From NCBI GenBank assembly GCA_020852475.1, contig JADZAR010000119.1, forward strand, positions 1 to 64,000: a stretch of DNA of 64,000 bases. Reading direction: 5' to 3'. The notes under the pieces are model-generated. The model made no database searches. It was not told the DNA's origin and saw nothing but the letters and a program-made list of their open reading frames with translations. This DNA comes from Nitrosomonas sp. GTDB taxonomy: Bacteria > Pseudomonadota > Gammaproteobacteria > Burkholderiales > Nitrosomonadaceae. Both the position numbers and the translations under genes were made by a program. Shown here piece by piece: positions 1 through 64,000 of the stretch; positions within the stretch are counted from its first letter, which is position 1, and each line of letters starts with the position of its first letter.

Positions 1-124
1 CGCCAAATTTTTGTGTCAATATCGTCGTGATCGCCGCCGTCAGTGTAGTCTTCCCATGATCCACATGCCCAATCGTACCTACGTTTACATGCGGTTTTGA
101 TCGCTCAAATTTGCTCTTTGCCAT
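1..124 (-). CDS. tuf: Elongation factor Tu, N-terminal part (truncated by window edge)
   Basis: Reverse complement of 1-124 reads [41 protein letters not shown], the EF-Tu N-terminus with P-loop; directly downstream of fusA. Confidence 0.95.
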
Positions 125-155
125 GACTTATCCCTTTACGCTCTTACCTTTTGAA

Positions 156-2246
156 TTACTTCTTATTAATAACCGCCTCAGCAACATTCTTTGGTGCCTC
201 GGCGTAATGCTTAAATTCCATAGTATAGGTAGCCCTACCCTGCGTTGCCGATCTTAATGCCGTGGAATACCCGAACATTTCTGCAAGCGGCACCTCCGCC
301 CGAATCAACTTCATGCCCGGCACATCATCCATACCCTGTATCATTCCTCGCCTAGACGACAAATCACCGACGACATTTCCCATAAATTCTTCTGGCGATT
401 CAACTTCAACTGCCATCATCGGCTCAAGCAAAACCGGATTGGCTTTTTTCATACCATCCTTAAATGCTATCGATGCAGCCATTTTGAAAGCATTTTCATT
501 CGAATCAACATCATGATAAGAACCATCAAACAGCGTAACCCTAACATCCACAACCGGAAAGCCCGCCAATATACCATTAGGTAACGTTTCTTGCAAACCC
601 TTCTGAACCGCCGGTATATATTCCCTTGGCACTACGCCGCCCTTAATTTCATCCACAAATTCAAATCCTTTTCCAGCTTCATTTGGCTCCATTTTAAGCC
701 AGACATGACCGTACTGCCCCCTACCTCCAGATTGTTTTACAAACTTGCCTTCCACTTCAACAAGCTTTTTAATCGCCTCTCTGTATGCAACCTGCGGCGC
801 CCCAACATTCGCCTCCACACCAAATTCGCGCCTCATTCGATCTACAATAATCTCTAAGTGAAGCTCCCCCATCCCCGAGATAATGGTTTGTCCTGATTCT
901 TCATCTGTTCTTACTCTGAACGACGGGTCTTCCTGAGCAAGTCGATTTAAAGCTATACCCATTTTCTCTTGATCGAGTTTAGTTTTTGGTTCAACAGCAA
1001 CATGGATAACTGGTTCTGGAAAATCCATTTTTTCCAGTGTAATCACATCATTAGAGTCGCACAAGGTGTCTCCGGTCGTAACCTCTTTAAGACCCACGGC
1101 AGCAGCTATATCTCCAGCACGAACTTCTTTAATTTCTTCACGTTGATTAGCGTGCATTTGAAGAATTCGACCAATCCTTTCCTTTCGAGACTTTACTGAG
1201 TTATAAACGGTGTCACCCGAATTTACGACTCCGGAATAAACTCTGAAAAATATCAGCTGCCCCACATAAGGATCTGTAGCCACTTTAAACGCCAGCGCTG
1301 AAAAAGGCTCATTATCATCTGATTTTCTTTGAGCGGATTCTCCGCTTTCTTTTACACCTTGAATCGCAACAACATCTATCGGCGAAGGCATAAACTCTAT
1401 AACCGCGTCCAGCATCGCCTGAACGCCTTTATTCTTGAATGCGGTCCCACATAACATCGGCACTATCTCATTACTGATCGTTCTTAGCCGAATTCCTTTT
1501 TTAATATCCGGAATTTCCAATTCACCTTCTTCCAGATATTTATTCATTAGCTCCTCATCCGCCTCCGCCGCCGACTCCACCATCTTCTCGTGCCAGCTTT
1601 GCGCATCAGCTTTCATTGATTCCGGGATTTCTCGCTCTTCAAACTTTAGCCCCTTGCTTTCATCATCCCAATAAATAGCTTTCATTTTTACCAGATCAAC
1701 TATGCCCTCGAATTTATCTTCCGAGCCTATGGGCAGTTGGATAGGCACTGGATTCGCCTTTAATCTTGATTTAATTTGATCGTATACGCGCATGAAATTT
1801 GCACCCGATCTATCCATTTTATTAACAAAAGCAAGTCTTGGCACTTTATACTTGTTGGCTTGCCGCCAGACAGTTTCGGTTTGCGGCTGAACACCTCCAA
1901 CTGCACAAAATACCGTGCACGCACCATCCAAAACACGTAACGAGCGCTCCACCTCAATTGTAAAATCCACGTGACCTGGAGTGTCGATAATATTAATCCG
2001 ATGCTCCGGATAATTACCTTCCATTCCTTTCCAGAAGCATGTCGTCGCTGCTGATGTTATCGTAATTCCCCGCTCCTGCTCCTGCTCCATCCAGTCCATT
2101 GTTGCCGCCCCATCATGGACTTCTCCAATTTTGTGCGACACACCCGTATAAAACAAAATGCGTTCTGTTGTTGTTGTCTTGCCAGCATCGATATGCGCCA
2201 TAATTCCGATGTTTCTATAGCGCTCTATAGGAGTTTTTCTTGCCAC
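156..2246 (-). CDS. fusA: Elongation factor G
   Basis: 696 aa [38 protein letters not shown]; str operon context. Confidence 0.98.
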
Positions 2247-2307
2247 GGTTACTACGCCTTAAAAATTAAAACCACAATACTAATACTTCAGCTAATGGAG
2301 TTTATTA

Positions 2308-2778
2308 TTAAAATCTGAAATGTGAAAACGCCTTATTGGATTCAGCCATGCGATGAACTTCTTCTTTTTTCTTAACCGCACCCCCTCTACCTTCAGCTGC
2401 ATCTGAGAGCTCGCCAGCCAATCTCATATCCATTGATTTCTCACTTCTTTTTCTAGCCGCATCTCTTAACCATCGCATAGCCAAGGCATTCCGCCGAACC
2501 GATCTAACTTCAACAGGAACCTGATAGTTTGCTCCGCCCACACGTCTGCTTTTCACTTCTACCAATGGCCTCACATTTGTTAACGCTTGCGTAAACACTT
2601 CCAGTGGATCAGATCCGGTTTTCTTTTCAATCTGCGTTAGCGCACCATAAATGATTCTTTCAGCAACTGACTTCTTTCCACGCGTCATTAACACATTAAC
2701 AAACTTTGCCAGCTCTACATTATGATATTTTGGATCTGGCAATATTTCCCGTTTTGGAACTTCCCTACGTCTTGGCAT
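2308..2778 (-). CDS. rpsG: 30S ribosomal protein S7
   Basis: [31 protein letters not shown]; between rpsL and fusA. Confidence 0.98.
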
Positions 2779-2827
2779 TGTTTTACCTCACAGACTTTAA
2801 TTCTTATTATTCAGCATACCTGATGCG

Positions 2828-3205
2828 CTACGCCGTTTTTGGCTTCTTAGACCCGTATTTAGATCTCGCTTGTTTCCGATCTTTCACTCCCGCAGTATCC
2901 AAGCTACCCCTAACGGTATGATAGCGCACACCCGGAAGATCTTTTACGCGCCCTCCTCGGATGAGCACAACTGAATGCTCCTGCAGATTATGGCCTTCAC
3001 CGCCAATATAACTCGACACCTCATAGCCATTCGTTAACCGTACTCTCGCCACTTTACGCAACGCTGAATTCGGCTTCTTCGGCGTAGTTGTGTACACCCG
3101 CGTACAAACCCCCCTCTTTTGAGGACAATTCTCTAGTGCGGGAACATTGCTTTTTACGCGCTTTGCTGCACGCGGTTTACGTACCAATTGACTTATAGTC
3201 GGCAT
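2828..3205 (-). CDS. rpsL: 30S ribosomal protein S12
   Basis: [12 protein letters not shown]...[22 protein letters not shown]. Confidence 0.98.
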
Positions 3206-3508
3206 AAACTATATCCTAAAAAACTGAGACGGCCATTAGCCGTCCTGAACTTGCTGATTTGATATTTTATTTGCTGTTACCTGCTCATCCACGAGACCGG
3301 CTTGGCTACACTACATTTTTCAGATGTTTTGTCTCAGAAAAGAGTGCGGATTCTATGGGGTTTACAGTTTAATGTCAAGATTAAGTTTGCGCGTACACCC
3401 AAGTCACGCATCTATTATTTACAAAAATACAATCAATTAATCAGTCTAATTAATTGCTCACCGCCAATCGCCTACCCTGAAAAATCAATTCTCTCAACAC
3501 CAATTTCT

Positions 3509-3994
3509 TTAATCCCTAAAATTCTGATATTGTAGTGGAAAATCAGTGATGGCTTTTTTTACGATGCTTATCGACTCCTGCAGAATGTCTTTTTTTGCAC
3601 CCGATACGCGTATTGAATCACCTTGGATGCTTGTTTGTATTTTGAGTTTACTTTCTTTAAGAATTTTTGCAATTTTTTTGGCTAGCTCAGTTTCCAATCC
3701 TGTTCTCACGGTTACAACCTGCTTTACCTTATTGCCGCTCACTTTCTCTATAGCCCCTCTTTCCAAACTGCGAACATCAATATTTCTTTTAGTCAGTTTT
3801 GTTCGCAAAATATCAAGAATCTGCTCGAGCTTGAAGTCATCATCAGCATACACCGTCAAAACAAAATCTGACTGCTCCACACGCGCATCCGATCCTTTGA
3901 AATCAAACCGGGAACTAACTTCTTTATTTGTTTGCTCCACTGCATTTCTAGCTTCATGACCATCAACTTCCGAGACAATATCAAACGAAGGCAT
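3509..3994 (-). CDS. yajQ: YajQ family nucleotide-binding protein
   Basis: [37 protein letters not shown], characteristic of the YajQ/UPF0234 family. Confidence 0.95.
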
Positions 3995-4084
3995 ACACTC
4001 CTCATCACATTGATTCCATTAAATCGATTCCAAATTCTCAGTAATTTTTGCTATTTTGTGACACACAAAAAACACAAAGCTATC

Positions 4085-5302
4085 TTAATTTTTCTTTTTT
4101 TTATTTGCCGCAATACGTAAACGCAGTGCATTCAAACGAATAAAACCTGCCGCATCAACCTGGTTATAAGCGCCCGCATCATCCTCAAATGTCGCGACAT
4201 TTTCATCAAACAACGAATCTGTTTTTGAATCGCGTCCGACCACCATTACACTGCCTTTATACAACTTCAGCCTTACCCATCCATTTACACTTTCCTGGGT
4301 TGCATCTATCAAAGCCTGTATGGCCTTACGTTCCGGACTCCACCAGTAACCATTATAAATCAATGCGGCATAACGCGGCATGAGATCATCTTTTAAATGA
4401 CCGACCTCACGATCAAGTGTAATCGATTCTATTGCACGGTGCGCACGCAACAAAATTGTTCCTCCGGGAGTCTCATAGCAACCGCGCGACTTCATACCAA
4501 CATATCGATTTTCCACCAAATCAAGTCTGCCAATACCATGCTTTCCGCCCAACTGATTGAGCGTCTCCAATATACTCGCAGAACCCAGCTTGCGCCCATT
4601 TAAAGCTACTGGATCACCGCGTTCGAACTCGATTTCCAGGAATTCCGCTTCATCGGGCGCCTTTTCCGGCGACACTGTCCAACGCCACATCGATTCTTCC
4701 GCTTCCATAGCCGGATTTTCCAGATGCCTGCCTTCGTAAGATATATGCAAAAGATTGGCATCCATACTGTACGGAGATCCAGTCTGTTTTTTCATCTCCA
4801 CGGGAATACCATGCTTCTCGGCATACGCCAAAAGCTTTTCCCTTGAATTTAAATCCCATTCCCGCCACGGCGCAATAACATGTATGTTTGGCTCCAGTGC
4901 ATAATAGCCCAGCTCAAATCGCACCTGATCATTTCCCTTGCCGGTAGCCCCATGAGACACCGCATCAGCACCAGTTTCTCTTGCAATCTCAACCTGCCTC
5001 TTGGCAATCAGCGGTCGCGCAATACTGGTTCCCAACAAATACTCACCTTCATAGACAGTATTCGCTCTAAACATTGGAAAAACAAAGTCGCTGACAAACT
5101 CTTCGCGCAAGTCATCAATGTAAATCTCATTAACACCCAGCTGCCGCGCTTTAGCGCGCGCAGGCTCGACTTCGCCCCCCTGCCCGATATCCGCCGTGAA
5201 TGTCACAATTTCACACTGATAAGTATCCTGCAACCACTTTAAAATCACCGAAGTATCCAAACCGCCAGAAAAAGCCAAAACTACTTTATTTATTTCTCTC
5301 AT
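4085..5302 (-). CDS. argG: Argininosuccinate synthase
   Basis: [36 protein letters not shown]. Confidence 0.97.
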
Positions 5303-5318
5303 TCTTTTTTACTCACGA

Positions 5319-6251
5319 TTATTCACAATCAGACCTTCCAATCTTTCCGAGCAGCAAATATTCCATCAGCGCCTTCTGCGTATGAAGGCGGTTTTCAGCT
5401 TCATCCCATACCACCGACTGATGTCCGTCAATTACTTCGGCGGCCACTTCCTCTCCTCGATGCGCAGGCAGACAATGCATGAACAGGGCTCTTTCCTTTG
5501 CCAGAGCCATCATGTCGGCGTCGACACAAAATGCTGCAAAATCTGCCCTTCTTTGTTCGCTCTCAGCCTCGAACCCCATGCTGGTCCAGACATCCGTTGT
5601 AACCAGATCAGCATTCTTCACAGCATCATGCGGATCCGCAAATGATTTAAAATGCTCCGTCGTTTTTAGCCCGATCTGCAAGGGATCGATATCATAGCCA
5701 GGCGGCGTCGAAACATGTACCTTAAAATCGAATATCTCTGCGGCCTGCAGCCAGGTATTGCAAACATTATTGGCGTCGCCTATCCAGGCAATGACTTTTC
5801 CTTTGATATCTCCCCGGTATTCTGTAAAAGTAAAGATGTCTGCCAAAATCTGACAGGGATGATATTCGTCAGTCAATCCATTAATCACGGGTACACTGGA
5901 ATAATCCGCAAAGCGTTGCAGCGTATCATGCGCGTAAGTACGAATCATCACGATATCGACCATACGCGAAATGACGCGTGCCGCATCCTCAACGGGTTCG
6001 CCTCTGCCCAATTGCGTATCACGCGTGGAAAGATATATAGATGAACCGCCCAGTTGGTTCATGCCGGCTTCAAACGACAACCGCGTTCTAGTCGAATTTT
6101 TATCGAAAATCATTGCCAGCGTTCGATCAGTCAGCGGCCAGTATTGTTGATGTTGCTTAAACGTCTGCTTTATAAATCGCGCACGAGAAAACAGGTATTC
6201 ATATTCTTCCCGGCTAAGATCATTAAACTGAAGATAATGCTTCAACTGCAT
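5319..6251 (-). CDS. argF: Ornithine carbamoyltransferase
   Basis: KNSTRTRLSFEAGMNQLGG and FMHCLPAHRGEEV motifs. Confidence 0.97.
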   Translation of the reverse strand: MQLKHYLQFNDLSREEYEYLFSRARFIKQTFKQHQQYWPLTDRTLAMIFDKNSTRTRLSFEAGMNQLGGSSIYLSTRDTQLGRGEPVEDAARVISRMVDIVMIRTYAHDTLQRFADYSSVPVINGLTDEYHPCQILADIFTFTEYRGDIKGKVIAWIGDANNVCNTWLQAAEIFDFKVHVSTPPGYDIDPLQIGLKTTEHFKSFADPHDAVKNADLVTTDVWTSMGFEAESEQRRADFAAFCVDADMMALAKERALFMHCLPAHRGEEVAAEVIDGHQSVVWDEAENRLHTQKALMEYLLLGKIGRSDCE

Positions 6252-6304
6252 ATAAATATAAATAAAGGCTAATCAGAGAACATAGTTAATTACTATTTAT
6301 CTAA

Positions 6305-7477
6305 TCAGCCATTCAAAAACTCCCGAATTAATCGGCAGGTTATATCAACCACCTGCTTGGCTTCATCCGGCTGCATCACCAGGGCAGGCAACAGGCGAAC
6401 TACCCTTTCGGATGTCACATTAATAAGCAATTTGTAATCCAACGCCTTTTTAACCAAATCGGAGCATGGCAACGCCAATTCTACGCCGATCAACAACCCC
6501 TGCCCCCTGATCTCCACTACACCATCAACATCAGCAAGCTGCTCGCGCAACTGCTCGCGCATAAAAACACCCAGTTCATGAGCATGGGCAATCAATGCAT
6601 CTTCTTCAATCACTGCAAGCGTTTCAAGTGCAGCAGCGCAGACCAGCGGATTACCACCAAAAGTGGAAGCATGGTTGCCCGGTTTCAGCACTTCTGTTGC
6701 CACGCCTCTAGTCAAGCACGCGCCGATAGGAACACCCGAACCCAGTCCTTTAGCCAAGGTCATTACATCCGGCACAATATCGCTATGTTGAAATGCGAAC
6801 CATCTGCCGCTGCGCCCTATTCCAGACTGCACTTCATCAAGCATCAACAACCAGCCATACTGATCACACAAAGCACGCAATTCCTGCAGATAACGTGCTT
6901 GAGGCACGTTAACGCCGCCCTCTCCTTGAAAAGGCTCAACCAAAACGGCAACGACATTTTTATTATTTTCCGCCACCTGCTTGATTGCTTCCAGATTGTT
7001 ATAGGGCACGCGTACAAAACCTGTCAGCAAAGGCTCAAATCCGGCCTGTACTTTTCGATTACCCGTAGCAGTCAAAGTGGCCATCGTTCGGCCATGGAAC
7101 GATTGCTCCATGACAATAATTGTTGGCAAAGCCACACCATTATTATGACCATATAATCTCGCCAGCTTTATTGCAGCTTCATTAGCTTCAGCACCGGAAT
7201 TACAGAAAAAAACCTTTTCCATTCCAGACAATACCGACAGACGCGCAGCCAGCTGTTCCTGTTTTTCTATAAAATAAATATTTGAAGTATGGATAAGCAC
7301 TTTTGCTTGACGGCATATCGCCTCCGCCACACGCGGGTGGCTATGCCCCAGACCACAAACTGCCACGCCCGATATGGCATCTAAATAACGCTCGCCTTGG
7401 CTATCCCACAGCCAGACACCCTCCCCCTTCACAAAGGTTACGGGCAGCCGTGAATAGGTATTCATTACATTTGACAC
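6305..7477 (-). CDS. argD: Acetylornithine aminotransferase
   Basis: Class III aminotransferase motifs (FCNSGAEANEAAIKLAR, LMLDEVQSGIGRSG); adjacent to argF. Confidence 0.95.
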   Translation of the reverse strand: MSNVMNTYSRLPVTFVKGEGVWLWDSQGERYLDAISGVAVCGLGHSHPRVAEAICRQAKVLIHTSNIYFIEKQEQLAARLSVLSGMEKVFFCNSGAEANEAAIKLARLYGHNNGVALPTIIVMEQSFHGRTMATLTATGNRKVQAGFEPLLTGFVRVPYNNLEAIKQVAENNKNVVAVLVEPFQGEGGVNVPQARYLQELRALCDQYGWLLMLDEVQSGIGRSGRWFAFQHSDIVPDVMTLAKGLGSGVPIGACLTRGVATEVLKPGNHASTFGGNPLVCAAALETLAVIEEDALIAHAHELGVFMREQLREQLADVDGVVEIRGQGLLIGVELALPCSDLVKKALDYKLLINVTSERVVRLLPALVMQPDEAKQVVDITCRLIREFLNG

Positions 7478-7513
7478 GTCTATGCTTAGCTCGCTTAAAT
7501 GACCATCTTAATA

Positions 7514-7663
7514 TTATGAACGAGGCGTAGCAGTTTGCGCACGCAGTATCGCTGCTCCAAACACACCACCCAAGGTTCCATGATTTTTAAAAAAGCTATC
7601 ATCTTTACTCATATATCCAGCTTTTTCAAGTTTTTTTTCCCCGTAAAGCGCATTAACCTGCTT
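7514..7663 (-). pseudogene. Short ORF remnant (about 49 codons, no clear start at the open end), unknown origin
   Basis: Reverse strand reads KQVNALYGEKKLEKAGYMSKDDSFFKNHGTLGGVFGAAILRAQTATPRS*; looks like a protein C-terminus with no full gene attached. Confidence 0.3.
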
Positions 7664-7827
7664 TTATTTTACTAAGAAAGAGCATTTCAAAGTTAGCTGC
7701 GATCACCATCATGGTAGAATAAAAAAATTTATACCAATCAGTCGATGTCATATATCCGCGAGCCACGCGATAGAAACTATATCTGCGTTAATCGTGCCAT
7801 CACAGCTGTTTTTACTCATTACAAAAC

Positions 7828-10374
7828 ATGAATCAATTTGCCAAGGAAACACTGCCGGTAAGCCTTGAAGAAGAAATGCGCCGATCCTACCTGGATTACG
7901 CCATGAGCGTCATTGTAGGACGCGCATTGCCGGATGTCCGTGACGGACTCAAGCCTGTACATCGCCGGGTTTTATTCGCCATGCATGAACTTTCCAATGA
8001 CTGGAATCGACCTTACAAAAAATCTGCCCGCATTGTTGGCGATGTGATCGGTAAATACCATCCGCACGGTGACACCGCCGTTTATGACACAATTGTGCGC
8101 ATGGCGCAGAATTTCTCGCTCCGTTATATGCTGATTGACGGGCAAGGCAACTTCGGTTCAATCGATGGTGATAACGCGGCAGCCATGCGTTACACTGAAA
8201 TTCGCATGTCGCGTATCGCTCACGAGCTGCTCGTCGATCTCGACAAAGAAACCGTTGATTTCGGTCCCAATTACGACGAATCCGAAAAAGAACCGCTGAT
8301 TCTGCCGACAAAAATACCCAATCTGCTGATTAACGGTTCTTCAGGGATCGCCGTGGGTATGGCAACCAACATTCCGCCGCACAATCTCAATGAAGTCATT
8401 GACGCAAGTCTGAAGCTACTAGCGAATCCCGATACCAGCATCGACGAACTGATTGAATGCATTCAGGCGCCTGATTTTCCAACCGCCGGTATTATTTATG
8501 GCATCTCCGGCGTGCACGATGGCTACCGCACCGGACGCGGACGCGTCATTATGCGTGCACGCACCCACTTTGAAGACATCGACAAAGGCGGTCGGCAGGC
8601 AATTATCGTTGACGAACTTCCCTATCAGGTCAACAAAGCCAATCTGCTCATTCGCATTGGCGAGCTTGTACGCGACAAAAGAATCGAAGGCATCTCGGAT
8701 TTACGCGACGAATCGGACAAATCCGGTATGCGCGTCGTCATAGAGCTCAAACGCGGCGAACTTCCTGAAGTCATTCTGAATAATCTGTATAAAGAAACAC
8801 AGATGCAGGACACTTTTGGCATGAACATGGTTGCGCTCATCGATGGCCAGCCGCGTCTTCTGAATTTGAAGCAAATCCTGGATGCGTTCTTGCGTCACCG
8901 GCGCGAAATTGTCACCCGCAGAACCGTTTTCGAACTCAAAAAAGCACGCGAGCGCGGGCATATTCTGGAAGGTCTCGCAGTTTCATTATCCAATGTCGAT
9001 GAAATTATCGCACTGATCAAAGCTTCGCCGACACCCGCCGCCGCCAAGGAAGCCTTGATGGCCCGCGAATGGCGCTCGGGTCTGGTTGAGCAAATGCTCG
9101 CACGCGCCGTGGCCGATGCGATGGCGCTCCGCCCCGAGGGATTATCGCCGGAATTTGGACTGAAGGAACAGGGTTACCGGCTTTCCGATGCGCAGGCGCA
9201 AGCCATACTCGAACTACGCCTGCAACGTCTCACCGGACTGGAACAAGATAAAATCGTCGAAGAATACAAAGATATCATGGACCGCATTATCGACTTCCTC
9301 GACATTCTGGCGACACCCGAACGGATTACAGACATCATCTCGGAAGAACTGGAAACCATCCGGCAGCAATTTGGCGACAAGCGCCGCAGTGAAATAGTTG
9401 TTGATACGCAAGACATCAGCATGGAGGACCTGATTGCTCCCGCCGATGTAGTCGTCACACTGTCACATAACGGATACATCAAATCACAGTTACTCGACGA
9501 ATACCGCGCACAGAAACGCGGCGGACGCGGTAAACTGGCCACCAGCACCAAAGAAGATGATTTCATCGACAATCTGTTTATCGCCAACACACATGACTAT
9601 ATTCTGTGTTTCTCCAGCCTTGGACGCGTGTACTGGATCAAAGTCTACACAGTTCCTCAAGGCGGACGGACTTCGCGCGGCAAACCAATCATCAACCTGG
9701 TCCAACTGGATTCAGGTGAAAAAATCAACGCCGTATTACCTGTCAAAGCGTTTGATGACAACCATTTCGTATTTATGGCCACCGCGCTGGGTACGGTCAA
9801 AAAAACACCTTTATCTGAATTCTCGCGCCCGCGCAGCAATGGCATTATTGCCATTGGCCTGAATGAAGATGATTATCTGATCGGCGTAGCGTTGACCGAT
9901 GGCAAATACGATGTCATGCTATTTTCCGACAACGGAAAAGCCATGCGTTTCAGCGAAAATGACGTTCGCCCGATGGGACGCGGCGCACGCGGTGTGCGCG
10001 GCATGAAACTGACAGCAGAGCATAAAGTCATTTCCATGCTGGTCGCCGAGGATGAAGAACAGGCCGTGCTCACCGTAACCGAAAACGGCTACGGCAAGCG
10101 CACGCCGATCGGCGAATACACCCGTCATAGCCGTGGCACACAAGGCATGATTGCCATTAAAACCAGTAAACGCAACGGCAAGGTTGTCACCGCAAAACTG
10201 GTACGCCCGGATGACGAAATTATGCTGATCACTTCTGGCGGCATATTGATCCGCACCCGTGTCAATGAAGTGCGCGAAATGAGCCGTGCAACACAGGGCG
10301 TGACACTGATCAATCTTGACGAAGGTGAAAAACTTACGGGATTGGAACGCGTCATTGAAAGTGATGAAGAATAA
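7828..10374 (+). CDS. gyrA: DNA gyrase subunit A
   Basis: [49 protein letters not shown] quinolone-resistance region. Confidence 0.98.
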
Positions 10375-10424
10375 ATCCGGCACGATGTTGTTTTTTTCTT
10401 AAAAAATTTTCATATTTTTCACTG

Positions 10425-11525
10425 ATGCAGCTCACGAATCCTATCTACAACTTCAGCGCCGGCCCTGCGGTATTACCGAAGGAAGTCCTGCGGCAGGCCC
10501 GTGATGAAATGCTTGACTGGCAGGGTAGCGGAATGTCTGTCATGGAAATGAGTCATCGCGGCAAGGAATTCATGTCCATCATTGAGACATTGGAAAGTGA
10601 TTTGCGCGACCTCGCAACCATACCCAGCAATTACAAAATCCTGTTTTTGCAAGGCGGGGCATCCAGTCAGTTTGCCATGGTGCCGATGAATCTGCTGCGC
10701 GGTAGAAAAGTCGCAGATTATATTCTCACTGGCCAGTGGTCGGAAAAGGCCGCCCAGGAAGCACAGCGCTACTGCACGGTCAACATCGCCGCATCTTCCG
10801 GGGATGCCAGCTTCACTTACGCCCCTCGGCAGGATACATGGCAATTGAACAGGAACGCTGCATACATCCATTACACAACCAACGAAACAATCGGCGGCGT
10901 TGAATTCAACTGGGCGCCCGATTTGACGGAAAACAGCGATATTCCCCTGGTTGCCGATATGTCATCGAATATTTTATCGCGCCCGCTGGATGTCTCACGC
11001 TATGGCCTGATCTACGCCGGTGCGCAGAAGAATCTTGGACCAGCCGGTCTGGTACTGGTTATTATCCGTGAAGATCTTGCAGGCGATGTATTACCGGGAA
11101 CACCCACTCTGTTTGACTATCAGGTGCATATCGACAATGCTTCCATGTATAACACGCCGCCAACCTATGCCATATACATGACCGGATTGGTCATCAAATG
11201 GCTCAGGCAACAAGGCGGCCTGACTGCAGTTGAACAGACGAACATCCGTAAAGCCGCGATACTGTACGATATGATTGACAGTTGTGATTTTTACCGCTGT
11301 CCGGTTGCCCGCCCGGATCGCTCACACATGAATGTACCGTTTACACTCAAAAACACCGCCCTCGACGCTGCATTCCTCAGTCAGGCCGAGGCTAACGGAC
11401 TGATTCAGCTGAAAGGACATCGCTCTGTCGGCGGCATGCGCGCTTCACTCTATAACGCCATGCCCATTGAAGGCGTTGTGCGGCTGGTTGAATTCATGAA
11501 GGAGTTTGCCTACAGGAATGGTTGA
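10425..11525 (+). CDS. serC: Phosphoserine aminotransferase
   Basis: IYNFSAGPAVLPKEVLRQARDEMLDWQGSGMSVMEMSHRGKEF. Confidence 0.97.
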   Translation: MQLTNPIYNFSAGPAVLPKEVLRQARDEMLDWQGSGMSVMEMSHRGKEFMSIIETLESDLRDLATIPSNYKILFLQGGASSQFAMVPMNLLRGRKVADYILTGQWSEKAAQEAQRYCTVNIAASSGDASFTYAPRQDTWQLNRNAAYIHYTTNETIGGVEFNWAPDLTENSDIPLVADMSSNILSRPLDVSRYGLIYAGAQKNLGPAGLVLVIIREDLAGDVLPGTPTLFDYQVHIDNASMYNTPPTYAIYMTGLVIKWLRQQGGLTAVEQTNIRKAAILYDMIDSCDFYRCPVARPDRSHMNVPFTLKNTALDAAFLSQAEANGLIQLKGHRSVGGMRASLYNAMPIEGVVRLVEFMKEFAYRNG

Positions 11526-11550
11526 TCATCAAAAAAACACTTTCAGAATC

Positions 11551-12717
11551 ATGACGCTAAATCAGATTTCAACACTGGGGCTAGAGCGATTCCCGAAGGA
11601 TCGCTACCATATCGGAACGGATATTGCCAATCCAGATGCCATTCTGGTGCGCTCGCACGACATGCTGAACATGACTATTCCCGAAACCGTTCTGGCCATC
11701 GGACGCGCAGGCGCCGGCACCAACAATATTCCCGTACAAGCCATGAACAAACGTGGCATACCTGTATTCAACACACCGGGAGCAAACGCCAATGCCGTCA
11801 AGGAACTGGTGATTGCAGGATTGCTGATCGCCGCGCGCAATCTTCTGCCGGCGCTGCGTTTTGTCGAAACTCTGGAAGGCAATGACGATGCGCTGCACCA
11901 GCAGGCCGAGAAGGAAAAAAAACGTTTCTCCGGCATCGAACTGCCCGGACGCACGCTCGGCATCATAGGACTCGGTGAAATCGGACGGCTGGTCGCTGAT
12001 GCAGCACTTAAAATGGGCATGAAAGTTGTCGGATACGATCCGAATATTACCGTCGAATCGGCCTGGAGTTTATCGTCCGAAGTCAAAAAGGCCAATACGC
12101 TCGAAGCATTATTACGCTACAGTGATTTTATTACGGTTCATGTGCCGCTACTGGATTCGACCCGACACCTGATCAATGAAAAAAGCATCAGTCTGATGAA
12201 ACAAGGTGTTATCGTGCTGAATTTTTCGCGCAACCGTATTGCAAATGAAGACGCCATACTCGATGGCATTGCGTCGCGGAAAATAAAATATTATGTCTGC
12301 GATTTTCCCAGCCAGAAGCTCCAGCATCACGAAGCCGTCATTACACTGCCGCATCTGGGCGCTTCGACGCAGGAGGCGGAAGAAAACTGCGCGATTATGG
12401 TCATCAATCAGCTCATTGATTTTTTACAAAACGGAAATATCAAAAATACAGTTAATTTTCCCAATATCGGCATGGAGCGCGAATCACCGCACCGGGTGGC
12501 GATAGCCAACGCCAACGTGCCCAATATTGTCGGACAGGTTTCCACTTGCATGGCCAACGCCGGTTTAAACATACACAATATGGTCAATAAATCCCGCGGC
12601 GAAATGGCTTATACTTTGGTTGATGTGGATAGCCCCGTTCCGCCGAAAGTCATTACAGCGATTGCTTTGATTTCGGGCGTGCTATCCGTACGCTACGTAC
12701 CTTTCCCGATTCAATAA
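11551..12717 (+). CDS. serA: D-3-phosphoglycerate dehydrogenase (with C-terminal ACT-like region)
   Basis: IGRAGAGTNNIPV, LGIIGLGEIGRLVADAALKMGMKVVGYDP; start placed at ATG 11551 (MTLNQIS) rather than upstream ORF start 11506. Confidence 0.9.
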   Translation: MTLNQISTLGLERFPKDRYHIGTDIANPDAILVRSHDMLNMTIPETVLAIGRAGAGTNNIPVQAMNKRGIPVFNTPGANANAVKELVIAGLLIAARNLLPALRFVETLEGNDDALHQQAEKEKKRFSGIELPGRTLGIIGLGEIGRLVADAALKMGMKVVGYDPNITVESAWSLSSEVKKANTLEALLRYSDFITVHVPLLDSTRHLINEKSISLMKQGVIVLNFSRNRIANEDAILDGIASRKIKYYVCDFPSQKLQHHEAVITLPHLGASTQEAEENCAIMVINQLIDFLQNGNIKNTVNFPNIGMERESPHRVAIANANVPNIVGQVSTCMANAGLNIHNMVNKSRGEMAYTLVDVDSPVPPKVITAIALISGVLSVRYVPFPIQ

Positions 12718-12730
12718 AATTTAACGCGCC

Positions 12731-13807
12731 ATGAATGAGGAATTAAAACAATTACGCGACAAGATTGATGGCATCGACAGCGAAATACTCAGACTGGTCA
12801 ATCTGCGCGCGGAATGCGCCCGGCAAATCGGGATCATCAAAAAAAATGGCATCATCTACCGGCCTGAGCGTGAAGCCCAGATCCTGGAACGGATGCAACG
12901 CGAGAATCCGGGACCGCTGGACAATATGCGTATCGTGCAGCTGTTTACCGAAATCATGTCGATATGCCGCGCGCTGGAAAAACCAATGACGATCGCTTGC
13001 CTGGGACCGCAAGGCACATTCTCCGAAGAAGCGGCCATTAAGCGGTTCGGCGCCGCGATTACCACGCTGCCGTGCGATTCGATCGATGAAGTATTTCGCA
13101 GCGTTGAGTCCGGCAATGCCGGTTATGGTGTTGTTCCAGTGGAAAACTCAACTGAAGGCGCGGTTGGCAGAACACTTGATCTGCTCCTGCAGACATCACT
13201 GACAGTCTGCGGCGAAATTCAGTTACCGGTGCACCAATCCCTGATGGCGCGGCAAACCGATTTGAAACAGATCAACAAAATCTACTCGCACCCGCAGTCC
13301 TTCGCGCAATGCCACCACTGGTTGCAGGCCAATCTGCCAGCACTATCCAGCAAACATTACATTCACGCAGGCAGCAATGCCGATGCCGCCCGTCTTGCCG
13401 CACAGGATAATAATGCAGCGGCGATCGCCGGAAAAAGAGCAGCTGAGCTTTATGGCTTGACGATCTGCGCTGAAAATATCGAAGATGATTCCAAAAACAC
13501 CACGCGCTTTCTGGTGCTCGGCATGCAAAACGTTGAACCATCCGGCCGGGACAAGACGTCCCTGATTATGTCCGCAGGCAATTATGCGGGCGCCATTCAC
13601 CGCTTACTGACGCCTTTTGCAACACACGGCGTCAGCATGACCCGCCTTGAATCGCGCCCCTCACGCATCAATCTCTGGCAATATGTTTTTTTTGTCGATA
13701 TTGATGGCCATCGGAACGACAGCAATATCGCTGCCGCACTCAAGGAACTGAACGAAAAAGCAGGCTTCCTGAAAATACTCGGCTCCTATCCCGTCACACA
13801 AGTCTGA
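12731..13807 (+). CDS. pheA: Bifunctional chorismate mutase / prephenate dehydratase
   Basis: N-terminal chorismate mutase-like region, CLGPQGTFSEEAAIKRFG, ENSTEGAVGRTLDLL. Confidence 0.96.
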   Translation: MNEELKQLRDKIDGIDSEILRLVNLRAECARQIGIIKKNGIIYRPEREAQILERMQRENPGPLDNMRIVQLFTEIMSICRALEKPMTIACLGPQGTFSEEAAIKRFGAAITTLPCDSIDEVFRSVESGNAGYGVVPVENSTEGAVGRTLDLLLQTSLTVCGEIQLPVHQSLMARQTDLKQINKIYSHPQSFAQCHHWLQANLPALSSKHYIHAGSNADAARLAAQDNNAAAIAGKRAAELYGLTICAENIEDDSKNTTRFLVLGMQNVEPSGRDKTSLIMSAGNYAGAIHRLLTPFATHGVSMTRLESRPSRINLWQYVFFVDIDGHRNDSNIAAALKELNEKAGFLKILGSYPVTQV

Positions 13808-13905
13808 TTCAATGCATGACAGTCCAGGCCGCCAGTCGCGTTGCACCGAAAACAAGCGATGAAAATCAACCCAGATATTTCAACCATTGATAATAAAAAT
13901 TTATT

Positions 13906-15024
13906 ATGAATCTTTGTGATTTTGCGCCGGAGTATATCCGCGCCATACAACCGTACCAACCGGGAAAACCGATATCGGAACTCGCCAGGGAAATGGGACT
14001 GGAAGAAGGCAATATCGTTAAGCTGGCTTCAAACGAAAATCCGCTTGGCGCCAGCCCGCTGGCATTGGAAGCCATGATCCAGGCACTGCACGATATCGCC
14101 CGCTATCCTGATGGCAGCGGATTTGAATTGAAACAGGCGCTGTCGCAGCGATACGACATCAGCAGCGAACAGATCGTCCTCGGTAACGGTTCCAACGATA
14201 TATTGGATCTGGCGGCGCGGGTCTTCCTGAAACCGGGTGCGACCGCTATTTATTCGCAACATGCTTTCGCTGTCTATCCGCTGGTCACGCAGACTATCGG
14301 CGCCAAAGGCATTGCGGTGCCCGCCCTGGATTACGGACATGATCTCCCGGCAATGCTGGATGCCATCACACCGGAAACGCGCATGGTTTTTATCGCCAGT
14401 CCAAACAATCCGACCGGTACGTTATCCAGTGCCAACGAGTTACTGCGTTTTATTGAACGTGTATCGCGGGATGTTCTGGTTGTGCTTGACGAAGCCTATT
14501 ATGACTATTTGCCGGCGGCAAACAAGCCGGACAGCATCAGCTGGCTAAAGCAATTCCCGAATCTGGTCATTACGCGGACATTTTCCAAAATCTATGGACT
14601 GGCCGGCGTGCGTGTCGGCTTTGGACTCGCACATCCTGAAGTTGCCAATCTGATGAACCGCGTACGCCAACCGTTCAACGTCAGCAGCATTGGATTAATC
14701 GGCGCGCTGGCGGCACTGGAAGATACTGAATTCATACAGCGAGCCTATGCACTGAATCGTGCGGGCATGCTGCAAATGACCGATGGTTTTCGTAAACTGG
14801 GCATTAAATATATTCCGTCCTATGGCAATTTCATCAGTTTCGAGGTTGAAGGTAATGGCGCGAATACGCTCAAGGTCTATCAGAATCTGTTACAGCAGGG
14901 TGTCATCGTGCGTCCACTGGGCATCTATGAAATGCCGCATCATTTACGCGTTACCATTGGACTTGAACATGAAAATCAACGTTTCCTGCAATCACTCGAA
15001 TACGCACTGGAGGAAACAGCATGA
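13906..15024 (+). CDS. hisC: Histidinol-phosphate aminotransferase
   Basis: [38 protein letters not shown]. Confidence 0.94.
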
Positions 15025-15104
15025 TTATCGTCATGCATAACGGAAAACCAGTCGACGGCATCGCACAATCTTTGATCACATCGCATGTCAGCCACGACGC
15101 TTAA
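15021..15104 (+). pseudogene. 27-aa mini-ORF linking hisC and tyrA; possible truncated 5' remnant of an aroF-type DAHP synthase
   Basis: [31 protein letters not shown] overlap with hisC stop, 3' end overlaps tyrA start. MIIVMH.. resembles the N-terminus of Thermotoga/Geobacter-type AroF (from memory). Confidence 0.4.
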
Positions 15105-15966
15105 CAAACTGGTCATCATCGGTGTCGGACTGATCGGTGGTTCCTTCGCACTTGCGTTGCGCAAGGCCGGCGCAGTGCACCGCATTACCGGTGTCGGACG
15201 CAGCCGTGAAAACATGCAGCGCGCACTGAAACAAGGCGTTATCGATGAAATCGCACCCGACATGGCATCCGCTTTGCATCAGGCCGATTTTGTGCTGCTC
15301 GCCATGCCGGTCGGCCAGACTGCAAACATCATGGCACAGATCGCGCCATTCTTAAACTCCGACACTATCGTCTCTGACGCGGGCAGCACAAAACAGGACG
15401 TCGTCACGGCCGCGCGCAATCAACTCGGCGAGAATCTGAAGAATTTTGTACCTGGCCATCCGATTGCAGGCGCCGAGCAAAGCGGTGTTCTCGCCGCCCA
15501 AAATGATCTGTATACCGGCAAGCATGTTATTCTCACCCCGCTCGCCGAAACCCGGATTGAAGCCGTCGAAACAACTGCCGCTTTGTGGCGGGCCTGCGGT
15601 GCGAGCGTCTCGCAAATGCCGGTTGAAGAACACGATCGCATTCTCGCCGCCACCAGCCACCTGCCGCATGTTCTGGCATTCGCACTGATGAATCATTTGC
15701 GCAACAGCACGGATAGCCCTGCAAACCTGCTGCGCTTTGCCGGTAGCGGCTTCCGCGACTTTACCCGAATCGCCAGCAGCTCGCCGGAAATGTGGCGTGA
15801 TATCTGCCTGTCGAATCGCCAGGCGCTTCTTCAGGAGTTGGCGGCTTTTCAGAACGAACTGGACATGCTGCAAACCCTGCTGCGGGAAAAAAATGGCAAT
15901 GCATTGGAGCAGACTTTCATACAGGCGCGCCGTATGCGGGAAGACTGGCTGAATCGCCAGGATTAG
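15085..15966 (+). CDS. tyrA: Prephenate dehydrogenase
   Basis: LVIIGVGLIGGSFALALRKAGAVHRITGVGRS, VPGHPIAGAEQSGV. Confidence 0.94.
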   Translation: MSATTLNKLVIIGVGLIGGSFALALRKAGAVHRITGVGRSRENMQRALKQGVIDEIAPDMASALHQADFVLLAMPVGQTANIMAQIAPFLNSDTIVSDAGSTKQDVVTAARNQLGENLKNFVPGHPIAGAEQSGVLAAQNDLYTGKHVILTPLAETRIEAVETTAALWRACGASVSQMPVEEHDRILAATSHLPHVLAFALMNHLRNSTDSPANLLRFAGSGFRDFTRIASSSPEMWRDICLSNRQALLQELAAFQNELDMLQTLLREKNGNALEQTFIQARRMREDWLNRQD

Positions 15967-16207
15967 CAACACGAAAAAAGCAGTGGCCATTTTTTGTGCA
16001 AATCGATAGAATTTCGCCGCATCAGGCCGATTACACAAGGCCTGAATATCATCCGCAACACAGGAAAGTGAGTGAAGTGAGTGTCATGCGTCAAAAGAAA
16101 ATCCATCAACTCCGGCGATTAAATTCCGATTATTTCACCACTGAATCGATCCGACCTATTTTATAGGTACTCCACTTTTACGAACGCGTCCTTATCATCA
16201 TTCGAAC

Positions 16208-17551
16208 ATGAAAATCCACAAATGGTTGTTATGTGCCTTAGCAAGCACTGTGTTATTTTTCGATACCTACTCAATTACACTCCAGGCTAGCAATCTGAAA
16301 AATTTTATCAGCGAGAGCAAAATAAAATTTGGTGGCTGGATTAATGGTGGCGCGACCTTCAATCCCAGTCAGGCCGGCGGATATAATGGCCCGGTTATTT
16401 TTGCCGATCAGGCAAACCGGTTTCAACTGAATCAATTGAATTTATTTGTACAACGGCCCGTGGTATCAACCGGCAACGCTTGGGATATTGGGGGACGTGT
16501 CGACTTTATGTTTGGCACAGACGCCATTTTTACCCAGGCTTTCGGCGTTCCCACATTTGATGTGAATACCGGGGAACCGCTCAGCAGGAGCAATTGGGAT
16601 CTGAATCTGTGCTGCTCATCGTCACGTACCTACGGCATCGCATTACCGCAAACATACCTGGAAGTTTATGCCCCTATTGGCAACGGGCTTAATGTCAAGG
16701 TGGGGCACTTTTACACACCGACAGGTTTCGAAACGGTTCCAGCACCCGACAACTTTTTTTATACGCGCGCCTATACGCTGAATGTCGGCGAACCTTTTAC
16801 TCATACAGGCCTGCTGGCAAACTATACCGTCAATAAAAACTGGCTTATTTTAGGTGGCGCGCTTACCGGCAGCGCCACCGGTGGTTGGGATGCAGGATGG
16901 GACAAAGAACTGGAAAACTGGAGCGGTATCGCAGGATTCACCTGGAGCAGCGACAATCAGGCAACTTCGCTGCATATCTCAGGCACGTATGGCGCAACCT
17001 CCACGCGTAGCAGTGAGCCTTGGGGATTCTATAACATCGTCTTCAAACAAAAAATCAATCCCAGAACACTGCTCGTCCTGCATCAAGTCTATGGTCTTGC
17101 CGGCGGCGTTTTACTGAACAATTTACACTACACCAACACCGTAAAAGACGCGGAGTGGATGAGTGTTGTCGCGCATCTGTATTACGATCTGACGGATAAT
17201 CTGTCGGCGGGTATCCGCGGTGAATGGTTCCGCGACAAACACGGTTTTCGCAATCCATCCCCTTTCAGGATTGCCGCCGCGACGAATATCGTGAATGGCA
17301 CGGCGGTCAGCTATGCCGGCGACATCAACAGTGTCACGATCACACCGGCGGACTATTATTCGCTGACAGTGGGTTTAAACTGGAAAATAGCTAAAACACT
17401 TAAACTGAAATGGGACGTCATCAAAAAACTGAATGCCCGCCCCAATATTCGCTATGACAGGGTTGATGCTTATCAAACAACAGCCTACCGGCCATTTGAC
17501 GGCAACAAAGATCAAATCCTGTTTTCACTGGACTTCATGCTGCCTTTTTGA
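16208..17551 (+). CDS. Outer-membrane beta-barrel porin (BBP2-like)
   Basis: Signal peptide; KIKFGGWINGGATFNPS...GLNVKVGHFYTPTGFETVPAPDNFFYTRAYT; C-terminal aromatic (LPF). Confidence 0.75.
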   Translation: MKIHKWLLCALASTVLFFDTYSITLQASNLKNFISESKIKFGGWINGGATFNPSQAGGYNGPVIFADQANRFQLNQLNLFVQRPVVSTGNAWDIGGRVDFMFGTDAIFTQAFGVPTFDVNTGEPLSRSNWDLNLCCSSSRTYGIALPQTYLEVYAPIGNGLNVKVGHFYTPTGFETVPAPDNFFYTRAYTLNVGEPFTHTGLLANYTVNKNWLILGGALTGSATGGWDAGWDKELENWSGIAGFTWSSDNQATSLHISGTYGATSTRSSEPWGFYNIVFKQKINPRTLLVLHQVYGLAGGVLLNNLHYTNTVKDAEWMSVVAHLYYDLTDNLSAGIRGEWFRDKHGFRNPSPFRIAAATNIVNGTAVSYAGDINSVTITPADYYSLTVGLNWKIAKTLKLKWDVIKKLNARPNIRYDRVDAYQTTAYRPFDGNKDQILFSLDFMLPF

Positions 17552-17600
17552 CGACCGGCCATTCCAAAGCTACGGCGGATTAATGCATCTATATGTTCCG

Positions 17601-18032
17601 TCATAACGTTTTATTGCCAGGATACTCCGGTTCTGCCGCCGTCAGTTCATCCTCGATATCGCTTTCTGTCTTATTCAATTGGCTTTCCTGCTCTGTCGCC
17701 ATCCGTCTATGAAGATCAGCATGGCGCAAACTGTCTTCCAGAATTTTTTCGTATTGATTTATATTTGCTACGGAATGCGACCTGAGATCCTGACCCTGCC
17801 AGCCAAAATAATAGGGATGCGTATCGCATTCTTCGAGTGTTTTTTTGTTTTCAAGCAACTTTGCTTTCGCTTCCCTGGCTAAATCTCCGTAATACCTGAC
17901 CAATGCATTATGATCGTCACGGGCGATACTTGTCGCGCTCATGGACTGCGGATTCATTTGTGCGCAGGAAGCTAATAAAGCAATTGTCAGCAAAGGCAAT
18001 AGTACTGAAAATTTTAATGCTTTCATCATCAT
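17601..18032 (-). CDS. Hypothetical lipoprotein
   Basis: Hydrophobic N-terminus with lipobox LLASC; no family recognised. Confidence 0.6.
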   Translation of the reverse strand: MMMKALKFSVLLPLLTIALLASCAQMNPQSMSATSIARDDHNALVRYYGDLAREAKAKLLENKKTLEECDTHPYYFGWQGQDLRSHSVANINQYEKILEDSLRHADLHRRMATEQESQLNKTESDIEDELTAAEPEYPGNKTL

Positions 18033-18245
18033 ATCCTCCCAACTTTAACCAGTGAGGCTATCTTAATTGAATCCATAGGGCGCGTATATTGGGGAAACGC
18101 TTGTTTTTCCCTAAAGGAAACCATTAGAAGACAGTGCCTCATTTTTTCATGGCATGAAAAATCTGACGCTAGATTAGAACCAGAATTAACAGCAACGCAC
18201 CGTGCTATTCTGTACGCCGTCACAATCATCAACTTGCAAAATCAG

Positions 18246-18839
18246 ATGCACATGATATTTTCAGAGGCCGCCGAGCGTAACAAACAACCGATTCTGAATA
18301 TACTGCGCCCGCTGCTGGCCAATCGCACAGCAGTGCTGGAAATCGGCAGCGGCACCGGGCAACATGCCGTCTTTTTCGCCTCGGCCCTGCCCCATCTGAT
18401 TTGGCACCCCACTGAATTGCCCGATAAACTAGCCATACTCACACGCATGTGCAGAAGCCATCCATCAGAAAACCTGGCGGCACCATTGCCGTTTGATATT
18501 GACGATGATCACTGGCCCACGATTCAAGCCGATGCCGTTTTCACCGCCAACACGCTGCATATCATCCACTGGCCGCAAGTCTGCCGGTTATTCAGTCGTG
18601 CTGGCGCATTACTGCCCCAACAGGGCATCTTCTGCACCTACGGACCATACAATCGCGATGGCCGCTACACCAGCATCAGTAACGCACAGTTCGATGAATG
18701 GCTGAAAAACCGCGACCCTGGAAGCGGCATCCGTGACATTGCTGATTTGCAGCAACTGGCTGAAAAATGCGGCATGCCGTTACAGCATGACTTCGCCATG
18801 CTCGCGAACAACCGCCTGCTGGTCTGGCGTAAGAATTGA
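18246..18839 (+). CDS. DUF938-like SAM-dependent methyltransferase
   Basis: FSEAAERNKQPILNILRPLL...VLEIGSGTGQHAVFFA. Confidence 0.85.
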   Translation: MHMIFSEAAERNKQPILNILRPLLANRTAVLEIGSGTGQHAVFFASALPHLIWHPTELPDKLAILTRMCRSHPSENLAAPLPFDIDDDHWPTIQADAVFTANTLHIIHWPQVCRLFSRAGALLPQQGIFCTYGPYNRDGRYTSISNAQFDEWLKNRDPGSGIRDIADLQQLAEKCGMPLQHDFAMLANNRLLVWRKN

Positions 18840-18885
18840 AGCAAGATCTCGAGAGTCTGTCGGACACAAAACTAATCTAGAGTCC

Positions 18886-19695
18886 TCATTCAAGGCAATC
18901 GCCATTGTTGTTCCTGAGACAACGCCGCGCGTAATAGGCGAAACCAACCGCACTGCGCTGCGCGCGGAGTATCCAGTCATGCGCTTCGCGCGCAAGCTCC
19001 GCTTTGACCGGTTTGATTGCCCCAGCGGAAAGTGCGATAAGCTGCATCCGGGCCGCACGCTCGAAAGCGATCGCCAGCAGACAGGATTCCTCGATGCTGC
19101 CGCAGGCGACAAGCAGACCGTGATGCGCCAAAAACAACGCGCGTTTTGATCCGATCGCCCGCGCTATCAGTTCGCCTTCTTCATTACCGACCGGCACACC
19201 GGGCCATTCCGGCAGGAAAGCGACATCGTCGTAAAGCACGCAGTTATCCATATGAGAGATTTCCAGCGGAATTTCCAGCATGCTCAGCGCCGCCGTATGG
19301 ACGGCATGTGTATGGATGATGCACTGTACATCCGGGCGCGCCCGGTATAACCATGAATGAAAACGATTGGCGGGATTCGCCATACCCTCGCCTTCGAGTA
19401 CTTCCAAATCTTCATTGACCAGCAGCAGATTGCTCGCGCGGATTTCGTCAAACCCCAACCCTAGTCGCTGGGTCAGATAGGTTCCCGGTTTCTCAGCGCG
19501 CGCGGTGATCTGCCCAGCCAGTCCCGAATCATGGCCGTTGTCAAACAAAATGCGGCAGGTCAGCGCCAGTTTCTGCGCCAGAGTATAGTGCGCGCCCTGC
19601 AAAACCGCATCCATCTGATTGAAGGATTGCCTGACCAATTCATTTTTATCCAAATCAAACGTTTTTCCGCTCATGATTATTCCAGTATGTGTCAT
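18886..19695 (-). CDS. Class II aldolase/adducin family protein
   Basis: LTCRILFDNGHDSGLAGQITAR, IIHTHAVHTAALS, LAHHGLLVACGSIEESC; likely start may be MSGKTF (19674). Confidence 0.85.
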   Translation of the reverse strand: MTHTGIIMSGKTFDLDKNELVRQSFNQMDAVLQGAHYTLAQKLALTCRILFDNGHDSGLAGQITARAEKPGTYLTQRLGLGFDEIRASNLLLVNEDLEVLEGEGMANPANRFHSWLYRARPDVQCIIHTHAVHTAALSMLEIPLEISHMDNCVLYDDVAFLPEWPGVPVGNEEGELIARAIGSKRALFLAHHGLLVACGSIEESCLLAIAFERAARMQLIALSAGAIKPVKAELAREAHDWILRAQRSAVGFAYYARRCLRNNNGDCLE

Positions 19696-20394
19696 TTACC
19701 AGGGAATGATTTGCCCGTCATAGGCAAAGAATTTGCCGCTATCGGTGTGGATCAGGTCGGCAATGACCTGACGCATGCCGGCAACGCTCTTTTCCGCGGA
19801 GATCAATGCGTTCGGACCGCCCATTTCGGTTCGCACCCAGCCCGGGTGCAGCAACGCCACGATCACACCTTTCGGTTCCAGATCGATCGACAGGCTTTTC
19901 ATGACGATGTTAACTGCGGATTTACTGGAACGATAGACATAACTTCCGCCGCTGGTATTATCGGCTGCGCTGCCCATTTTACTGGTAATCGTCACAATCT
20001 TCCTTATATCGCTTCTGGCAATCTGGCGATAAAACGCATCCGCCATCTTGAGTGGCGCCATGGTATTCACCTCAAACGCATAGGCCCAGGCGGCATAGTC
20101 AATCTGGTGAAAACTGTCGCCGTGGCTAGCGGGATAGACACCTGCATTGTTGATCAGCACGTCAATTTTTTCCGCAGACAGTGCATGCGACAACTGCTCA
20201 ATCTGCGCACGATCCGCGACATCGAGTTTATGTACCTGGACATGATCCTGAAACTCTGTAACCAGTTGTTGCAATGCATCGGATGTAGATGGCATCCGCG
20301 CGCAGGCCAGAACGCGCCAGCCATCCCCGGCATACTGCCGGGCAAACTCGAGTCCTATACCGCGATTCGCGCCGGTTATCAAAACGGTTTTCAT
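19696..20394 (-). CDS. Short-chain dehydrogenase/reductase
   Basis: MKTVLITGANRGIGLEFARQYAGDGWRVLACAR; NNAGVY; YRSSKSAVN. Confidence 0.9.
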   Translation of the reverse strand: MKTVLITGANRGIGLEFARQYAGDGWRVLACARMPSTSDALQQLVTEFQDHVQVHKLDVADRAQIEQLSHALSAEKIDVLINNAGVYPASHGDSFHQIDYAAWAYAFEVNTMAPLKMADAFYRQIARSDIRKIVTITSKMGSAADNTSGGSYVYRSSKSAVNIVMKSLSIDLEPKGVIVALLHPGWVRTEMGGPNALISAEKSVAGMRQVIADLIHTDSGKFFAYDGQIIPW

Positions 20395-20609
20395 TCGATT
20401 TAAAATTCCTCTACTTCTGCTATTGATCTAATCAGTCCGCTCACGATTCAGACTGCCCGCTTACTCGCCTCACTGATGCGTTCATTTTATCAATCAATGC
20501 ATTAAATTGAAAATCCGAACATCACCGGCAGCCATGAAAATGCATGATTTTTTAGCTGAAGCCTTGTCTAAAACCCTGCTGCTAAGGTATAGTTCGCACT
20601 CAGCCAAAC

Positions 20610-20866
20610 ATGTTCAAGCAGGAGAGCGCGCCGCAGTTTATCCGACGATAGCTACAGCGCCGCCGAAGGCGTAACCCCCCGGAATCGCTCAGGCAAGGCC
20701 AGAAAACGATAGAAAATATTGTTATCTCCTGAAAACCGCTTGATACAGGCAATCTGGAGAGTGCTTAGCAATTCGCCATTCATTTCATGGCGTTCTTTAT
20801 TTGCTTGGCCACCGAAGGGGCACGCGGACATCCCGTAAATCTCTCAGGTAGAAGGACAGAGGGGTG
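20610..20866 (+). promoter_or_regulatory. Tandem glycine riboswitch upstream of gcvT
   Basis: Two aptamer-like blocks: GGAGAGCG..GCCGCCGAAGGCGTAACCCCCCGGAATCGCTCAGGCAAGGCCAGA and TCTGGAGAGTGC..CCACCGAAGGGGCACGCGGACATCCCGTAAATCTCTCAGGTAGAAGGACAGAGGGG, directly before gcvT. Confidence 0.9.
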
Positions 20867-20919
20867 AAGTCATTCTGAATGTTACAATGACTTATTTTTT
20901 TATTACCGGGAGAAAATCC

Positions 20920-22011
20920 GTGCTGAAAAAAACACCTCTAAATGAAACACACCGCCAGATGAATGCCAAAATGGTGGATTTCGGCGGCTGGGACATGCCG
21001 CTCCACTATGGCTCACAACTTGAAGAACACCACAAGGTCCGTCAGGATGCCGGGATGTTCGATGTGTCACACATGTTGCCCGTTGACATCAAAGGCGACG
21101 GCACACGCGAATTTCTGCGCAAACTGGTCGCCAACAATGTCGACAAGATAACCGTTCCCGGCAAGGCGCTGTATACCTGCATGCTGACTCCGCAAGGCGG
21201 CATTATCGATGATCTGATCATTTATTTTCTAACAGAATCCTGGTTCCGCATCGTCGTCAATGCCGGCACCGCCGACAAAGATGTCGCCTGGATACTTAAA
21301 CAACGCGACGCGCTCGCCCCCGGACTGGAAATCACGCCGCGCCGCGACTTGGCGATGATCGCCGTACAAGGCCCAAATGCGCGCGCCAAAGTATGGCAGG
21401 TACTTCCCGGTTCGCAGGCAGTCACCGAAGATCTGAAAATATTTCAGTCAACAACCCTCGACCATTTTTTCATCGCCCGCACCGGTTACACCGGCGAAGA
21501 TGGCTTTGAAATTATTCTACCCGCTGAAGAAGCACCGACATTCTGGAAGTCATTGCATGCGGTGGGTGTCGCACCCGCAGGACTCGGCGCACGCGATACG
21601 CTGCGCCTCGAAGCCGGCATGAATCTTTACGGTCAGGACATGGACGAATCGACATCGCCGCTGGAATCCGGCCTCAACTGGACTGTTGACCTGAAAAGCG
21701 AGCGCGACTTCATCGGCAAGCAAGCGCTGCTGGATTCCAACCCGAAACAACAACTGGCTGGACTGGTACTGCTTGACCGCGGCGTGCTCAGAAGCCATCA
21801 GAAAGTGGTGGGTCAGGTCAATGGTCAGGCATTCGAAGGCGAAATCACCAGCGGCGGATTCTCGCCGACCATCAATCAATCGATCGCTCTGGCCCGTATC
21901 GACGCTGGCGTATCACCCGGCGACGAAGTACACGTACTGGTCAGGGATAAGCAATTACGCGCCAAAGTGGTAAAATATCCTTTCGTACGGAACGGAAAAG
22001 TTCTGATTTAA
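20920..22011 (+). CDS. gcvT: Glycine cleavage system aminomethyltransferase (T protein)
   Basis: [54 protein letters not shown] start at 20920 preceded by GGGAG. Confidence 0.96.
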
Positions 22012-22067
22012 ACGGGAATCATCTCAATCACCTATCAACATCACAAAATTAACTCTGGAGCAAATAA

Positions 22068-22457
22068 ATGAGCATTCCATCAGATTTGAAATACACCCGC
22101 TCGCACGAATGGGTCAAGATTGAAGCAGACGGCACAGCAACCGTAGGTATTACCGATCACGCGCAAGAGCTGCTGGGTGACATGGTATTCGTTGAATTAC
22201 CCAAAGTGGGCGATTCCTTTTCACAAAAACAGGAATGTGCTGTCGCCGAATCCGTCAAGGCCGCGGCGGATGTTTATTCACCGATATCCGGCGAAGTCAT
22301 TGAAGTCAACTCGGCGCTGGCTGATAGTCCTGAAAAAATTAACCAGGATGCCTTTGGTTCATGGCTGTTCAAATTAAAACCCGGCAATCCGGCCGAACTG
22401 GATGGATTGCTGGACGCCGCCGGTTATCAGGAAGTACTCGATAACGAAGACCATTGA
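22068..22457 (+). CDS. gcvH: Glycine cleavage system H protein
   Basis: [39 protein letters not shown]; lipoylated ESVKAAAD. Confidence 0.97.
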
Positions 22458-22532
22458 ATCGAGTTCTGTCGGCCAATCACCGTAATCAATCGCACCTTTT
22501 TTATCAATTCTATGGACTTAGTGTAATTCACC

Positions 22533-23885
22533 ATGCCGTTTATCCCACACACAGAAGAAGATATTGCTGAAATGCTCGCCAGCATCGGCGCCGATTCTAT
22601 TGAAGCGCTGTTTGATGAAATTCCCGCCGACCTGAAAGGCGGCACCTTGAAAGAAGTTCCACCCGGGTTAAGCGAAATGGAAATCACCCGGTTGATGATG
22701 GAACGCGCCGGTCAGGATGGTTTTTATCAGAATTACATCGGCGCAGGCGCTTACGAACATCATATCCCGGCTGCCGTCTGGCAAATCACCACGCGCGGTG
22801 AGTTTTATTCCTCCTACACGCCATATCAGGCCGAAGCCAGTCAGGGTACTTTGCAGCTGCTGTATGAATACCAGACCATGATGGCTTCGCTGACCGGCAT
22901 GGATGTTTCCAACGCCAGCATGTATGACGGTGCAACCGCGTTAGCGGAAGCTGCATTGATGGCGGTACGGTCGCACAAGTCTTCCCGCCGCATACTGATT
23001 CCGGAAACCGTGCATCCGGTATACCGCAAAGTAGCGCGCGCCATCGTCAGCAACCAGAAAATCGAGATCGTTGAAGTGCCGTTCGACCAGACATCCGGAC
23101 AAGTCCGGCTGGAATCGCTGGACGCCTTTGCTACCGACGATGTCGCCGCGCTGGTTATTCCGCAGCCCAATTTCTTTGGCGTACTGGAACAGGTCGATGC
23201 ATTGACCGACTGGGCACACAGCAAAAACGCATTGGCCATCGGCGTCGTCAATCCTACCGCGCTGGCATTGCTGAAACCACCCGGTGAGTGGGGCGAGACA
23301 GGCGCTGATATCGCTGTTGGCGAAGGTCAGCCACTGGGCATTCCGTTATCCAGCGGTGGTCCTTATTTCGGCTTTATGGCCTGTAAAAACAGTCTGATTC
23401 GTCAGATCCCCGGTCGTATCATTGGGCGTACAAATGACCTGGATGGCAAACCCGGTTTTGTGCTGACCTTGCAAGCGCGTGAACAGCATATCCGCCGTTC
23501 TAAAGCCACATCCAATATCTGCACCAACCAGGGATTGATGGTTACGGCGGCGACGATTTACATGTCCTTGCTGGGTCCCGACGGGCTTCGCCGGGTTGCG
23601 ACGCATTCCCATGCAAACACATCCAGTCTGATCAAAAAACTGACCGCAATACCCGGTGTGGAACAAGTATTCAGCAGCCCGTTTTTCCATGAAGCCGCCA
23701 TCAAACTGCCGTCATCCGCGGCCAACGCGCTGGCGAAGCTCAAGCAAAACGGCATACTGGGCGGTTTCAACCTGCAAGCGCATTATCCGGAACTGGAAAA
23801 CACCCTGCTGGTTTGCGCAACGGAAACGAAAACTGAGGCCGACATCGACAATTATGTCAGCCAATTCCGGCAAGCACTGAGCTAA
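22533..23885 (+). CDS. gcvPA: Glycine dehydrogenase (decarboxylating) subunit 1
   Basis: [45 protein letters not shown]. Confidence 0.96.
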
Positions 23886-23931
23886 ACAGACTGAATCTAT
23901 TCCAAACACTCTACAAATCGAGGAAATAATT

Positions 23932-24426
23932 ATGGTTACGCATTTAGGCAATCCAATTCGCATTGATGGCACTTTTCCAAAAGTCGGTCAAAAAGCACCG
24001 GCGTTTTCACTGGTCAACCGGGATTTAAAAGATGTAACACTGGCAGATTTCGCTGGCAAGAAAAAAGTGCTGAATATCGTACCCAGTCTTGACACGCCGG
24101 TCTGTGCCCTGTCCACACGCAAATTCAACCAACAGGCCAGCAACATGAACAATACTGCCGTGCTGATTATCGCGGCGGATCTGCCATTTGCCATGAGTCG
24201 TTTTTGTGACACGGAAAATCTGGATAAAGTCGTTACACTTTCAACCATGCGCGGCGCTAATTTCATGAAAGACTATGGCGTGCTGATTGCCGAAGGCCCG
24301 TTTGCCGGTATCACCGCGCGTGCTGTCATTGTACTGGATGAAACCGACACGATCGTGCATGCCGAGCTGGTGCCCGAAATAGCCGACGAACCCAACTACG
24401 ACGCAGCACTGGCGGCGCTGAAATAA
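23932..24426 (+). CDS. tpx: Thiol peroxidase (Tpx-type peroxiredoxin)
   Basis: [19 protein letters not shown] active-site motif; [16 protein letters not shown] resolving Cys region. Confidence 0.95.
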
Positions 24427-24495
24427 TCTGACAGCCGCTGAGTTCCGTGGCATTACATCACGAATAACCTTTTATTAAACGATAACGCTCCAATC

Positions 24496-25947
24496 ATGCT
24501 GATATTCGAACACGCGCGCCCTGGACGTCGCAATTATTCCCAGGCACCGAAAACTTCCGCCAGCTTTGATGACATTCCGGATCATCTGCTGCGAAAAAAA
24601 CAACCTCTGCTGCCGGAAGTTTCTGAAATGGACACCGTGCGTCATTACACGCGGCTGTCGCAGAAGAATTTTTCCATTGACACCGAATTCTACCCGCTGG
24701 GTTCCTGCACGATGAAATATAACCCCCGCGCGTGCAATGCACTGGCCATGCTGCCGCAGTATCTCAGCCGGCACCCGCTCGCGCCGGAAGATACCGGACA
24801 GGGCTTTCTTGCCTGCATGTATGAGTTGCAGGAAATTCTCAAAGACGTCACCGGCATGGCCGGCATCACCCTCGCGCCGATGGCTGGCGCGCAAGGCGAA
24901 CTGGCCGGCGTGATGATGATTCGCGCCTACCACGAAGCCCACGGCGACTTCGAGCGCACCGAAATTATCGTCCCCGATGCGGCGCATGGCACCAACCCGG
25001 CCACTGCAGTAATGTGCGGCTTTAAAGTGGTCGAGATCCCTACCGACAAAGAAGGCAATGTCGACCTGAACGCACTCAAGGCCGCCGTCGGCCCGAAAAC
25101 CGCCGGTCTGATGCTGACTAATCCGTCCACGCTGGGTGTGTTTGAAGAAAATATTGCCGAAATGAGCCGCGTCGTGCACGAAGCAGGCGGCTTGCTCTAC
25201 TACGACGGCGCCAATCTGAACGCCGTGCTTGGCAAGGTGAAGCCCGGCGACATGGGTTTCGATGTCATCCATATCAATCTGCACAAAACCTTCTCGACAC
25301 CGCACGGCGGCGGCGGGCCGGGCTCCGCGCCCATCGGTGTTGCAAAACGCCTGCTACCGTTCATGCCGGTGCCGTTTGTTACGCTGGAAAACGGTAAATA
25401 CCGCTGGGTGACCGAACAGGAAAGACCGCAATCGATCGGTCACTTATCCGCGCACATGGGTAATGCTGGCGTGCTCCTGCGCGCCTACATCTACGTTCGT
25501 CTGCTGGGCAGAGAAGGCATGAATCGCATCGCCGAATTCGCCACGCTGAACGCTAATTACCTAATGGCGGAACTCAGAAAAATCGGCTTTGAAATCGCGT
25601 ATCCGACGCGCCGGGCAAGCCATGAATTCATCGTCACCATGAAAGACATCAAGGATGAAACCGGCGTCACCGCGATGAATCTGGCAAAACGTTTACTCGA
25701 CAAGGGTTATCACGCACCGACAACGTATTTCCCTATCCTGGTGCCCGAGTGTCTGCTGATCGAACCTGCGGAAACCGAATCCAAACAGACGCTGGATGCA
25801 TTCGTCACCGCGATGAAAGAAATTCTCGATGAAATCGAGCAACAGCCCGACATGGTTAAAAACGCGCCGCACAACATGCCGCTGCGCAAACTCGACGATG
25901 TCAAGGCAGCACGCGAGCTGGATCTCTGCTGGAAACCCGGCGCATAA
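24496..25947 (+). CDS. gcvPB: Glycine dehydrogenase (decarboxylating) subunit 2
   Basis: [58 protein letters not shown] (PLP lysine). Confidence 0.96.
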
Positions 25948-26074
25948 AACACGCGCTATCGCAACACCGGCCGGTGCGCCAGCATCGGCCGATCCCGTCA
26001 GCTGCTCACGCACACCGTGCGAAACAACTTGAGCAACGATTTTTTCAACAAACCCATCATCCGAAATTACTGCT

Positions 26075-27010
26075 ATGCGCACACTGATCTGCGGCTCGAT
26101 CGCTTACGACAACATCATGGTCTTTCCGGATCATTTCAAAAATCATATTCTTCCTGAAAAAATTCATGTTCTGAACGTTGCGTTCCTGGTGCCGGAAATG
26201 CGCCGTGAATTCGGCGGCTGCGCGGGTAATATCGCCTATAATCTGAAAATGCTCGGTGGCGAACCGGTGATGATGGCGACCGTCGGCGACGATATCCAGC
26301 CCTACCGCGAACGTTTCGAACAGCTCGGACTCGATCAGTCGAATGTGCTGCACGTCAAGGATACGTTTACCGCGCAGGCATTTATCACCACCGATCTGGA
26401 TGATAACCAAATCACCGCGTTTCATCCCGGCGCAATGAATTTCTCGCACCTCAATTCGGTCTCCGATGCGCACCCTATCCAACTCGGTATCATCGCGCCG
26501 GACGGACGCGACGGCATGCTGCAACATGCGCGTGAATTTCACCAGAGCGGCATCCCGTTTGTCTTCGATCCGGGTCAGGGCCTGCCCATGTACAATGGCG
26601 ACGAACTCAAGGACTTCATCGACAAAGCCGACTATGTCGCGGTCAATGACTATGAAGGCCAGTTGCTGCAGGAACGTACCGGCCTCACGCTGGAAGCCAT
26701 CGCCAAAAAAACCAGAGCGCTGATCGTGACGCTGGGCGCACAGGGTTCAACCATTTATACCGATGGCCGGCAAATCGACATTCCCAGCGTGAAACCGCAG
26801 GACATCGTTGATCCAACCGGCTGCGGCGACGCCTACCGCGCCGGCCTGCTGTACGGCATCACGCATGGTATGGACTGGCAAACAACCGGACGGCTCGGCT
26901 CGCTCATGGGCGCGTTGAAAATCGCGCATCGCGGCGGTCAGAATCACCAGTTCACCCGCGACATGATCGATCAGCTTTATTTCGATCACTTTGGCAGCCG
27001 GATTTTCTGA
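26075..27010 (+). CDS. PfkB-family carbohydrate (adenosine-like) kinase
   Basis: ICGSIAYDNIMVF, FGGCAGNIAYNLKMLGG, DIVDPTGCGDAYRAGLLYGI. Confidence 0.9.
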   Translation: MRTLICGSIAYDNIMVFPDHFKNHILPEKIHVLNVAFLVPEMRREFGGCAGNIAYNLKMLGGEPVMMATVGDDIQPYRERFEQLGLDQSNVLHVKDTFTAQAFITTDLDDNQITAFHPGAMNFSHLNSVSDAHPIQLGIIAPDGRDGMLQHAREFHQSGIPFVFDPGQGLPMYNGDELKDFIDKADYVAVNDYEGQLLQERTGLTLEAIAKKTRALIVTLGAQGSTIYTDGRQIDIPSVKPQDIVDPTGCGDAYRAGLLYGITHGMDWQTTGRLGSLMGALKIAHRGGQNHQFTRDMIDQLYFDHFGSRIF

Positions 27011-27299
27011 CATTCCGCTTCCCTTCCGTCTGCTCGATGCGGACGGAAACACGCAATCTCTCCACTCCGGGACGAAGAAGCCAAACATGTGTAACTTTGA
27101 CTTGCGTACGGCATGTCAGAGGGTATATTTTCGGGCGGTTTTATCTATTGCACGTCAGAATTATTCAGCACCGATGCCCTCGCCTGCTGTGGAAAACGGG
27201 ATTTTCACGCGCGATCAGTACAATAAACACCTCTGATGCATCCACAGCAAGCGAGGCATAAAGGGCGCTGCTGATAACATTGAAGAACGGAGGGTAACC

Positions 27300-27548
27300 A
27301 TGAATCCGGGAAACATCAAGATCATCGACCGACTGTCCGCCGTCGAAACAATTAAACGGCTAAACGAGGAAGGCTTGCGCTTTCTCAACAACCTCATCGT
27401 CGAACGATTCAACCTCATTTCCCAGGCTCGCGCGACCTCGCTGATAACTCGCTTCACCAAAAGCGACCGTATCACTTTTACAGCTTCCGACAGCCATCAC
27501 TGGAACGTCTCTCCCAGCCTGATCCGCGAAGCGGAGGATATACAATAG
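27300..27548 (+). CDS. Small hypothetical protein, possibly a restriction-modification locus leader ORF, possibly internally deleted
   Basis: 82 aa, good RBS (GGAGGG), MNPGNIKIIDRLSAVETIKRLNEEGLRFLNNLIVERFNLISQARAT; followed by hsdM-like N-terminus. Confidence 0.5.
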   Translation: MNPGNIKIIDRLSAVETIKRLNEEGLRFLNNLIVERFNLISQARATSLITRFTKSDRITFTASDSHHWNVSPSLIREAEDIQ

Positions 27549-27610
27549 CCATAATCTGTCAATCAGCATGAACCTCAACGCGATGCTTATTTCAACAAGA
27601 AAGCGCTGAC

Positions 27611-27838
27611 ATGGCCCAGCCTGAACATATCGAAGCCATTGAAAAACGGCTCTGGAGCGCAGCCGACACCCTGCGCGCCAAGGCGACAACTACGCCAGCA
27701 AAAAATATTTCCTGCTGCTCATGGGTGACCGAATACATAGAGATCTTTTATAACCGGCAGAGAAAACAAGAAAGACTGAGTTACCTATCGCCGGCAGAAT
27801 TTAAGCAACGATACTATACAGACCTAATCGCTGCTTAG
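27611..27838 (+). pseudogene. Chimeric remnant: hsdM (type I R-M methyltransferase) N-terminus, frameshifted, joined to IS3-family transposase C-terminus
   Basis: N-part MAQPEHIEAIEKRLWSAADTLRA then, in another frame, DNYASKKYFLLLMG (HsdM-like); C-part EYIEIFYNRQRKQERLSYLSPAEFKQRYY is an IS3 OrfB-type tail. Confidence 0.75.
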
Positions 27839-27883
27839 TCAGATGGACTCCATATTTGACAACATACCACAAAGGATTTTACA

Positions 27884-30800
27884 GTGAAAAATGATACTGT
27901 AACGATATTACCAAGCAGCATCAGTCCCTATTTAAATGAAATAGCTGAGCGCTTATGGTCAGGTCATGCTGCTATCATGGTTGGAGCCGGGTTTAGCAAA
28001 AACGCTTCACCTAATGGCACATCGACTCGCGGTTTTCCAGATTGGCAGCAGCTAGGGGATTTGTTTTATGAAAAAATCAATGGAACAAAGCCTGATAATA
28101 AGGGTAAATATCTGAATGTTCTCAAGCTAGCCGATGAAGTTCAAGCTGCATTCGGAAGACCCGCACTTGATCAATCTTTACGCGATGTCATACCCGATTA
28201 CGAATACGAACCTTCTCCTCTTCATGTAAAACTACTGGATTTACCATGGACAGATGTATTTACAACAAATTACGATACCTTGCTTGAGCGAGCTTGCATC
28301 TCAGTCAGTTCACAGAAATACGATGTTGTAATCAATAAAGAAGATTTAGTCTACTCGGAAAAACCCAGAATCATTAAGCTGCATGGCAGCTTTCCTTCCG
28401 AACGCCCGTTTATTATTACCGAAGAAGACTATCGGCGCTATCCAAAAGATTTTGCGCCATTTGTTAATACTGTTCAGCAATCACTACTTGAAAATACACT
28501 TTGCTTAATTGGTTTTTCTGGTGATGATCCCAATTTTCTTCAATGGATTGGGTGGATTCGCGACAACCTTGGAAGCGAGAATTCCCCGAAAATATACCTG
28601 ATCGGCGTTTTAAATTTATCATCTGCCCAGAAAAAACTTCTTGAACAGCGCAATATTGTGCTGATAGATATGGCCGACTGCAGCGACATAGATGGAAGCC
28701 ATTACAAGGGGTTAGAAAGATTTCTCGATTATTTACTATCCAGAAAAAATGAAGATAACAGGCTTGGATGGCCAGAAAATCCTGGCCTAAATGAGCTTGA
28801 TTCCAAAAAAGAAAAGTTGATACAAGTTGATGAGATTGTTCAAGCATGGAGAAATCAAAGGCTTGCTTATCCCGGTTGGATTTCGGTTCCGGAGGATCGT
28901 CGAGGTTTCCTTTGGCACTATACTCGAAATTGGATTGGGTTTATTACATCAGAAGATAAACTTCCTGGCTGCCTTGATCTTGAATTTGTATATGAACTTA
29001 ATTGGCGTTTAGAAAAATGCTTGTTACCACTTCTATCGATAGAGCAAGCCGAGTTCTTTGAAATTATCTTGGAAAAATACTGGACTCATAGCGAGAATAT
29101 TAATTTTAATGAACTGCGTGACCCTGTGCCGCCATTAAGTAGCATCAATTCAACAGAAGCTGTCAGAAATGAGATAGGAAAAATGCGCATCCCCCTCATG
29201 CTGTCATTGATGCGCTTTTACCGTACGGCAGGTTTACAAGAAAAATGGAGGAAAATCGACAGTCAAATTGAAAATGGTGATTTAAGCAGATATCTGACCG
29301 CCGAACACATAGCGAATCTTCACTATGAGCGTTCACTCTTTGCGTTATTTAGACTAGATATTCTTGAACTCAAACAAAAAATTGAAGAATGGCCGATTAA
29401 TGAGTCTTTGCCACTTTTTGAAGCCAAAAGGGCTGCGTTACTTGCCGAAATCGGCGAAATAAATACAGCGGAATCTATCCTTGAGAAATCGCTAAAAAAT
29501 GTGCGCGCATTACTTAATCTGAAGCCGATCACGACAGATTATTCTCTGGTCTCTCAGGAAGCTATTATCATGCTATTGCTTCGATATGTGCAATTACCAA
29601 AATCTTTTGGAAATGCAGATCAGAATAAATTCTCTGAACGATGGAATGTTCTCAAGCAATACAAATGCGATCCTTGGAATGAATTAAAACTTTTCGCAAG
29701 TGCTCTCGAGAGACCTCCAATAATCAAGCCATCGGTTACTATAAAACAAGAATTTGATATTGGACGAACAACTTCGACAATTCATTCTGTTAACGAAGAT
29801 TCGGAAGCGTTAACTGCATATCGTTTTTTAATATTCTGTGAGGACATAGGCTTACCATTCAGAATACCGAATGTTGATATTGGGAAGAAAAGCGCTGAAG
29901 GAACATTGCTACGAATTTCCCAATATTCTCCATTTTGGTCAATGATCACCTTGGTTCGTATTGGTGATCAGAAAATCGTTGATTATATTTTTAACCGAGA
30001 ATATCTTTCTAAAATCAATGAATTAACAATAGATGAACTTATTACTGGTTATGTTGAAATCCTGAATAAAGTTCAGGATGAAAAACAAATTAGCAATTTC
30101 TCAGCCGTGTTAGCGAAAGTTATACCAGAAATTTTATCGAGACTATGCTGCAAATGTTCCACGAAATCAAAAGAAAAGCTTATTAAGCTTCTTCTAAGAA
30201 TATACGAATCGGATCACAAAAGAATTTATAGTGGAATTCAGAACCTGACGGCAAGACTTATCAATTCCTTTTCCGTTCAGCAACGCTTATATTTGATCCC
30301 GACATTACTGAGTCTTCCTATTCCAGAAAAAACTAGCCCCCAAGAAGAAAGAGAGTTTATCAATCCATTTCACTTATTAAACATAAACATAACAGATATA
30401 GAAACCTGGGATAAGCCAGTAATCCCTGAGGAAAGAATCAGCGTCCTTTTTGAAAAAGGAATGTCAGTTAATGCAAACGAAAGAAAGTGGGCTATTTCTT
30501 GTCTCAATCAATTGCATAACCTTGGTTTTCTCGATTCAGAATCGTCTAAAAAATTCGCCGAAATTCTATGGCATGTACGAGATAGTCATGGCTTACCTGA
30601 TCAGACAAATTTTGATAGAGCCTATTATAGACTCCCTTATAGATTCGCATTTCTGAATCTACCTCACCCTACTGACGTTGATCCAATCGCCTTATTCAAG
30701 AATTATGTCTTGAGTTCAATATTCCCAGTTCAGAAAAATTCTACCGATAATGGCATCTCATTCACACAAAGTGAAGTAACACTATGCGATGAGATTGCTT

Positions 30801-31615
30801 GTGCCAGCAAATTCCTTAGCTGGTCTGATGAAGAAATTAATTTATTGTTTAATCGCATGATTGAATGGTGGGACTCCGATAAGAATTACTTGAAGAAGGA
30901 TGCCTCATCATCACCTTTTGGTTCCGTAGCAGACGAAGCTAGATTTATTAAACTGATAGATGCTCTGGTAGCTCTAGCATTAGCATCAGATTTGAATACA
31001 AGTAATATTAATAAAAGTGAACTTCTCCGCTTAATTAATGAGTTAAAAAATTATGGAATTCAGGCTCTTCGACTGGAAAGCGCATGTTTAAATATTTTGC
31101 CAGAATTTAAAAATGTTATTCTCGGCAAGATTGAAAGTGGTTTATCCTCAAATAATGACAACATAATCAATGATAGTTTGAATGCGATTTGGACAGTTGC
31201 AAAACTAGCTGAATCCCATCATGAATTTGATGAGCTATTGTCTCATTTGCTTACAATGATCGGTCAGATCATTTTTTGGAGAAAACAACCGGGATTATTA
31301 AACACACTCAAGGTATTGAATGTATTAGAAGAGAAAATTATTTCACAGCTTAACGATGAATTAAGAAACGTCATCTTGGCTGGGTTACAGAATATTGCTA
31401 AAGATACAGATATAGCCACAGAAAATCAGAATCTGTCTGAAAAACTTGCTATCCGTCAGGAAGCGGCAGGATTAGCATATAAATTATTTTCACTTTACAC
31501 AAAGCAGGAAAAGAAAATTCCGGACTCAATTCTAATCTGGCAAGAAATCTGCCATTCAGATACGGAATTTGCTGAAATCAGGAACCAATGGCTAGAAAAG
31601 GAAACCGTGCAATGA
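27884..31615 (+). CDS. Large SIR2-domain protein, candidate anti-phage defence-associated sirtuin (DSR1-like / SIR2 plus long C-terminal region)
   Basis: 1243 aa; N-terminal MVGAGFSKNA, DVFTTNYDTLLERA, KLHGSFPSERPFIITEEDYRRY, LCLIGFSGDDPNFLQWIGWI = intact SIR2_2-type NAD-binding motifs; long alpha-helical-looking C-terminal region. Confidence 0.85.
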   Translation: MKNDTVTILPSSISPYLNEIAERLWSGHAAIMVGAGFSKNASPNGTSTRGFPDWQQLGDLFYEKINGTKPDNKGKYLNVLKLADEVQAAFGRPALDQSLRDVIPDYEYEPSPLHVKLLDLPWTDVFTTNYDTLLERACISVSSQKYDVVINKEDLVYSEKPRIIKLHGSFPSERPFIITEEDYRRYPKDFAPFVNTVQQSLLENTLCLIGFSGDDPNFLQWIGWIRDNLGSENSPKIYLIGVLNLSSAQKKLLEQRNIVLIDMADCSDIDGSHYKGLERFLDYLLSRKNEDNRLGWPENPGLNELDSKKEKLIQVDEIVQAWRNQRLAYPGWISVPEDRRGFLWHYTRNWIGFITSEDKLPGCLDLEFVYELNWRLEKCLLPLLSIEQAEFFEIILEKYWTHSENINFNELRDPVPPLSSINSTEAVRNEIGKMRIPLMLSLMRFYRTAGLQEKWRKIDSQIENGDLSRYLTAEHIANLHYERSLFALFRLDILELKQKIEEWPINESLPLFEAKRAALLAEIGEINTAESILEKSLKNVRALLNLKPITTDYSLVSQEAIIMLLLRYVQLPKSFGNADQNKFSERWNVLKQYKCDPWNELKLFASALERPPIIKPSVTIKQEFDIGRTTSTIHSVNEDSEALTAYRFLIFCEDIGLPFRIPNVDIGKKSAEGTLLRISQYSPFWSMITLVRIGDQKIVDYIFNREYLSKINELTIDELITGYVEILNKVQDEKQISNFSAVLAKVIPEILSRLCCKCSTKSKEKLIKLLLRIYESDHKRIYSGIQNLTARLINSFSVQQRLYLIPTLLSLPIPEKTSPQEEREFINPFHLLNINITDIETWDKPVIPEERISVLFEKGMSVNANERKWAISCLNQLHNLGFLDSESSKKFAEILWHVRDSHGLPDQTNFDRAYYRLPYRFAFLNLPHPTDVDPIALFKNYVLSSIFPVQKNSTDNGISFTQSEVTLCDEIACASKFLSWSDEEINLLFNRMIEWWDSDKNYLKKDASSSPFGSVADEARFIKLIDALVALALASDLNTSNINKSELLRLINELKNYGIQALRLESACLNILPEFKNVILGKIESGLSSNNDNIINDSLNAIWTVAKLAESHHEFDELLSHLLTMIGQIIFWRKQPGLLNTLKVLNVLEEKIISQLNDELRNVILAGLQNIAKDTDIATENQNLSEKLAIRQEAAGLAYKLFSLYTKQEKKIPDSILIWQEICHSDTEFAEIRNQWLEKETVQ

Positions 31616-31799
31616 AAATAACTCTAAAAACAAAGCCCTCAGAGAATGGTCAGATAATCCTTGACTCACTGCAAAAGGCCGTAACGCAAGAACTTGAAAA
31701 GAAACGCCGCTTGGGTCAGTACACCACCGTATTTGGCAAGACGGCAAGCCGATGATGGCCCGAGATGACGCACCGCAAACATATGAAAAACCCGCTTAA
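31612..31799 (+). pseudogene. Small ORF overlapping the SIR2 gene stop (ATGA), apparently frameshifted by loss of one T
   Basis: Frame 1: MKITLKTKPSENGQIILDSLQKAVTQELEKKRRLGQYTTVFGKTASR* (31612-31755); shifted frame from 31734 continues WQDGKPMMARDDAPQTYEKPA* to 31799, which reads as the natural continuation of RRLGQYTTVF. Confidence 0.6.
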
Positions 31800-31883
31800 A
31801 CACTTTCATTGAAGCGATCTTTGTTCATGTATCCGGGCCTATCCCACGATACCGTCACCCTGATCCTACTATTTGAGTTATAA

Positions 31884-33638
31884 CTATTCCGGCATTCTTT
31901 TATCGCCGCACAATGCTCTGTGCCGCGCCAGATACAACGGCGTCCAGGCGTGGGGCAGTTTGTGCACGAAATGATAGCGCGCGACATGATAGCTGGGATC
32001 GAAGCCGTAGAAGTTAAGCTGCATCCGGTGCAGTTCTTCATCGCGGTAATGTTGCAACGGTTTCTCCCGCTCGTCGTCGCTGCGTTGCTGTATTTTCCGT
32101 TGCAGGCGCGCGGCGTAGTCGGGTGCCTGCGCCAGCTGTTCGGCCAGATTGTCGATCATTTTGATAAACGCGGCGCGATCCAGCGCAAAGCTGGCGTCGA
32201 TCAATCCGGCTGCCTGCGCCGCACTGGCGCTGATCGGCAAGCGGTTCTGCGTGAGTGCTATGGCCTGATCCCGGCCGACGCGTTTAGGCAGCAGATATGT
32301 CCAGTATTCCGAGCCGTATAGGTTGCCCATACTTTTGTAATGCGGATTCAGGATGACGCTTTCGCGGGCGTACACCTTATCCGCCGCCAGCGCCAGAAAA
32401 ACCCCGCCCGCGCCCGCGTTGGCCTGTAATGCGGCTATGGTGAACTGCCGTTCGTTGGTCATGATGGCCTGCGCCAGGTCGTTCATCGCGTTGATATTGC
32501 GCCAGGATTCATCGGCGGGGCTTTCAGCGGCTTCGATATGATTGAGATGGATGCCGTTCGACCAGAAATCCGCGCCGCCCATGAGCACAATCACCTTGAT
32601 ATCCTGTTGCGCCGCCTGCAGGTAGGCCTGCCGCAGCCGTTCGCATTGCCCGGTGTCCATCGCACCGTTATAAAATGCGAAGTGCAGGTAACCGACTGCG
32701 TTTTTCCGTTCAAACCAGATGTCGCGATAAGTGGCAGCATGCGCAGCCGCAAAGACGTCACAGACCATTTCGGGTACATCGTTGAGGATGGTTTCGGCGT
32801 AGTGCTGCGATGCGTATGTCGCGCTCAGTTTAAATGGCTGCGCATCATCCGATTGCCGGGCTTTGCGTTTCAAATGACCGATCCATACCGCGCCGTCCGT
32901 TGTTGCACGACAAATGGCGTTATTCCGTCGCGCGATGAGCGTTCCGGGTGTTCCGGTCAGCTGCGCTTCGGGGTGCGCGTCAAACAGATACCACTGTACA
33001 CCGCATATTTCATCGAGCACGCCGGGGAAACCATCGGCTGCGTTGATTTTTTTCAGCACTGTGCGGGTATCATCGTTTTTCCAATCGATGGCGCGGTCTG
33101 CCTGGCGCATCGGCGCATGCAGCCTGCCGCGAACGTCGCTGCGCGAATAATCCAGCGGCTGCGGCCTGAAATACCCTACGGAAAACCGTTCGATCGCGCG
33201 CAATACCGCGCTGATCGCCGCTTCGGTCACTTCATGGCGGTACAGGCTGCTTTTCCGCGTCAAATACGCGGGCGGCATGGCGAATGTCTCCGTAGCCCAG
33301 ATATCACCGGCATCCATTTCCGCATTCGCCTGCAGAACGGTCACGCCCCATTCCGTTTTTTCCTGCATGATCGCCCAGTCGAGCGCGGCAGGGCCGCGGT
33401 CGCCGACGATACCGGGGTGAACGATAAAACACGGAATCCTGCGCCAGATCGTGTCGGGAATCGCGCGTTTCAAAAACGGCGCGATGATCAGTTCCGGTTG
33501 AAACAGCTCCGCAGCCTGGAGGGCAACGGCATCGTTGATGTCAAATTCGATGGAAACCGTATGCCCGCGCGCTGACAATTCGATGAACAGGCGTTGCGTG
33601 AGACTGTTGAAGCTGTGTGTCAGAAACAGGATTTTCAC
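31884..33638 (-). CDS. hypX: Hydrogenase maturation protein HypX (formyltransferase + enoyl-CoA hydratase-like)
   Basis: MKILFLTHSFNSLTQRLFIELSARGHTVSIEFD; FIVHPGIVGDRGPAALDWAI; C-terminal crotonase-like region (VIVLMGGADFWSNGIHLNHIEAAESPADESWRNINAMND). Confidence 0.92.
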   Translation of the reverse strand: MKILFLTHSFNSLTQRLFIELSARGHTVSIEFDINDAVALQAAELFQPELIIAPFLKRAIPDTIWRRIPCFIVHPGIVGDRGPAALDWAIMQEKTEWGVTVLQANAEMDAGDIWATETFAMPPAYLTRKSSLYRHEVTEAAISAVLRAIERFSVGYFRPQPLDYSRSDVRGRLHAPMRQADRAIDWKNDDTRTVLKKINAADGFPGVLDEICGVQWYLFDAHPEAQLTGTPGTLIARRNNAICRATTDGAVWIGHLKRKARQSDDAQPFKLSATYASQHYAETILNDVPEMVCDVFAAAHAATYRDIWFERKNAVGYLHFAFYNGAMDTGQCERLRQAYLQAAQQDIKVIVLMGGADFWSNGIHLNHIEAAESPADESWRNINAMNDLAQAIMTNERQFTIAALQANAGAGGVFLALAADKVYARESVILNPHYKSMGNLYGSEYWTYLLPKRVGRDQAIALTQNRLPISASAAQAAGLIDASFALDRAAFIKMIDNLAEQLAQAPDYAARLQRKIQQRSDDEREKPLQHYRDEELHRMQLNFYGFDPSYHVARYHFVHKLPHAWTPLYLARHRALCGDKRMPE

Positions 33639-33674
33639 CGCGTTTGTATCTCAACGAAAAACGGAATATGGATT

Positions 33675-34733
33675 TCAGCAGATACGCGGCAGCTGATCAC
33701 CGCTGAGCCAATCCACCACGCGTCTGCCGCCAAAGCGGGTTTCCATCTGCACAAAGCAATGACTGTCTTCGATGACTTCACCGATAATGGCGGCATTTTG
33801 TCCCAGCGGATGCGCGCGCATTTTGTCCAGCAGCCGGTCCGCGTCCTGCGGCGCGCAAATGGCGATGAGCTTGCCTTCATTCGCCATGTAGAGCGGATCG
33901 AAGCCGAGAAACTCGCAGACGGCGCTGACTTGTTCTTTCACGGGTATATGGTGCTCATACAGCATCATTCCGACACCGGACTGGTGCGCAATCTCGTTCA
34001 ATGCGGCGGCGATGCCGCCCCGCGTCGGATCGCGCAACACATGTATATCCGGCGCTGTTTGAACCATCACGGCGACCAGATTATGCAGCGCCGCGGTATC
34101 GGATTCGAGCGTGCCGTAAAAGGCAAAATCTTCACGCGCCAGCAGGATGGCGATGCCGTGGTCGCCAATGGTGCCGGAAACCAGTATTTTGTCGCCCGGT
34201 TTTGCCCGCTCCGATGAAATATGCACGCCCTCCGGCACCACACCAATGCCGGTTGTGGTAATAAAAACACCGTCCCCGCTGCCCTGTTCGACGACTTTGG
34301 TGTCCCCGGTGATCACCGGAACCGGTATCGCCTGCGCGGCGACGGCCATGGATTCCACGATGCGTTTGAGATCGGCCAGCGGAAAGCCTTCCTCGAGAAT
34401 AAAACCGGCTGACAGATACAGCGGTCTGGCGCCTGACATGACGATATCATTAACGGTGCCATGCACAGAAAGGCTGCCGATATCGCCGCCGGGAAAAAAC
34501 AGCGGCGTGACGACATGACAATCCGTCGACATCACCATGCGTCCGCTGCCGACCGGAAAGCAAGCCTGATCGTTCATTTGCCGCAGATAGTCATTGTCGA
34601 ATGCCGCGATGAAAAGCTGGTCAACCAGTTGCGTCATGGCGCGCCCTCCACTGCCGTGCGCCATTTCCACCCGGCCATGCCTGAAATCAAGCTTGCGCGT
34701 ATAAACCGGCTTTTTTTTCCCTGCTTGCTGCAT
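33675..34733 (-). CDS. hypE: Hydrogenase expression/formation protein HypE
   Basis: VEMAHGSGGRAMTQLVDQLF; C-terminal ...LPRIC with the catalytic C-terminal Cys intact. Confidence 0.96.
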   Translation of the reverse strand: MQQAGKKKPVYTRKLDFRHGRVEMAHGSGGRAMTQLVDQLFIAAFDNDYLRQMNDQACFPVGSGRMVMSTDCHVVTPLFFPGGDIGSLSVHGTVNDIVMSGARPLYLSAGFILEEGFPLADLKRIVESMAVAAQAIPVPVITGDTKVVEQGSGDGVFITTTGIGVVPEGVHISSERAKPGDKILVSGTIGDHGIAILLAREDFAFYGTLESDTAALHNLVAVMVQTAPDIHVLRDPTRGGIAAALNEIAHQSGVGMMLYEHHIPVKEQVSAVCEFLGFDPLYMANEGKLIAICAPQDADRLLDKMRAHPLGQNAAIIGEVIEDSHCFVQMETRFGGRRVVDWLSGDQLPRIC

Positions 34734-35884
34734 CAGCGCATCCTTGCTGTGTCAGCGTTATCATGTTCACGGAAACGCCCATAACGATAATACGCCGCGC
34801 ATGCGCCTTCCGACGACACCATGCACGAACCCAGGGGATTATCCGGCGTGCAGACCGTGCCAAAAATACTGCAATCGCGCGGATGTTTGACGCCGCGTAA
34901 AATTGCGCCGCATTCGCAGGCCTTGTGATCCGCTACCGATAAAATCGGCAGAGTAAAACGCCGCTCGGCGTCAAATGCCGCAAAACGGGATTTGATGCGC
35001 AACGCACTGTACGGCACCGCGCCCAGGCCGCGCCACTCAAACGACCGGCGCAATTCAAATACCTCGGCCACCAGCCGCTGCGCCTTGATATTGCCGTCAG
35101 GCAGAACCGCGCGGGTAAATTCATTCTCCACTTCGGCGCGCCCCGTATTCAGCTGCCGGATGAGCATTAAAATTGCCTGCATGACATCCAGCGGCTCAAA
35201 TCCGGCGATCACGACCGGTTTCTGGAATTCCTCGGCAAAATAAGCGTACGGATTACTGCCGATGATCGTGGAAACGTGCGCCGGGCCGATGAAACCGTCC
35301 AGTCGTACCAATCCCAGTTCACGTATTTCCGGTGACTGCAGGATATGCGAAATCGCCGATGGCGTCAGGACATGATTACAGAAAACCGTGAAATTGGTTG
35401 ATCCCAGCATCTGCGCCTGCTTGATCACGACAGCCGTCGGCGGCGTGGTGGTTTCAAAGCCGATGGCCAGAAAAACCACCTGTTGCTGCGGGTTCTGTTG
35501 TGCAATCTGCAGTGCATCCGCAGCTGAATAGATCATCCGCACATCCGCGCCGCGCGCTTTTTGTTTCAGCAGACTGTCGCCTTGCGCTGTCGGCACACGC
35601 AGCATGTCACCATAACTGCATACAATACATCCCAGGGTTTGCGCCAGTTGTATCATGTTTTCCAGGCGTCCCATCGGCAACACGCACACCGGACAACCAG
35701 GACCATGAATCATATGGATGTTGCCGGGCAGCAAGCCGGGAATGCCATAGCGCGAGATGGCGTGCGTATGTCCGCCGCAAAATTCCATCAGATAGTAATC
35801 GCGATGCGGATCAGCTTCAGCAGCTATCCTGCGGGCAATTTTTCGGGCAATCGCGCCGTTACGGAAGGGTTCAATATACTTCAT
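34733..35884 (-). CDS. hypD: Hydrogenase formation protein HypD
   Basis: MEFCGGHTHAISRYG, IHGPGCPVCVLP, FAIGFETTTPPTA-type motif (FLAIGFETTTPPTAVVI). Confidence 0.96.
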   Translation of the reverse strand: MKYIEPFRNGAIARKIARRIAAEADPHRDYYLMEFCGGHTHAISRYGIPGLLPGNIHMIHGPGCPVCVLPMGRLENMIQLAQTLGCIVCSYGDMLRVPTAQGDSLLKQKARGADVRMIYSAADALQIAQQNPQQQVVFLAIGFETTTPPTAVVIKQAQMLGSTNFTVFCNHVLTPSAISHILQSPEIRELGLVRLDGFIGPAHVSTIIGSNPYAYFAEEFQKPVVIAGFEPLDVMQAILMLIRQLNTGRAEVENEFTRAVLPDGNIKAQRLVAEVFELRRSFEWRGLGAVPYSALRIKSRFAAFDAERRFTLPILSVADHKACECGAILRGVKHPRDCSIFGTVCTPDNPLGSCMVSSEGACAAYYRYGRFREHDNADTARMR

Positions 35885-35920
35885 GCCACTTTATACTCGC
35901 TTCGGACTCGACCGGCGCAA

Positions 35921-36157
35921 TCAGTCTTCATTACCGTCGATTCCCGCCGACATGGCTTCAAACAACTGCAAAGTCTGCTCGGCTTCCGCGAGATCGAGCT
36001 TCTGCAAGGCATAGCCCGCATGTACGATGACATAGTCACCCGCTTCGATATCTTCAACCAGCGCCAGCGAAATCGCTTTGCGGATGCCGCCCAGATTGAC
36101 GATAGCACTGTCGTCGGCATTGAGCTGTTCAACAAGCGCAGGTATGGCCAGACACAT
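35921..36157 (-). CDS. hypC: Hydrogenase assembly chaperone HypC
   Basis: MCLAIPALVEQ..., conserved Cys2; ...GDYVIVHAGYALQKLDLAEAEQTL. Confidence 0.93.
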   Translation of the reverse strand: MCLAIPALVEQLNADDSAIVNLGGIRKAISLALVEDIEAGDYVIVHAGYALQKLDLAEAEQTLQLFEAMSAGIDGNED

Positions 36158-36256
36158 GGATTTGACTCTTGATAAAGCAGAACATAAGATTGCAGAAAAT
36201 TATGACATAATCGTACTAGCTTTTTTACATCGATTTGTTTCACGGCAGAATGGAAA

Positions 36257-36832
36257 ATGATCATGCCTAACCTGTTTAAACTATACCGCAACGTTTACAC
36301 GCTTATCAGTCTATTTTTCGTTTTGATATCGTCCGCAAGCGTTTCAGCCGATGAAATATGGATCAATGTTGACACATCGGCGCAAACACTGTCCGTTATG
36401 CGCGGCGATCAGGTTAAAAAGACTTTTGAGAATATCGCACTGGGCCGCTATGGCACAACCTGGAACAAGCGCACGCTGGACGACAAGACGCCACTAGGCA
36501 CATTCCGAATCGGCTGGATTAACGAACAAAGCCGCTACTACCGTTTCTTTGGGCTGGATTATCCTAACCGGGAAAACGCGCAACGCGCCTTGGAAGAAAA
36601 CATTATTACGGAAGAAACCTGGCGCACTATCCTTCACGCCGTTGATCGGGACAGGACACCGCCACAAAACACCGAACTGGGCGGTTACATTGGCATTCAT
36701 GGCATTGGCCGCGGCGATCCTGCCGTTCATGATCAATTTAACTGGACCAACGGCTGCATTGCCTTAACCAATGAACAGATTGATCAGTTAAGCAAATGGC
36801 TGAAACCCGGCGTCCGGGTTAAAATCCATTAA
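36257..36832 (+). CDS. L,D-transpeptidase (YkuD domain), secreted
   Basis: Signal peptide; TPLGTFRIGWI, IGIHGIGRGDPAVHDQFNWTNGCIALTNEQID = HXnHG..S/T-XGC catalytic signature. Confidence 0.9.
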   Translation: MIMPNLFKLYRNVYTLISLFFVLISSASVSADEIWINVDTSAQTLSVMRGDQVKKTFENIALGRYGTTWNKRTLDDKTPLGTFRIGWINEQSRYYRFFGLDYPNRENAQRALEENIITEETWRTILHAVDRDRTPPQNTELGGYIGIHGIGRGDPAVHDQFNWTNGCIALTNEQIDQLSKWLKPGVRVKIH

Positions 36833-37035
36833 CCTTGCGGATAATCGCATTATCCACATAAAATTATCAGACAGGATGTGCAGGAATAGCAAAATCTGCA
36901 CGGAAGCCATTTATTTCGCTGAATAAATCAGCTAATATTCCGATAGCTGCTGATAAAAATCAGGAGTGAGTGCATAAAATGTTGGAATCCACATGTCATT
37001 TAACAAAAGTATTTCAGAAAGAGGAGATTTAAATA

Positions 37036-37317
37036 ATGGTTAAAAACATCAAACGTGCTTTGGTATTGGCGGTTACAGCGGGAACATTCATCGTTTTAAC
37101 AGGTTGTGCGACAACAGACGATTTAAGCAAAACCAGAGCAGACTTACAATCTCAAATCGATCAACTGCGCTCTGATGTATCTTCAGCCAAATCCGACGCA
37201 GCTGCAGCCAATGCAAAAGCAAACGAAGCTGTCAGCATTGCGAACGAAGCCAACAACCGTTCAAGAGATACCGCTGAAAAAATTGACCGCATGTTCAAAA
37301 AAACAATGCAGAAATAA
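37036..37317 (+). CDS. Lpp/OprI-like outer-membrane lipoprotein
   Basis: Lipobox LTGCA; coiled-coil heptads (TRADLQSQIDQLRSDVSSAKSDAAAANAKANEA); C-terminal lysine. Confidence 0.8.
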   Translation: MVKNIKRALVLAVTAGTFIVLTGCATTDDLSKTRADLQSQIDQLRSDVSSAKSDAAAANAKANEAVSIANEANNRSRDTAEKIDRMFKKTMQK

Positions 37318-37341
37318 TTTTTACTTCGGTAATTATATTTA

Positions 37342-37377
37342 AGCAAAGCCCCTCTTCAAGAGGGGCTTTGCTTTTTT
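37342..37377 (+). terminator. Rho-independent terminator of the lpp-like gene
   Basis: AGCAAAGCCCCTC-TTCAA-GAGGGGCTTTGCT followed by TTTTT. Confidence 0.9.
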
Positions 37378-37382
37378 AATCC

Positions 37383-38960
37383 TCAGATCTCATTATCATC
37401 CGCCAGCACAGCGCGATCATGCGCCCAAGCGCGCAACCTGCCGATGCGCTCCGCCATCACTACCGACAACGGCCGCGTTCGTTCCAGTTCATGCATGATA
37501 TCGGCCTGGGTCAATTCAGCTTTGCCGACATGAGGCGCACGCGCAGCCGATTCAAAAATGGATGCGATAATCGCCTGCTCAATTTCGGCACCCGAGAAAT
37601 TTCTCGCTTTCGCAGCAAGCTCGGTCAAATCAAAATGTTCAGCACCGTATCCCCGCTTTTTCAGGTGAACGGCAAAAATCTGCTCGCGTGCCGCAGAATT
37701 CGGAAAATCGACAAAAAAGATTTCATCAAAGCGGCCTTTCCGGATCAGTTCCGGCGGCAGTGTTGAAATATCATTCGCTGTTGCGACAATGAACACCGGT
37801 TTTGCCGCATTGTTACGCTCAGACAGCCAGGTCAGGAAAGTCCCCAGTACGCGCCGCGACACGCCGCCATCCTGCTCGCCGCCATCGCCACCAAGACCTT
37901 TTTCGAGCTCATCGATCCACAATACACAGGGCGCCATGCCTTCCGCAGCTTCCAGCGCGACTCTCAGATTCCGCTCACTCTCACCATAAAACTTGTTATA
38001 AATTGCACCAAAATCCAGCCGCATCAGCGGCACGCCCCATTCCCCGGCAATTGCGCGCGCTGCAAGACTTTTCCCCCCGCCCATTACACCGAGCAGCAGC
38101 ATTCCTTTAGGCCGGTCAATCGAAACATGCTGCAAATCAATGAAAGGCTTTTGACGCAATGCTGTCCAGTGTTTTAATCGCGCCAGCCCACCAACCGCAT
38201 CAAAGGTGACCGTCGATTCCTCGAAACCAAGTACTCCAGCGCCACCGAGTGCTTTATGCTTTATCGCCAGGATGCGGCGGATATCTTCTTTATTAATTTC
38301 CCCATCGGCGCGCAGCGCCTGACGCACCAAGCGGCGAACATCGTCAAACTCCAGACCCAGCAGATGCATGATCAGCAAGTTAACCGTGCGCTTGTCGCCG
38401 CGGACTTTATCACCATTCTGTGTTTGGTAGAGTTGCGCTTCATTGATCACAATCGACCGTATATCCTCGCGCGTCGGCAGTCGCGGCTTGAAATGCCCGG
38501 CCAGCCGCAACAGCTCCGTCGGCACTTCCTCAAATGTCGGACTGACAAAAACCAGTGTGCGCGCACATTTAGTGTGATCCATCGCGATTTCGCGTATCAA
38601 CCGCACCGCAACAGCATCCTTGAACCCCGGATGCGCATCACACAAAACATAAATGCCGTTCTGCGTAGATTTGTCAATATGTCTGAGGCAATCGATCAAT
38701 TCATTGGTCTGGTATATGCCTTTGCCTTGACTCTCCCCTGAGTGCACAACCTGCAGCCCGCCGGAAAAACCACCGCCGCTGCCTGCGACACGTCCCAGCC
38801 CATCAACGATGCTCCAATTCATCAACAATTGATTCTCCAGACTGGCGGCCTGTGTCAGTAATCTCAGAATACGCGGCTCCTCGTGTGTTTCAATCAGGAT
38901 CAATGGCACCCGGGCGCGAAACAGGGCAGACAGTTCGTTAATTTCGGCGCGTTCATTCAT
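37383..38960 (-). CDS. AAA family ATPase (Ycf46-like)
   Basis: GMLLLGVMGGGKSLAARAIAGEWGVPLMRLDFGAIYNKFYGESERNLRVALEAAEGMAPCVLWIDELEKGL (Walker A/B). Confidence 0.88.
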   Translation of the reverse strand: MNERAEINELSALFRARVPLILIETHEEPRILRLLTQAASLENQLLMNWSIVDGLGRVAGSGGGFSGGLQVVHSGESQGKGIYQTNELIDCLRHIDKSTQNGIYVLCDAHPGFKDAVAVRLIREIAMDHTKCARTLVFVSPTFEEVPTELLRLAGHFKPRLPTREDIRSIVINEAQLYQTQNGDKVRGDKRTVNLLIMHLLGLEFDDVRRLVRQALRADGEINKEDIRRILAIKHKALGGAGVLGFEESTVTFDAVGGLARLKHWTALRQKPFIDLQHVSIDRPKGMLLLGVMGGGKSLAARAIAGEWGVPLMRLDFGAIYNKFYGESERNLRVALEAAEGMAPCVLWIDELEKGLGGDGGEQDGGVSRRVLGTFLTWLSERNNAAKPVFIVATANDISTLPPELIRKGRFDEIFFVDFPNSAAREQIFAVHLKKRGYGAEHFDLTELAAKARNFSGAEIEQAIIASIFESAARAPHVGKAELTQADIMHELERTRPLSVVMAERIGRLRAWAHDRAVLADDNEI

Positions 38961-39129
38961 AAATCATCACCTATTCATAAAAATTCGGTTATTTTCAAAA
39001 CACTCATGCAACGGCGTCATCTCCTATTGCCTTGAATCTGAATGTCACAACATGAAGACAAAACGAATGACACAAAAACACGCATCTACTACCTGATTAA
39101 TCTGCTCATTAATGTGATATCTTGCGCGG

Positions 39130-40368
39130 ATGTTGAGATTACTGTCTTTTCTGCTTACAGTTCTTGTCATGTTGCCACTCGGTCAACATGCGCAGGCGTT
39201 TGATCTCGGCACAGACCGTTTGCGTGTCAGCGGTTTTGGCACGCTCGGCCTGACTTGGGGTGGAAAAAAGGATTACGGCCTGCAGAAAGAATTTATTCAC
39301 GATCCCCAATTTGGCGGCGTATCCATACTCACCGACTCAGTCTTTGGTTTGCAGGTGGATTTCAATATCGCCAAAAACCTGGACGCCACCATCCAGGCCG
39401 TCGCGGAAGACCGGATCCGTCAGGATTTCAACAATATCGTCGACTGGGCTTATTTAAGTTACAAACCCACGGCCAATTCAGTCATTCGCGCCGGCAGAAT
39501 GGGCGTCGACTTATTCATGCTGACGGAATACCGTAACGTTGGCTACGCCTATCTATGGACGCATCCCGTCATTGAATTCTACAAACCGATCTCGCTCAGT
39601 CATTATGAAGGTTTCGATTTCAGATATTCGCGCCGGATCAAACCCGGCTATTTCGAATTCAAGGTCTTTGGCGGACAAACCGGTTCGGACATCGATGTAG
39701 GTAGCGGCGAACTTAATTTGAGAATGCGTCCTTTTGTGGGATTCAACACTTCTCTGGAAGATAATGACTGGAAAATCAGACTCACTTATACGACAACGAA
39801 TACAGCGTTTATCAAGGCCCCCGCTGATCCACTGGTCAATGCCTTAAATCGGGTGCCTCAGGCGCTATGGCCCCAAGCTGCGGCATTGCATGATCGATTA
39901 AAAGGCGTGGACACACAAACCCACTATTTTTCCGCCGGTTTTTCTTACGATAAACACAACTGGGTTATTCAGTCAGAGTTCGCACTGATCACATCCCGCT
40001 GGGTCAGCATCGATATGACCAACGGTTATCTCAGCGCCGGCAAGCGTATTGGTCCCGTGACGCTCTATACCGTAGGATCGTATGCCCGCTCCAACAGCCA
40101 ACCGCGCGTCGATCAGAATCAAATCGCTTCTGCTGACTTGCAGGGGCTGGCAATCGCCACGCAGAATCTGCTCAATGCGGTACATATCGATCAAAACACC
40201 GTTTCACTCGGCATGCGCTGGGATTTTCATCCGCGAGCAGCATTAAAAATGCAGTGGGACCACACCTGGACCAGGAAACACGGCGGTGGACTACTGGAAC
40301 TCAACAAGCCGCTTGATCACGATATAACACTGAACACATTCAGTGCTAACCTGAATTTTATATTTTGA
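39130..40368 (+). CDS. Outer-membrane beta-barrel (porin-like) protein
   Basis: Signal peptide ending AQAF; LRVSGFGTLGLTWGG; alternating beta-strand pattern; terminal aromatic residue (NLNFIF). Confidence 0.75.
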   Translation: MLRLLSFLLTVLVMLPLGQHAQAFDLGTDRLRVSGFGTLGLTWGGKKDYGLQKEFIHDPQFGGVSILTDSVFGLQVDFNIAKNLDATIQAVAEDRIRQDFNNIVDWAYLSYKPTANSVIRAGRMGVDLFMLTEYRNVGYAYLWTHPVIEFYKPISLSHYEGFDFRYSRRIKPGYFEFKVFGGQTGSDIDVGSGELNLRMRPFVGFNTSLEDNDWKIRLTYTTTNTAFIKAPADPLVNALNRVPQALWPQAAALHDRLKGVDTQTHYFSAGFSYDKHNWVIQSEFALITSRWVSIDMTNGYLSAGKRIGPVTLYTVGSYARSNSQPRVDQNQIASADLQGLAIATQNLLNAVHIDQNTVSLGMRWDFHPRAALKMQWDHTWTRKHGGGLLELNKPLDHDITLNTFSANLNFIF

Positions 40369-40370
40369 TC

Positions 40371-40868
40371 ATGCGACTTCTGTTCATCCTGACGGCGCTT
40401 ATCATCCTTCTGCCGCATCATGCACTCGCCGATATCGTTGTGATTGTTAATCCAAGAAGCAGCATCACTGCACTGACACACCACCAGATTATCGACATTT
40501 ACATGGGTCGCAATCCCGGATTAGCGGACGACAAAAAATTACAACCCTATGATCAGGCGCTGGATTCAACCATACGATCGGAATTCTACTATGGCATCAC
40601 TGGGAAACCTGCTTCCGCCATCAATGCATATTGGGCCAGGCTGCTATTTACCGGACGCGCCTCTCCACCAAAATCAGTTGCCGATGACAGCGCAATACTG
40701 GACATTATCGAAAAAAATCCGATGGCCATCGGCTATCTTGACAGACGTTATTTAAATGACCAGGTTACTGTCGTCTATACCATCAAAAGACAGGATCAGA
40801 AAGAACCGGACGCTGAATTGCAGAATACACAGCTATCTGACACATTGCCCGTCACGGAAAAACCATAA
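40371..40868 (+). CDS. Periplasmic phosphate-binding-like (PstS-like) small protein
   Basis: DIVVIVNPRSSITALTHHQIIDIYMGRN...FYYGITGKPASAINAYWARLLFTGRASPPKSV; ATG 41-like start just after porin stop. Confidence 0.75.
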   Translation: MRLLFILTALIILLPHHALADIVVIVNPRSSITALTHHQIIDIYMGRNPGLADDKKLQPYDQALDSTIRSEFYYGITGKPASAINAYWARLLFTGRASPPKSVADDSAILDIIEKNPMAIGYLDRRYLNDQVTVVYTIKRQDQKEPDAELQNTQLSDTLPVTEKP

Positions 40869-40928
40869 CTGATTGGCATACCTTGTTTGCACACAACCAT
40901 CAGGCAATCGCCATTCTCGGGCAATCTC

Positions 40929-41381
40929 CTAGCCTTGTTCCCACGGCAGCCCTGCCGCCTTCCAGCCGGAAATTTTGCCACGATGTCCTTCTTCATTCCT
41001 GTCACCTTCAAAACCTTCAAGAATATTGTAACAATCGGAAAAACCCGCTTCGGTCGCTACTGCCGCCGCCTGACCGGAACGCGCGCCACTGCGGCAGATA
41101 AACAAAACCGGCAGCTTTTGATCAGCCTGCTGAATCAGTTGTCCGATAAATCCGGAGTTGGGTTGCATCCCCGGATACGAACGCAACTCAATCTCCGCCG
41201 CGCCGGGAATGCGTCCAACCCAGTCAAGTTCGGCGCGCGTGCGCACATCGACCAATTGCGCCTGCGTCGAAGCCTGCAGCACGCGATAGGCTTCCATCGG
41301 AAGCAAAGCCCCTTTGTACGTCAACCCCATTTCTCTCGCTCTACGCTGCGCTGTTTCAAGTATTGATTCAATTGTTTCCAT
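40929..41381 (-). CDS. Rhodanese-like domain protein
   Basis: LVDVRTRAELDWVGRIPGAAEIEL; VLFICRSGARSGQAA (active-site Cys). Confidence 0.92.
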   Translation of the reverse strand: METIESILETAQRRAREMGLTYKGALLPMEAYRVLQASTQAQLVDVRTRAELDWVGRIPGAAEIELRSYPGMQPNSGFIGQLIQQADQKLPVLFICRSGARSGQAAAVATEAGFSDCYNILEGFEGDRNEEGHRGKISGWKAAGLPWEQG

Positions 41382-41448
41382 AAATAACTATCTGAAAATA
41401 GAATTAAAAACAACCATGATACCATCACCGGTCACCATTGCCCGACAA

Positions 41449-44442
41449 TCATGGCGGTGCGATACTATAGCTAGATTTACTATGCGTCAACAGCCATTCC
41501 GCTGTCCATCTGACACTGGTCATATTCCCCGCCTTATCTTTTACATGCGCTTCAATTTCGGTGCGCAAATCAGTGATCCCATCTTTCAGCGCCAAGGTGA
41601 CGATGCCATGCGCATCAACCCGACGCGGAATATTCTGGCATTGCCGCTGCGGGCGGTAAATACACATGACCAGACTGTCGGGATCAATGCCGCTGCCGGC
41701 ATCCGCCGTACCGATGCGGAATCCGGTGATGCGATTATTGTCAACCATGGCCACCAGGTTCAATACCGGCTTTTGCGTATCTTTTAATTCCTGCGCGCCG
41801 CCCGGCACCCCGAGATCAATCCAGCGCGACAGGATGCCGAGCTCTTCCGGCGTGATGTCAGTCGGATGAGCACTGCCGAAATCGATATCGTTCGGATATT
41901 GATCATCGGTTCGATTATCCGTGCGCTGATTCGCCGCTTTCCAGTACAACAGACTGCCGCGGGAATTGAATGCTTTGATATACCTGGATAAATAAGGCCG
42001 ATTGAGCGCGTGACCATTGATGCCGGACACACGATATTCCGGCGGAGCGCAGGTCTGCGTATTATCCATGACTAGACACCACCACGTCGTGTTGGGTGCA
42101 GTATTCGCACCCTCGGTTCTATCCAGCGCAAGACCGGCGGCAGGCTGCTTGCCGCCATGACAGGAAATACAGCGCCGGTCAAAAATCGGTTTGACATCCC
42201 GCTTGAACTCAATTTGCATGCCATAGCCCGGCGCCATACGAGTATTTACATGATTGCCCGTTTTGCCGGCAAGCAGCGGAATCTGTCCCCGGCCTAGTTC
42301 GGGTATTGGATAATTTGCGTTTGCCGCATGGGATTGCGGGAATTTTATGCGCGTCGGTCTTGAATGCACATGGCAGCCACCACAGGTTTTTTCTTCACCC
42401 GGACGCAAATGTTGCCATGATTGATCGGTATTCAGCGTGCGTCCCTCGCAGTCTATGCCCTGCATGATGTAAGGCGTATTGGCCGGGAAACTGAGTAAAA
42501 AACTGGTATCCGGATAACCACTGGGATCCATGATGCGCTTGCCGTCAGCCGTATAATGCAACACCGGCACTTCGCCGAGTATCGCCACCCGCTCACCGGT
42601 GATGTTGGCGATCTGTTCATGAATATTGGGGCCGCGATTGGGATACGTTGCAATCATGCGTACACCGCACAGCTCATCGTCGTCATAATCAATCGTATCA
42701 GTGCCCTGCAGATTGAACGCATGGAAACTCTCAAAGACCGGCACGCCGCCGCGTGGTCTGGTTTCGCGATCGGTGATCGATGCAGCGCCCAGTAAACCAA
42801 ACGGCGTTCCGGCAGGCAGTTCCTGCCTGTCAACCCGCTTATCCGCCCGCGGAATGATCGCCGGTCTATCCATGCCGTAAATCGCTGAATAAGGCACGAC
42901 GGCTCTGGCCATGATTTCATGCCACTGCGGTGAATCGACGATCAGCTGCAAATCGGACGGATGACGGGAAGGTATTTTTGTGGCCAGATAGATGCCGCCA
43001 TCGCAACCGGGTATGTCCTTGTTCAAATGCGTCAGCAGATTCATGCCGGTTCCGGAACCAGCGCCATGAACCAGTGGCGGTGACGGCAATCCCATTTTTT
43101 TAAAAATATCGTCATTCATGACAATGCTGCACATGCCCTTGAACCAGGTCAACATTAATTGATTGCCAGGCAAAGCACCAGGATGACTCAGTTTCCCGGT
43201 AAACAGCATCGGATCCGCATAACCCGGCGCATACAACACCGGTGGTTCCATCGGTGCGGCGATCTTATCGCTGTTTTGCGCCCATGGCGCGACATTGATG
43301 ACATGATTCGGCACATACATGTCGGCCGGGTGAGCGACTTTATGCGGATCCTTGCCTTCAATGCCTTCCGGCTCGGGAGTCACGCAAATAATAGCACCCG
43401 CGCCGTTGTTGTTGCCGCGGTAATAATCGGAAAAACACACCTGTCCGTTGGAGAGCTGCGCCATAAAATGCGCGGCATTATGATCTTCACCGTAATAACT
43501 GGGAGAATGGTCGCCACTGTGCTGACCAAACAGTGGAAAATTGCCGGCGCCGTCAGGCGCCTGAATATAGATATGAAAAAGATTGTCTATCGTGGTAAAC
43601 CTGCCGGGCGTACCATTGGAATGCCTGAACGGCAATCCGCCAAAAATCTGCCAGCTGGAATAGGCGACGCGCCCATCCATCAGCATAATTGGATGCTGTT
43701 CCTGAGAAAGCGAGTGATGGCTGGACAATTCAAGGTTCGTCCAGTCCGTGTTAATTGCGTAGATACGCGTACCCAGACGATTACTGTTGGTTCTGAATAC
43801 CATGGTCGACAGATTCTGATCGCGCGTCGACGTAAATGCCAGTCGGTCATGATCAATATACGTCGGACCGCTGTCAAAAATACCTTGTTGAAAAGGCATT
43901 GAACGGGTTTTACCGGACTCAACGTCATAAATATGCAGGTGCGCCCCGCTTGCATTCAGGCGCTTGCTCGGCAGCGTGTACCATCCCAGATTTCCGGGCG
44001 CAGCGTCAGGATGCAGTACCTGGCTGTGAAAATTGGCTTTAACATTTTCCAATGTACCGCGAGAAACTGAAAAGGCAATTTCCTTGCCGTCAAACGAAAC
44101 CTGGGGATCAAGCGCGGCACAGGCATTTTGTTGTGATGATTTGGCCGAGCAGTGATAAATAACCTGCTCGTTGCCATCAGGCTGCCGCAAGACCAGATCA
44201 CATGGCGCGGAAAATCCGGAAAAGAAATTGGTCACATCCGGCAGCACATCGTATACATCCAGTCCCTGCAATGTGCGTGTCATTTCCTGCTTGACGCCAT
44301 TCACTGTCACCGTTCCGGTGAGATCATACGTGCCGGTAGCCCGCTCGCAGCGGGAATAAACAATCGGCACTGCAGCAAATGCATAAGCTATATTCAACAG
44401 GCAACACAGCGACAGTAACATCATCAGGCAATATTTTTTCAT
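41449..44442 (-). CDS. HzsA-related di-heme c-type protein (beta-propeller/PD40-like plus C-terminal cytochrome region)
   Basis: 997 aa with signal peptide; two heme motifs CGGCH (42370-42384) and CISCH (42157-42171); PQVSFDGKEIAFS and YIDHDRLAFTSTR propeller-like repeats. Confidence 0.8.
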   Translation of the reverse strand: MKKYCLMMLLSLCCLLNIAYAFAAVPIVYSRCERATGTYDLTGTVTVNGVKQEMTRTLQGLDVYDVLPDVTNFFSGFSAPCDLVLRQPDGNEQVIYHCSAKSSQQNACAALDPQVSFDGKEIAFSVSRGTLENVKANFHSQVLHPDAAPGNLGWYTLPSKRLNASGAHLHIYDVESGKTRSMPFQQGIFDSGPTYIDHDRLAFTSTRDQNLSTMVFRTNSNRLGTRIYAINTDWTNLELSSHHSLSQEQHPIMLMDGRVAYSSWQIFGGLPFRHSNGTPGRFTTIDNLFHIYIQAPDGAGNFPLFGQHSGDHSPSYYGEDHNAAHFMAQLSNGQVCFSDYYRGNNNGAGAIICVTPEPEGIEGKDPHKVAHPADMYVPNHVINVAPWAQNSDKIAAPMEPPVLYAPGYADPMLFTGKLSHPGALPGNQLMLTWFKGMCSIVMNDDIFKKMGLPSPPLVHGAGSGTGMNLLTHLNKDIPGCDGGIYLATKIPSRHPSDLQLIVDSPQWHEIMARAVVPYSAIYGMDRPAIIPRADKRVDRQELPAGTPFGLLGAASITDRETRPRGGVPVFESFHAFNLQGTDTIDYDDDELCGVRMIATYPNRGPNIHEQIANITGERVAILGEVPVLHYTADGKRIMDPSGYPDTSFLLSFPANTPYIMQGIDCEGRTLNTDQSWQHLRPGEEKTCGGCHVHSRPTRIKFPQSHAANANYPIPELGRGQIPLLAGKTGNHVNTRMAPGYGMQIEFKRDVKPIFDRRCISCHGGKQPAAGLALDRTEGANTAPNTTWWCLVMDNTQTCAPPEYRVSGINGHALNRPYLSRYIKAFNSRGSLLYWKAANQRTDNRTDDQYPNDIDFGSAHPTDITPEELGILSRWIDLGVPGGAQELKDTQKPVLNLVAMVDNNRITGFRIGTADAGSGIDPDSLVMCIYRPQRQCQNIPRRVDAHGIVTLALKDGITDLRTEIEAHVKDKAGNMTSVRWTAEWLLTHSKSSYSIAPP

Positions 44443-44674
44443 CGCAAGCTCCCCTCTTCAGCCGACCTCACTTCAGTTCGAGATATCTTTCATTATACCG
44501 CCCGGCATTTCGGATTCCGCCCGTTTTTTTAAAAACGAATGAGTGATCGGCATACCCATCGTACACGCCACACGATAAAATGCATATTTCATACGATAAA
44601 GAAACAGCCCCTTTAAATAACCGGCAACCCGCTCAACGTGGTTGGTGAATATAATTTTTAACAAGGAATTTTGG

Positions 44675-45781
44675 ATGAAAACACGAGCAGCTGTAGCCTG
44701 GCAAGCAGGACAACCTCTGACTATCGAGAACATCGACCTGGAAGGTCCGCAAGCGGGCGAAGTCCTTGTCGAAATCAAAGCCACCGGCATTTGCCACACC
44801 GATTATTACACGCTGTCCGGCGCCGATCCGGAAGGCCTGTTTCCCGCCGTACTCGGGCATGAAGGCGCGGGTGTTGTCGTTGAAGTCGGCAAAGATGTCA
44901 AGTCGCTCAAAGCGGGTGATCACGTCATCCCGCTATACACACCGGAATGCCGTGAATGCAAATTCTGCCTGTCGCAAAAAACCAATCTATGCCAGGCAAT
45001 CCGCACAACACAAGGCAAAGGTTTAATGCCGGACGCCACATCGCGATTTTCGCTGGACGGCAAGCCGCTGTTTCATTACATGGGCACATCCACATTTTCG
45101 AATTACACGGTCGTACCGGAAATCGCACTCGCCAAGATCCGCTCCGATGCACCGTTTGACAAAGTCTGTTATATCGGTTGCGGCGTTACGACCGGCATCG
45201 GCGCAGTACTGTTCACCGCAAAAGTCGAGGCAGGCAGCAATATCGCCGTTTTCGGCCTGGGCGGCATCGGGCTGAACGTCATTCAAGGCGCCAGAATGGT
45301 TGGCGCCGACAAAATCATCGGTATCGACATCAATCCGCAACGCGAAGCCATGGCGCGCGATTTCGGTATGACGCATTTTTTGAATCCGAACGATACGCCG
45401 GACATCGTTGACGCGATTATTCAGCTCACCGGTGGCGGCGCCGACTATAGTTTTGAATGCATCGGCAACACCAAAGTGATGCGGCAAGCGCTGGAATGCT
45501 GCCACAAAGGATGGGGGCGCAGTATCATTATCGGCGTGGCCGAGGCTGGCGCAGAAATCAGCACCAGACCGTTTCAGCTGGTTACCGGACGCAAGTGGGA
45601 AGGTTCCGCATTCGGCGGCGCGCGTGGCCGTACGGATGTTCCAAAAATCGTTGACTGGTATATGGAAGGTAAAATCAATATCGATTCACTGATCACCCAC
45701 ACGTTGAAACTTGACGAGATCAACGAAGGATTCCGGTTGATGAAAGCCGGTGAATCCATCCGATCAGTGGTGGTTTACTGA
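44675..45781 (+). CDS. adhC: S-(hydroxymethyl)glutathione dehydrogenase / class III alcohol dehydrogenase
   Basis: [68 protein letters not shown]; start at ATG 44675. Confidence 0.97.
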
Positions 45782-46638
45782 TGGAACGGCATCTGGAAAT
45801 CCGCAGTCAGCATGGCTGTTTTGGCGGCACACAAGGTTTTTATCAGCATGATTCATCAATCATCGGACTGCCGATGCGGTTTTCGGTTTATCAGCCGCCA
45901 CAGGCACAACAGGAAGCTGTTCCAGTTGTGTTTTTTCTCGCGGGACTGACCTGTACGGAAGAAACCTTCATGATCAAAGCCGGCGCGCAACGTTATGCAG
46001 CGGAATACGGCCTGATGCTGGTCACCCTGGATACCAGTCCGCGCGATACGGGAATTCCGGGTGAAACAGATGACTGGGATTTTGGCGCTGGCGCAGGTTT
46101 CTACCTGGACGCGATTGAACAGCCCTGGTCTGTCCGCTATCTGATGGAAAGCTATATTACGCAAGAACTATACGACATTATTATCCACCAGTTTCCCGCG
46201 GACAAAAACAGAATCGGCATCAGCGGTCACTCGATGGGCGGACATGGCGCATTGACACTGGCGCTGCGACACCCCAACCAATTCCAGTCGGCCTCCGCTT
46301 TTGCACCGATTTGCGCCCCCATGCATTGTCCCTGGGGGCAGAAAGCATTCCGGTTTTATCTGGGCGAGAATCAGGCATACTGGCGCAATCATGATGCCAC
46401 CGCACTGATTGAAGCGGGTCATCAGATATCGTCAGCCATCCTGATTGATCAGGGATTGAACGATCCATTCCTGTCCGAACAGCTGCACCCCAAGCGGCTG
46501 GAGGAGGTCTGCGAGAAAACCGGACAGCAACTGACGTTGCGCTATCATCCCGGTTATGATCACAGTTATTATTTCATCAGCACATTCATCGGCGATCACT
46601 TGAGACACCACCGCGACAGGCTTGATGGAACGTTATAA
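45781..46638 (+). CDS. fghA: S-formylglutathione hydrolase
   Basis: VVFFLAGLTCTEETFMIKAGAQRYAAEYGL; GISGHSMGGHGALTLAL. Confidence 0.97.
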   Translation: MERHLEIRSQHGCFGGTQGFYQHDSSIIGLPMRFSVYQPPQAQQEAVPVVFFLAGLTCTEETFMIKAGAQRYAAEYGLMLVTLDTSPRDTGIPGETDDWDFGAGAGFYLDAIEQPWSVRYLMESYITQELYDIIIHQFPADKNRIGISGHSMGGHGALTLALRHPNQFQSASAFAPICAPMHCPWGQKAFRFYLGENQAYWRNHDATALIEAGHQISSAILIDQGLNDPFLSEQLHPKRLEEVCEKTGQQLTLRYHPGYDHSYYFISTFIGDHLRHHRDRLDGTL

Positions 46639-47832
46639 CGCCTCAAATATGCCCGCCGCGCCCATGCCGCTGCCAATACACATGGTCACCATGCCGTATT
46701 TCTTATTGTGGCGGCGCAGGCCATGCATCAGTGTCGCCACACGTATCGAACCCGTCGCGCCGAGCGGATGACCCAACGCAATCGCGCCGCCCAGCAGATT
46801 GACTTTCTCACGATCCAGATCCAGATCATGGATCACCGCAAGGCTTTGCGCGGCAAAGGCTTCGTTCAATTCGATCCAGTCCAGATCATCCTGCCGGATA
46901 CCCGTCTGCGCCAATACCTTCGGAATAGCCTTAATCGGTCCAACCCCCATGATTTCGGGTGGAACACCCGCCACCGAGAAACCGACAAAACGCCCCAGTG
47001 GCGCAAGATTGAAACGTTTCATCGCGGCTTCGCTCATTAACATCACCGCGCCTGCCCCATCCGACATCTGTGAACTGTTGCCCGCTGTCACAGAACCCTG
47101 CGCGGCAAACACCGGGCGCAATCTGGCCAGCACTTCCGGACTGGTATCCGCACGCGGCCCTTCGTCGGTATCCTTGACGGAAATTTTTTCCTGTATCTGA
47201 TGCGTCACCAGATCCGGGTATTTCTCATCGATGGTATAAGGGGCAATCTCCTCGGCAAACTCGCCATTCACAATTGCTTTCAAAGCACGCTGATGACTGG
47301 TATACGCAAATTCATCCTGTGCTTCCCGGCTCACTTTCCATTGCTCGGCCACTTTTTCTGCTGTCATGCCCATACCATATGCAATGGCTACATTCTCGTC
47401 ATGTTTGAACATTTCCGGATTCATGGATACCTTGTTGCCCATCATCGGCACCATGCTCATGCTTTCGGTACCACCGGCAATCATGACATCCGCTTCTCCC
47501 AGACGAATGCGGTCGGCGGCGATCGCGACCGACTGCAAGCCTGACGCGCAGAACCGGTTAATGGTCATACCCGGCACGCTGTTCGGCAAACCGGCCAGCA
47601 ATAATGCAACGCGTGCAACATTGATACCTTGTTCGGCTTCCGGCATCGCGCAGCCGATCACCACATCATCAATTGCCGCGGGATCAAGTCCGTCACATTG
47701 CTTCATGACGGCTTTTATGACATGCACCAGCATGTCGTCGGGACGGACATGCTTGAACATACCGCGCGGCGCCTTGCCGACCGGTGTACGTACTGTGGCG
47801 ACGATATAGGCATCCTGGGTTTGCTTGGCCAT
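46633..47832 (-). CDS. Acetyl-CoA C-acyltransferase (thiolase)
   Basis: NRFCASGLQSVAIAADRI (active-site Cys), GGAIALGHPLGATGS. Confidence 0.95.
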   Translation of the reverse strand: MAKQTQDAYIVATVRTPVGKAPRGMFKHVRPDDMLVHVIKAVMKQCDGLDPAAIDDVVIGCAMPEAEQGINVARVALLLAGLPNSVPGMTINRFCASGLQSVAIAADRIRLGEADVMIAGGTESMSMVPMMGNKVSMNPEMFKHDENVAIAYGMGMTAEKVAEQWKVSREAQDEFAYTSHQRALKAIVNGEFAEEIAPYTIDEKYPDLVTHQIQEKISVKDTDEGPRADTSPEVLARLRPVFAAQGSVTAGNSSQMSDGAGAVMLMSEAAMKRFNLAPLGRFVGFSVAGVPPEIMGVGPIKAIPKVLAQTGIRQDDLDWIELNEAFAAQSLAVIHDLDLDREKVNLLGGAIALGHPLGATGSIRVATLMHGLRRHNKKYGMVTMCIGSGMGAAGIFEAL

Positions 47833-47899
47833 TTAAAATTCTCCTTTCTGGGTAGTCTGTACTGAATTTCCCGCACTGTGCTGATAGTGTCGCACCATA

Positions 47900-50443
47900 T
47901 TAATTTCTCAGTGGTTTTCCTGTTTTCAAGGTATGTTCGATGCGCGCTTGCGTCTTCTCGGTCGCCAGCAGCTCCATGAATGCGGCGCGCTCAAGTTCGA
48001 GAAACCAGTCTTCGTCCACCAGACTGCCTGGTGTTAAGTCACCGCCGCACATGACATAAGCAATTTTCTCACCGATCAGACTGTCATGTTCCGAGATAAA
48101 TTCACCTTCACACATGTTCACCAGCATACTTTTTATCGTTGCGATGCCGGTACTGCCTGCGACAGGGATGGCGCTTGAGCGTAATGGCGGACGATAACCG
48201 GCCTCGGCGAGGGCCAGCGCCTGCAGCTTCGCCACATGCAACAGCTCGAAACGGTTCATGATGATCGTATCCGAAGGCCGCAAAAAACCGAGCTCCCTGC
48301 CCTGCTCCGCACTTTTTGCCAGTTCGGCCATTGCGACGGTCTGATAATATTTCTTCAACCAGGGAAACGGGTCGTTATCAAGCGCCTGCTGCGCCGATCT
48401 GAGTGCAAACTCCTTGCAGCCGCCGCCCGCCGGCAAAAGACCGACGCCAGCCTCAACCAGACCGATATAGGCCTCCATCGTCGCCACCGCGCGGTCACAG
48501 TGCATCACAAACTCGCAACCACCGCCAAGCGCCAATCCATCCACAGCGGCAACGGTCGGAATCATGGAATACCGCAACGCCTGGGAAGTCTGCTGGAATT
48601 GATGAATCATCGCCTCCACTTCCGCCAGCTTTCCGGCCATGAGTTTATCGGCCAGATCCAGTTCTCTGGCGGCTTTGAGCACGGCTGTCTGCGCAGATTT
48701 CTTGAATTGCCTGAAAAATTTCTCAAATGCGGTTGGCTTGGGCGGCGGTGTCAGCGGTGCGCCGTCTTCTCTCTGTGGCGGTTTAGGCCGCTCGGTAGCC
48801 TGTTTCAAATTGGCGCCAGCGGAAAAAGGCGGTTCAGTTTGCCAGATAACCATTGCCTGCCAGTGTTTTTCGGCCTCCCTGATCGCTTCATTCACGCCAT
48901 TGAGCACATCCTTGCCGATGGTATGCATTTTGCTCTTAAAACTGAGAATCGCTATCCGGTCGCCGGTATGCCACATTCTGACCGCATCGGTTTCGAGAAT
49001 CGTTTCGCCATGAACACTGTCTTCACCCACCAGGCGATCCGGAAACAGTTGCCGCTGATACACAGGTAATGACGATCGCCGATGCAGGGTTTTCGATGCC
49101 GGTGCGTATGAACCTTGCAGTGTATGCACGGCCTGCATGTCACGCTCGGCGATTTCCATCACCCAATCCGGCAATGGACTATCCCGCATGCTTTTACCAG
49201 CTGCAATATCTTCGTTAATCCAGGCAGCAACCTGTTTCCAGCCTGCTTTCTGCCAGATTTCAAAAGGCCCGTTTTCCCAGCCGAAACCCCAGCGTATCGC
49301 CAGATCGACATCACGCGCATTATCGGCGATGGACTCCAGCTGAACCGCACAATAATGAAACAAGTCGCGATGGATCGACCAGAGGAATTGCGCCTGCGGA
49401 TGCGCGTGGTTGCGCAAAAATGCCAGTTTCTCAGAAGGCCGGCTGAATTTGAGCTGATGCTTGATATCTTCGTTCACTTCACCCCTGGAAACGCGGTACG
49501 CATTGGATTTCCGGTCGAACACCTGAATTTCACCGCCAACTTTCTGATAGACGCCGCGCTTGGTTTTCTGCCCCAAGGCACCATCATCAATCAAGCGCTG
49601 CAGCCAATCCGGCGCAGCAAAGAAAGCATGCCAGTCATCGTCGGGCAACGTATCCCGCATGGTATGAATGACATGCGCCAGCGTATCCAGTCCAACCACG
49701 TCAGCGGTTCTGAACGTGGCGCTTTTGGGACGGCCAATCAATGCGCCGGTTAATGCATCGACTTCATCGAACTCAAGACCAAACGCCTGACCATGATGCA
49801 TGGTCGCCAGCAGTGAAAACACACCGATTCGATTGGCGATAAAATTGGGCGTATCCTTTGCCCGAATGACACCTTTACCGAGACTGGTCACCAGAAACGC
49901 TTCCAGATGATCGAGCATTTCCGCATCGCTCCGCGCGCACGGAATCAGTTCGACCAGATGCATGTACCGGGGCGGATTAAAAAAATGAATACCGCAGAAG
50001 CGGTGACGTAACGTTTCGGGAAAAGCCTGCGCAAGATTGTTGATCGACAATCCGGATGTATTACTGGCAAAAATGGTCTGTTCACCAAGAAACGGAGCAA
50101 CCTTTTCATACAACGCCCGTTTCAGATCCATACGTTCAGCGATGGCCTCGATCACCACATCGCATTCCTTAAGCTTTTCCAGATGCTGGTCGTAGTTTGC
50201 CGGTTGAATAAAAGCCGCTTTGGCTTTTACTGACAATGGCGAGGGTTCGAGCTTCTTCAGTTTTTCAATAGCCCTGGCTGCATTGGCGTTAACATCTTCC
50301 CCATCCGCCGGCAATTCAAACAGCAAGGTTTCAATATTGGCATTCACCAAATGCGCGGCTATCTGCGCGCCCATCACTCCCGCACCTAACACTGCTACCC
50401 TGCGCACAATAAATTGAGCGTTATTCAATTCCGCCTCCTGCAT
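47900..50443 (-). CDS. 3-hydroxyacyl-CoA dehydrogenase / enoyl-CoA hydratase fusion
   Basis: VAVLGAGVMGAQIAAHLVNANIE; C-terminal crotonase region VAAVDGLALGGGCEFVMHCDRAVA. Confidence 0.95.
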   Translation of the reverse strand: MQEAELNNAQFIVRRVAVLGAGVMGAQIAAHLVNANIETLLFELPADGEDVNANAARAIEKLKKLEPSPLSVKAKAAFIQPANYDQHLEKLKECDVVIEAIAERMDLKRALYEKVAPFLGEQTIFASNTSGLSINNLAQAFPETLRHRFCGIHFFNPPRYMHLVELIPCARSDAEMLDHLEAFLVTSLGKGVIRAKDTPNFIANRIGVFSLLATMHHGQAFGLEFDEVDALTGALIGRPKSATFRTADVVGLDTLAHVIHTMRDTLPDDDWHAFFAAPDWLQRLIDDGALGQKTKRGVYQKVGGEIQVFDRKSNAYRVSRGEVNEDIKHQLKFSRPSEKLAFLRNHAHPQAQFLWSIHRDLFHYCAVQLESIADNARDVDLAIRWGFGWENGPFEIWQKAGWKQVAAWINEDIAAGKSMRDSPLPDWVMEIAERDMQAVHTLQGSYAPASKTLHRRSSLPVYQRQLFPDRLVGEDSVHGETILETDAVRMWHTGDRIAILSFKSKMHTIGKDVLNGVNEAIREAEKHWQAMVIWQTEPPFSAGANLKQATERPKPPQREDGAPLTPPPKPTAFEKFFRQFKKSAQTAVLKAARELDLADKLMAGKLAEVEAMIHQFQQTSQALRYSMIPTVAAVDGLALGGGCEFVMHCDRAVATMEAYIGLVEAGVGLLPAGGGCKEFALRSAQQALDNDPFPWLKKYYQTVAMAELAKSAEQGRELGFLRPSDTIIMNRFELLHVAKLQALALAEAGYRPPLRSSAIPVAGSTGIATIKSMLVNMCEGEFISEHDSLIGEKIAYVMCGGDLTPGSLVDEDWFLELERAAFMELLATEKTQARIEHTLKTGKPLRN

Positions 50444-50841
50444 GATTCGGTTATCTCGTCAGTCAGTCGCGCAACAGTTGCCTGAAAATCAACCTGAGTT
50501 TTCAGTGATATCACCTGAATCGCGCCAGTAGCTTACACGACTGATAGCTCCCATTTTTTACGATTTGTTACAGCAGTTTCCAATCTTTGCCAACAAATTG
50601 TGCTGAGTGTTGTTTTTTTACCAACACTGTTTATAAGCGTACAGATATCAAGCCAATAGCACAAGATTGTGCTTGAATATACCATGAAGGCCATTACACT
50701 TGTCAAAATGCTGATGCGGGCTGATTATGAGCGCGTTTTGAACAGCTTGGCCGAATTTATTTCCTGATCTTTTACCGATTATCAAATCGTGACTCCAAGG
50801 AATCCGGTTGTTCTGTTTATTTCATTGCATGTGCTTTTTAT

Positions 50842-51984
50842 ATGAAAAGAAAAAAAAATAATTTGCGTCGAAAGAAAAGTAACCTGGATCGTCAGTACAA
50901 AACAATAATTGCACACGCTTGGCAGAACGAGAATATTCTGCGCCGTTTTCAACAAATGGAACTCAGCCTGATGCAATGCGAATCTTTCGCATTGCTTACC
51001 CATGTGCTGCTCAATGAAAGCCCGGTACGATTTGAACTGGACCAGGTCACCCTTATTCTGCTCGATCCACGATACGAAATACGTCGCCTGCTACTTGCCA
51101 GTGAAGTCGATTGCCAGAAAGCTTTTCCAAATTTATTTTTTCTATGTCACGCACAGGAAGTCCTGCCCTTATTCAATGCAGCACAATTGCCCAAACTGGG
51201 GCCCTATGACGCAAATCTGCACGCAAAATACTTCAGGGTGCCACTGCATGCACAGAACGACGCAATTCTGAGTGTTGCCGCATTACCGTTAATTCAGGAA
51301 CAAGACCTGCTGGGGTGCCTGTTGTTTGGTGATACACATGCGGATCGCTTCACCCCGGATTCTGCAACCGACTTTCTGCAACATTTAGGCGCGGTCATTT
51401 CGATATGCATTGATATGGCGCTGCTACGGGACCAATTAAAATACAATAGCCTGAATGATGCTCTGACGGGGATCAATAACCGGCGTTTTTTTGAACAGCG
51501 TCTGCCGGAAGAAATCTCACGCTGCAAACGTATGGAAACACCGATAAGCTGCTTGTTTGTCGACGTTGATCATTTCAAGTATTTTAATGACACTTATGGA
51601 CACGCGACAGGCGATCTCATACTCAAGCAGGTTGCGGGCATCATCCGGAAGGAATTGCGCGCGACCGATGTCGTAGGCCGCTATGGCGGTGAAGAGTTCG
51701 TTGTTTTGCTACCCAACACGGATCACAGAAGAGCACTTGATATTGCCGAACGAATACGAAAATGCATTGAGAAACATTATTGTAAATATGAAGAACATAA
51801 GCTTCAGGTCACCGTTTCGATAGGCATCGCCGATTTTGACAGGCCTGCGGATGACAACAAAACCCTGGAAGAAATCGGTCAGGCGCTTGTTGTTGCCGCG
51901 GACAAAGCGCTGTATAAAGCGAAACAGGCGGGCCGGAATTGTGTTGCAGTAAACAGCGCATACCAAGTGAGCGCTACGGCCTAA
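50842..51984 (+). CDS. Diguanylate cyclase: GGDEF domain with N-terminal DUF484/GAF-like domain
   Basis: DALTGINNRRFFEQRLPEEI; RYGGEEFVVLLP; RATD five residues before GGEEF = RxxD I-site. Confidence 0.92.
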   Translation: MKRKKNNLRRKKSNLDRQYKTIIAHAWQNENILRRFQQMELSLMQCESFALLTHVLLNESPVRFELDQVTLILLDPRYEIRRLLLASEVDCQKAFPNLFFLCHAQEVLPLFNAAQLPKLGPYDANLHAKYFRVPLHAQNDAILSVAALPLIQEQDLLGCLLFGDTHADRFTPDSATDFLQHLGAVISICIDMALLRDQLKYNSLNDALTGINNRRFFEQRLPEEISRCKRMETPISCLFVDVDHFKYFNDTYGHATGDLILKQVAGIIRKELRATDVVGRYGGEEFVVLLPNTDHRRALDIAERIRKCIEKHYCKYEEHKLQVTVSIGIADFDRPADDNKTLEEIGQALVVAADKALYKAKQAGRNCVAVNSAYQVSATA

Positions 51985-52033
51985 GGCATTTGAAGAACTG
52001 TATTTCTGCAGCGTTGCATTTTTACCGTCCCTG

Positions 52034-52867
52034 TTAATACAACGCTACCGTGGTCTGGTCATTGAGAAAACCGCTCGGCTGCGGCGCTCGCTTGATTCTC
52101 CCGAACATTCGGTGCACTGCAAAGCGGGGACGCTTCTGCCAGGACAGCACGCCCCCCGCAGGTTCTGCTACGGCACTGGCATTCGTTCGCCTTTCCGGTG
52201 GGCCATCACACCGCGTGACCTGCTCGAATGCCCGCAGAATTTGCCGATAGAATGCGCGACGTTTCCAGTATGCAATGTGAATACCATCAAAACTCATCCA
52301 GTCCGCTTCCACTTCACGCAAAACCAGTTGGCGGCGCTCGGCCATCTGTATCAATCCCTGATGCACCCTCCACGCACGCTCAATCACCTCAATCCTTGAA
52401 AGCCTGCATGAAGAGAACATGATGCTACGCAGCAGGTTAAAGCGTCGCTCAGACAACGCCTCAATTGATGCGATCGGTAAATTCGTCATTACAATACGCG
52501 CGCCTCGACGCTGTAATTGCGCTACACACCAGGACACCCAATTCAGTATTTCCTCTGGCGCGGCCTGATAAGGAATATCATTGCCGATATCGGTTAGAAA
52601 GGCATAAGTCACCGGTTCTGCGCCGGTTTCGGCTGAATGCAGTTGCCGCCACATGCCACTTTGAATTATTCCGGGCAATTCACGCATCAGCACGCGGCTA
52701 CCTTGTCCATAAGAGCGGCCATGCCCGGCGGCGACCAGAACTTCGCTCGGACTGCCGCAATACTGCTGCATCAATTCGATGATTAACCGCAACGATATTG
52801 TGAGATTACTTGCACCAAGCAGCACAAGGCGATTTTCCGGTCTGAAAGTATTCAAATTCAGCGTCAC
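52034..52867 (-). CDS. SGNH-hydrolase-like protein
   Basis: LVLLGASNLTISLRLIIELM (GxSN-like block I) and MSFDGIHIAYWKR (DxxH). Confidence 0.6.
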   Translation of the reverse strand: MTLNLNTFRPENRLVLLGASNLTISLRLIIELMQQYCGSPSEVLVAAGHGRSYGQGSRVLMRELPGIIQSGMWRQLHSAETGAEPVTYAFLTDIGNDIPYQAAPEEILNWVSWCVAQLQRRGARIVMTNLPIASIEALSERRFNLLRSIMFSSCRLSRIEVIERAWRVHQGLIQMAERRQLVLREVEADWMSFDGIHIAYWKRRAFYRQILRAFEQVTRCDGPPERRTNASAVAEPAGGVLSWQKRPRFAVHRMFGRIKRAPQPSGFLNDQTTVALY

Positions 52868-52918
52868 CGGACTTTCACGCTACCCGTGATAACATGGCGC
52901 GCACTACTGAATTTAAAT

Positions 52919-54307
52919 TCAGTAGTACTCCGTTTTGGCATAGCTTTCAAAACGCGTAAATTCACCCAGAAAGGTTAAATTGACTTTACCAATCGGCCCG
53001 TTACGCTGTTTGCCGATAATAATTTCGGCAATGCCTTTATCCTGAGTTTCCGGGTTATAAACTTCGTCACGATAGATAAACAAAATGACATCGGCATCCT
53101 GCTCAATCGCGCCCGATTCACGGAGATCCGACATCACCGGACGCTTATTGGGGCGTTGTTCAAGACTGCGATTCAGCTGCGACAGCGCAATAACCGGCAC
53201 TTTTAATTCCTTGGCCAGACTTTTCATGGCGCGGGAAATTTCTGAGATTTCGGTCGCCCGATTTTCTCCCGGACTGCTCGAAGACATCAGCTGCAGATAA
53301 TCAATCACAATCAGACCCAGCTCGTTATGCTGACGATAGAGCCGTCTGGCTCTTGCACGCACTTCAAGTGCATTGAGCGCCGCACTCTCATCAATATAAA
53401 TCGGAGCATCGTTCAGTTTACCCAATGCATGGGTCAGTTTCGGCCAGTCGTCATCGTCCAGTCGGCCGGTGCGCACTTTGTGCTGGTCGAGTCGTCCGAC
53501 CGATCCCAGCATCCGCATGGCCAGCTGCGCGCCCCCCATCTCCATACTGAAGACCGCCACAGGTTTCTTCAATTCGAGTGCAACATATTCAGCAATGTTC
53601 AGGGAAAAAGCCGTTTTACCCATCGACGGTCTCCCTGCGACAATAATCAGGTCTCCCGGTTGAAAACCGGAGGTCTTTTGATCAAGATCGTGATAGCCGG
53701 ATGCAATACCGGTTACTTCGCTGGGATCATCCCGGCTGTAAAGTTTCTCGATCCGTTCGACGACTTCTTTCAGCAGAGGCTGAATGTCAACGAACCCCTG
53801 CTTGCCGCGCGCACCTTCTTCCGCAATTTCGAAAACCCTGGATTCAGCTTCATCGAGCAGCGCAGCCGCCGAACGACCTGCGGGACTATAGGCTGATTCC
53901 GTAATCTGTACGCCAATTTGCGCCAGATTACGCATAATTGAACGCTCGCGGACGATCTCGGCATAACGCTTGATATTGGCTGCGGAAGGCGTATTCTGCA
54001 CAATACTGCCGATATAGGCGAGCCCCCCGACCGCTTGCAGTTCCGCTGACAATTCCAGCGATTCGGCAACCGTCACGACATCAGCGGGCTTATTCTGTTC
54101 GATCAGCTTGCAGATATGATGATAGATTCGTCGATGGTCATGCCGGTAAAAATCATCATCGGTAATGATGTCGGCAATTTTGTCCCAAGCCTGATTGTCA
54201 AGCATCAGTCCACCAAGCACGGATTGCTCGGTTTCTATGGAATGCGGCGGTGTTTTCAGCGGTTCCAGTGTTTCACCGGCGCTGATACTAAGTGTGGATT
54301 GAGCCAT
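52919..54307 (-). CDS. dnaB: Replicative DNA helicase
   Basis: PPHSIETEQSVLGGLMLDNQAWDKIADIITDDDFYRHDHRRIY; GDLIIVAGRPSMGKTAFSLNIAEYVA. Confidence 0.98.
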   Translation of the reverse strand: MAQSTLSISAGETLEPLKTPPHSIETEQSVLGGLMLDNQAWDKIADIITDDDFYRHDHRRIYHHICKLIEQNKPADVVTVAESLELSAELQAVGGLAYIGSIVQNTPSAANIKRYAEIVRERSIMRNLAQIGVQITESAYSPAGRSAAALLDEAESRVFEIAEEGARGKQGFVDIQPLLKEVVERIEKLYSRDDPSEVTGIASGYHDLDQKTSGFQPGDLIIVAGRPSMGKTAFSLNIAEYVALELKKPVAVFSMEMGGAQLAMRMLGSVGRLDQHKVRTGRLDDDDWPKLTHALGKLNDAPIYIDESAALNALEVRARARRLYRQHNELGLIVIDYLQLMSSSSPGENRATEISEISRAMKSLAKELKVPVIALSQLNRSLEQRPNKRPVMSDLRESGAIEQDADVILFIYRDEVYNPETQDKGIAEIIIGKQRNGPIGKVNLTFLGEFTRFESYAKTEYY

Positions 54308-54370
54308 AGCCTTTCGACCGGAACAGTGTTTTACAAATGTCTTATTCTAGCATCGACTCAGCTGAAAATT

Positions 54371-54396
54371 AAAAAGGACTCATGCGAGTCCTTTTT
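54371..54396 (-). terminator. Rho-independent terminator between rplI and dnaB
   Basis: AAAAAGGACTC-ATGC-GAGTCCTTTTT symmetrical hairpin with flanking A/T tracts. Confidence 0.75.
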
Positions 54397-54417
54397 GGGC
54401 TTGAACGGCAAATTTCC

Positions 54418-54879
54418 TCAGAGCATTGCTTCGCCCAACACTGATACGGTAACTTGCGCAGAGATATCGCCATACAGGACGACCTTGATCGGATAATCCC
54501 CGACCTGCTTGAGTTGACCCTGCGGCATGCGGACCATGGATTTTTCAATATCAAACCCTTGTTCCTTGAGCGCTTCGACTACATTGGTGCTGGTTACAGA
54601 ACCAAAAAGTTTGCCGTCACTACTGGTTTTCTGCGAAATTTGCAGCATCAATCCTTCGAGTCTGCCCGCAATAGCCTGCGCTGCCGCCAGCGTGTCACTC
54701 TGCTTTTGCTCCAGATCGGCGCGGCGTTTTTCAAATTCAGCAATCGCCGTTTCAGTAGCGCGTTTCGCTTTACCCTGTGGAATCAGATAGTTTCTTGCAT
54801 AACCGCTTTTTACATTAACGACTTCACCCAAGCGTCCCAATTTAGAGATTGTTTCCATTAATATGATCTGCATATTCAA
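54418..54879 (-). CDS. rplI: 50S ribosomal protein L9
   Basis: [36 protein letters not shown]. Confidence 0.98.
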
Positions 54880-54884
54880 GCTCC

Positions 54885-55166
54885 TCAGTGACGATCAGTA
54901 TAGGGCAACAGCGCCAGAAAACGTGCACGCTCGATTGCAGTGCCAAGCTGGCGCTGATAAAACGCACGCGTACCGGTTATACGCGCAGGAATAATTTTTC
55001 CATTTTCATTGATAAAATCTTTCAAAACTTCAATATCTTTATAATCAATGGTTTTCACGCCTTCTACCGTAAAACGGCAGAATTTCTTGCGCTTGAACAG
55101 CGGACGATTTGCTTTTCTTTCCTTTTCTTTATCTTTTCCATCTTTACGTTTAAAAAAACGTGCCAT
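54885..55166 (-). CDS. rpsR: 30S ribosomal protein S18
   Basis: [10 protein letters not shown]...[37 protein letters not shown]; start set to ATG at 55166. Confidence 0.97.
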
Positions 55167-55187
55167 AATTTTTCCCTGTTTTTCCAA

Positions 55188-55484
55188 TTAAATTTGAATG
55201 ATATGACCGGCATGCAGCACCAGTTGCTGATTATTCTGGCCCTTACGGTTAAGAAATCCGGTAATTTTGATGCTATCGCCAATATTCAGACCAGCCATGG
55301 CTGCCGCTGACTCACCGAACGCCACGACTGGCAATTCGCACTGAATCTGCCGCAGCACATTGGCTTCCCTTTGATTTGAATGATGTCTGACGATACAATC
55401 AATCGCAGGAACGCCAGCCGGGGTGTAGCGCAATATGCCCAGACGGACAATTTCACCACTGATAATCGTCTGGTTGCACTCCAC
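55188..55484 (-). CDS. priB: Primosomal replication protein N (PriB)
   Basis: GEIVRLGILRYTPAGVPAIDCIVRHHSNQREA; rpsF-priB-rpsR order. Confidence 0.95.
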   Translation of the reverse strand: MECNQTIISGEIVRLGILRYTPAGVPAIDCIVRHHSNQREANVLRQIQCELPVVAFGESAAAMAGLNIGDSIKITGFLNRKGQNNQQLVLHAGHIIQI

Positions 55485-55494
55485 CTAAGTTGTT

Positions 55495-55953
55495 TCAGGC
55501 CGTAGGGCTATCCGCTTCCGCGCCTTCTATCGCTTCATCTGCCGTTACCTCGCCACGCTCAGCCAGTGCAGTCTCACCGGACGGCTCTTCCGCTTCACCC
55601 GACAAATCGGCAGCCGCATCAGCTTTTTCTTTTTGCTGCAACATCGGCGAAGGTTCAGTCACCGGACCTTCCATTCTTATAATGAGATGACGCAGAATCG
55701 CATCACTGAATTTAAAAGCATACTCAAGCTCATTCAATACTTCCTGACTGCATTCTATATTCATCATGACATAATGCGCTTTATGCACTTTCTGAATAAG
55801 ATAAGCCAGCTGACGCCGCCCCCAATCTTCCACTCTGTGAACATTGCCATCCCTGGCGGTTACAATTCCGCGATAACGTTCTATCATCGCGGGCACTTGT
55901 TCACTTTGATCGGGGTGAACGATTAGTACGATTTCATAATGTCGCATAGCCAC
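55495..55953 (-). CDS. rpsF: 30S ribosomal protein S6
   Basis: [53 protein letters not shown]; extended acidic C-terminal tail. Confidence 0.97.
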
Positions 55954-56259
55954 TCTTCGCTTTTTCCTTTTGGGTTAAAGTCTTCCACAAGCTCATGGTA
56001 AGACAAGGGTTGAAAAGGCGCTATTCTACTGAATTGCAATGGAAACATCAAATAAACCTGATTCCTAAACTTGATCTTTACGGAAACATCCATGCTGAAT
56101 CGGACTATTGAAGCATTCTGTTTTATGTTTTATCCAAAAACATAGAATCAGCACCATAATTGCCATATAGAACTGGTAAAATCGATCCATACAAAAATAA
56201 CAACACGATGCGCCTAAAATGCGCCGATACCACAGTAAAAATACAGCCAATCAAACACC

Positions 56260-56832
56260 ATGTTACTCATGATAGATAATTACGACTCTTTCACCTACAA
56301 TCTCGTGCAGTATTTCGGCGAGCTTGGAGAGGAAGTTGTCGTATACCGTAACGATGAAATCACGCTGGATGCGATTACCCGGCTCTCTCCCGAGAGAATT
56401 GTCATTTCTCCGGGGCCCTGCACGCCCAATGAAGCGGGCATATCGCTTTCTGTCATCAAACAATTCAGTGAAAAAACCCCTGTCCTGGGCGTATGCCTGG
56501 GACATCAAAGCATAGGGCAGGCATTCGGCGGCAGAATTATTCATGCCAGGCAATTGATGCACGGAAAAACATCCCCTATTTTTCATCAGGACAAAGGCGT
56601 TTTCCGCGGCTTGCCCAATCCTTTCATTGCCACACGGTATCATTCCCTGGTCATTGAGCGCGCCACATTGCCGGATTGCCTGGAAATCACCGCATGGACT
56701 GAAGACGATGAAATCATGGGCGTCAGGCATAAAACGCTGAAGATCGAAGGCATACAGTTTCATCCCGAATCAATACTCAGCCAGCATGGTCACGACATGC
56801 TGAAAAACTTCTTGGATCAAACATCACACTGA
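56260..56832 (+). CDS. trpG: Anthranilate synthase component II (glutamine amidotransferase)
   Basis: [48 protein letters not shown]. Confidence 0.97.
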
Positions 56833-56842
56833 CAGGAACAGG

Positions 56843-57883
56843 ATGAAACCACAGGAAGCGTTAGGTCGAATCGTCGATCACCAGGAAATTCAGCATGATG
56901 ACATGCTGTCATTGATGCGCCAGATTATGCAGGGTGAAGTGTCACCGGTACTGATTTCGGCCATTATTACCGGCCTGCGTATGAAAAGGGAAACGATTGG
57001 CGAAATCACTGCGGCCGCCAAAGTCATGCGCGAATTCGCCACGCCGGTCAAGGTGACCGGTACTCACCATCTGGTCGATACCTGCGGTACCGGCGGCGAT
57101 GCGGCGCACACGTTTAACATCTCCACTGCGGCGGCCTTCGTCAGCGCGGCGGCTGGTGCCCAGGTCGCCAAGCATGGCGGACGCTCCGTATCCAGCAAAT
57201 CGGGCAGCGCCGATGTGCTCGAAGCGCTTGGCGTCAACCTGAGTCAAACGCCTGAACAGGTTGCCGACAGCATCGGTAAAATCGGCGTCGGCTTCATGTT
57301 TGCGCCCAATTACCACAGCGCGATGAAGCATGCCGCGCCGGTGCGCCGCGAACTCGGCATCAAGACCCTCTTCAATATTCTTGGACCCTTGACCAATCCC
57401 GCCAGCGCAAAAAAACAGGTGCTTGGCGTGTTTGACGCAAAACTGGTTTCGATTCTCGCGCATGTGCTGCAGCAGCTTGGCAGCACGCACGTGATAATCG
57501 TCAACGGCACGGACGGTCTCGATGAAATCACCATCAGCGGTGAAACCCGTGTTGGCGAACTCAGGCAAGGTGCTGTCACCGAATACAGTGTCCGTCCCGA
57601 GGATTTCGGGCTGCAATCGGCGCCGATTACATCGATACAAGTCAGCGACAGCGATCAGGCCAAGGCCATGCTGCTCTCGGTACTGGAAAACAAAAAAGGC
57701 CCGGCGCGCGACATCGTGTTACTAAACGCAGGCGCGGCAGTGTATGTCTCCGGCGTCACCGATTCCCTGGCCCAGGGCATACGCGCCGCGCAACGCGCGA
57801 TTGAAAGCGGCGCGGCATTACAGAAACTGCATGAACTGGTTGCCTTCTCCAATCAAGGCAATTCAAATCCGGCAACCGCATAA
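56843..57883 (+). CDS. trpD: Anthranilate phosphoribosyltransferase
   Basis: [54 protein letters not shown]. Confidence 0.98.
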
Positions 57884-57891
57884 TTCGTAAA

Positions 57892-58758
57892 ATGTCAGAC
57901 ATACTCAAAAAAATACTGGCCACCAAAGTACAGGAAATCACTGCGGCCAAAGCGCAAACCCCATTCACCGAAGTGATGACTGCAGCAGAATCCGCGCCAC
58001 CCGCGCGCGATTTCACCGCGGCCATTCAAAACAAAATCACCGCCAGGCAACCCGCCGTAATTGCCGAAATCAAACAGGCCAGCCCAAGCAAAGGCGTACT
58101 GCGCGGGCCGCAATCGCCGCATTTGCGTTTTGACCCCGCCGAAATTGCGGCAACGTATGAAGAACATGGCGCAGCGTGCCTGTCTGTGCTGACCGATCGG
58201 CAGTATTTCATGGGCGCGCCCGAATACCTGCAACAGGCGCGCGCAGCCTGTCAACTGCCGGTATTGCGCAAGGATTTCATGCTCGAGGAATACCAGATCG
58301 CAGAAGCGCGTGCGATGGGCGCGGACTGCATTCTGCTCATCGTCGCGGCATTCACCATGGACGCTAATTTCGGCGCTGAAAAGCTGGACAACTTTGAACA
58401 CGATCCGCTCAAACAGATGCGCAAACTCGAAGCACTGGCGCATGCGCTCGGCATGTCGGTCCTCGTCGAAGTGCATGACGCCGAAGAACTGTCACTCGCA
58501 CTGCAACTCAGCACTCCGCTGACCGGCATCAACAACCGCAACCTGCGCACGTTTGAAACCCGTCTGGACACCACTTTGCAATTATTGGAACAGATACCCG
58601 GCGACCGCATTATCGTCACCGAAAGCGGCATTCACACACCGGAGGATGTTGCGCTAATGCGCCAGCACAACGTCAACGCCTTCCTCGTCGGCGAGGCATT
58701 CATGCGCGCGGATGACCCGGGCGTTGAGCTGGCGCGGCTGTTCGGCGGCGCAGGCTGA
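57892..58758 (+). CDS. trpC: Indole-3-glycerol phosphate synthase
   Basis: [41 protein letters not shown]. Confidence 0.97.
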
Positions 58759-58965
58759 CAAGGCATCGCAAAAAGAATCGTTGACGGGGCGATAGCTGGA
58801 ATTGAGCACTGCATTCATCTTCGCCAAATTCTTGTTAAACAAAGAACACAAACTCCATTAACAGAAACCTGATTACGCAGAGCTAATCGGACCTTCTTGC
58901 TCGTTAAAGAAAAATATTCTATCGCCGATTTTGCAGTATCCCGATAAAACCCCATTCGCAAACCA

Positions 58966-59610
58966 ATGGAAATAAATAATACATACAGTGCTTTTCATCA
59001 TGCTTTTGCCTTTAACAGCGTTGCCAGCAATCCGTCACAAAACGATAGCAACGGGAAACTACAACCAGAGCAGGATATTGCCAGCAAAGAAACCACCTCG
59101 ACCGAGACCACTGCAATTTCTGCCACACAGCAGAATCCTGAAGTTCTTCGCCAAATCAGTGAGCTGCGTATTCGTGATCTGGAAGTACGCGCGCACGAGC
59201 TCGCTCATTTGGCTGCCGCAGGCGGAATAGCAAAAGGCGGCCCAACATTTGACTATCAGCGTGGGCCTGATGGTAAACTTTATGCGGTAGGTGGCGAAGT
59301 ACAAATCGATACATCTGGCGTACCTGGAGATCCGGAAGCCACGTTACAAAAAGCGGAACAAATTCAACGTGCAGCACTCGCCCCAGCCCAACCTTCTGCT
59401 CAAGACCGGTCAGTAGCGATGGCCGCCGCTGCAATGGCGGCTGAAGCGCGCGCAGAAATAACCAGCCATAATTCAGAAAGAAACTCCCATGAAAATGCGA
59501 GTAATGACCACTCGCCTGATAATCAACGCCTTATCAGCCAAGTGAACGAAGCATACACTAACAATTTTGAGCAGGATCAGTCGAGGAAACTGCTTGATCT
59601 GGTCGCATAA
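58966..59610 (+). CDS. Putative metalloprotease, SprA-related / CJM1_0395-like family
   Basis: RDLEVRAHELAHLAAAGGIAKGGPTFDYQRGPDGKLYAVGGEVQIDTSGVPGDPEATLQKA with HELAH zinc motif. Confidence 0.8.
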   Translation: MEINNTYSAFHHAFAFNSVASNPSQNDSNGKLQPEQDIASKETTSTETTAISATQQNPEVLRQISELRIRDLEVRAHELAHLAAAGGIAKGGPTFDYQRGPDGKLYAVGGEVQIDTSGVPGDPEATLQKAEQIQRAALAPAQPSAQDRSVAMAAAAMAAEARAEITSHNSERNSHENASNDHSPDNQRLISQVNEAYTNNFEQDQSRKLLDLVA

Positions 59611-59700
59611 ATTCTTGGTAATTTAACCTGCTGCATCATCTCCGATGCAGACGATGTATTTGGCAAATAGCGGCGCAGGCTGAGTTGAGCGACAAGCGAT

Positions 59701-59740
59701 AACCCGGCATTCCATACGCTGAAAAACACCGGGTTTTTCT
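59701..59740 (+). terminator. Probable Rho-independent terminator
   Basis: AACCCGG...CCGGGTTTTTCTTC. Confidence 0.5.
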
Positions 59741-59756
59741 TCAATCCAATCAAAAC

Positions 59757-62700
59757 CTAACGCTCATATGCCAGCACGGGCGCCAACCAGCGTTCCGCCA
59801 TTTCCACCGTCCATCCTTTACGCCGCGCATAGTCTTCCACCTGATCCTTGCCGATTTTGCCGACGGCGAAGAATGTCGATTCCGGGTGTGAAAAATAAAA
59901 ACCGGATACCGCCGCGGTCGGCACCATGGCAAAGGACTCGGTCACGATAATGCCGGCTTTCTCCGTTGCGCCAAGCAGTTCGAACAAAGGTCCTTTTTCG
60001 GTGTGATCCGGACACGCCGGATAACCGGGTGCGGGACGGATGCCGCTGTATTCTTCATTGATCAGTTGCTCGTTTTCGAGTGTTTCATCTTTGGCGTAGC
60101 CCCAGAACTCACGCCGCACGCGCATGTGCATATGCTCGGCAAAGGCTTCCGCCAGACGGTCCGCCAGCGCTTTGAGCACAATTGCGCTGTAATCGTCATG
60201 GGCTTCCTCAAAGGCTTTAATGCGCTCATCAATGCCAAAACCCGCGCCCACGGCAAACAGGCCGATATAATCCCTGATTCCGGTATCTTTGGGTGCGATA
60301 AAGTCCGACAGGCACCGATTCGGTTTGCCGGTCGGTTTTTGCGTCTGTTGGCGCAGGCAGTGCCAGACCATCGCCACTTTCGTCCGGTTTTCATCAGTAT
60401 AGATTTCGATGTCATCGCCGATCGCGTTGGCCGGAAACAATCCAACCACGGCATTGGCCGAGAGCCATTTCTGCTCGACAATTTTTTTCAGCATTACCTG
60501 CGCGTCACGGAACAACTGGCTTGCGGTTTCGCCAACGACTTCGTCTTCCAGAATGGCCGGGTAGCGGCCCGCCAGTTCCCAGGCCTGGAAAAATGGCGTC
60601 CAGTCAATGAAAGGCACAATTTTTTCCAGCGGATAATTGTTCAACGTGCGTATGCCGATCAGCTCCGGTGGCGACGGTTGATAGTTTGACCAGTCCGGCT
60701 TGAACGCATTGGCGCGCGCCTGTTCAATCGTCAGTAACTGCGATGGGCCTTTTTTGTTTTTGTGCTGTGTGCGCACTTTTTCATACTCATCCTTGACGTC
60801 CTGGATGTAACCGGCCTTCATATCATCCGACAACAAACTGCTGCACACGCCGACAGCACGGCTTGCGTCCGGCACCCAGACCGTCGCGCCCTGGTAATGC
60901 GGCGCAATCTTGACGGCGGTATGCACGCGCGAAGTCGTCGCGCCGCCGATCAGCAACGGAATAGTGAAACCCTCGCGCTGCATTTCCTTGGCCACATGCG
61001 TCATTTCCTCAAGCGAAGGCGTAATCAATCCGGACAGGCCGATGATATCGGCGTTTTCTTTCCGGGCCATGTCCAGGATTTGCGCGCTCGGCACCATCAC
61101 GCCCATGTTGATGACTTCGTAATTGTTGCACTGCAATACCACGGCGACGATATTTTTGCCGATATCGTGGACATCGCCCTTGACGGTTGCCACGACAATC
61201 TTGCCTTTCGGACGCGAATCGCCGAGCAGTTTTTTCTCCGCCTCGATAAACGGCAGCAGATGCGCAACCGCTTGTTTCATCACACGCGCTGATTTAACCA
61301 CCTGCGGCAGAAACATTTTACCCGCGCCAAACAGATCGCCGACAACGCCCATGCCATCCATCAGCGGGCCTTCGATTACCTGAATCGGCCGCCCGCCTTT
61401 GGCATCGATTTCTTTTCGCGCTTCTTCGGTATCCTCAACGATATAGGTGGATATGCCCTTGACCAGGGCATGCGTCAACCGCTCCTGCAGCGGCAGCTCA
61501 CGCCAGCCTAAGTCTTCAATCTGCTCCTTCTTCCTGCCCTTGAAGTTTTCGGCAAAATCAACCAGCCGTTCGGTCGCGTCTTCACGGCGGTTAAACAGGA
61601 CGTCTTCGATACGCTCGAGCAGATCGGCCGGAATATCCGAATAAACGCCCAGCTGCCCGGCGTTAACAATGCCCATGGTCATACCGGCTTTCACCGCATG
61701 ATAGAGAAACGCGGTATGGATCGCTTCTCGAATCGGGTCATTGCCGCGGAACGAAAATGAAATATTGGACACGCCGCCGCTGATTTTGGCGTAAGGCAAG
61801 GTCTTTTTGATTTCGCGGATTGCCTCGATAAATGCCACGCCATAGTCATTGTGCTCTTCGATGCCGGTAGCGATGGCGAAGATATTCGGATCAAAAATAA
61901 TGTCTTCCGGTGGAAAACCGACTTTATCCACCAGCACACGATAACTGCGCGTACAGATATCAACCTTGCGCGCCAGCGTATCCGCCTGACCGTCTTCATC
62001 GAAAGCCATGACGATAACCGCCGCGCCATACCGCCGCGCCAGTCTGGCGTGCTGAATGAATTCCGCCTCGCCTTCCTTCATACTGATCGAATTAATGATC
62101 GCCTTGCCCTGGATGCATTTAAGGCCGGCTTCGATCACCGTCCATTTACTCGAATCAAGCATGATCGGCACACGGCAGATATCCGGCTCGGCTGCGATCA
62201 GATTCAGGAATGTCACCATCGCCTTCTGCGAGTCCAGCATGGCTTCATCCATATTGATGTCGATAATTTGCGCGCCGTTTTCGACCTGGTTACGCGCGAC
62301 ATCGAGCGCTTCGGCATATTGGTCGTTCAGAATCAGGCGTGCAAATGCGCGCGAGCCGGTTACATTGGTACGCTCTCCGACATTCACAAACAGGGAATGG
62401 TCGTCAATACTCAAAGGCTCCAGACCGGATAGTCTCAGCTTTTTGGGTATTTCCGGAATTTTTCGCGGCGGCAGCGCGGAGACCGCTTCGGCAATGGCCT
62501 TGATATGCGCAGGCGTAGTGCCGCAGCAACCGCCGACAATATTGACAAATCCCGATTGCACAAAATCCTTGAGCTGTTTCGCCGTGTATTCAGGTGTCTC
62601 GTCATAGCCAGTCTCCGACAACGGATTAGGCAGTCCGGCATTGGGATGCACGCTGACGTACACGTCCGCCACGTCGGACAATTCCTCGATATAAGGGCGC

Positions 62701-63467
62701 ATCAATTCCGCGCCCAGCGCGCAGTTGATCCCGACGGACAACGGACGCGCATGACGCACCGAGTTCCAGAACGCCTCGGGCGTCTGCCCGGAAAGCGTGC
62801 GCCCGGACGCATCGGTAATGGTTACCGAAATCATGATCGGCAGGCGTATAGCGTTCGTTTCAAAGAACTGATCAATGGCGAACAAAGCGGCCTTGCAGTT
62901 CAGCGTATCGAAGATGGTTTCCACCAGCAGGATATCAACGCCGCCATCCACAAGGCCGCGTATGGAGTCGCTGTAATCGGATACCAGTTGATCGAAGGTG
63001 ATATTACGAAAACCGGGATCATTAACATCCGGTGAAATCGAAGCCGTTTTTGTCGTCGGACCGATAACGCCAGCGACAAAACGGGGTTTATCGGGTGTTC
63101 TGGCTTCCATCGCTTGCACCGCTTCACGAGCCAGTTGTGCAGCAGCCACGTTTAATTCATAAACGACATCCTGCATGTGATAATCCGCCATTGAAGCCGC
63201 GTTGGCATTAAACGTATTGGTTTCAATGATATCGGCGCCGGCTTCGAGGTAATTGTCATGAATCGAACGGATGATATCCGGGCGCGTCAGCGTTAATAAG
63301 TCGTTGTTGCCTTTCAGGTCATGCGGAAAATCCGCAAAACGGTCGCCGCGAAAATCGGCCTCCTGCAATTTGAACGTTTGAATCATTGTCCCCATTGCGC
63401 CATCCAGAATCACCATCCGGCTGGCCAGCAGATTTTCCAACTGACTCGTGCGAAGTTTTTTATTCAT
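59757..63467 (-). CDS. metH: Cobalamin-dependent methionine synthase
   Basis: 1236 aa; [12 protein letters not shown] zinc Cys; [32 protein letters not shown] cobalamin-binding. Confidence 0.98.
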
Positions 63468-63551
63468 TGTCTTGACTGCTTTTTTTCAAATTAAAGCGAT
63501 TAATTATACCTTACCCGGCCGTATCAAACCGGAACGAGTGTGGATTCAACA

Positions 63552-64000
63552 TCATAGATACATTAACTGAACCTGATAGCCTGTTGATTTCAGTTCACTG
63601 TTATCCAGATACAATTCGATAACCAGCTCCTGTCCGCGTTGAATAGCTGTGATTGCTTTCTGTTCTCCGGACAGGTATTCATCGGCAGTAAATATACGGC
63701 TGGCCAGTAATTGATTATGGACATCCGTCAATGATAACTTGATTGCCGGCAAAGCCTGCGCATGCGCCGCATGGTTGCGGATGATCGTGGTCAACGTAAG
63801 CACTTCGGGAAAATGCACCGGATCACGCACTTCGAGATCGGAATGCACGATGCTCAATTGTTGAATATGCGCAGGCAGCGGCACCGAACAACCCAGCGGC
63901 CGGCAAAGTTTCTCCAGAAAAGGCCGGCTCTGCGGAAACAGCAGCGTCAATTCCGTCCGGTATGCATATAAACCCTGCCCTACCAGCAGAACGCATAAAA
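63552..64000 (-). CDS. DUF3426-like protein C-terminal part (continues past window edge)
   Basis: Open frame runs upstream of 63950 into the edge (..LLVGQGLYAYRTELTLLFPQSRPFLEKLCRPLGCSVPLP), typical of DUF3426 C-terminal region. Confidence 0.7.
   Translation of the reverse strand, partial: LCVLLVGQGLYAYRTELTLLFPQSRPFLEKLCRPLGCSVPLPAHIQQLSIVHSDLEVRDPVHFPEVLTLTTIIRNHAAHAQALPAIKLSLTDVHNQLLASRIFTADEYLSGEQKAITAIQRGQELVIELYLDNSELKSTGYQVQLMYL

Follow-up and report, generated by a model that had tools for sequence, protein, structure and literature searches.

A Dsr2-type SIR2 protein of foreign origin in Nitrosomonas with a predicted sensor half not detectably related to that of Bacillus subtilis DSR2

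The DSR2 protein of Bacillus subtilis provides a solved reference for the locus described here. In this single-gene system, the C-terminal domain binds a phage protein, whereupon the SIR2 domain depletes NAD (PMC10981675, PMC11087589), and the phage tail tube protein has been recognised as the trigger (PMC10981675). Cryo-EM structures of this protein, which is activated by the SPR tail tube, are available (PDB 8wkx, 8wy8 and others), and the residues N133 and H171 have been shown to be catalytic (PMC11087589, PMC10973363). Two further described proteins have to be considered, the large SIR2 defence protein Dsr1 and ThsA of the Thoeris system, which also has a SIR2 domain. We analysed a stretch of 64,000 nucleotides from Nitrosomonas sp. 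(GenBank assembly GCA_020852475.1, contig JADZAR010000119.1, positions 1 to 64,000), hereafter called the window, which harbors a gene of this kind. As in B. subtilis, a single gene encodes the whole protein, in which a SIR2 domain bearing the N/H pair precedes a long C-terminal part, predicted to be helical in the window protein; however, the window protein comprises 1243 aa compared to 1005 aa in B. subtilis DSR2, and similarity between the two is detectable only in the SIR2 domain.

An earlier sequence-only reading had placed the gene exactly at the position given in Table 1, and this position and the product length were borne out by the ORF listing. The frame consists of 1243 codons with zero internal stops, and the opposite strand is interrupted by many stops. 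The GTG start codon is supported, because the stretch AAAGGA is situated 7 bases upstream and the similarity to two Nitrosomonas relatives, L032 and L048, begins 16 bases 5' of the same GTG; both relatives carry AAAGGG/AAAGAG at the matching position.

Table 1. Positions of dsr2, its protein parts and its adjoining elements in the window.
Feature	Position	Strand	Basis
Type I methylase debris (presumed HsdM N-terminus)	27611..27720	+	87% to stretch in sister genome locus L077
IS3-type insertion sequence 3' end	27722..27862	+	Pfam rve_2; transposase C-terminal end reaches 27838, followed by the terminal part
Probable ribosome-binding site AAAGGA	27871..27876	+	7 bases upstream of dsr2 GTG, sequence
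dsr2, SIR2-domain defence protein, 1243 aa	27884..31615	+	Intact ORF, GTG start, NF041819 and PDLC02184 matches
SIR2 NADase domain (predicted activity), residues 9-285	27908..28738	+	Pfam SIR2_2, phmmer, Foldseek
Asn129	28268..28270	+	Counterpart of catalytic N133 of B. subtilis DSR2; invariant in 30 homologues
His167	28382..28384	+	Counterpart of catalytic H171 of B. subtilis DSR2; kept in 29/30 homologues
Alpha-solenoid, residues 290-1243, putative sensor and oligomer arms	28751..31612	+	AlphaFold2, Foldseek, profile search
Frameshifted small ORF overlapping dsr2 stop	31612..31755	+	Intact relative L077 6582-6767

Whether the protein is of the Dsr1 type had been left undecided, and the searches with PADLOC and NCBIfam models settled this point in favor of full-length Dsr2. 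The NCBIfam equivalog model NF041819 matches the window protein end to end with 1519.4 bits (profile 1-1215; curated cut-off 1400 bits), and the PADLOC model PDLC02184 matches with 1487 bits (profile 5-1221), whereas none of the Dsr1 models NF041818, PDLC02183, PDLC04166 and PDLC04167 gave a match at E up to 1. PADLOC models for ThsA matched as well, but only the SIR2 part (residues 14-240) of a protein much larger than the about 480 aa of ThsA, and a ThsB-like neighbour was absent among the genes adjoining dsr2. Judged by these models, the protein is Dsr2 and not Dsr1. An alignment of 30 full-length sequences from many phyla, every one of which matches both Dsr2 models, showed 39-61% identity between the window protein and the other 29 members and nothing notable that would set it apart. 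It is hence a new Dsr2 member, ordinary within a catalogued defence family.

The four motifs quoted in the sequence-only reading (GAGFSKNA, TTNYDTLLERA, KLHGS and GFSGDDPNF) were all found in the dsr2 product, and the SIR2_2-like N-terminus proposed there was recognised by Pfam PF13289 at residues 125-261 (E 2.5e-23, 83.2 bits, cut-off 24.5). A hmmsearch with the window-family profile A1 omitted B. subtilis DSR2, and SIR2 similarity was therefore judged by BLASTP, Foldseek and single-protein phmmer; the latter listed DSR2 over residues 8-283 of the window protein (E 6e-18). The SIR2 fold also emerged from the structure search, since this part superposes on the solved DSR2 chains with a TM of about 0.8 (3.4-4.1 A, 285-293 columns). 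Read from the phmmer alignment, the catalytic N133 and H171 of B. subtilis DSR2 are equivalent to N129 and H167. The residues G34, G36, S38, N129, D131 and G168 are invariant among the 30 full-length members, in which the GAGFSKN and GFSGDDPNF motifs are near-invariant. With N129 and H167 present, the predicted active site of the window protein is complete. Beside this, one full-length Dsr2 from a Desulfobacteraceae MAG (L040 5977-9912) has Asn in place of the His167 equivalent with the rest intact, which may be a natural inactive form or an error. In comparison with the Nitrosomonas copy L032, dN/dS is 0.075 in the SIR2 domain and 0.40 in residues 286-400. These substitution ratios place the SIR2 domain under strong purifying selection, and a low value there with a higher one next door is the pattern expected for an effector and a sensor.

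The structure prediction that had been proposed for residues 300-1243 was run on residues 290-1243 and returned one long alpha-solenoid, nearly all helix, with a mean pLDDT of 84.7 and a pTM of 0.83 (AlphaFold2, alignment of 30 sequences). Foldseek against the PDB ranked HEAT-type solenoids best for this part alone (CAND1, karyopherins, CRM1 and the PP2A scaffold; lowest E 4e-5), and in a profile search with the window family the solenoid matched ARM-repeat designs. Matches to the Pfam families YpjP and OS-D in the solenoid were discarded; they lie under their cut-offs and fit generic helix similarity. Residues 290-1243 are likely to act as the sensor of the window protein, and the arms may additionally serve oligomerisation. 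Five homologues of about 1310 aa (L036, L039, L040, L044 and L045) have an apparent extra stretch of ~70-90 aa near residue 570-590 of the window protein, which is possibly an inserted solenoid module.

Given the same order of parts, a SIR2 domain followed by an all-helical C-terminal part, the window protein might work exactly like B. subtilis DSR2, as a tetramer that binds the monomeric tail tube protein through its C-terminal domain and can be blocked by phage inhibitors of the DSAD1 type. In favor of such a close correspondence, Foldseek with the model of residues 1-1200 placed chains of the solved DSR2 at the top of its list (E as low as 6e-16 over about 1200 columns). However, the global superposition is poor (TM 0.2-0.3, rmsd 17-23 A) and the fit is good over the SIR2 part only; moreover, solved DSR2 was absent among the best 50 PDB matches of the solenoid alone. 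The modelled layout, SIR2 plus a long helical arm, is thus that of DSR2, but it does not prove kinship of the arms. The solved DSR2 has an orthologue over its full length in a plasmid-encoded protein of Priestia (L051 3504-6452; 1254 bits), and BLASTP aligned the window protein with this orthologue over the SIR2 domain only (25% of 293 aa), with nothing meaningful outside this domain. When the C-terminal parts of the window family and the solved-DSR2 family were compared by hhalign, the probability was 0.1% (E 0.63), whereas a same-sized two-sequence profile of distant members of the window family (L050 and L002) reached 100% (E 3e-77, 893 columns); because of this control, the profile comparison can be regarded as sensitive enough. 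Furthermore, the Priestia orthologue was matched by neither Dsr2 model at E up to 0.01. Hence, from the sequences compared, no relation between the sensor halves is detectable, a result that is still compatible with a very distant common origin, and for this reason a tail-tube trigger should not be assumed for the window protein. We regard an identical mechanism as doubtful, while the analogy with B. subtilis DSR2 is supported where the enzyme half and the overall arrangement of parts are concerned and does not extend to the sensor sequence. The more distant plasmid-borne DSR2 relative L052 (3501-6461) is matched by the Dsr2 models in the SIR2 part only, so that the PADLOC and NCBIfam Dsr2 models have a coverage gap for the plasmid-borne relatives of the solved protein. 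The chances appear about even that the name Dsr2 covers two lineages with only the SIR2 enzyme in common, a ~1000-aa B. subtilis type and the ~1210-1310-aa window family, each with its own sensor and a different phage trigger.

The horizontal acquisition suggested by the sequence-only reading was corroborated. The AT-richer composition already noticed there is pronounced, with a GC content of 37.7% (32.6% at third positions) in dsr2 compared to 53.6-57.7% (56.5-68.7%) in the eight neighbouring genes, and the closest full-length relatives and tree neighbours, L007 and L010, are labelled Myxococcota and Thermodesulfobacteriota, respectively, outside the host phylum, although records of this kind may contain binning errors. 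Because of this difference in GC (38% versus 54-58%) and the closest relatives in other phyla, dsr2 is, as judged from sequence, foreign to its Nitrosomonas host. Some 14 phyla are represented among the relatives and intermixed in the tree, which requires 7 changes for Pseudomonadota, a number not below that typical of shuffled labels; one partial relative was found in a collection of annotated phages. Among 61 related genomes, only that of the window has a copy over the cut-off. The two other Nitrosomonas copies found are broken: L032 is 91% identical but disrupted by internal deletions or frameshifts and situated at a contig end, and the copy in Nitrosomonas sp. LK110 (L048) breaks off at about residue 170 and contains an internal stop. 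The truncated copy L003 in another genome of the genus (G024) agrees with L048 in its identities and query ranges. The flanks of L032 and L048 differ from those of dsr2 in the window, which indicates that the surroundings do not accompany the gene when it moves or is acquired.

The IS and restriction-modification debris that had been described as flanking the gene was recovered to the left of dsr2. There, a short segment (27611-27720), which we take to be the N-terminus of the type I methylase HsdM, is joined to the C-terminal end of a transposase of the IS3 type (Pfam rve_2, E 1.9e-6), and the IS3-type end occurs in many copies across the genus. In the 92-93% identical sister genome G036, the HsdM remnant, the small ORF and the hydrogenase-maturation-like gene lying downstream flank other cargo, namely an AAA/ASCH-like protein and two further ORFs in the place of dsr2. 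The flanks corresponding to window positions 26075-31900 are split there across two contigs (L077 3540-6767 and L078 1191-2335), and the pfkB-like gene that lies to the left of dsr2 in the window is on another contig there. Since the same flanks carry other cargo and this gene lies elsewhere, the aligned contigs mark the dsr2 site as a variable spot, beside a rearrangement or an assembly/contig difference. A two-gene system including the small downstream ORF was considered and rejected, because this ORF is frameshifted and its relatives occur in the genus without dsr2; clustering of neighbours at 29 loci, in which no family was found near dsr2 in more than 5/29, also counts against it. Direct comparison revealed type I restriction-modification genes within 3 kb of dsr2 in L007, L010, L040, L044 and L045; raw PADLOC counts add further relatives with such genes nearby.

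The left flank also raises the question whether the window copy is expressed. The region 5' of the start that is common to L032 and L048 is replaced in the window by the IS remnant from 16 bases before the GTG, hence expression is the main doubt about this copy, and the promoter may have been lost to the IS remnant. Promoter-like sites near dsr2 were no commoner than in shuffles, and the same holds for a site at 27856-27885, which additionally overlaps the start codon and was discarded. With both other Nitrosomonas copies being broken, the window copy could be recently acquired and unexpressed. Taken further, dsr2 might be a decaying island gene, a recent arrival cut off from its promoter and heading for the fate of L032 and L048, and the debris on both flanks would also fit such a course. 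However, its 1243 codons are still open, the active site is complete, dN/dS is low and the ribosome-binding stretch has been retained, which makes decay improbable. A sirtuin with a housekeeping or metabolic role as a protein deacylase and no tie to defence would share only the SIR2 fold and is highly implausible given the SIR2_2 type, which ThsA and DSR2 also have, the match to the equivalog model of a defence family over the full length, the patchy presence among related genomes and the lack of a CobB-type match in the NCBIfam model search.

Collectively, the evidence best supports reading the protein as a SIR2 NADase effector that carries its sensor at the C-terminus and belongs to a defence context gained by horizontal transfer. 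By analogy with the described system, the acquired dsr2 very probably encodes a self-contained abortive-infection protein in which the solenoid senses the phage and the SIR2 domain destroys NAD. This view is favored by the full-length matches to curated Dsr2 models, the conserved active site, the superposition of the SIR2 part on solved DSR2, and the proximity of type I restriction-modification genes to dsr2 in several relatives, L007 and L010 among them. In the healthy cell, the long C-terminal alpha-solenoid would hold the SIR2 domain off. Upon infection, the solenoid would bind a phage-made protein, the SIR2 domain with N129/H167 would be freed to hydrolyse NAD, and the loss of NAD would stop the infected cell before phage release.

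The window thus contains an intact Dsr2 in a genus of ammonia oxidisers in which the two other copies found are broken. If Dsr2 indeed comprises two lineages, the present models give the window family the name of the B. subtilis protein and, by inference, also its trigger. As no relation between the two sensor halves could be detected, the solved mechanism of B. subtilis DSR2 should not be transferred to the proteins named Dsr2 in databases, and the trigger of the larger Dsr2 family becomes a directly testable question.

Follow-up and report, generated by a model that had tools for sequence, protein, structure and literature searches.

Hydrazine synthase was long believed to be without relatives, and the question of how it arose is open (PMC12758564). 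In its alpha subunit, HzsA, zinc is held by His587 and Cys303, the iron of haem aI by Tyr591, and haem aII has His772 on its distal side (PMC12758564); haem aII is so remote from the other haems that electron exchange with them would be inefficient (PMC12607021). A wider family of hydrazine-synthase-like proteins acting on other substrates, with HzsABC-like genes, was proposed in 2023 (PMC10732223), and many HZS_alpha homologues outside anammox, falling into clades I-IV, were documented in 2025 (PMC12758564). The latter were picked for a nearby beta-gamma partner gene, are often accompanied by a CRTAC1 gene, and are reported to have lost Cys303, Tyr591 and His772 (PMC12758564). The searched literature, with supplements outside the search, yielded no Nitrosomonas member of the family.

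The window, a 64,000-nucleotide stretch of Nitrosomonas sp. DNA, carries on its minus strand, at 41449-44442, an open frame of 997 amino acids with an ATG start; the genome is a 2.97-Mb draft, 99.5% complete. The frame is a genuine gene under purifying selection, since dN/dS against the orthologue of Nitrosomonas sp. slu-bin5 (95% identity, start codon at the same position) is ~0.07 (0.027/0.405). Reading frame and length are common to the orthologues from other Nitrosomonas. Both the frame and the two CxxCH haem sites listed in the initial annotation (CGGCH at residues 687-691, CISCH at 758-762) stand, the frame by virtue of the 95%-identical orthologue, the dN/dS value and a match to PF18582 above its cut-off. 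The features of the gene are as follows.

41449..44442, minus strand: HzsA-like dihaem c-type protein, 997 aa, whole gene (ORF, Pfam, AlphaFold fold match, dN/dS)
44374..44442, minus strand: probable signal peptide, residues 1-23, called by eye from the sequence (pLDDT low at residues 17-21)
42883..44373, minus strand: TolB-like beta-propeller region, ~residues 24-520 (VIA-align matches)
43519..43521, minus strand: His308 within FGQH, where HzsA has the zinc ligand Cys303 (separate alignments agree on the register)
42238..42870, minus strand: HzsA-type middle domain with haem I, ~residues 525-735 (PF18582 match at 42370-42546; region folded alone)
42364..42384, minus strand: haem I motif CGGCHVH, residues 687-693, with His693 in place of the HzsA G-S-Y arrangement (alignment)
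41797..42219, minus strand: C-terminal cytochrome c domain, ~residues 742-882 (profile match and model)
42157..42171, minus strand: haem II motif CISCH, residues 758-762 (sequence)
41866..41868, minus strand: His859, at the position of HzsA His772, the haem aII distal ligand (alignments)
41497..41781, minus strand: C-terminal Ig-like beta domain, ~residues 888-982, absent from HzsA (fold judged from strands E893-E980 in the model only)

The N-terminus resembles a signal peptide (MKKYCLMMLLSLCCLLNIAYAFA-AVP), and ten cysteines (residues 32, 81, 98, 108, 438, 480, 592, 665, 789 and 798) are conserved in a subfamily of 23 close relatives. This signal sequence, the ten subfamily-specific cysteines and the Ig-like C-terminus suggest that the window protein is exported.

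The resemblance to HzsA that the initial annotation had seen in the domain architecture is real. The protein scores 44.9 bits against PF18582 (HZS_alpha; gathering score 26.6), and its AlphaFold model (pLDDT 88.4, pTM 0.88) finds Kuenenia HzsA, 5c2v_A, as its first-ranked Foldseek match in the PDB (E 1.4e-25). VIA alignment with 5c2v_A extends through all three domains (Z 31.3, 3.2 A, 602 residues between 23 and 887); TolB chains span residues 24-520 with Z ~25. These and LDL-receptor-type propellers, the remaining fold matches in the PDB, are read as common propeller architecture only. Since propellers match many proteins, residues 525-888, comprising haem I and the cytochrome domain, were also folded separately (pLDDT 85). 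This region alone aligns with HzsA at Z 24.5 over 298 residues and with its next-best match at Z 5.2; the likeness thus exceeds a generic propeller plus cytochrome, the outcome that the initial annotation had set against its own reading. A profile built from 66 homologues picks up Kuenenia HzsA (5c2v; E 1.1e-24), the segments for propeller, haem I and haem II aligning collinearly. A profile-profile comparison by HHalign with a reference set of 12 HzsA sequences from anammox Planctomycetota genomes gives a probability of 98.2% across 615 columns. Homology to HzsA spans the propeller, the haem-I domain and the cytochrome domain. The two proteins have in common the three-domain fold, the PF18582 middle domain, two CxxCH haems, a His at the haem-aII distal position and several dozen near-invariant residues, while structural alignment puts their identity at 14-20%.

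The active-site ligands, which the initial annotation had singled out for checking, are retained in part. HzsA His587 aligns with His691 of the window protein, and the position of His772 is occupied by His859, which is invariant in 23/23 subfamily members and would by analogy be a haem ligand. Tyr591 is gone: the haem-I segment reads CGGCHVHSR, as against C(S/G/T)GCH(D/Y)GSY in 12/12 HzsA. The zinc ligand Cys303, a Cys in 11 of the 12 HzsA sequences, is replaced by His308, again invariant throughout the subfamily (23/23). The registers of His308 and His859 are alignment-based, and MAFFT and HHalign agree on both. The haem-I residues are invariant among the 66 homologues; His693, which follows haem I in the CHxH arrangement, is present in all 66 and does not occur in HzsA. 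His242, Gln265 and Gly306 are common to HzsA and the window subfamily and are not shared by the more distant group. In other planctomycete homologues the Cys303 position lies in a GN-x motif with Met, Asn, Asp or Gln, so that His308 may have arisen by substitution in an ancient loop instead of being a retained zinc ligand. At the position of His772, a His is aligned in one planctomycete homologue too; such a His is therefore not unique to the window subfamily.

Loss of Tyr591 and replacement of the zinc-binding Cys303 by His mean that the chemistry of HzsA cannot be assumed. The window protein reaches 46.9 bits against the NCBIfam HzsA equivalog NF052339 (cut-off 800), for which intact anammox HzsA proteins score ~1520-1606. 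The absence of an HzsB/C-like partner, noted at the outset for the immediate surroundings, extends to the genome: no such gene lies near the window copy, and searching the 99.5% complete draft gave no homologue for HzsB and, for HzsC, only a generic dihaem cytochrome c peroxidase (E 1.1e-4). The proposed phylogenetic comparison with true HzsA places the 23 relatives in one clade (99%), sister to a broader group, from Acidobacteriota, Gammaproteobacteria and others, characterized by the haem-I motif CGGCHAHS; in this quick tree with long branches, anammox HzsA lies far away, beyond a branch with 100% SH-aLRT support. With Tyr591 gone and neither a gamma nor a beta subunit found, hydrazine synthesis appears improbable, and the window protein is almost certainly not a hydrazine synthase. 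It is instead likely to be an exported, stand-alone dihaem c-type redox protein that has the HzsA fold, forms a subfamily of its own and does not make hydrazine.

Alternatively, a nitrifier might use an HzsA-like haem-I/metal site, with His in place of the zinc-binding Cys, for reactive-nitrogen chemistry in its periplasm (with hydroxylamine or NO, or the formation of an N-N bond). The host, described in the initial annotation simply as a non-anammox organism, is a Nitrosomonas and so belongs to a genus of ammonia oxidisers, relatives occur in Nitrospirales and Nitrospinaceae MAGs, His308 occupies the Cys303 position, and His242, Gln265 and Gly306 link the protein with HzsA to the exclusion of the distant group. 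Against it stand the missing Tyr591 and the lack of HzsB and of a specific HzsC. The gene is present, moreover, in only 7/85 Nitrosomonas genomes (most of these with several copies), and close relatives are found in Colwellia, Sedimenticola and myxobacteria. This distribution argues against a nitrification-specific role, to which the protein would accordingly not be tied, and nitrogen chemistry of this kind is very unlikely. Even less likely is the bolder version, in which an HzsA-type haem-metal enzyme, with His for the zinc Cys and His693 for the Tyr, is exported by marine Nitrosomonas and by some Nitrospirales and serves them, beyond the cytoplasm and independently of HzsB/C, in the chemistry of hydroxylamine, NO or N-N bonds. 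Ammonia oxidation by the window organism itself rests on genus membership: a search of its draft genome for ammonia monooxygenase (PF02461), run without a positive control, gave no match, and amo possibly lies in an assembly gap.

The neighbouring genes are the following.

44642..45781, plus strand: adhC, S-(hydroxymethyl)glutathione dehydrogenase (NCBIfam equivalog); divergent neighbour, ~200 bp gap
45781-46638, plus strand: fghA (NCBIfam equivalog)
39130-40368, plus strand: putative outer-membrane porin, named by eye, no Pfam match; convergent neighbour, relevance uncertain
40365-40868, plus strand: small substrate-binding-like protein, named by eye, no Pfam match; convergent neighbour, relevance uncertain

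The window also contains the hydrogenase-maturation genes hypE and hypD (33675-35884). The divergence from adhC-fghA is as first described, both genes being NCBIfam equivalogs on the plus strand; the one-carbon connection drawn from it does not survive comparison with relatives. The best matches to the window protein are in slu-bin5 (95%, with synteny on both flanks), HKST-UBA151 (80%) and N. marina Nm22 and Nm71 (77%). Adjacency to adhC-fghA is confined to slu-bin5. In Nm22, Nm71 and HKST-UBA151 the neighbours of the orthologue are unrelated to those in the window and do not include adhC-fghA, and the link was rejected on account of these differing neighbours in other Nitrosomonas. AdhC, by what is known of its family, is a cytoplasmic enzyme. 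A function in one-carbon (formaldehyde) metabolism together with adhC-fghA, to which the 200-bp spacing of the divergent pair and its retention in slu-bin5 would point, is scarcely credible.

Partners were also sought on the other flank and elsewhere in the genome. The pair of porin and small protein adjoins another HzsA-like copy as well, in collinear arrangement (locus L045, 1290-3055). As an obligate partner the porin was rejected: strong matches occur in ~13/85 genomes and cover 4/7 of those with an HzsA-like gene, and it adjoins that gene in three genomes only. An operon partner conserved across relatives was likewise rejected, none being recurrent. Contig C74 of the same genome (locus L019, 484-2727) encodes a MauG/RoxA-like dihaem protein of 748 aa, adjoining a PEP-CTERM-like gene. 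In ~28/85 genomes of the genus it is present at full length with 65-75% identity, and others have weaker relatives; the protein was discarded as a substitute HzsC, its full or partial copies being genus-wide and including genomes without an HzsA-like gene.

Marine Nitrosomonas carry several copies of the HzsA-like gene per genome: L002-L004 in the window organism (contigs C47, C52 and C51), L026-L028 and L036-L039 in N. marina. In draft genomes the copies end at contig edges, at matching points. A complete genome (G005) has two copies, of 1719 and 1819 aa (L177, L178), with tandem Ig tails; their DNA identity is 49-75% at the N-terminus and 100% over aa ~550-700 and 900-1200, identical cores beside diverged N-termini being a sign of gene conversion. 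The C-terminal tails vary among members (L043, 7989-12656; L014; L179-L181) and consist of Big_7 Ig domains, PKD-like domains or nothing, and from the Ig-like domain of the window protein onwards its paralogues run on into Big_7 or PKD-like repeats. Differing modules, which are probably extracellular, are thus attached to one and the same haem core. In a Lysobacterales MAG (L030, 7977-14224), two HzsA-like genes converge with 198 bp between them; they have 54% and 27% identity to the window protein. In an anammox genome (G388, contig C7, 87947-90192), a third hzsB-hzsC copy is broken by several stops, besides two intact ones.

Paralogues whose tails are PKD-like or hold five Big_7 Ig repeats, copies with variable N-termini and converted cores, and the lack of a conserved partner gene would fit a protein belonging mainly to the cell surface or matrix, its propeller and Ig domains binding a ligand or polymer and its haems being structural or serving extracellular electron transfer. 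The window copy has but a single Ig-like domain, however, and the invariance of the haem-I residues in 66 homologues suggests chemistry over scaffolding; this alternative is rather doubtful. A purely structural or adhesive role is possible.

The exported dihaem redox protein favoured here can be compared with two sets of relatives. It shares with the homologues described previously (PMC12758564, PMC10732223) the domain family, the lack of Tyr591 and the expectation that hydrazine is not made; a PF18582 match and a haem-I CxxCH without Tyr591 place it in the broad HZS_alpha family. It differs in that the homologues of PMC12758564 have a partner and lack His772 and Cys303, whereas the window subfamily stands alone and has His at both positions. 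Neither a fused beta-gamma gene nor a CRTAC1/FG-GAP gene, as found with clades I-III (PMC12758564), lies beside the window copy, and in the neighbourhoods of ~70 homologues a haem-bearing partner is almost never present. The CGGCHAHS group (Acidobacteriota, Lysobacterales, Marinicella, Hahella and others; 27-33% identity to the window protein) resembles it in the haem-I motif CGGCHxH, in haem II, in its stand-alone gene and in its position as sister branch. It differs at two sites: the GQH histidine of the Nitrosomonas group is mostly replaced by Phe, and the position of His859 is mostly taken by Met-Pro-Pro-Pro. The latter difference suggests a His/Met haem II in the CGGCHAHS group as against a bis-His, low-potential one in the window subfamily.

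In the mechanism proposed for the redox protein, haem I would be placed as haem aI is in HzsA, between propeller and middle domain, but its proximal ligation would be of the ordinary kind, through His691 (or His693); His308, His325 and His693 would, judging from the alignment, line the haem-I pocket or hold a metal. Haem II would be a bis-His (His762/His859) low-potential cytochrome. Since haem aII of HzsA is too distant from its fellow haems, haem II may not serve haem I. The protein most likely carries out extracytoplasmic redox chemistry or electron transfer on a small or surface-bound substrate.

That the HZS_alpha family extends beyond anammox was already known; the stand-alone subfamily with His at the Cys303 and His772 positions is a new variant. 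This subfamily, which includes the proteins of N. marina Nm22 and Nm71, keeps the whole fold of the HzsA alpha subunit and has His at two ligand positions that are reported lost in other homologues. As a single-gene, single-subunit system, it makes the chemistry of the fold testable apart from the anammox complex.
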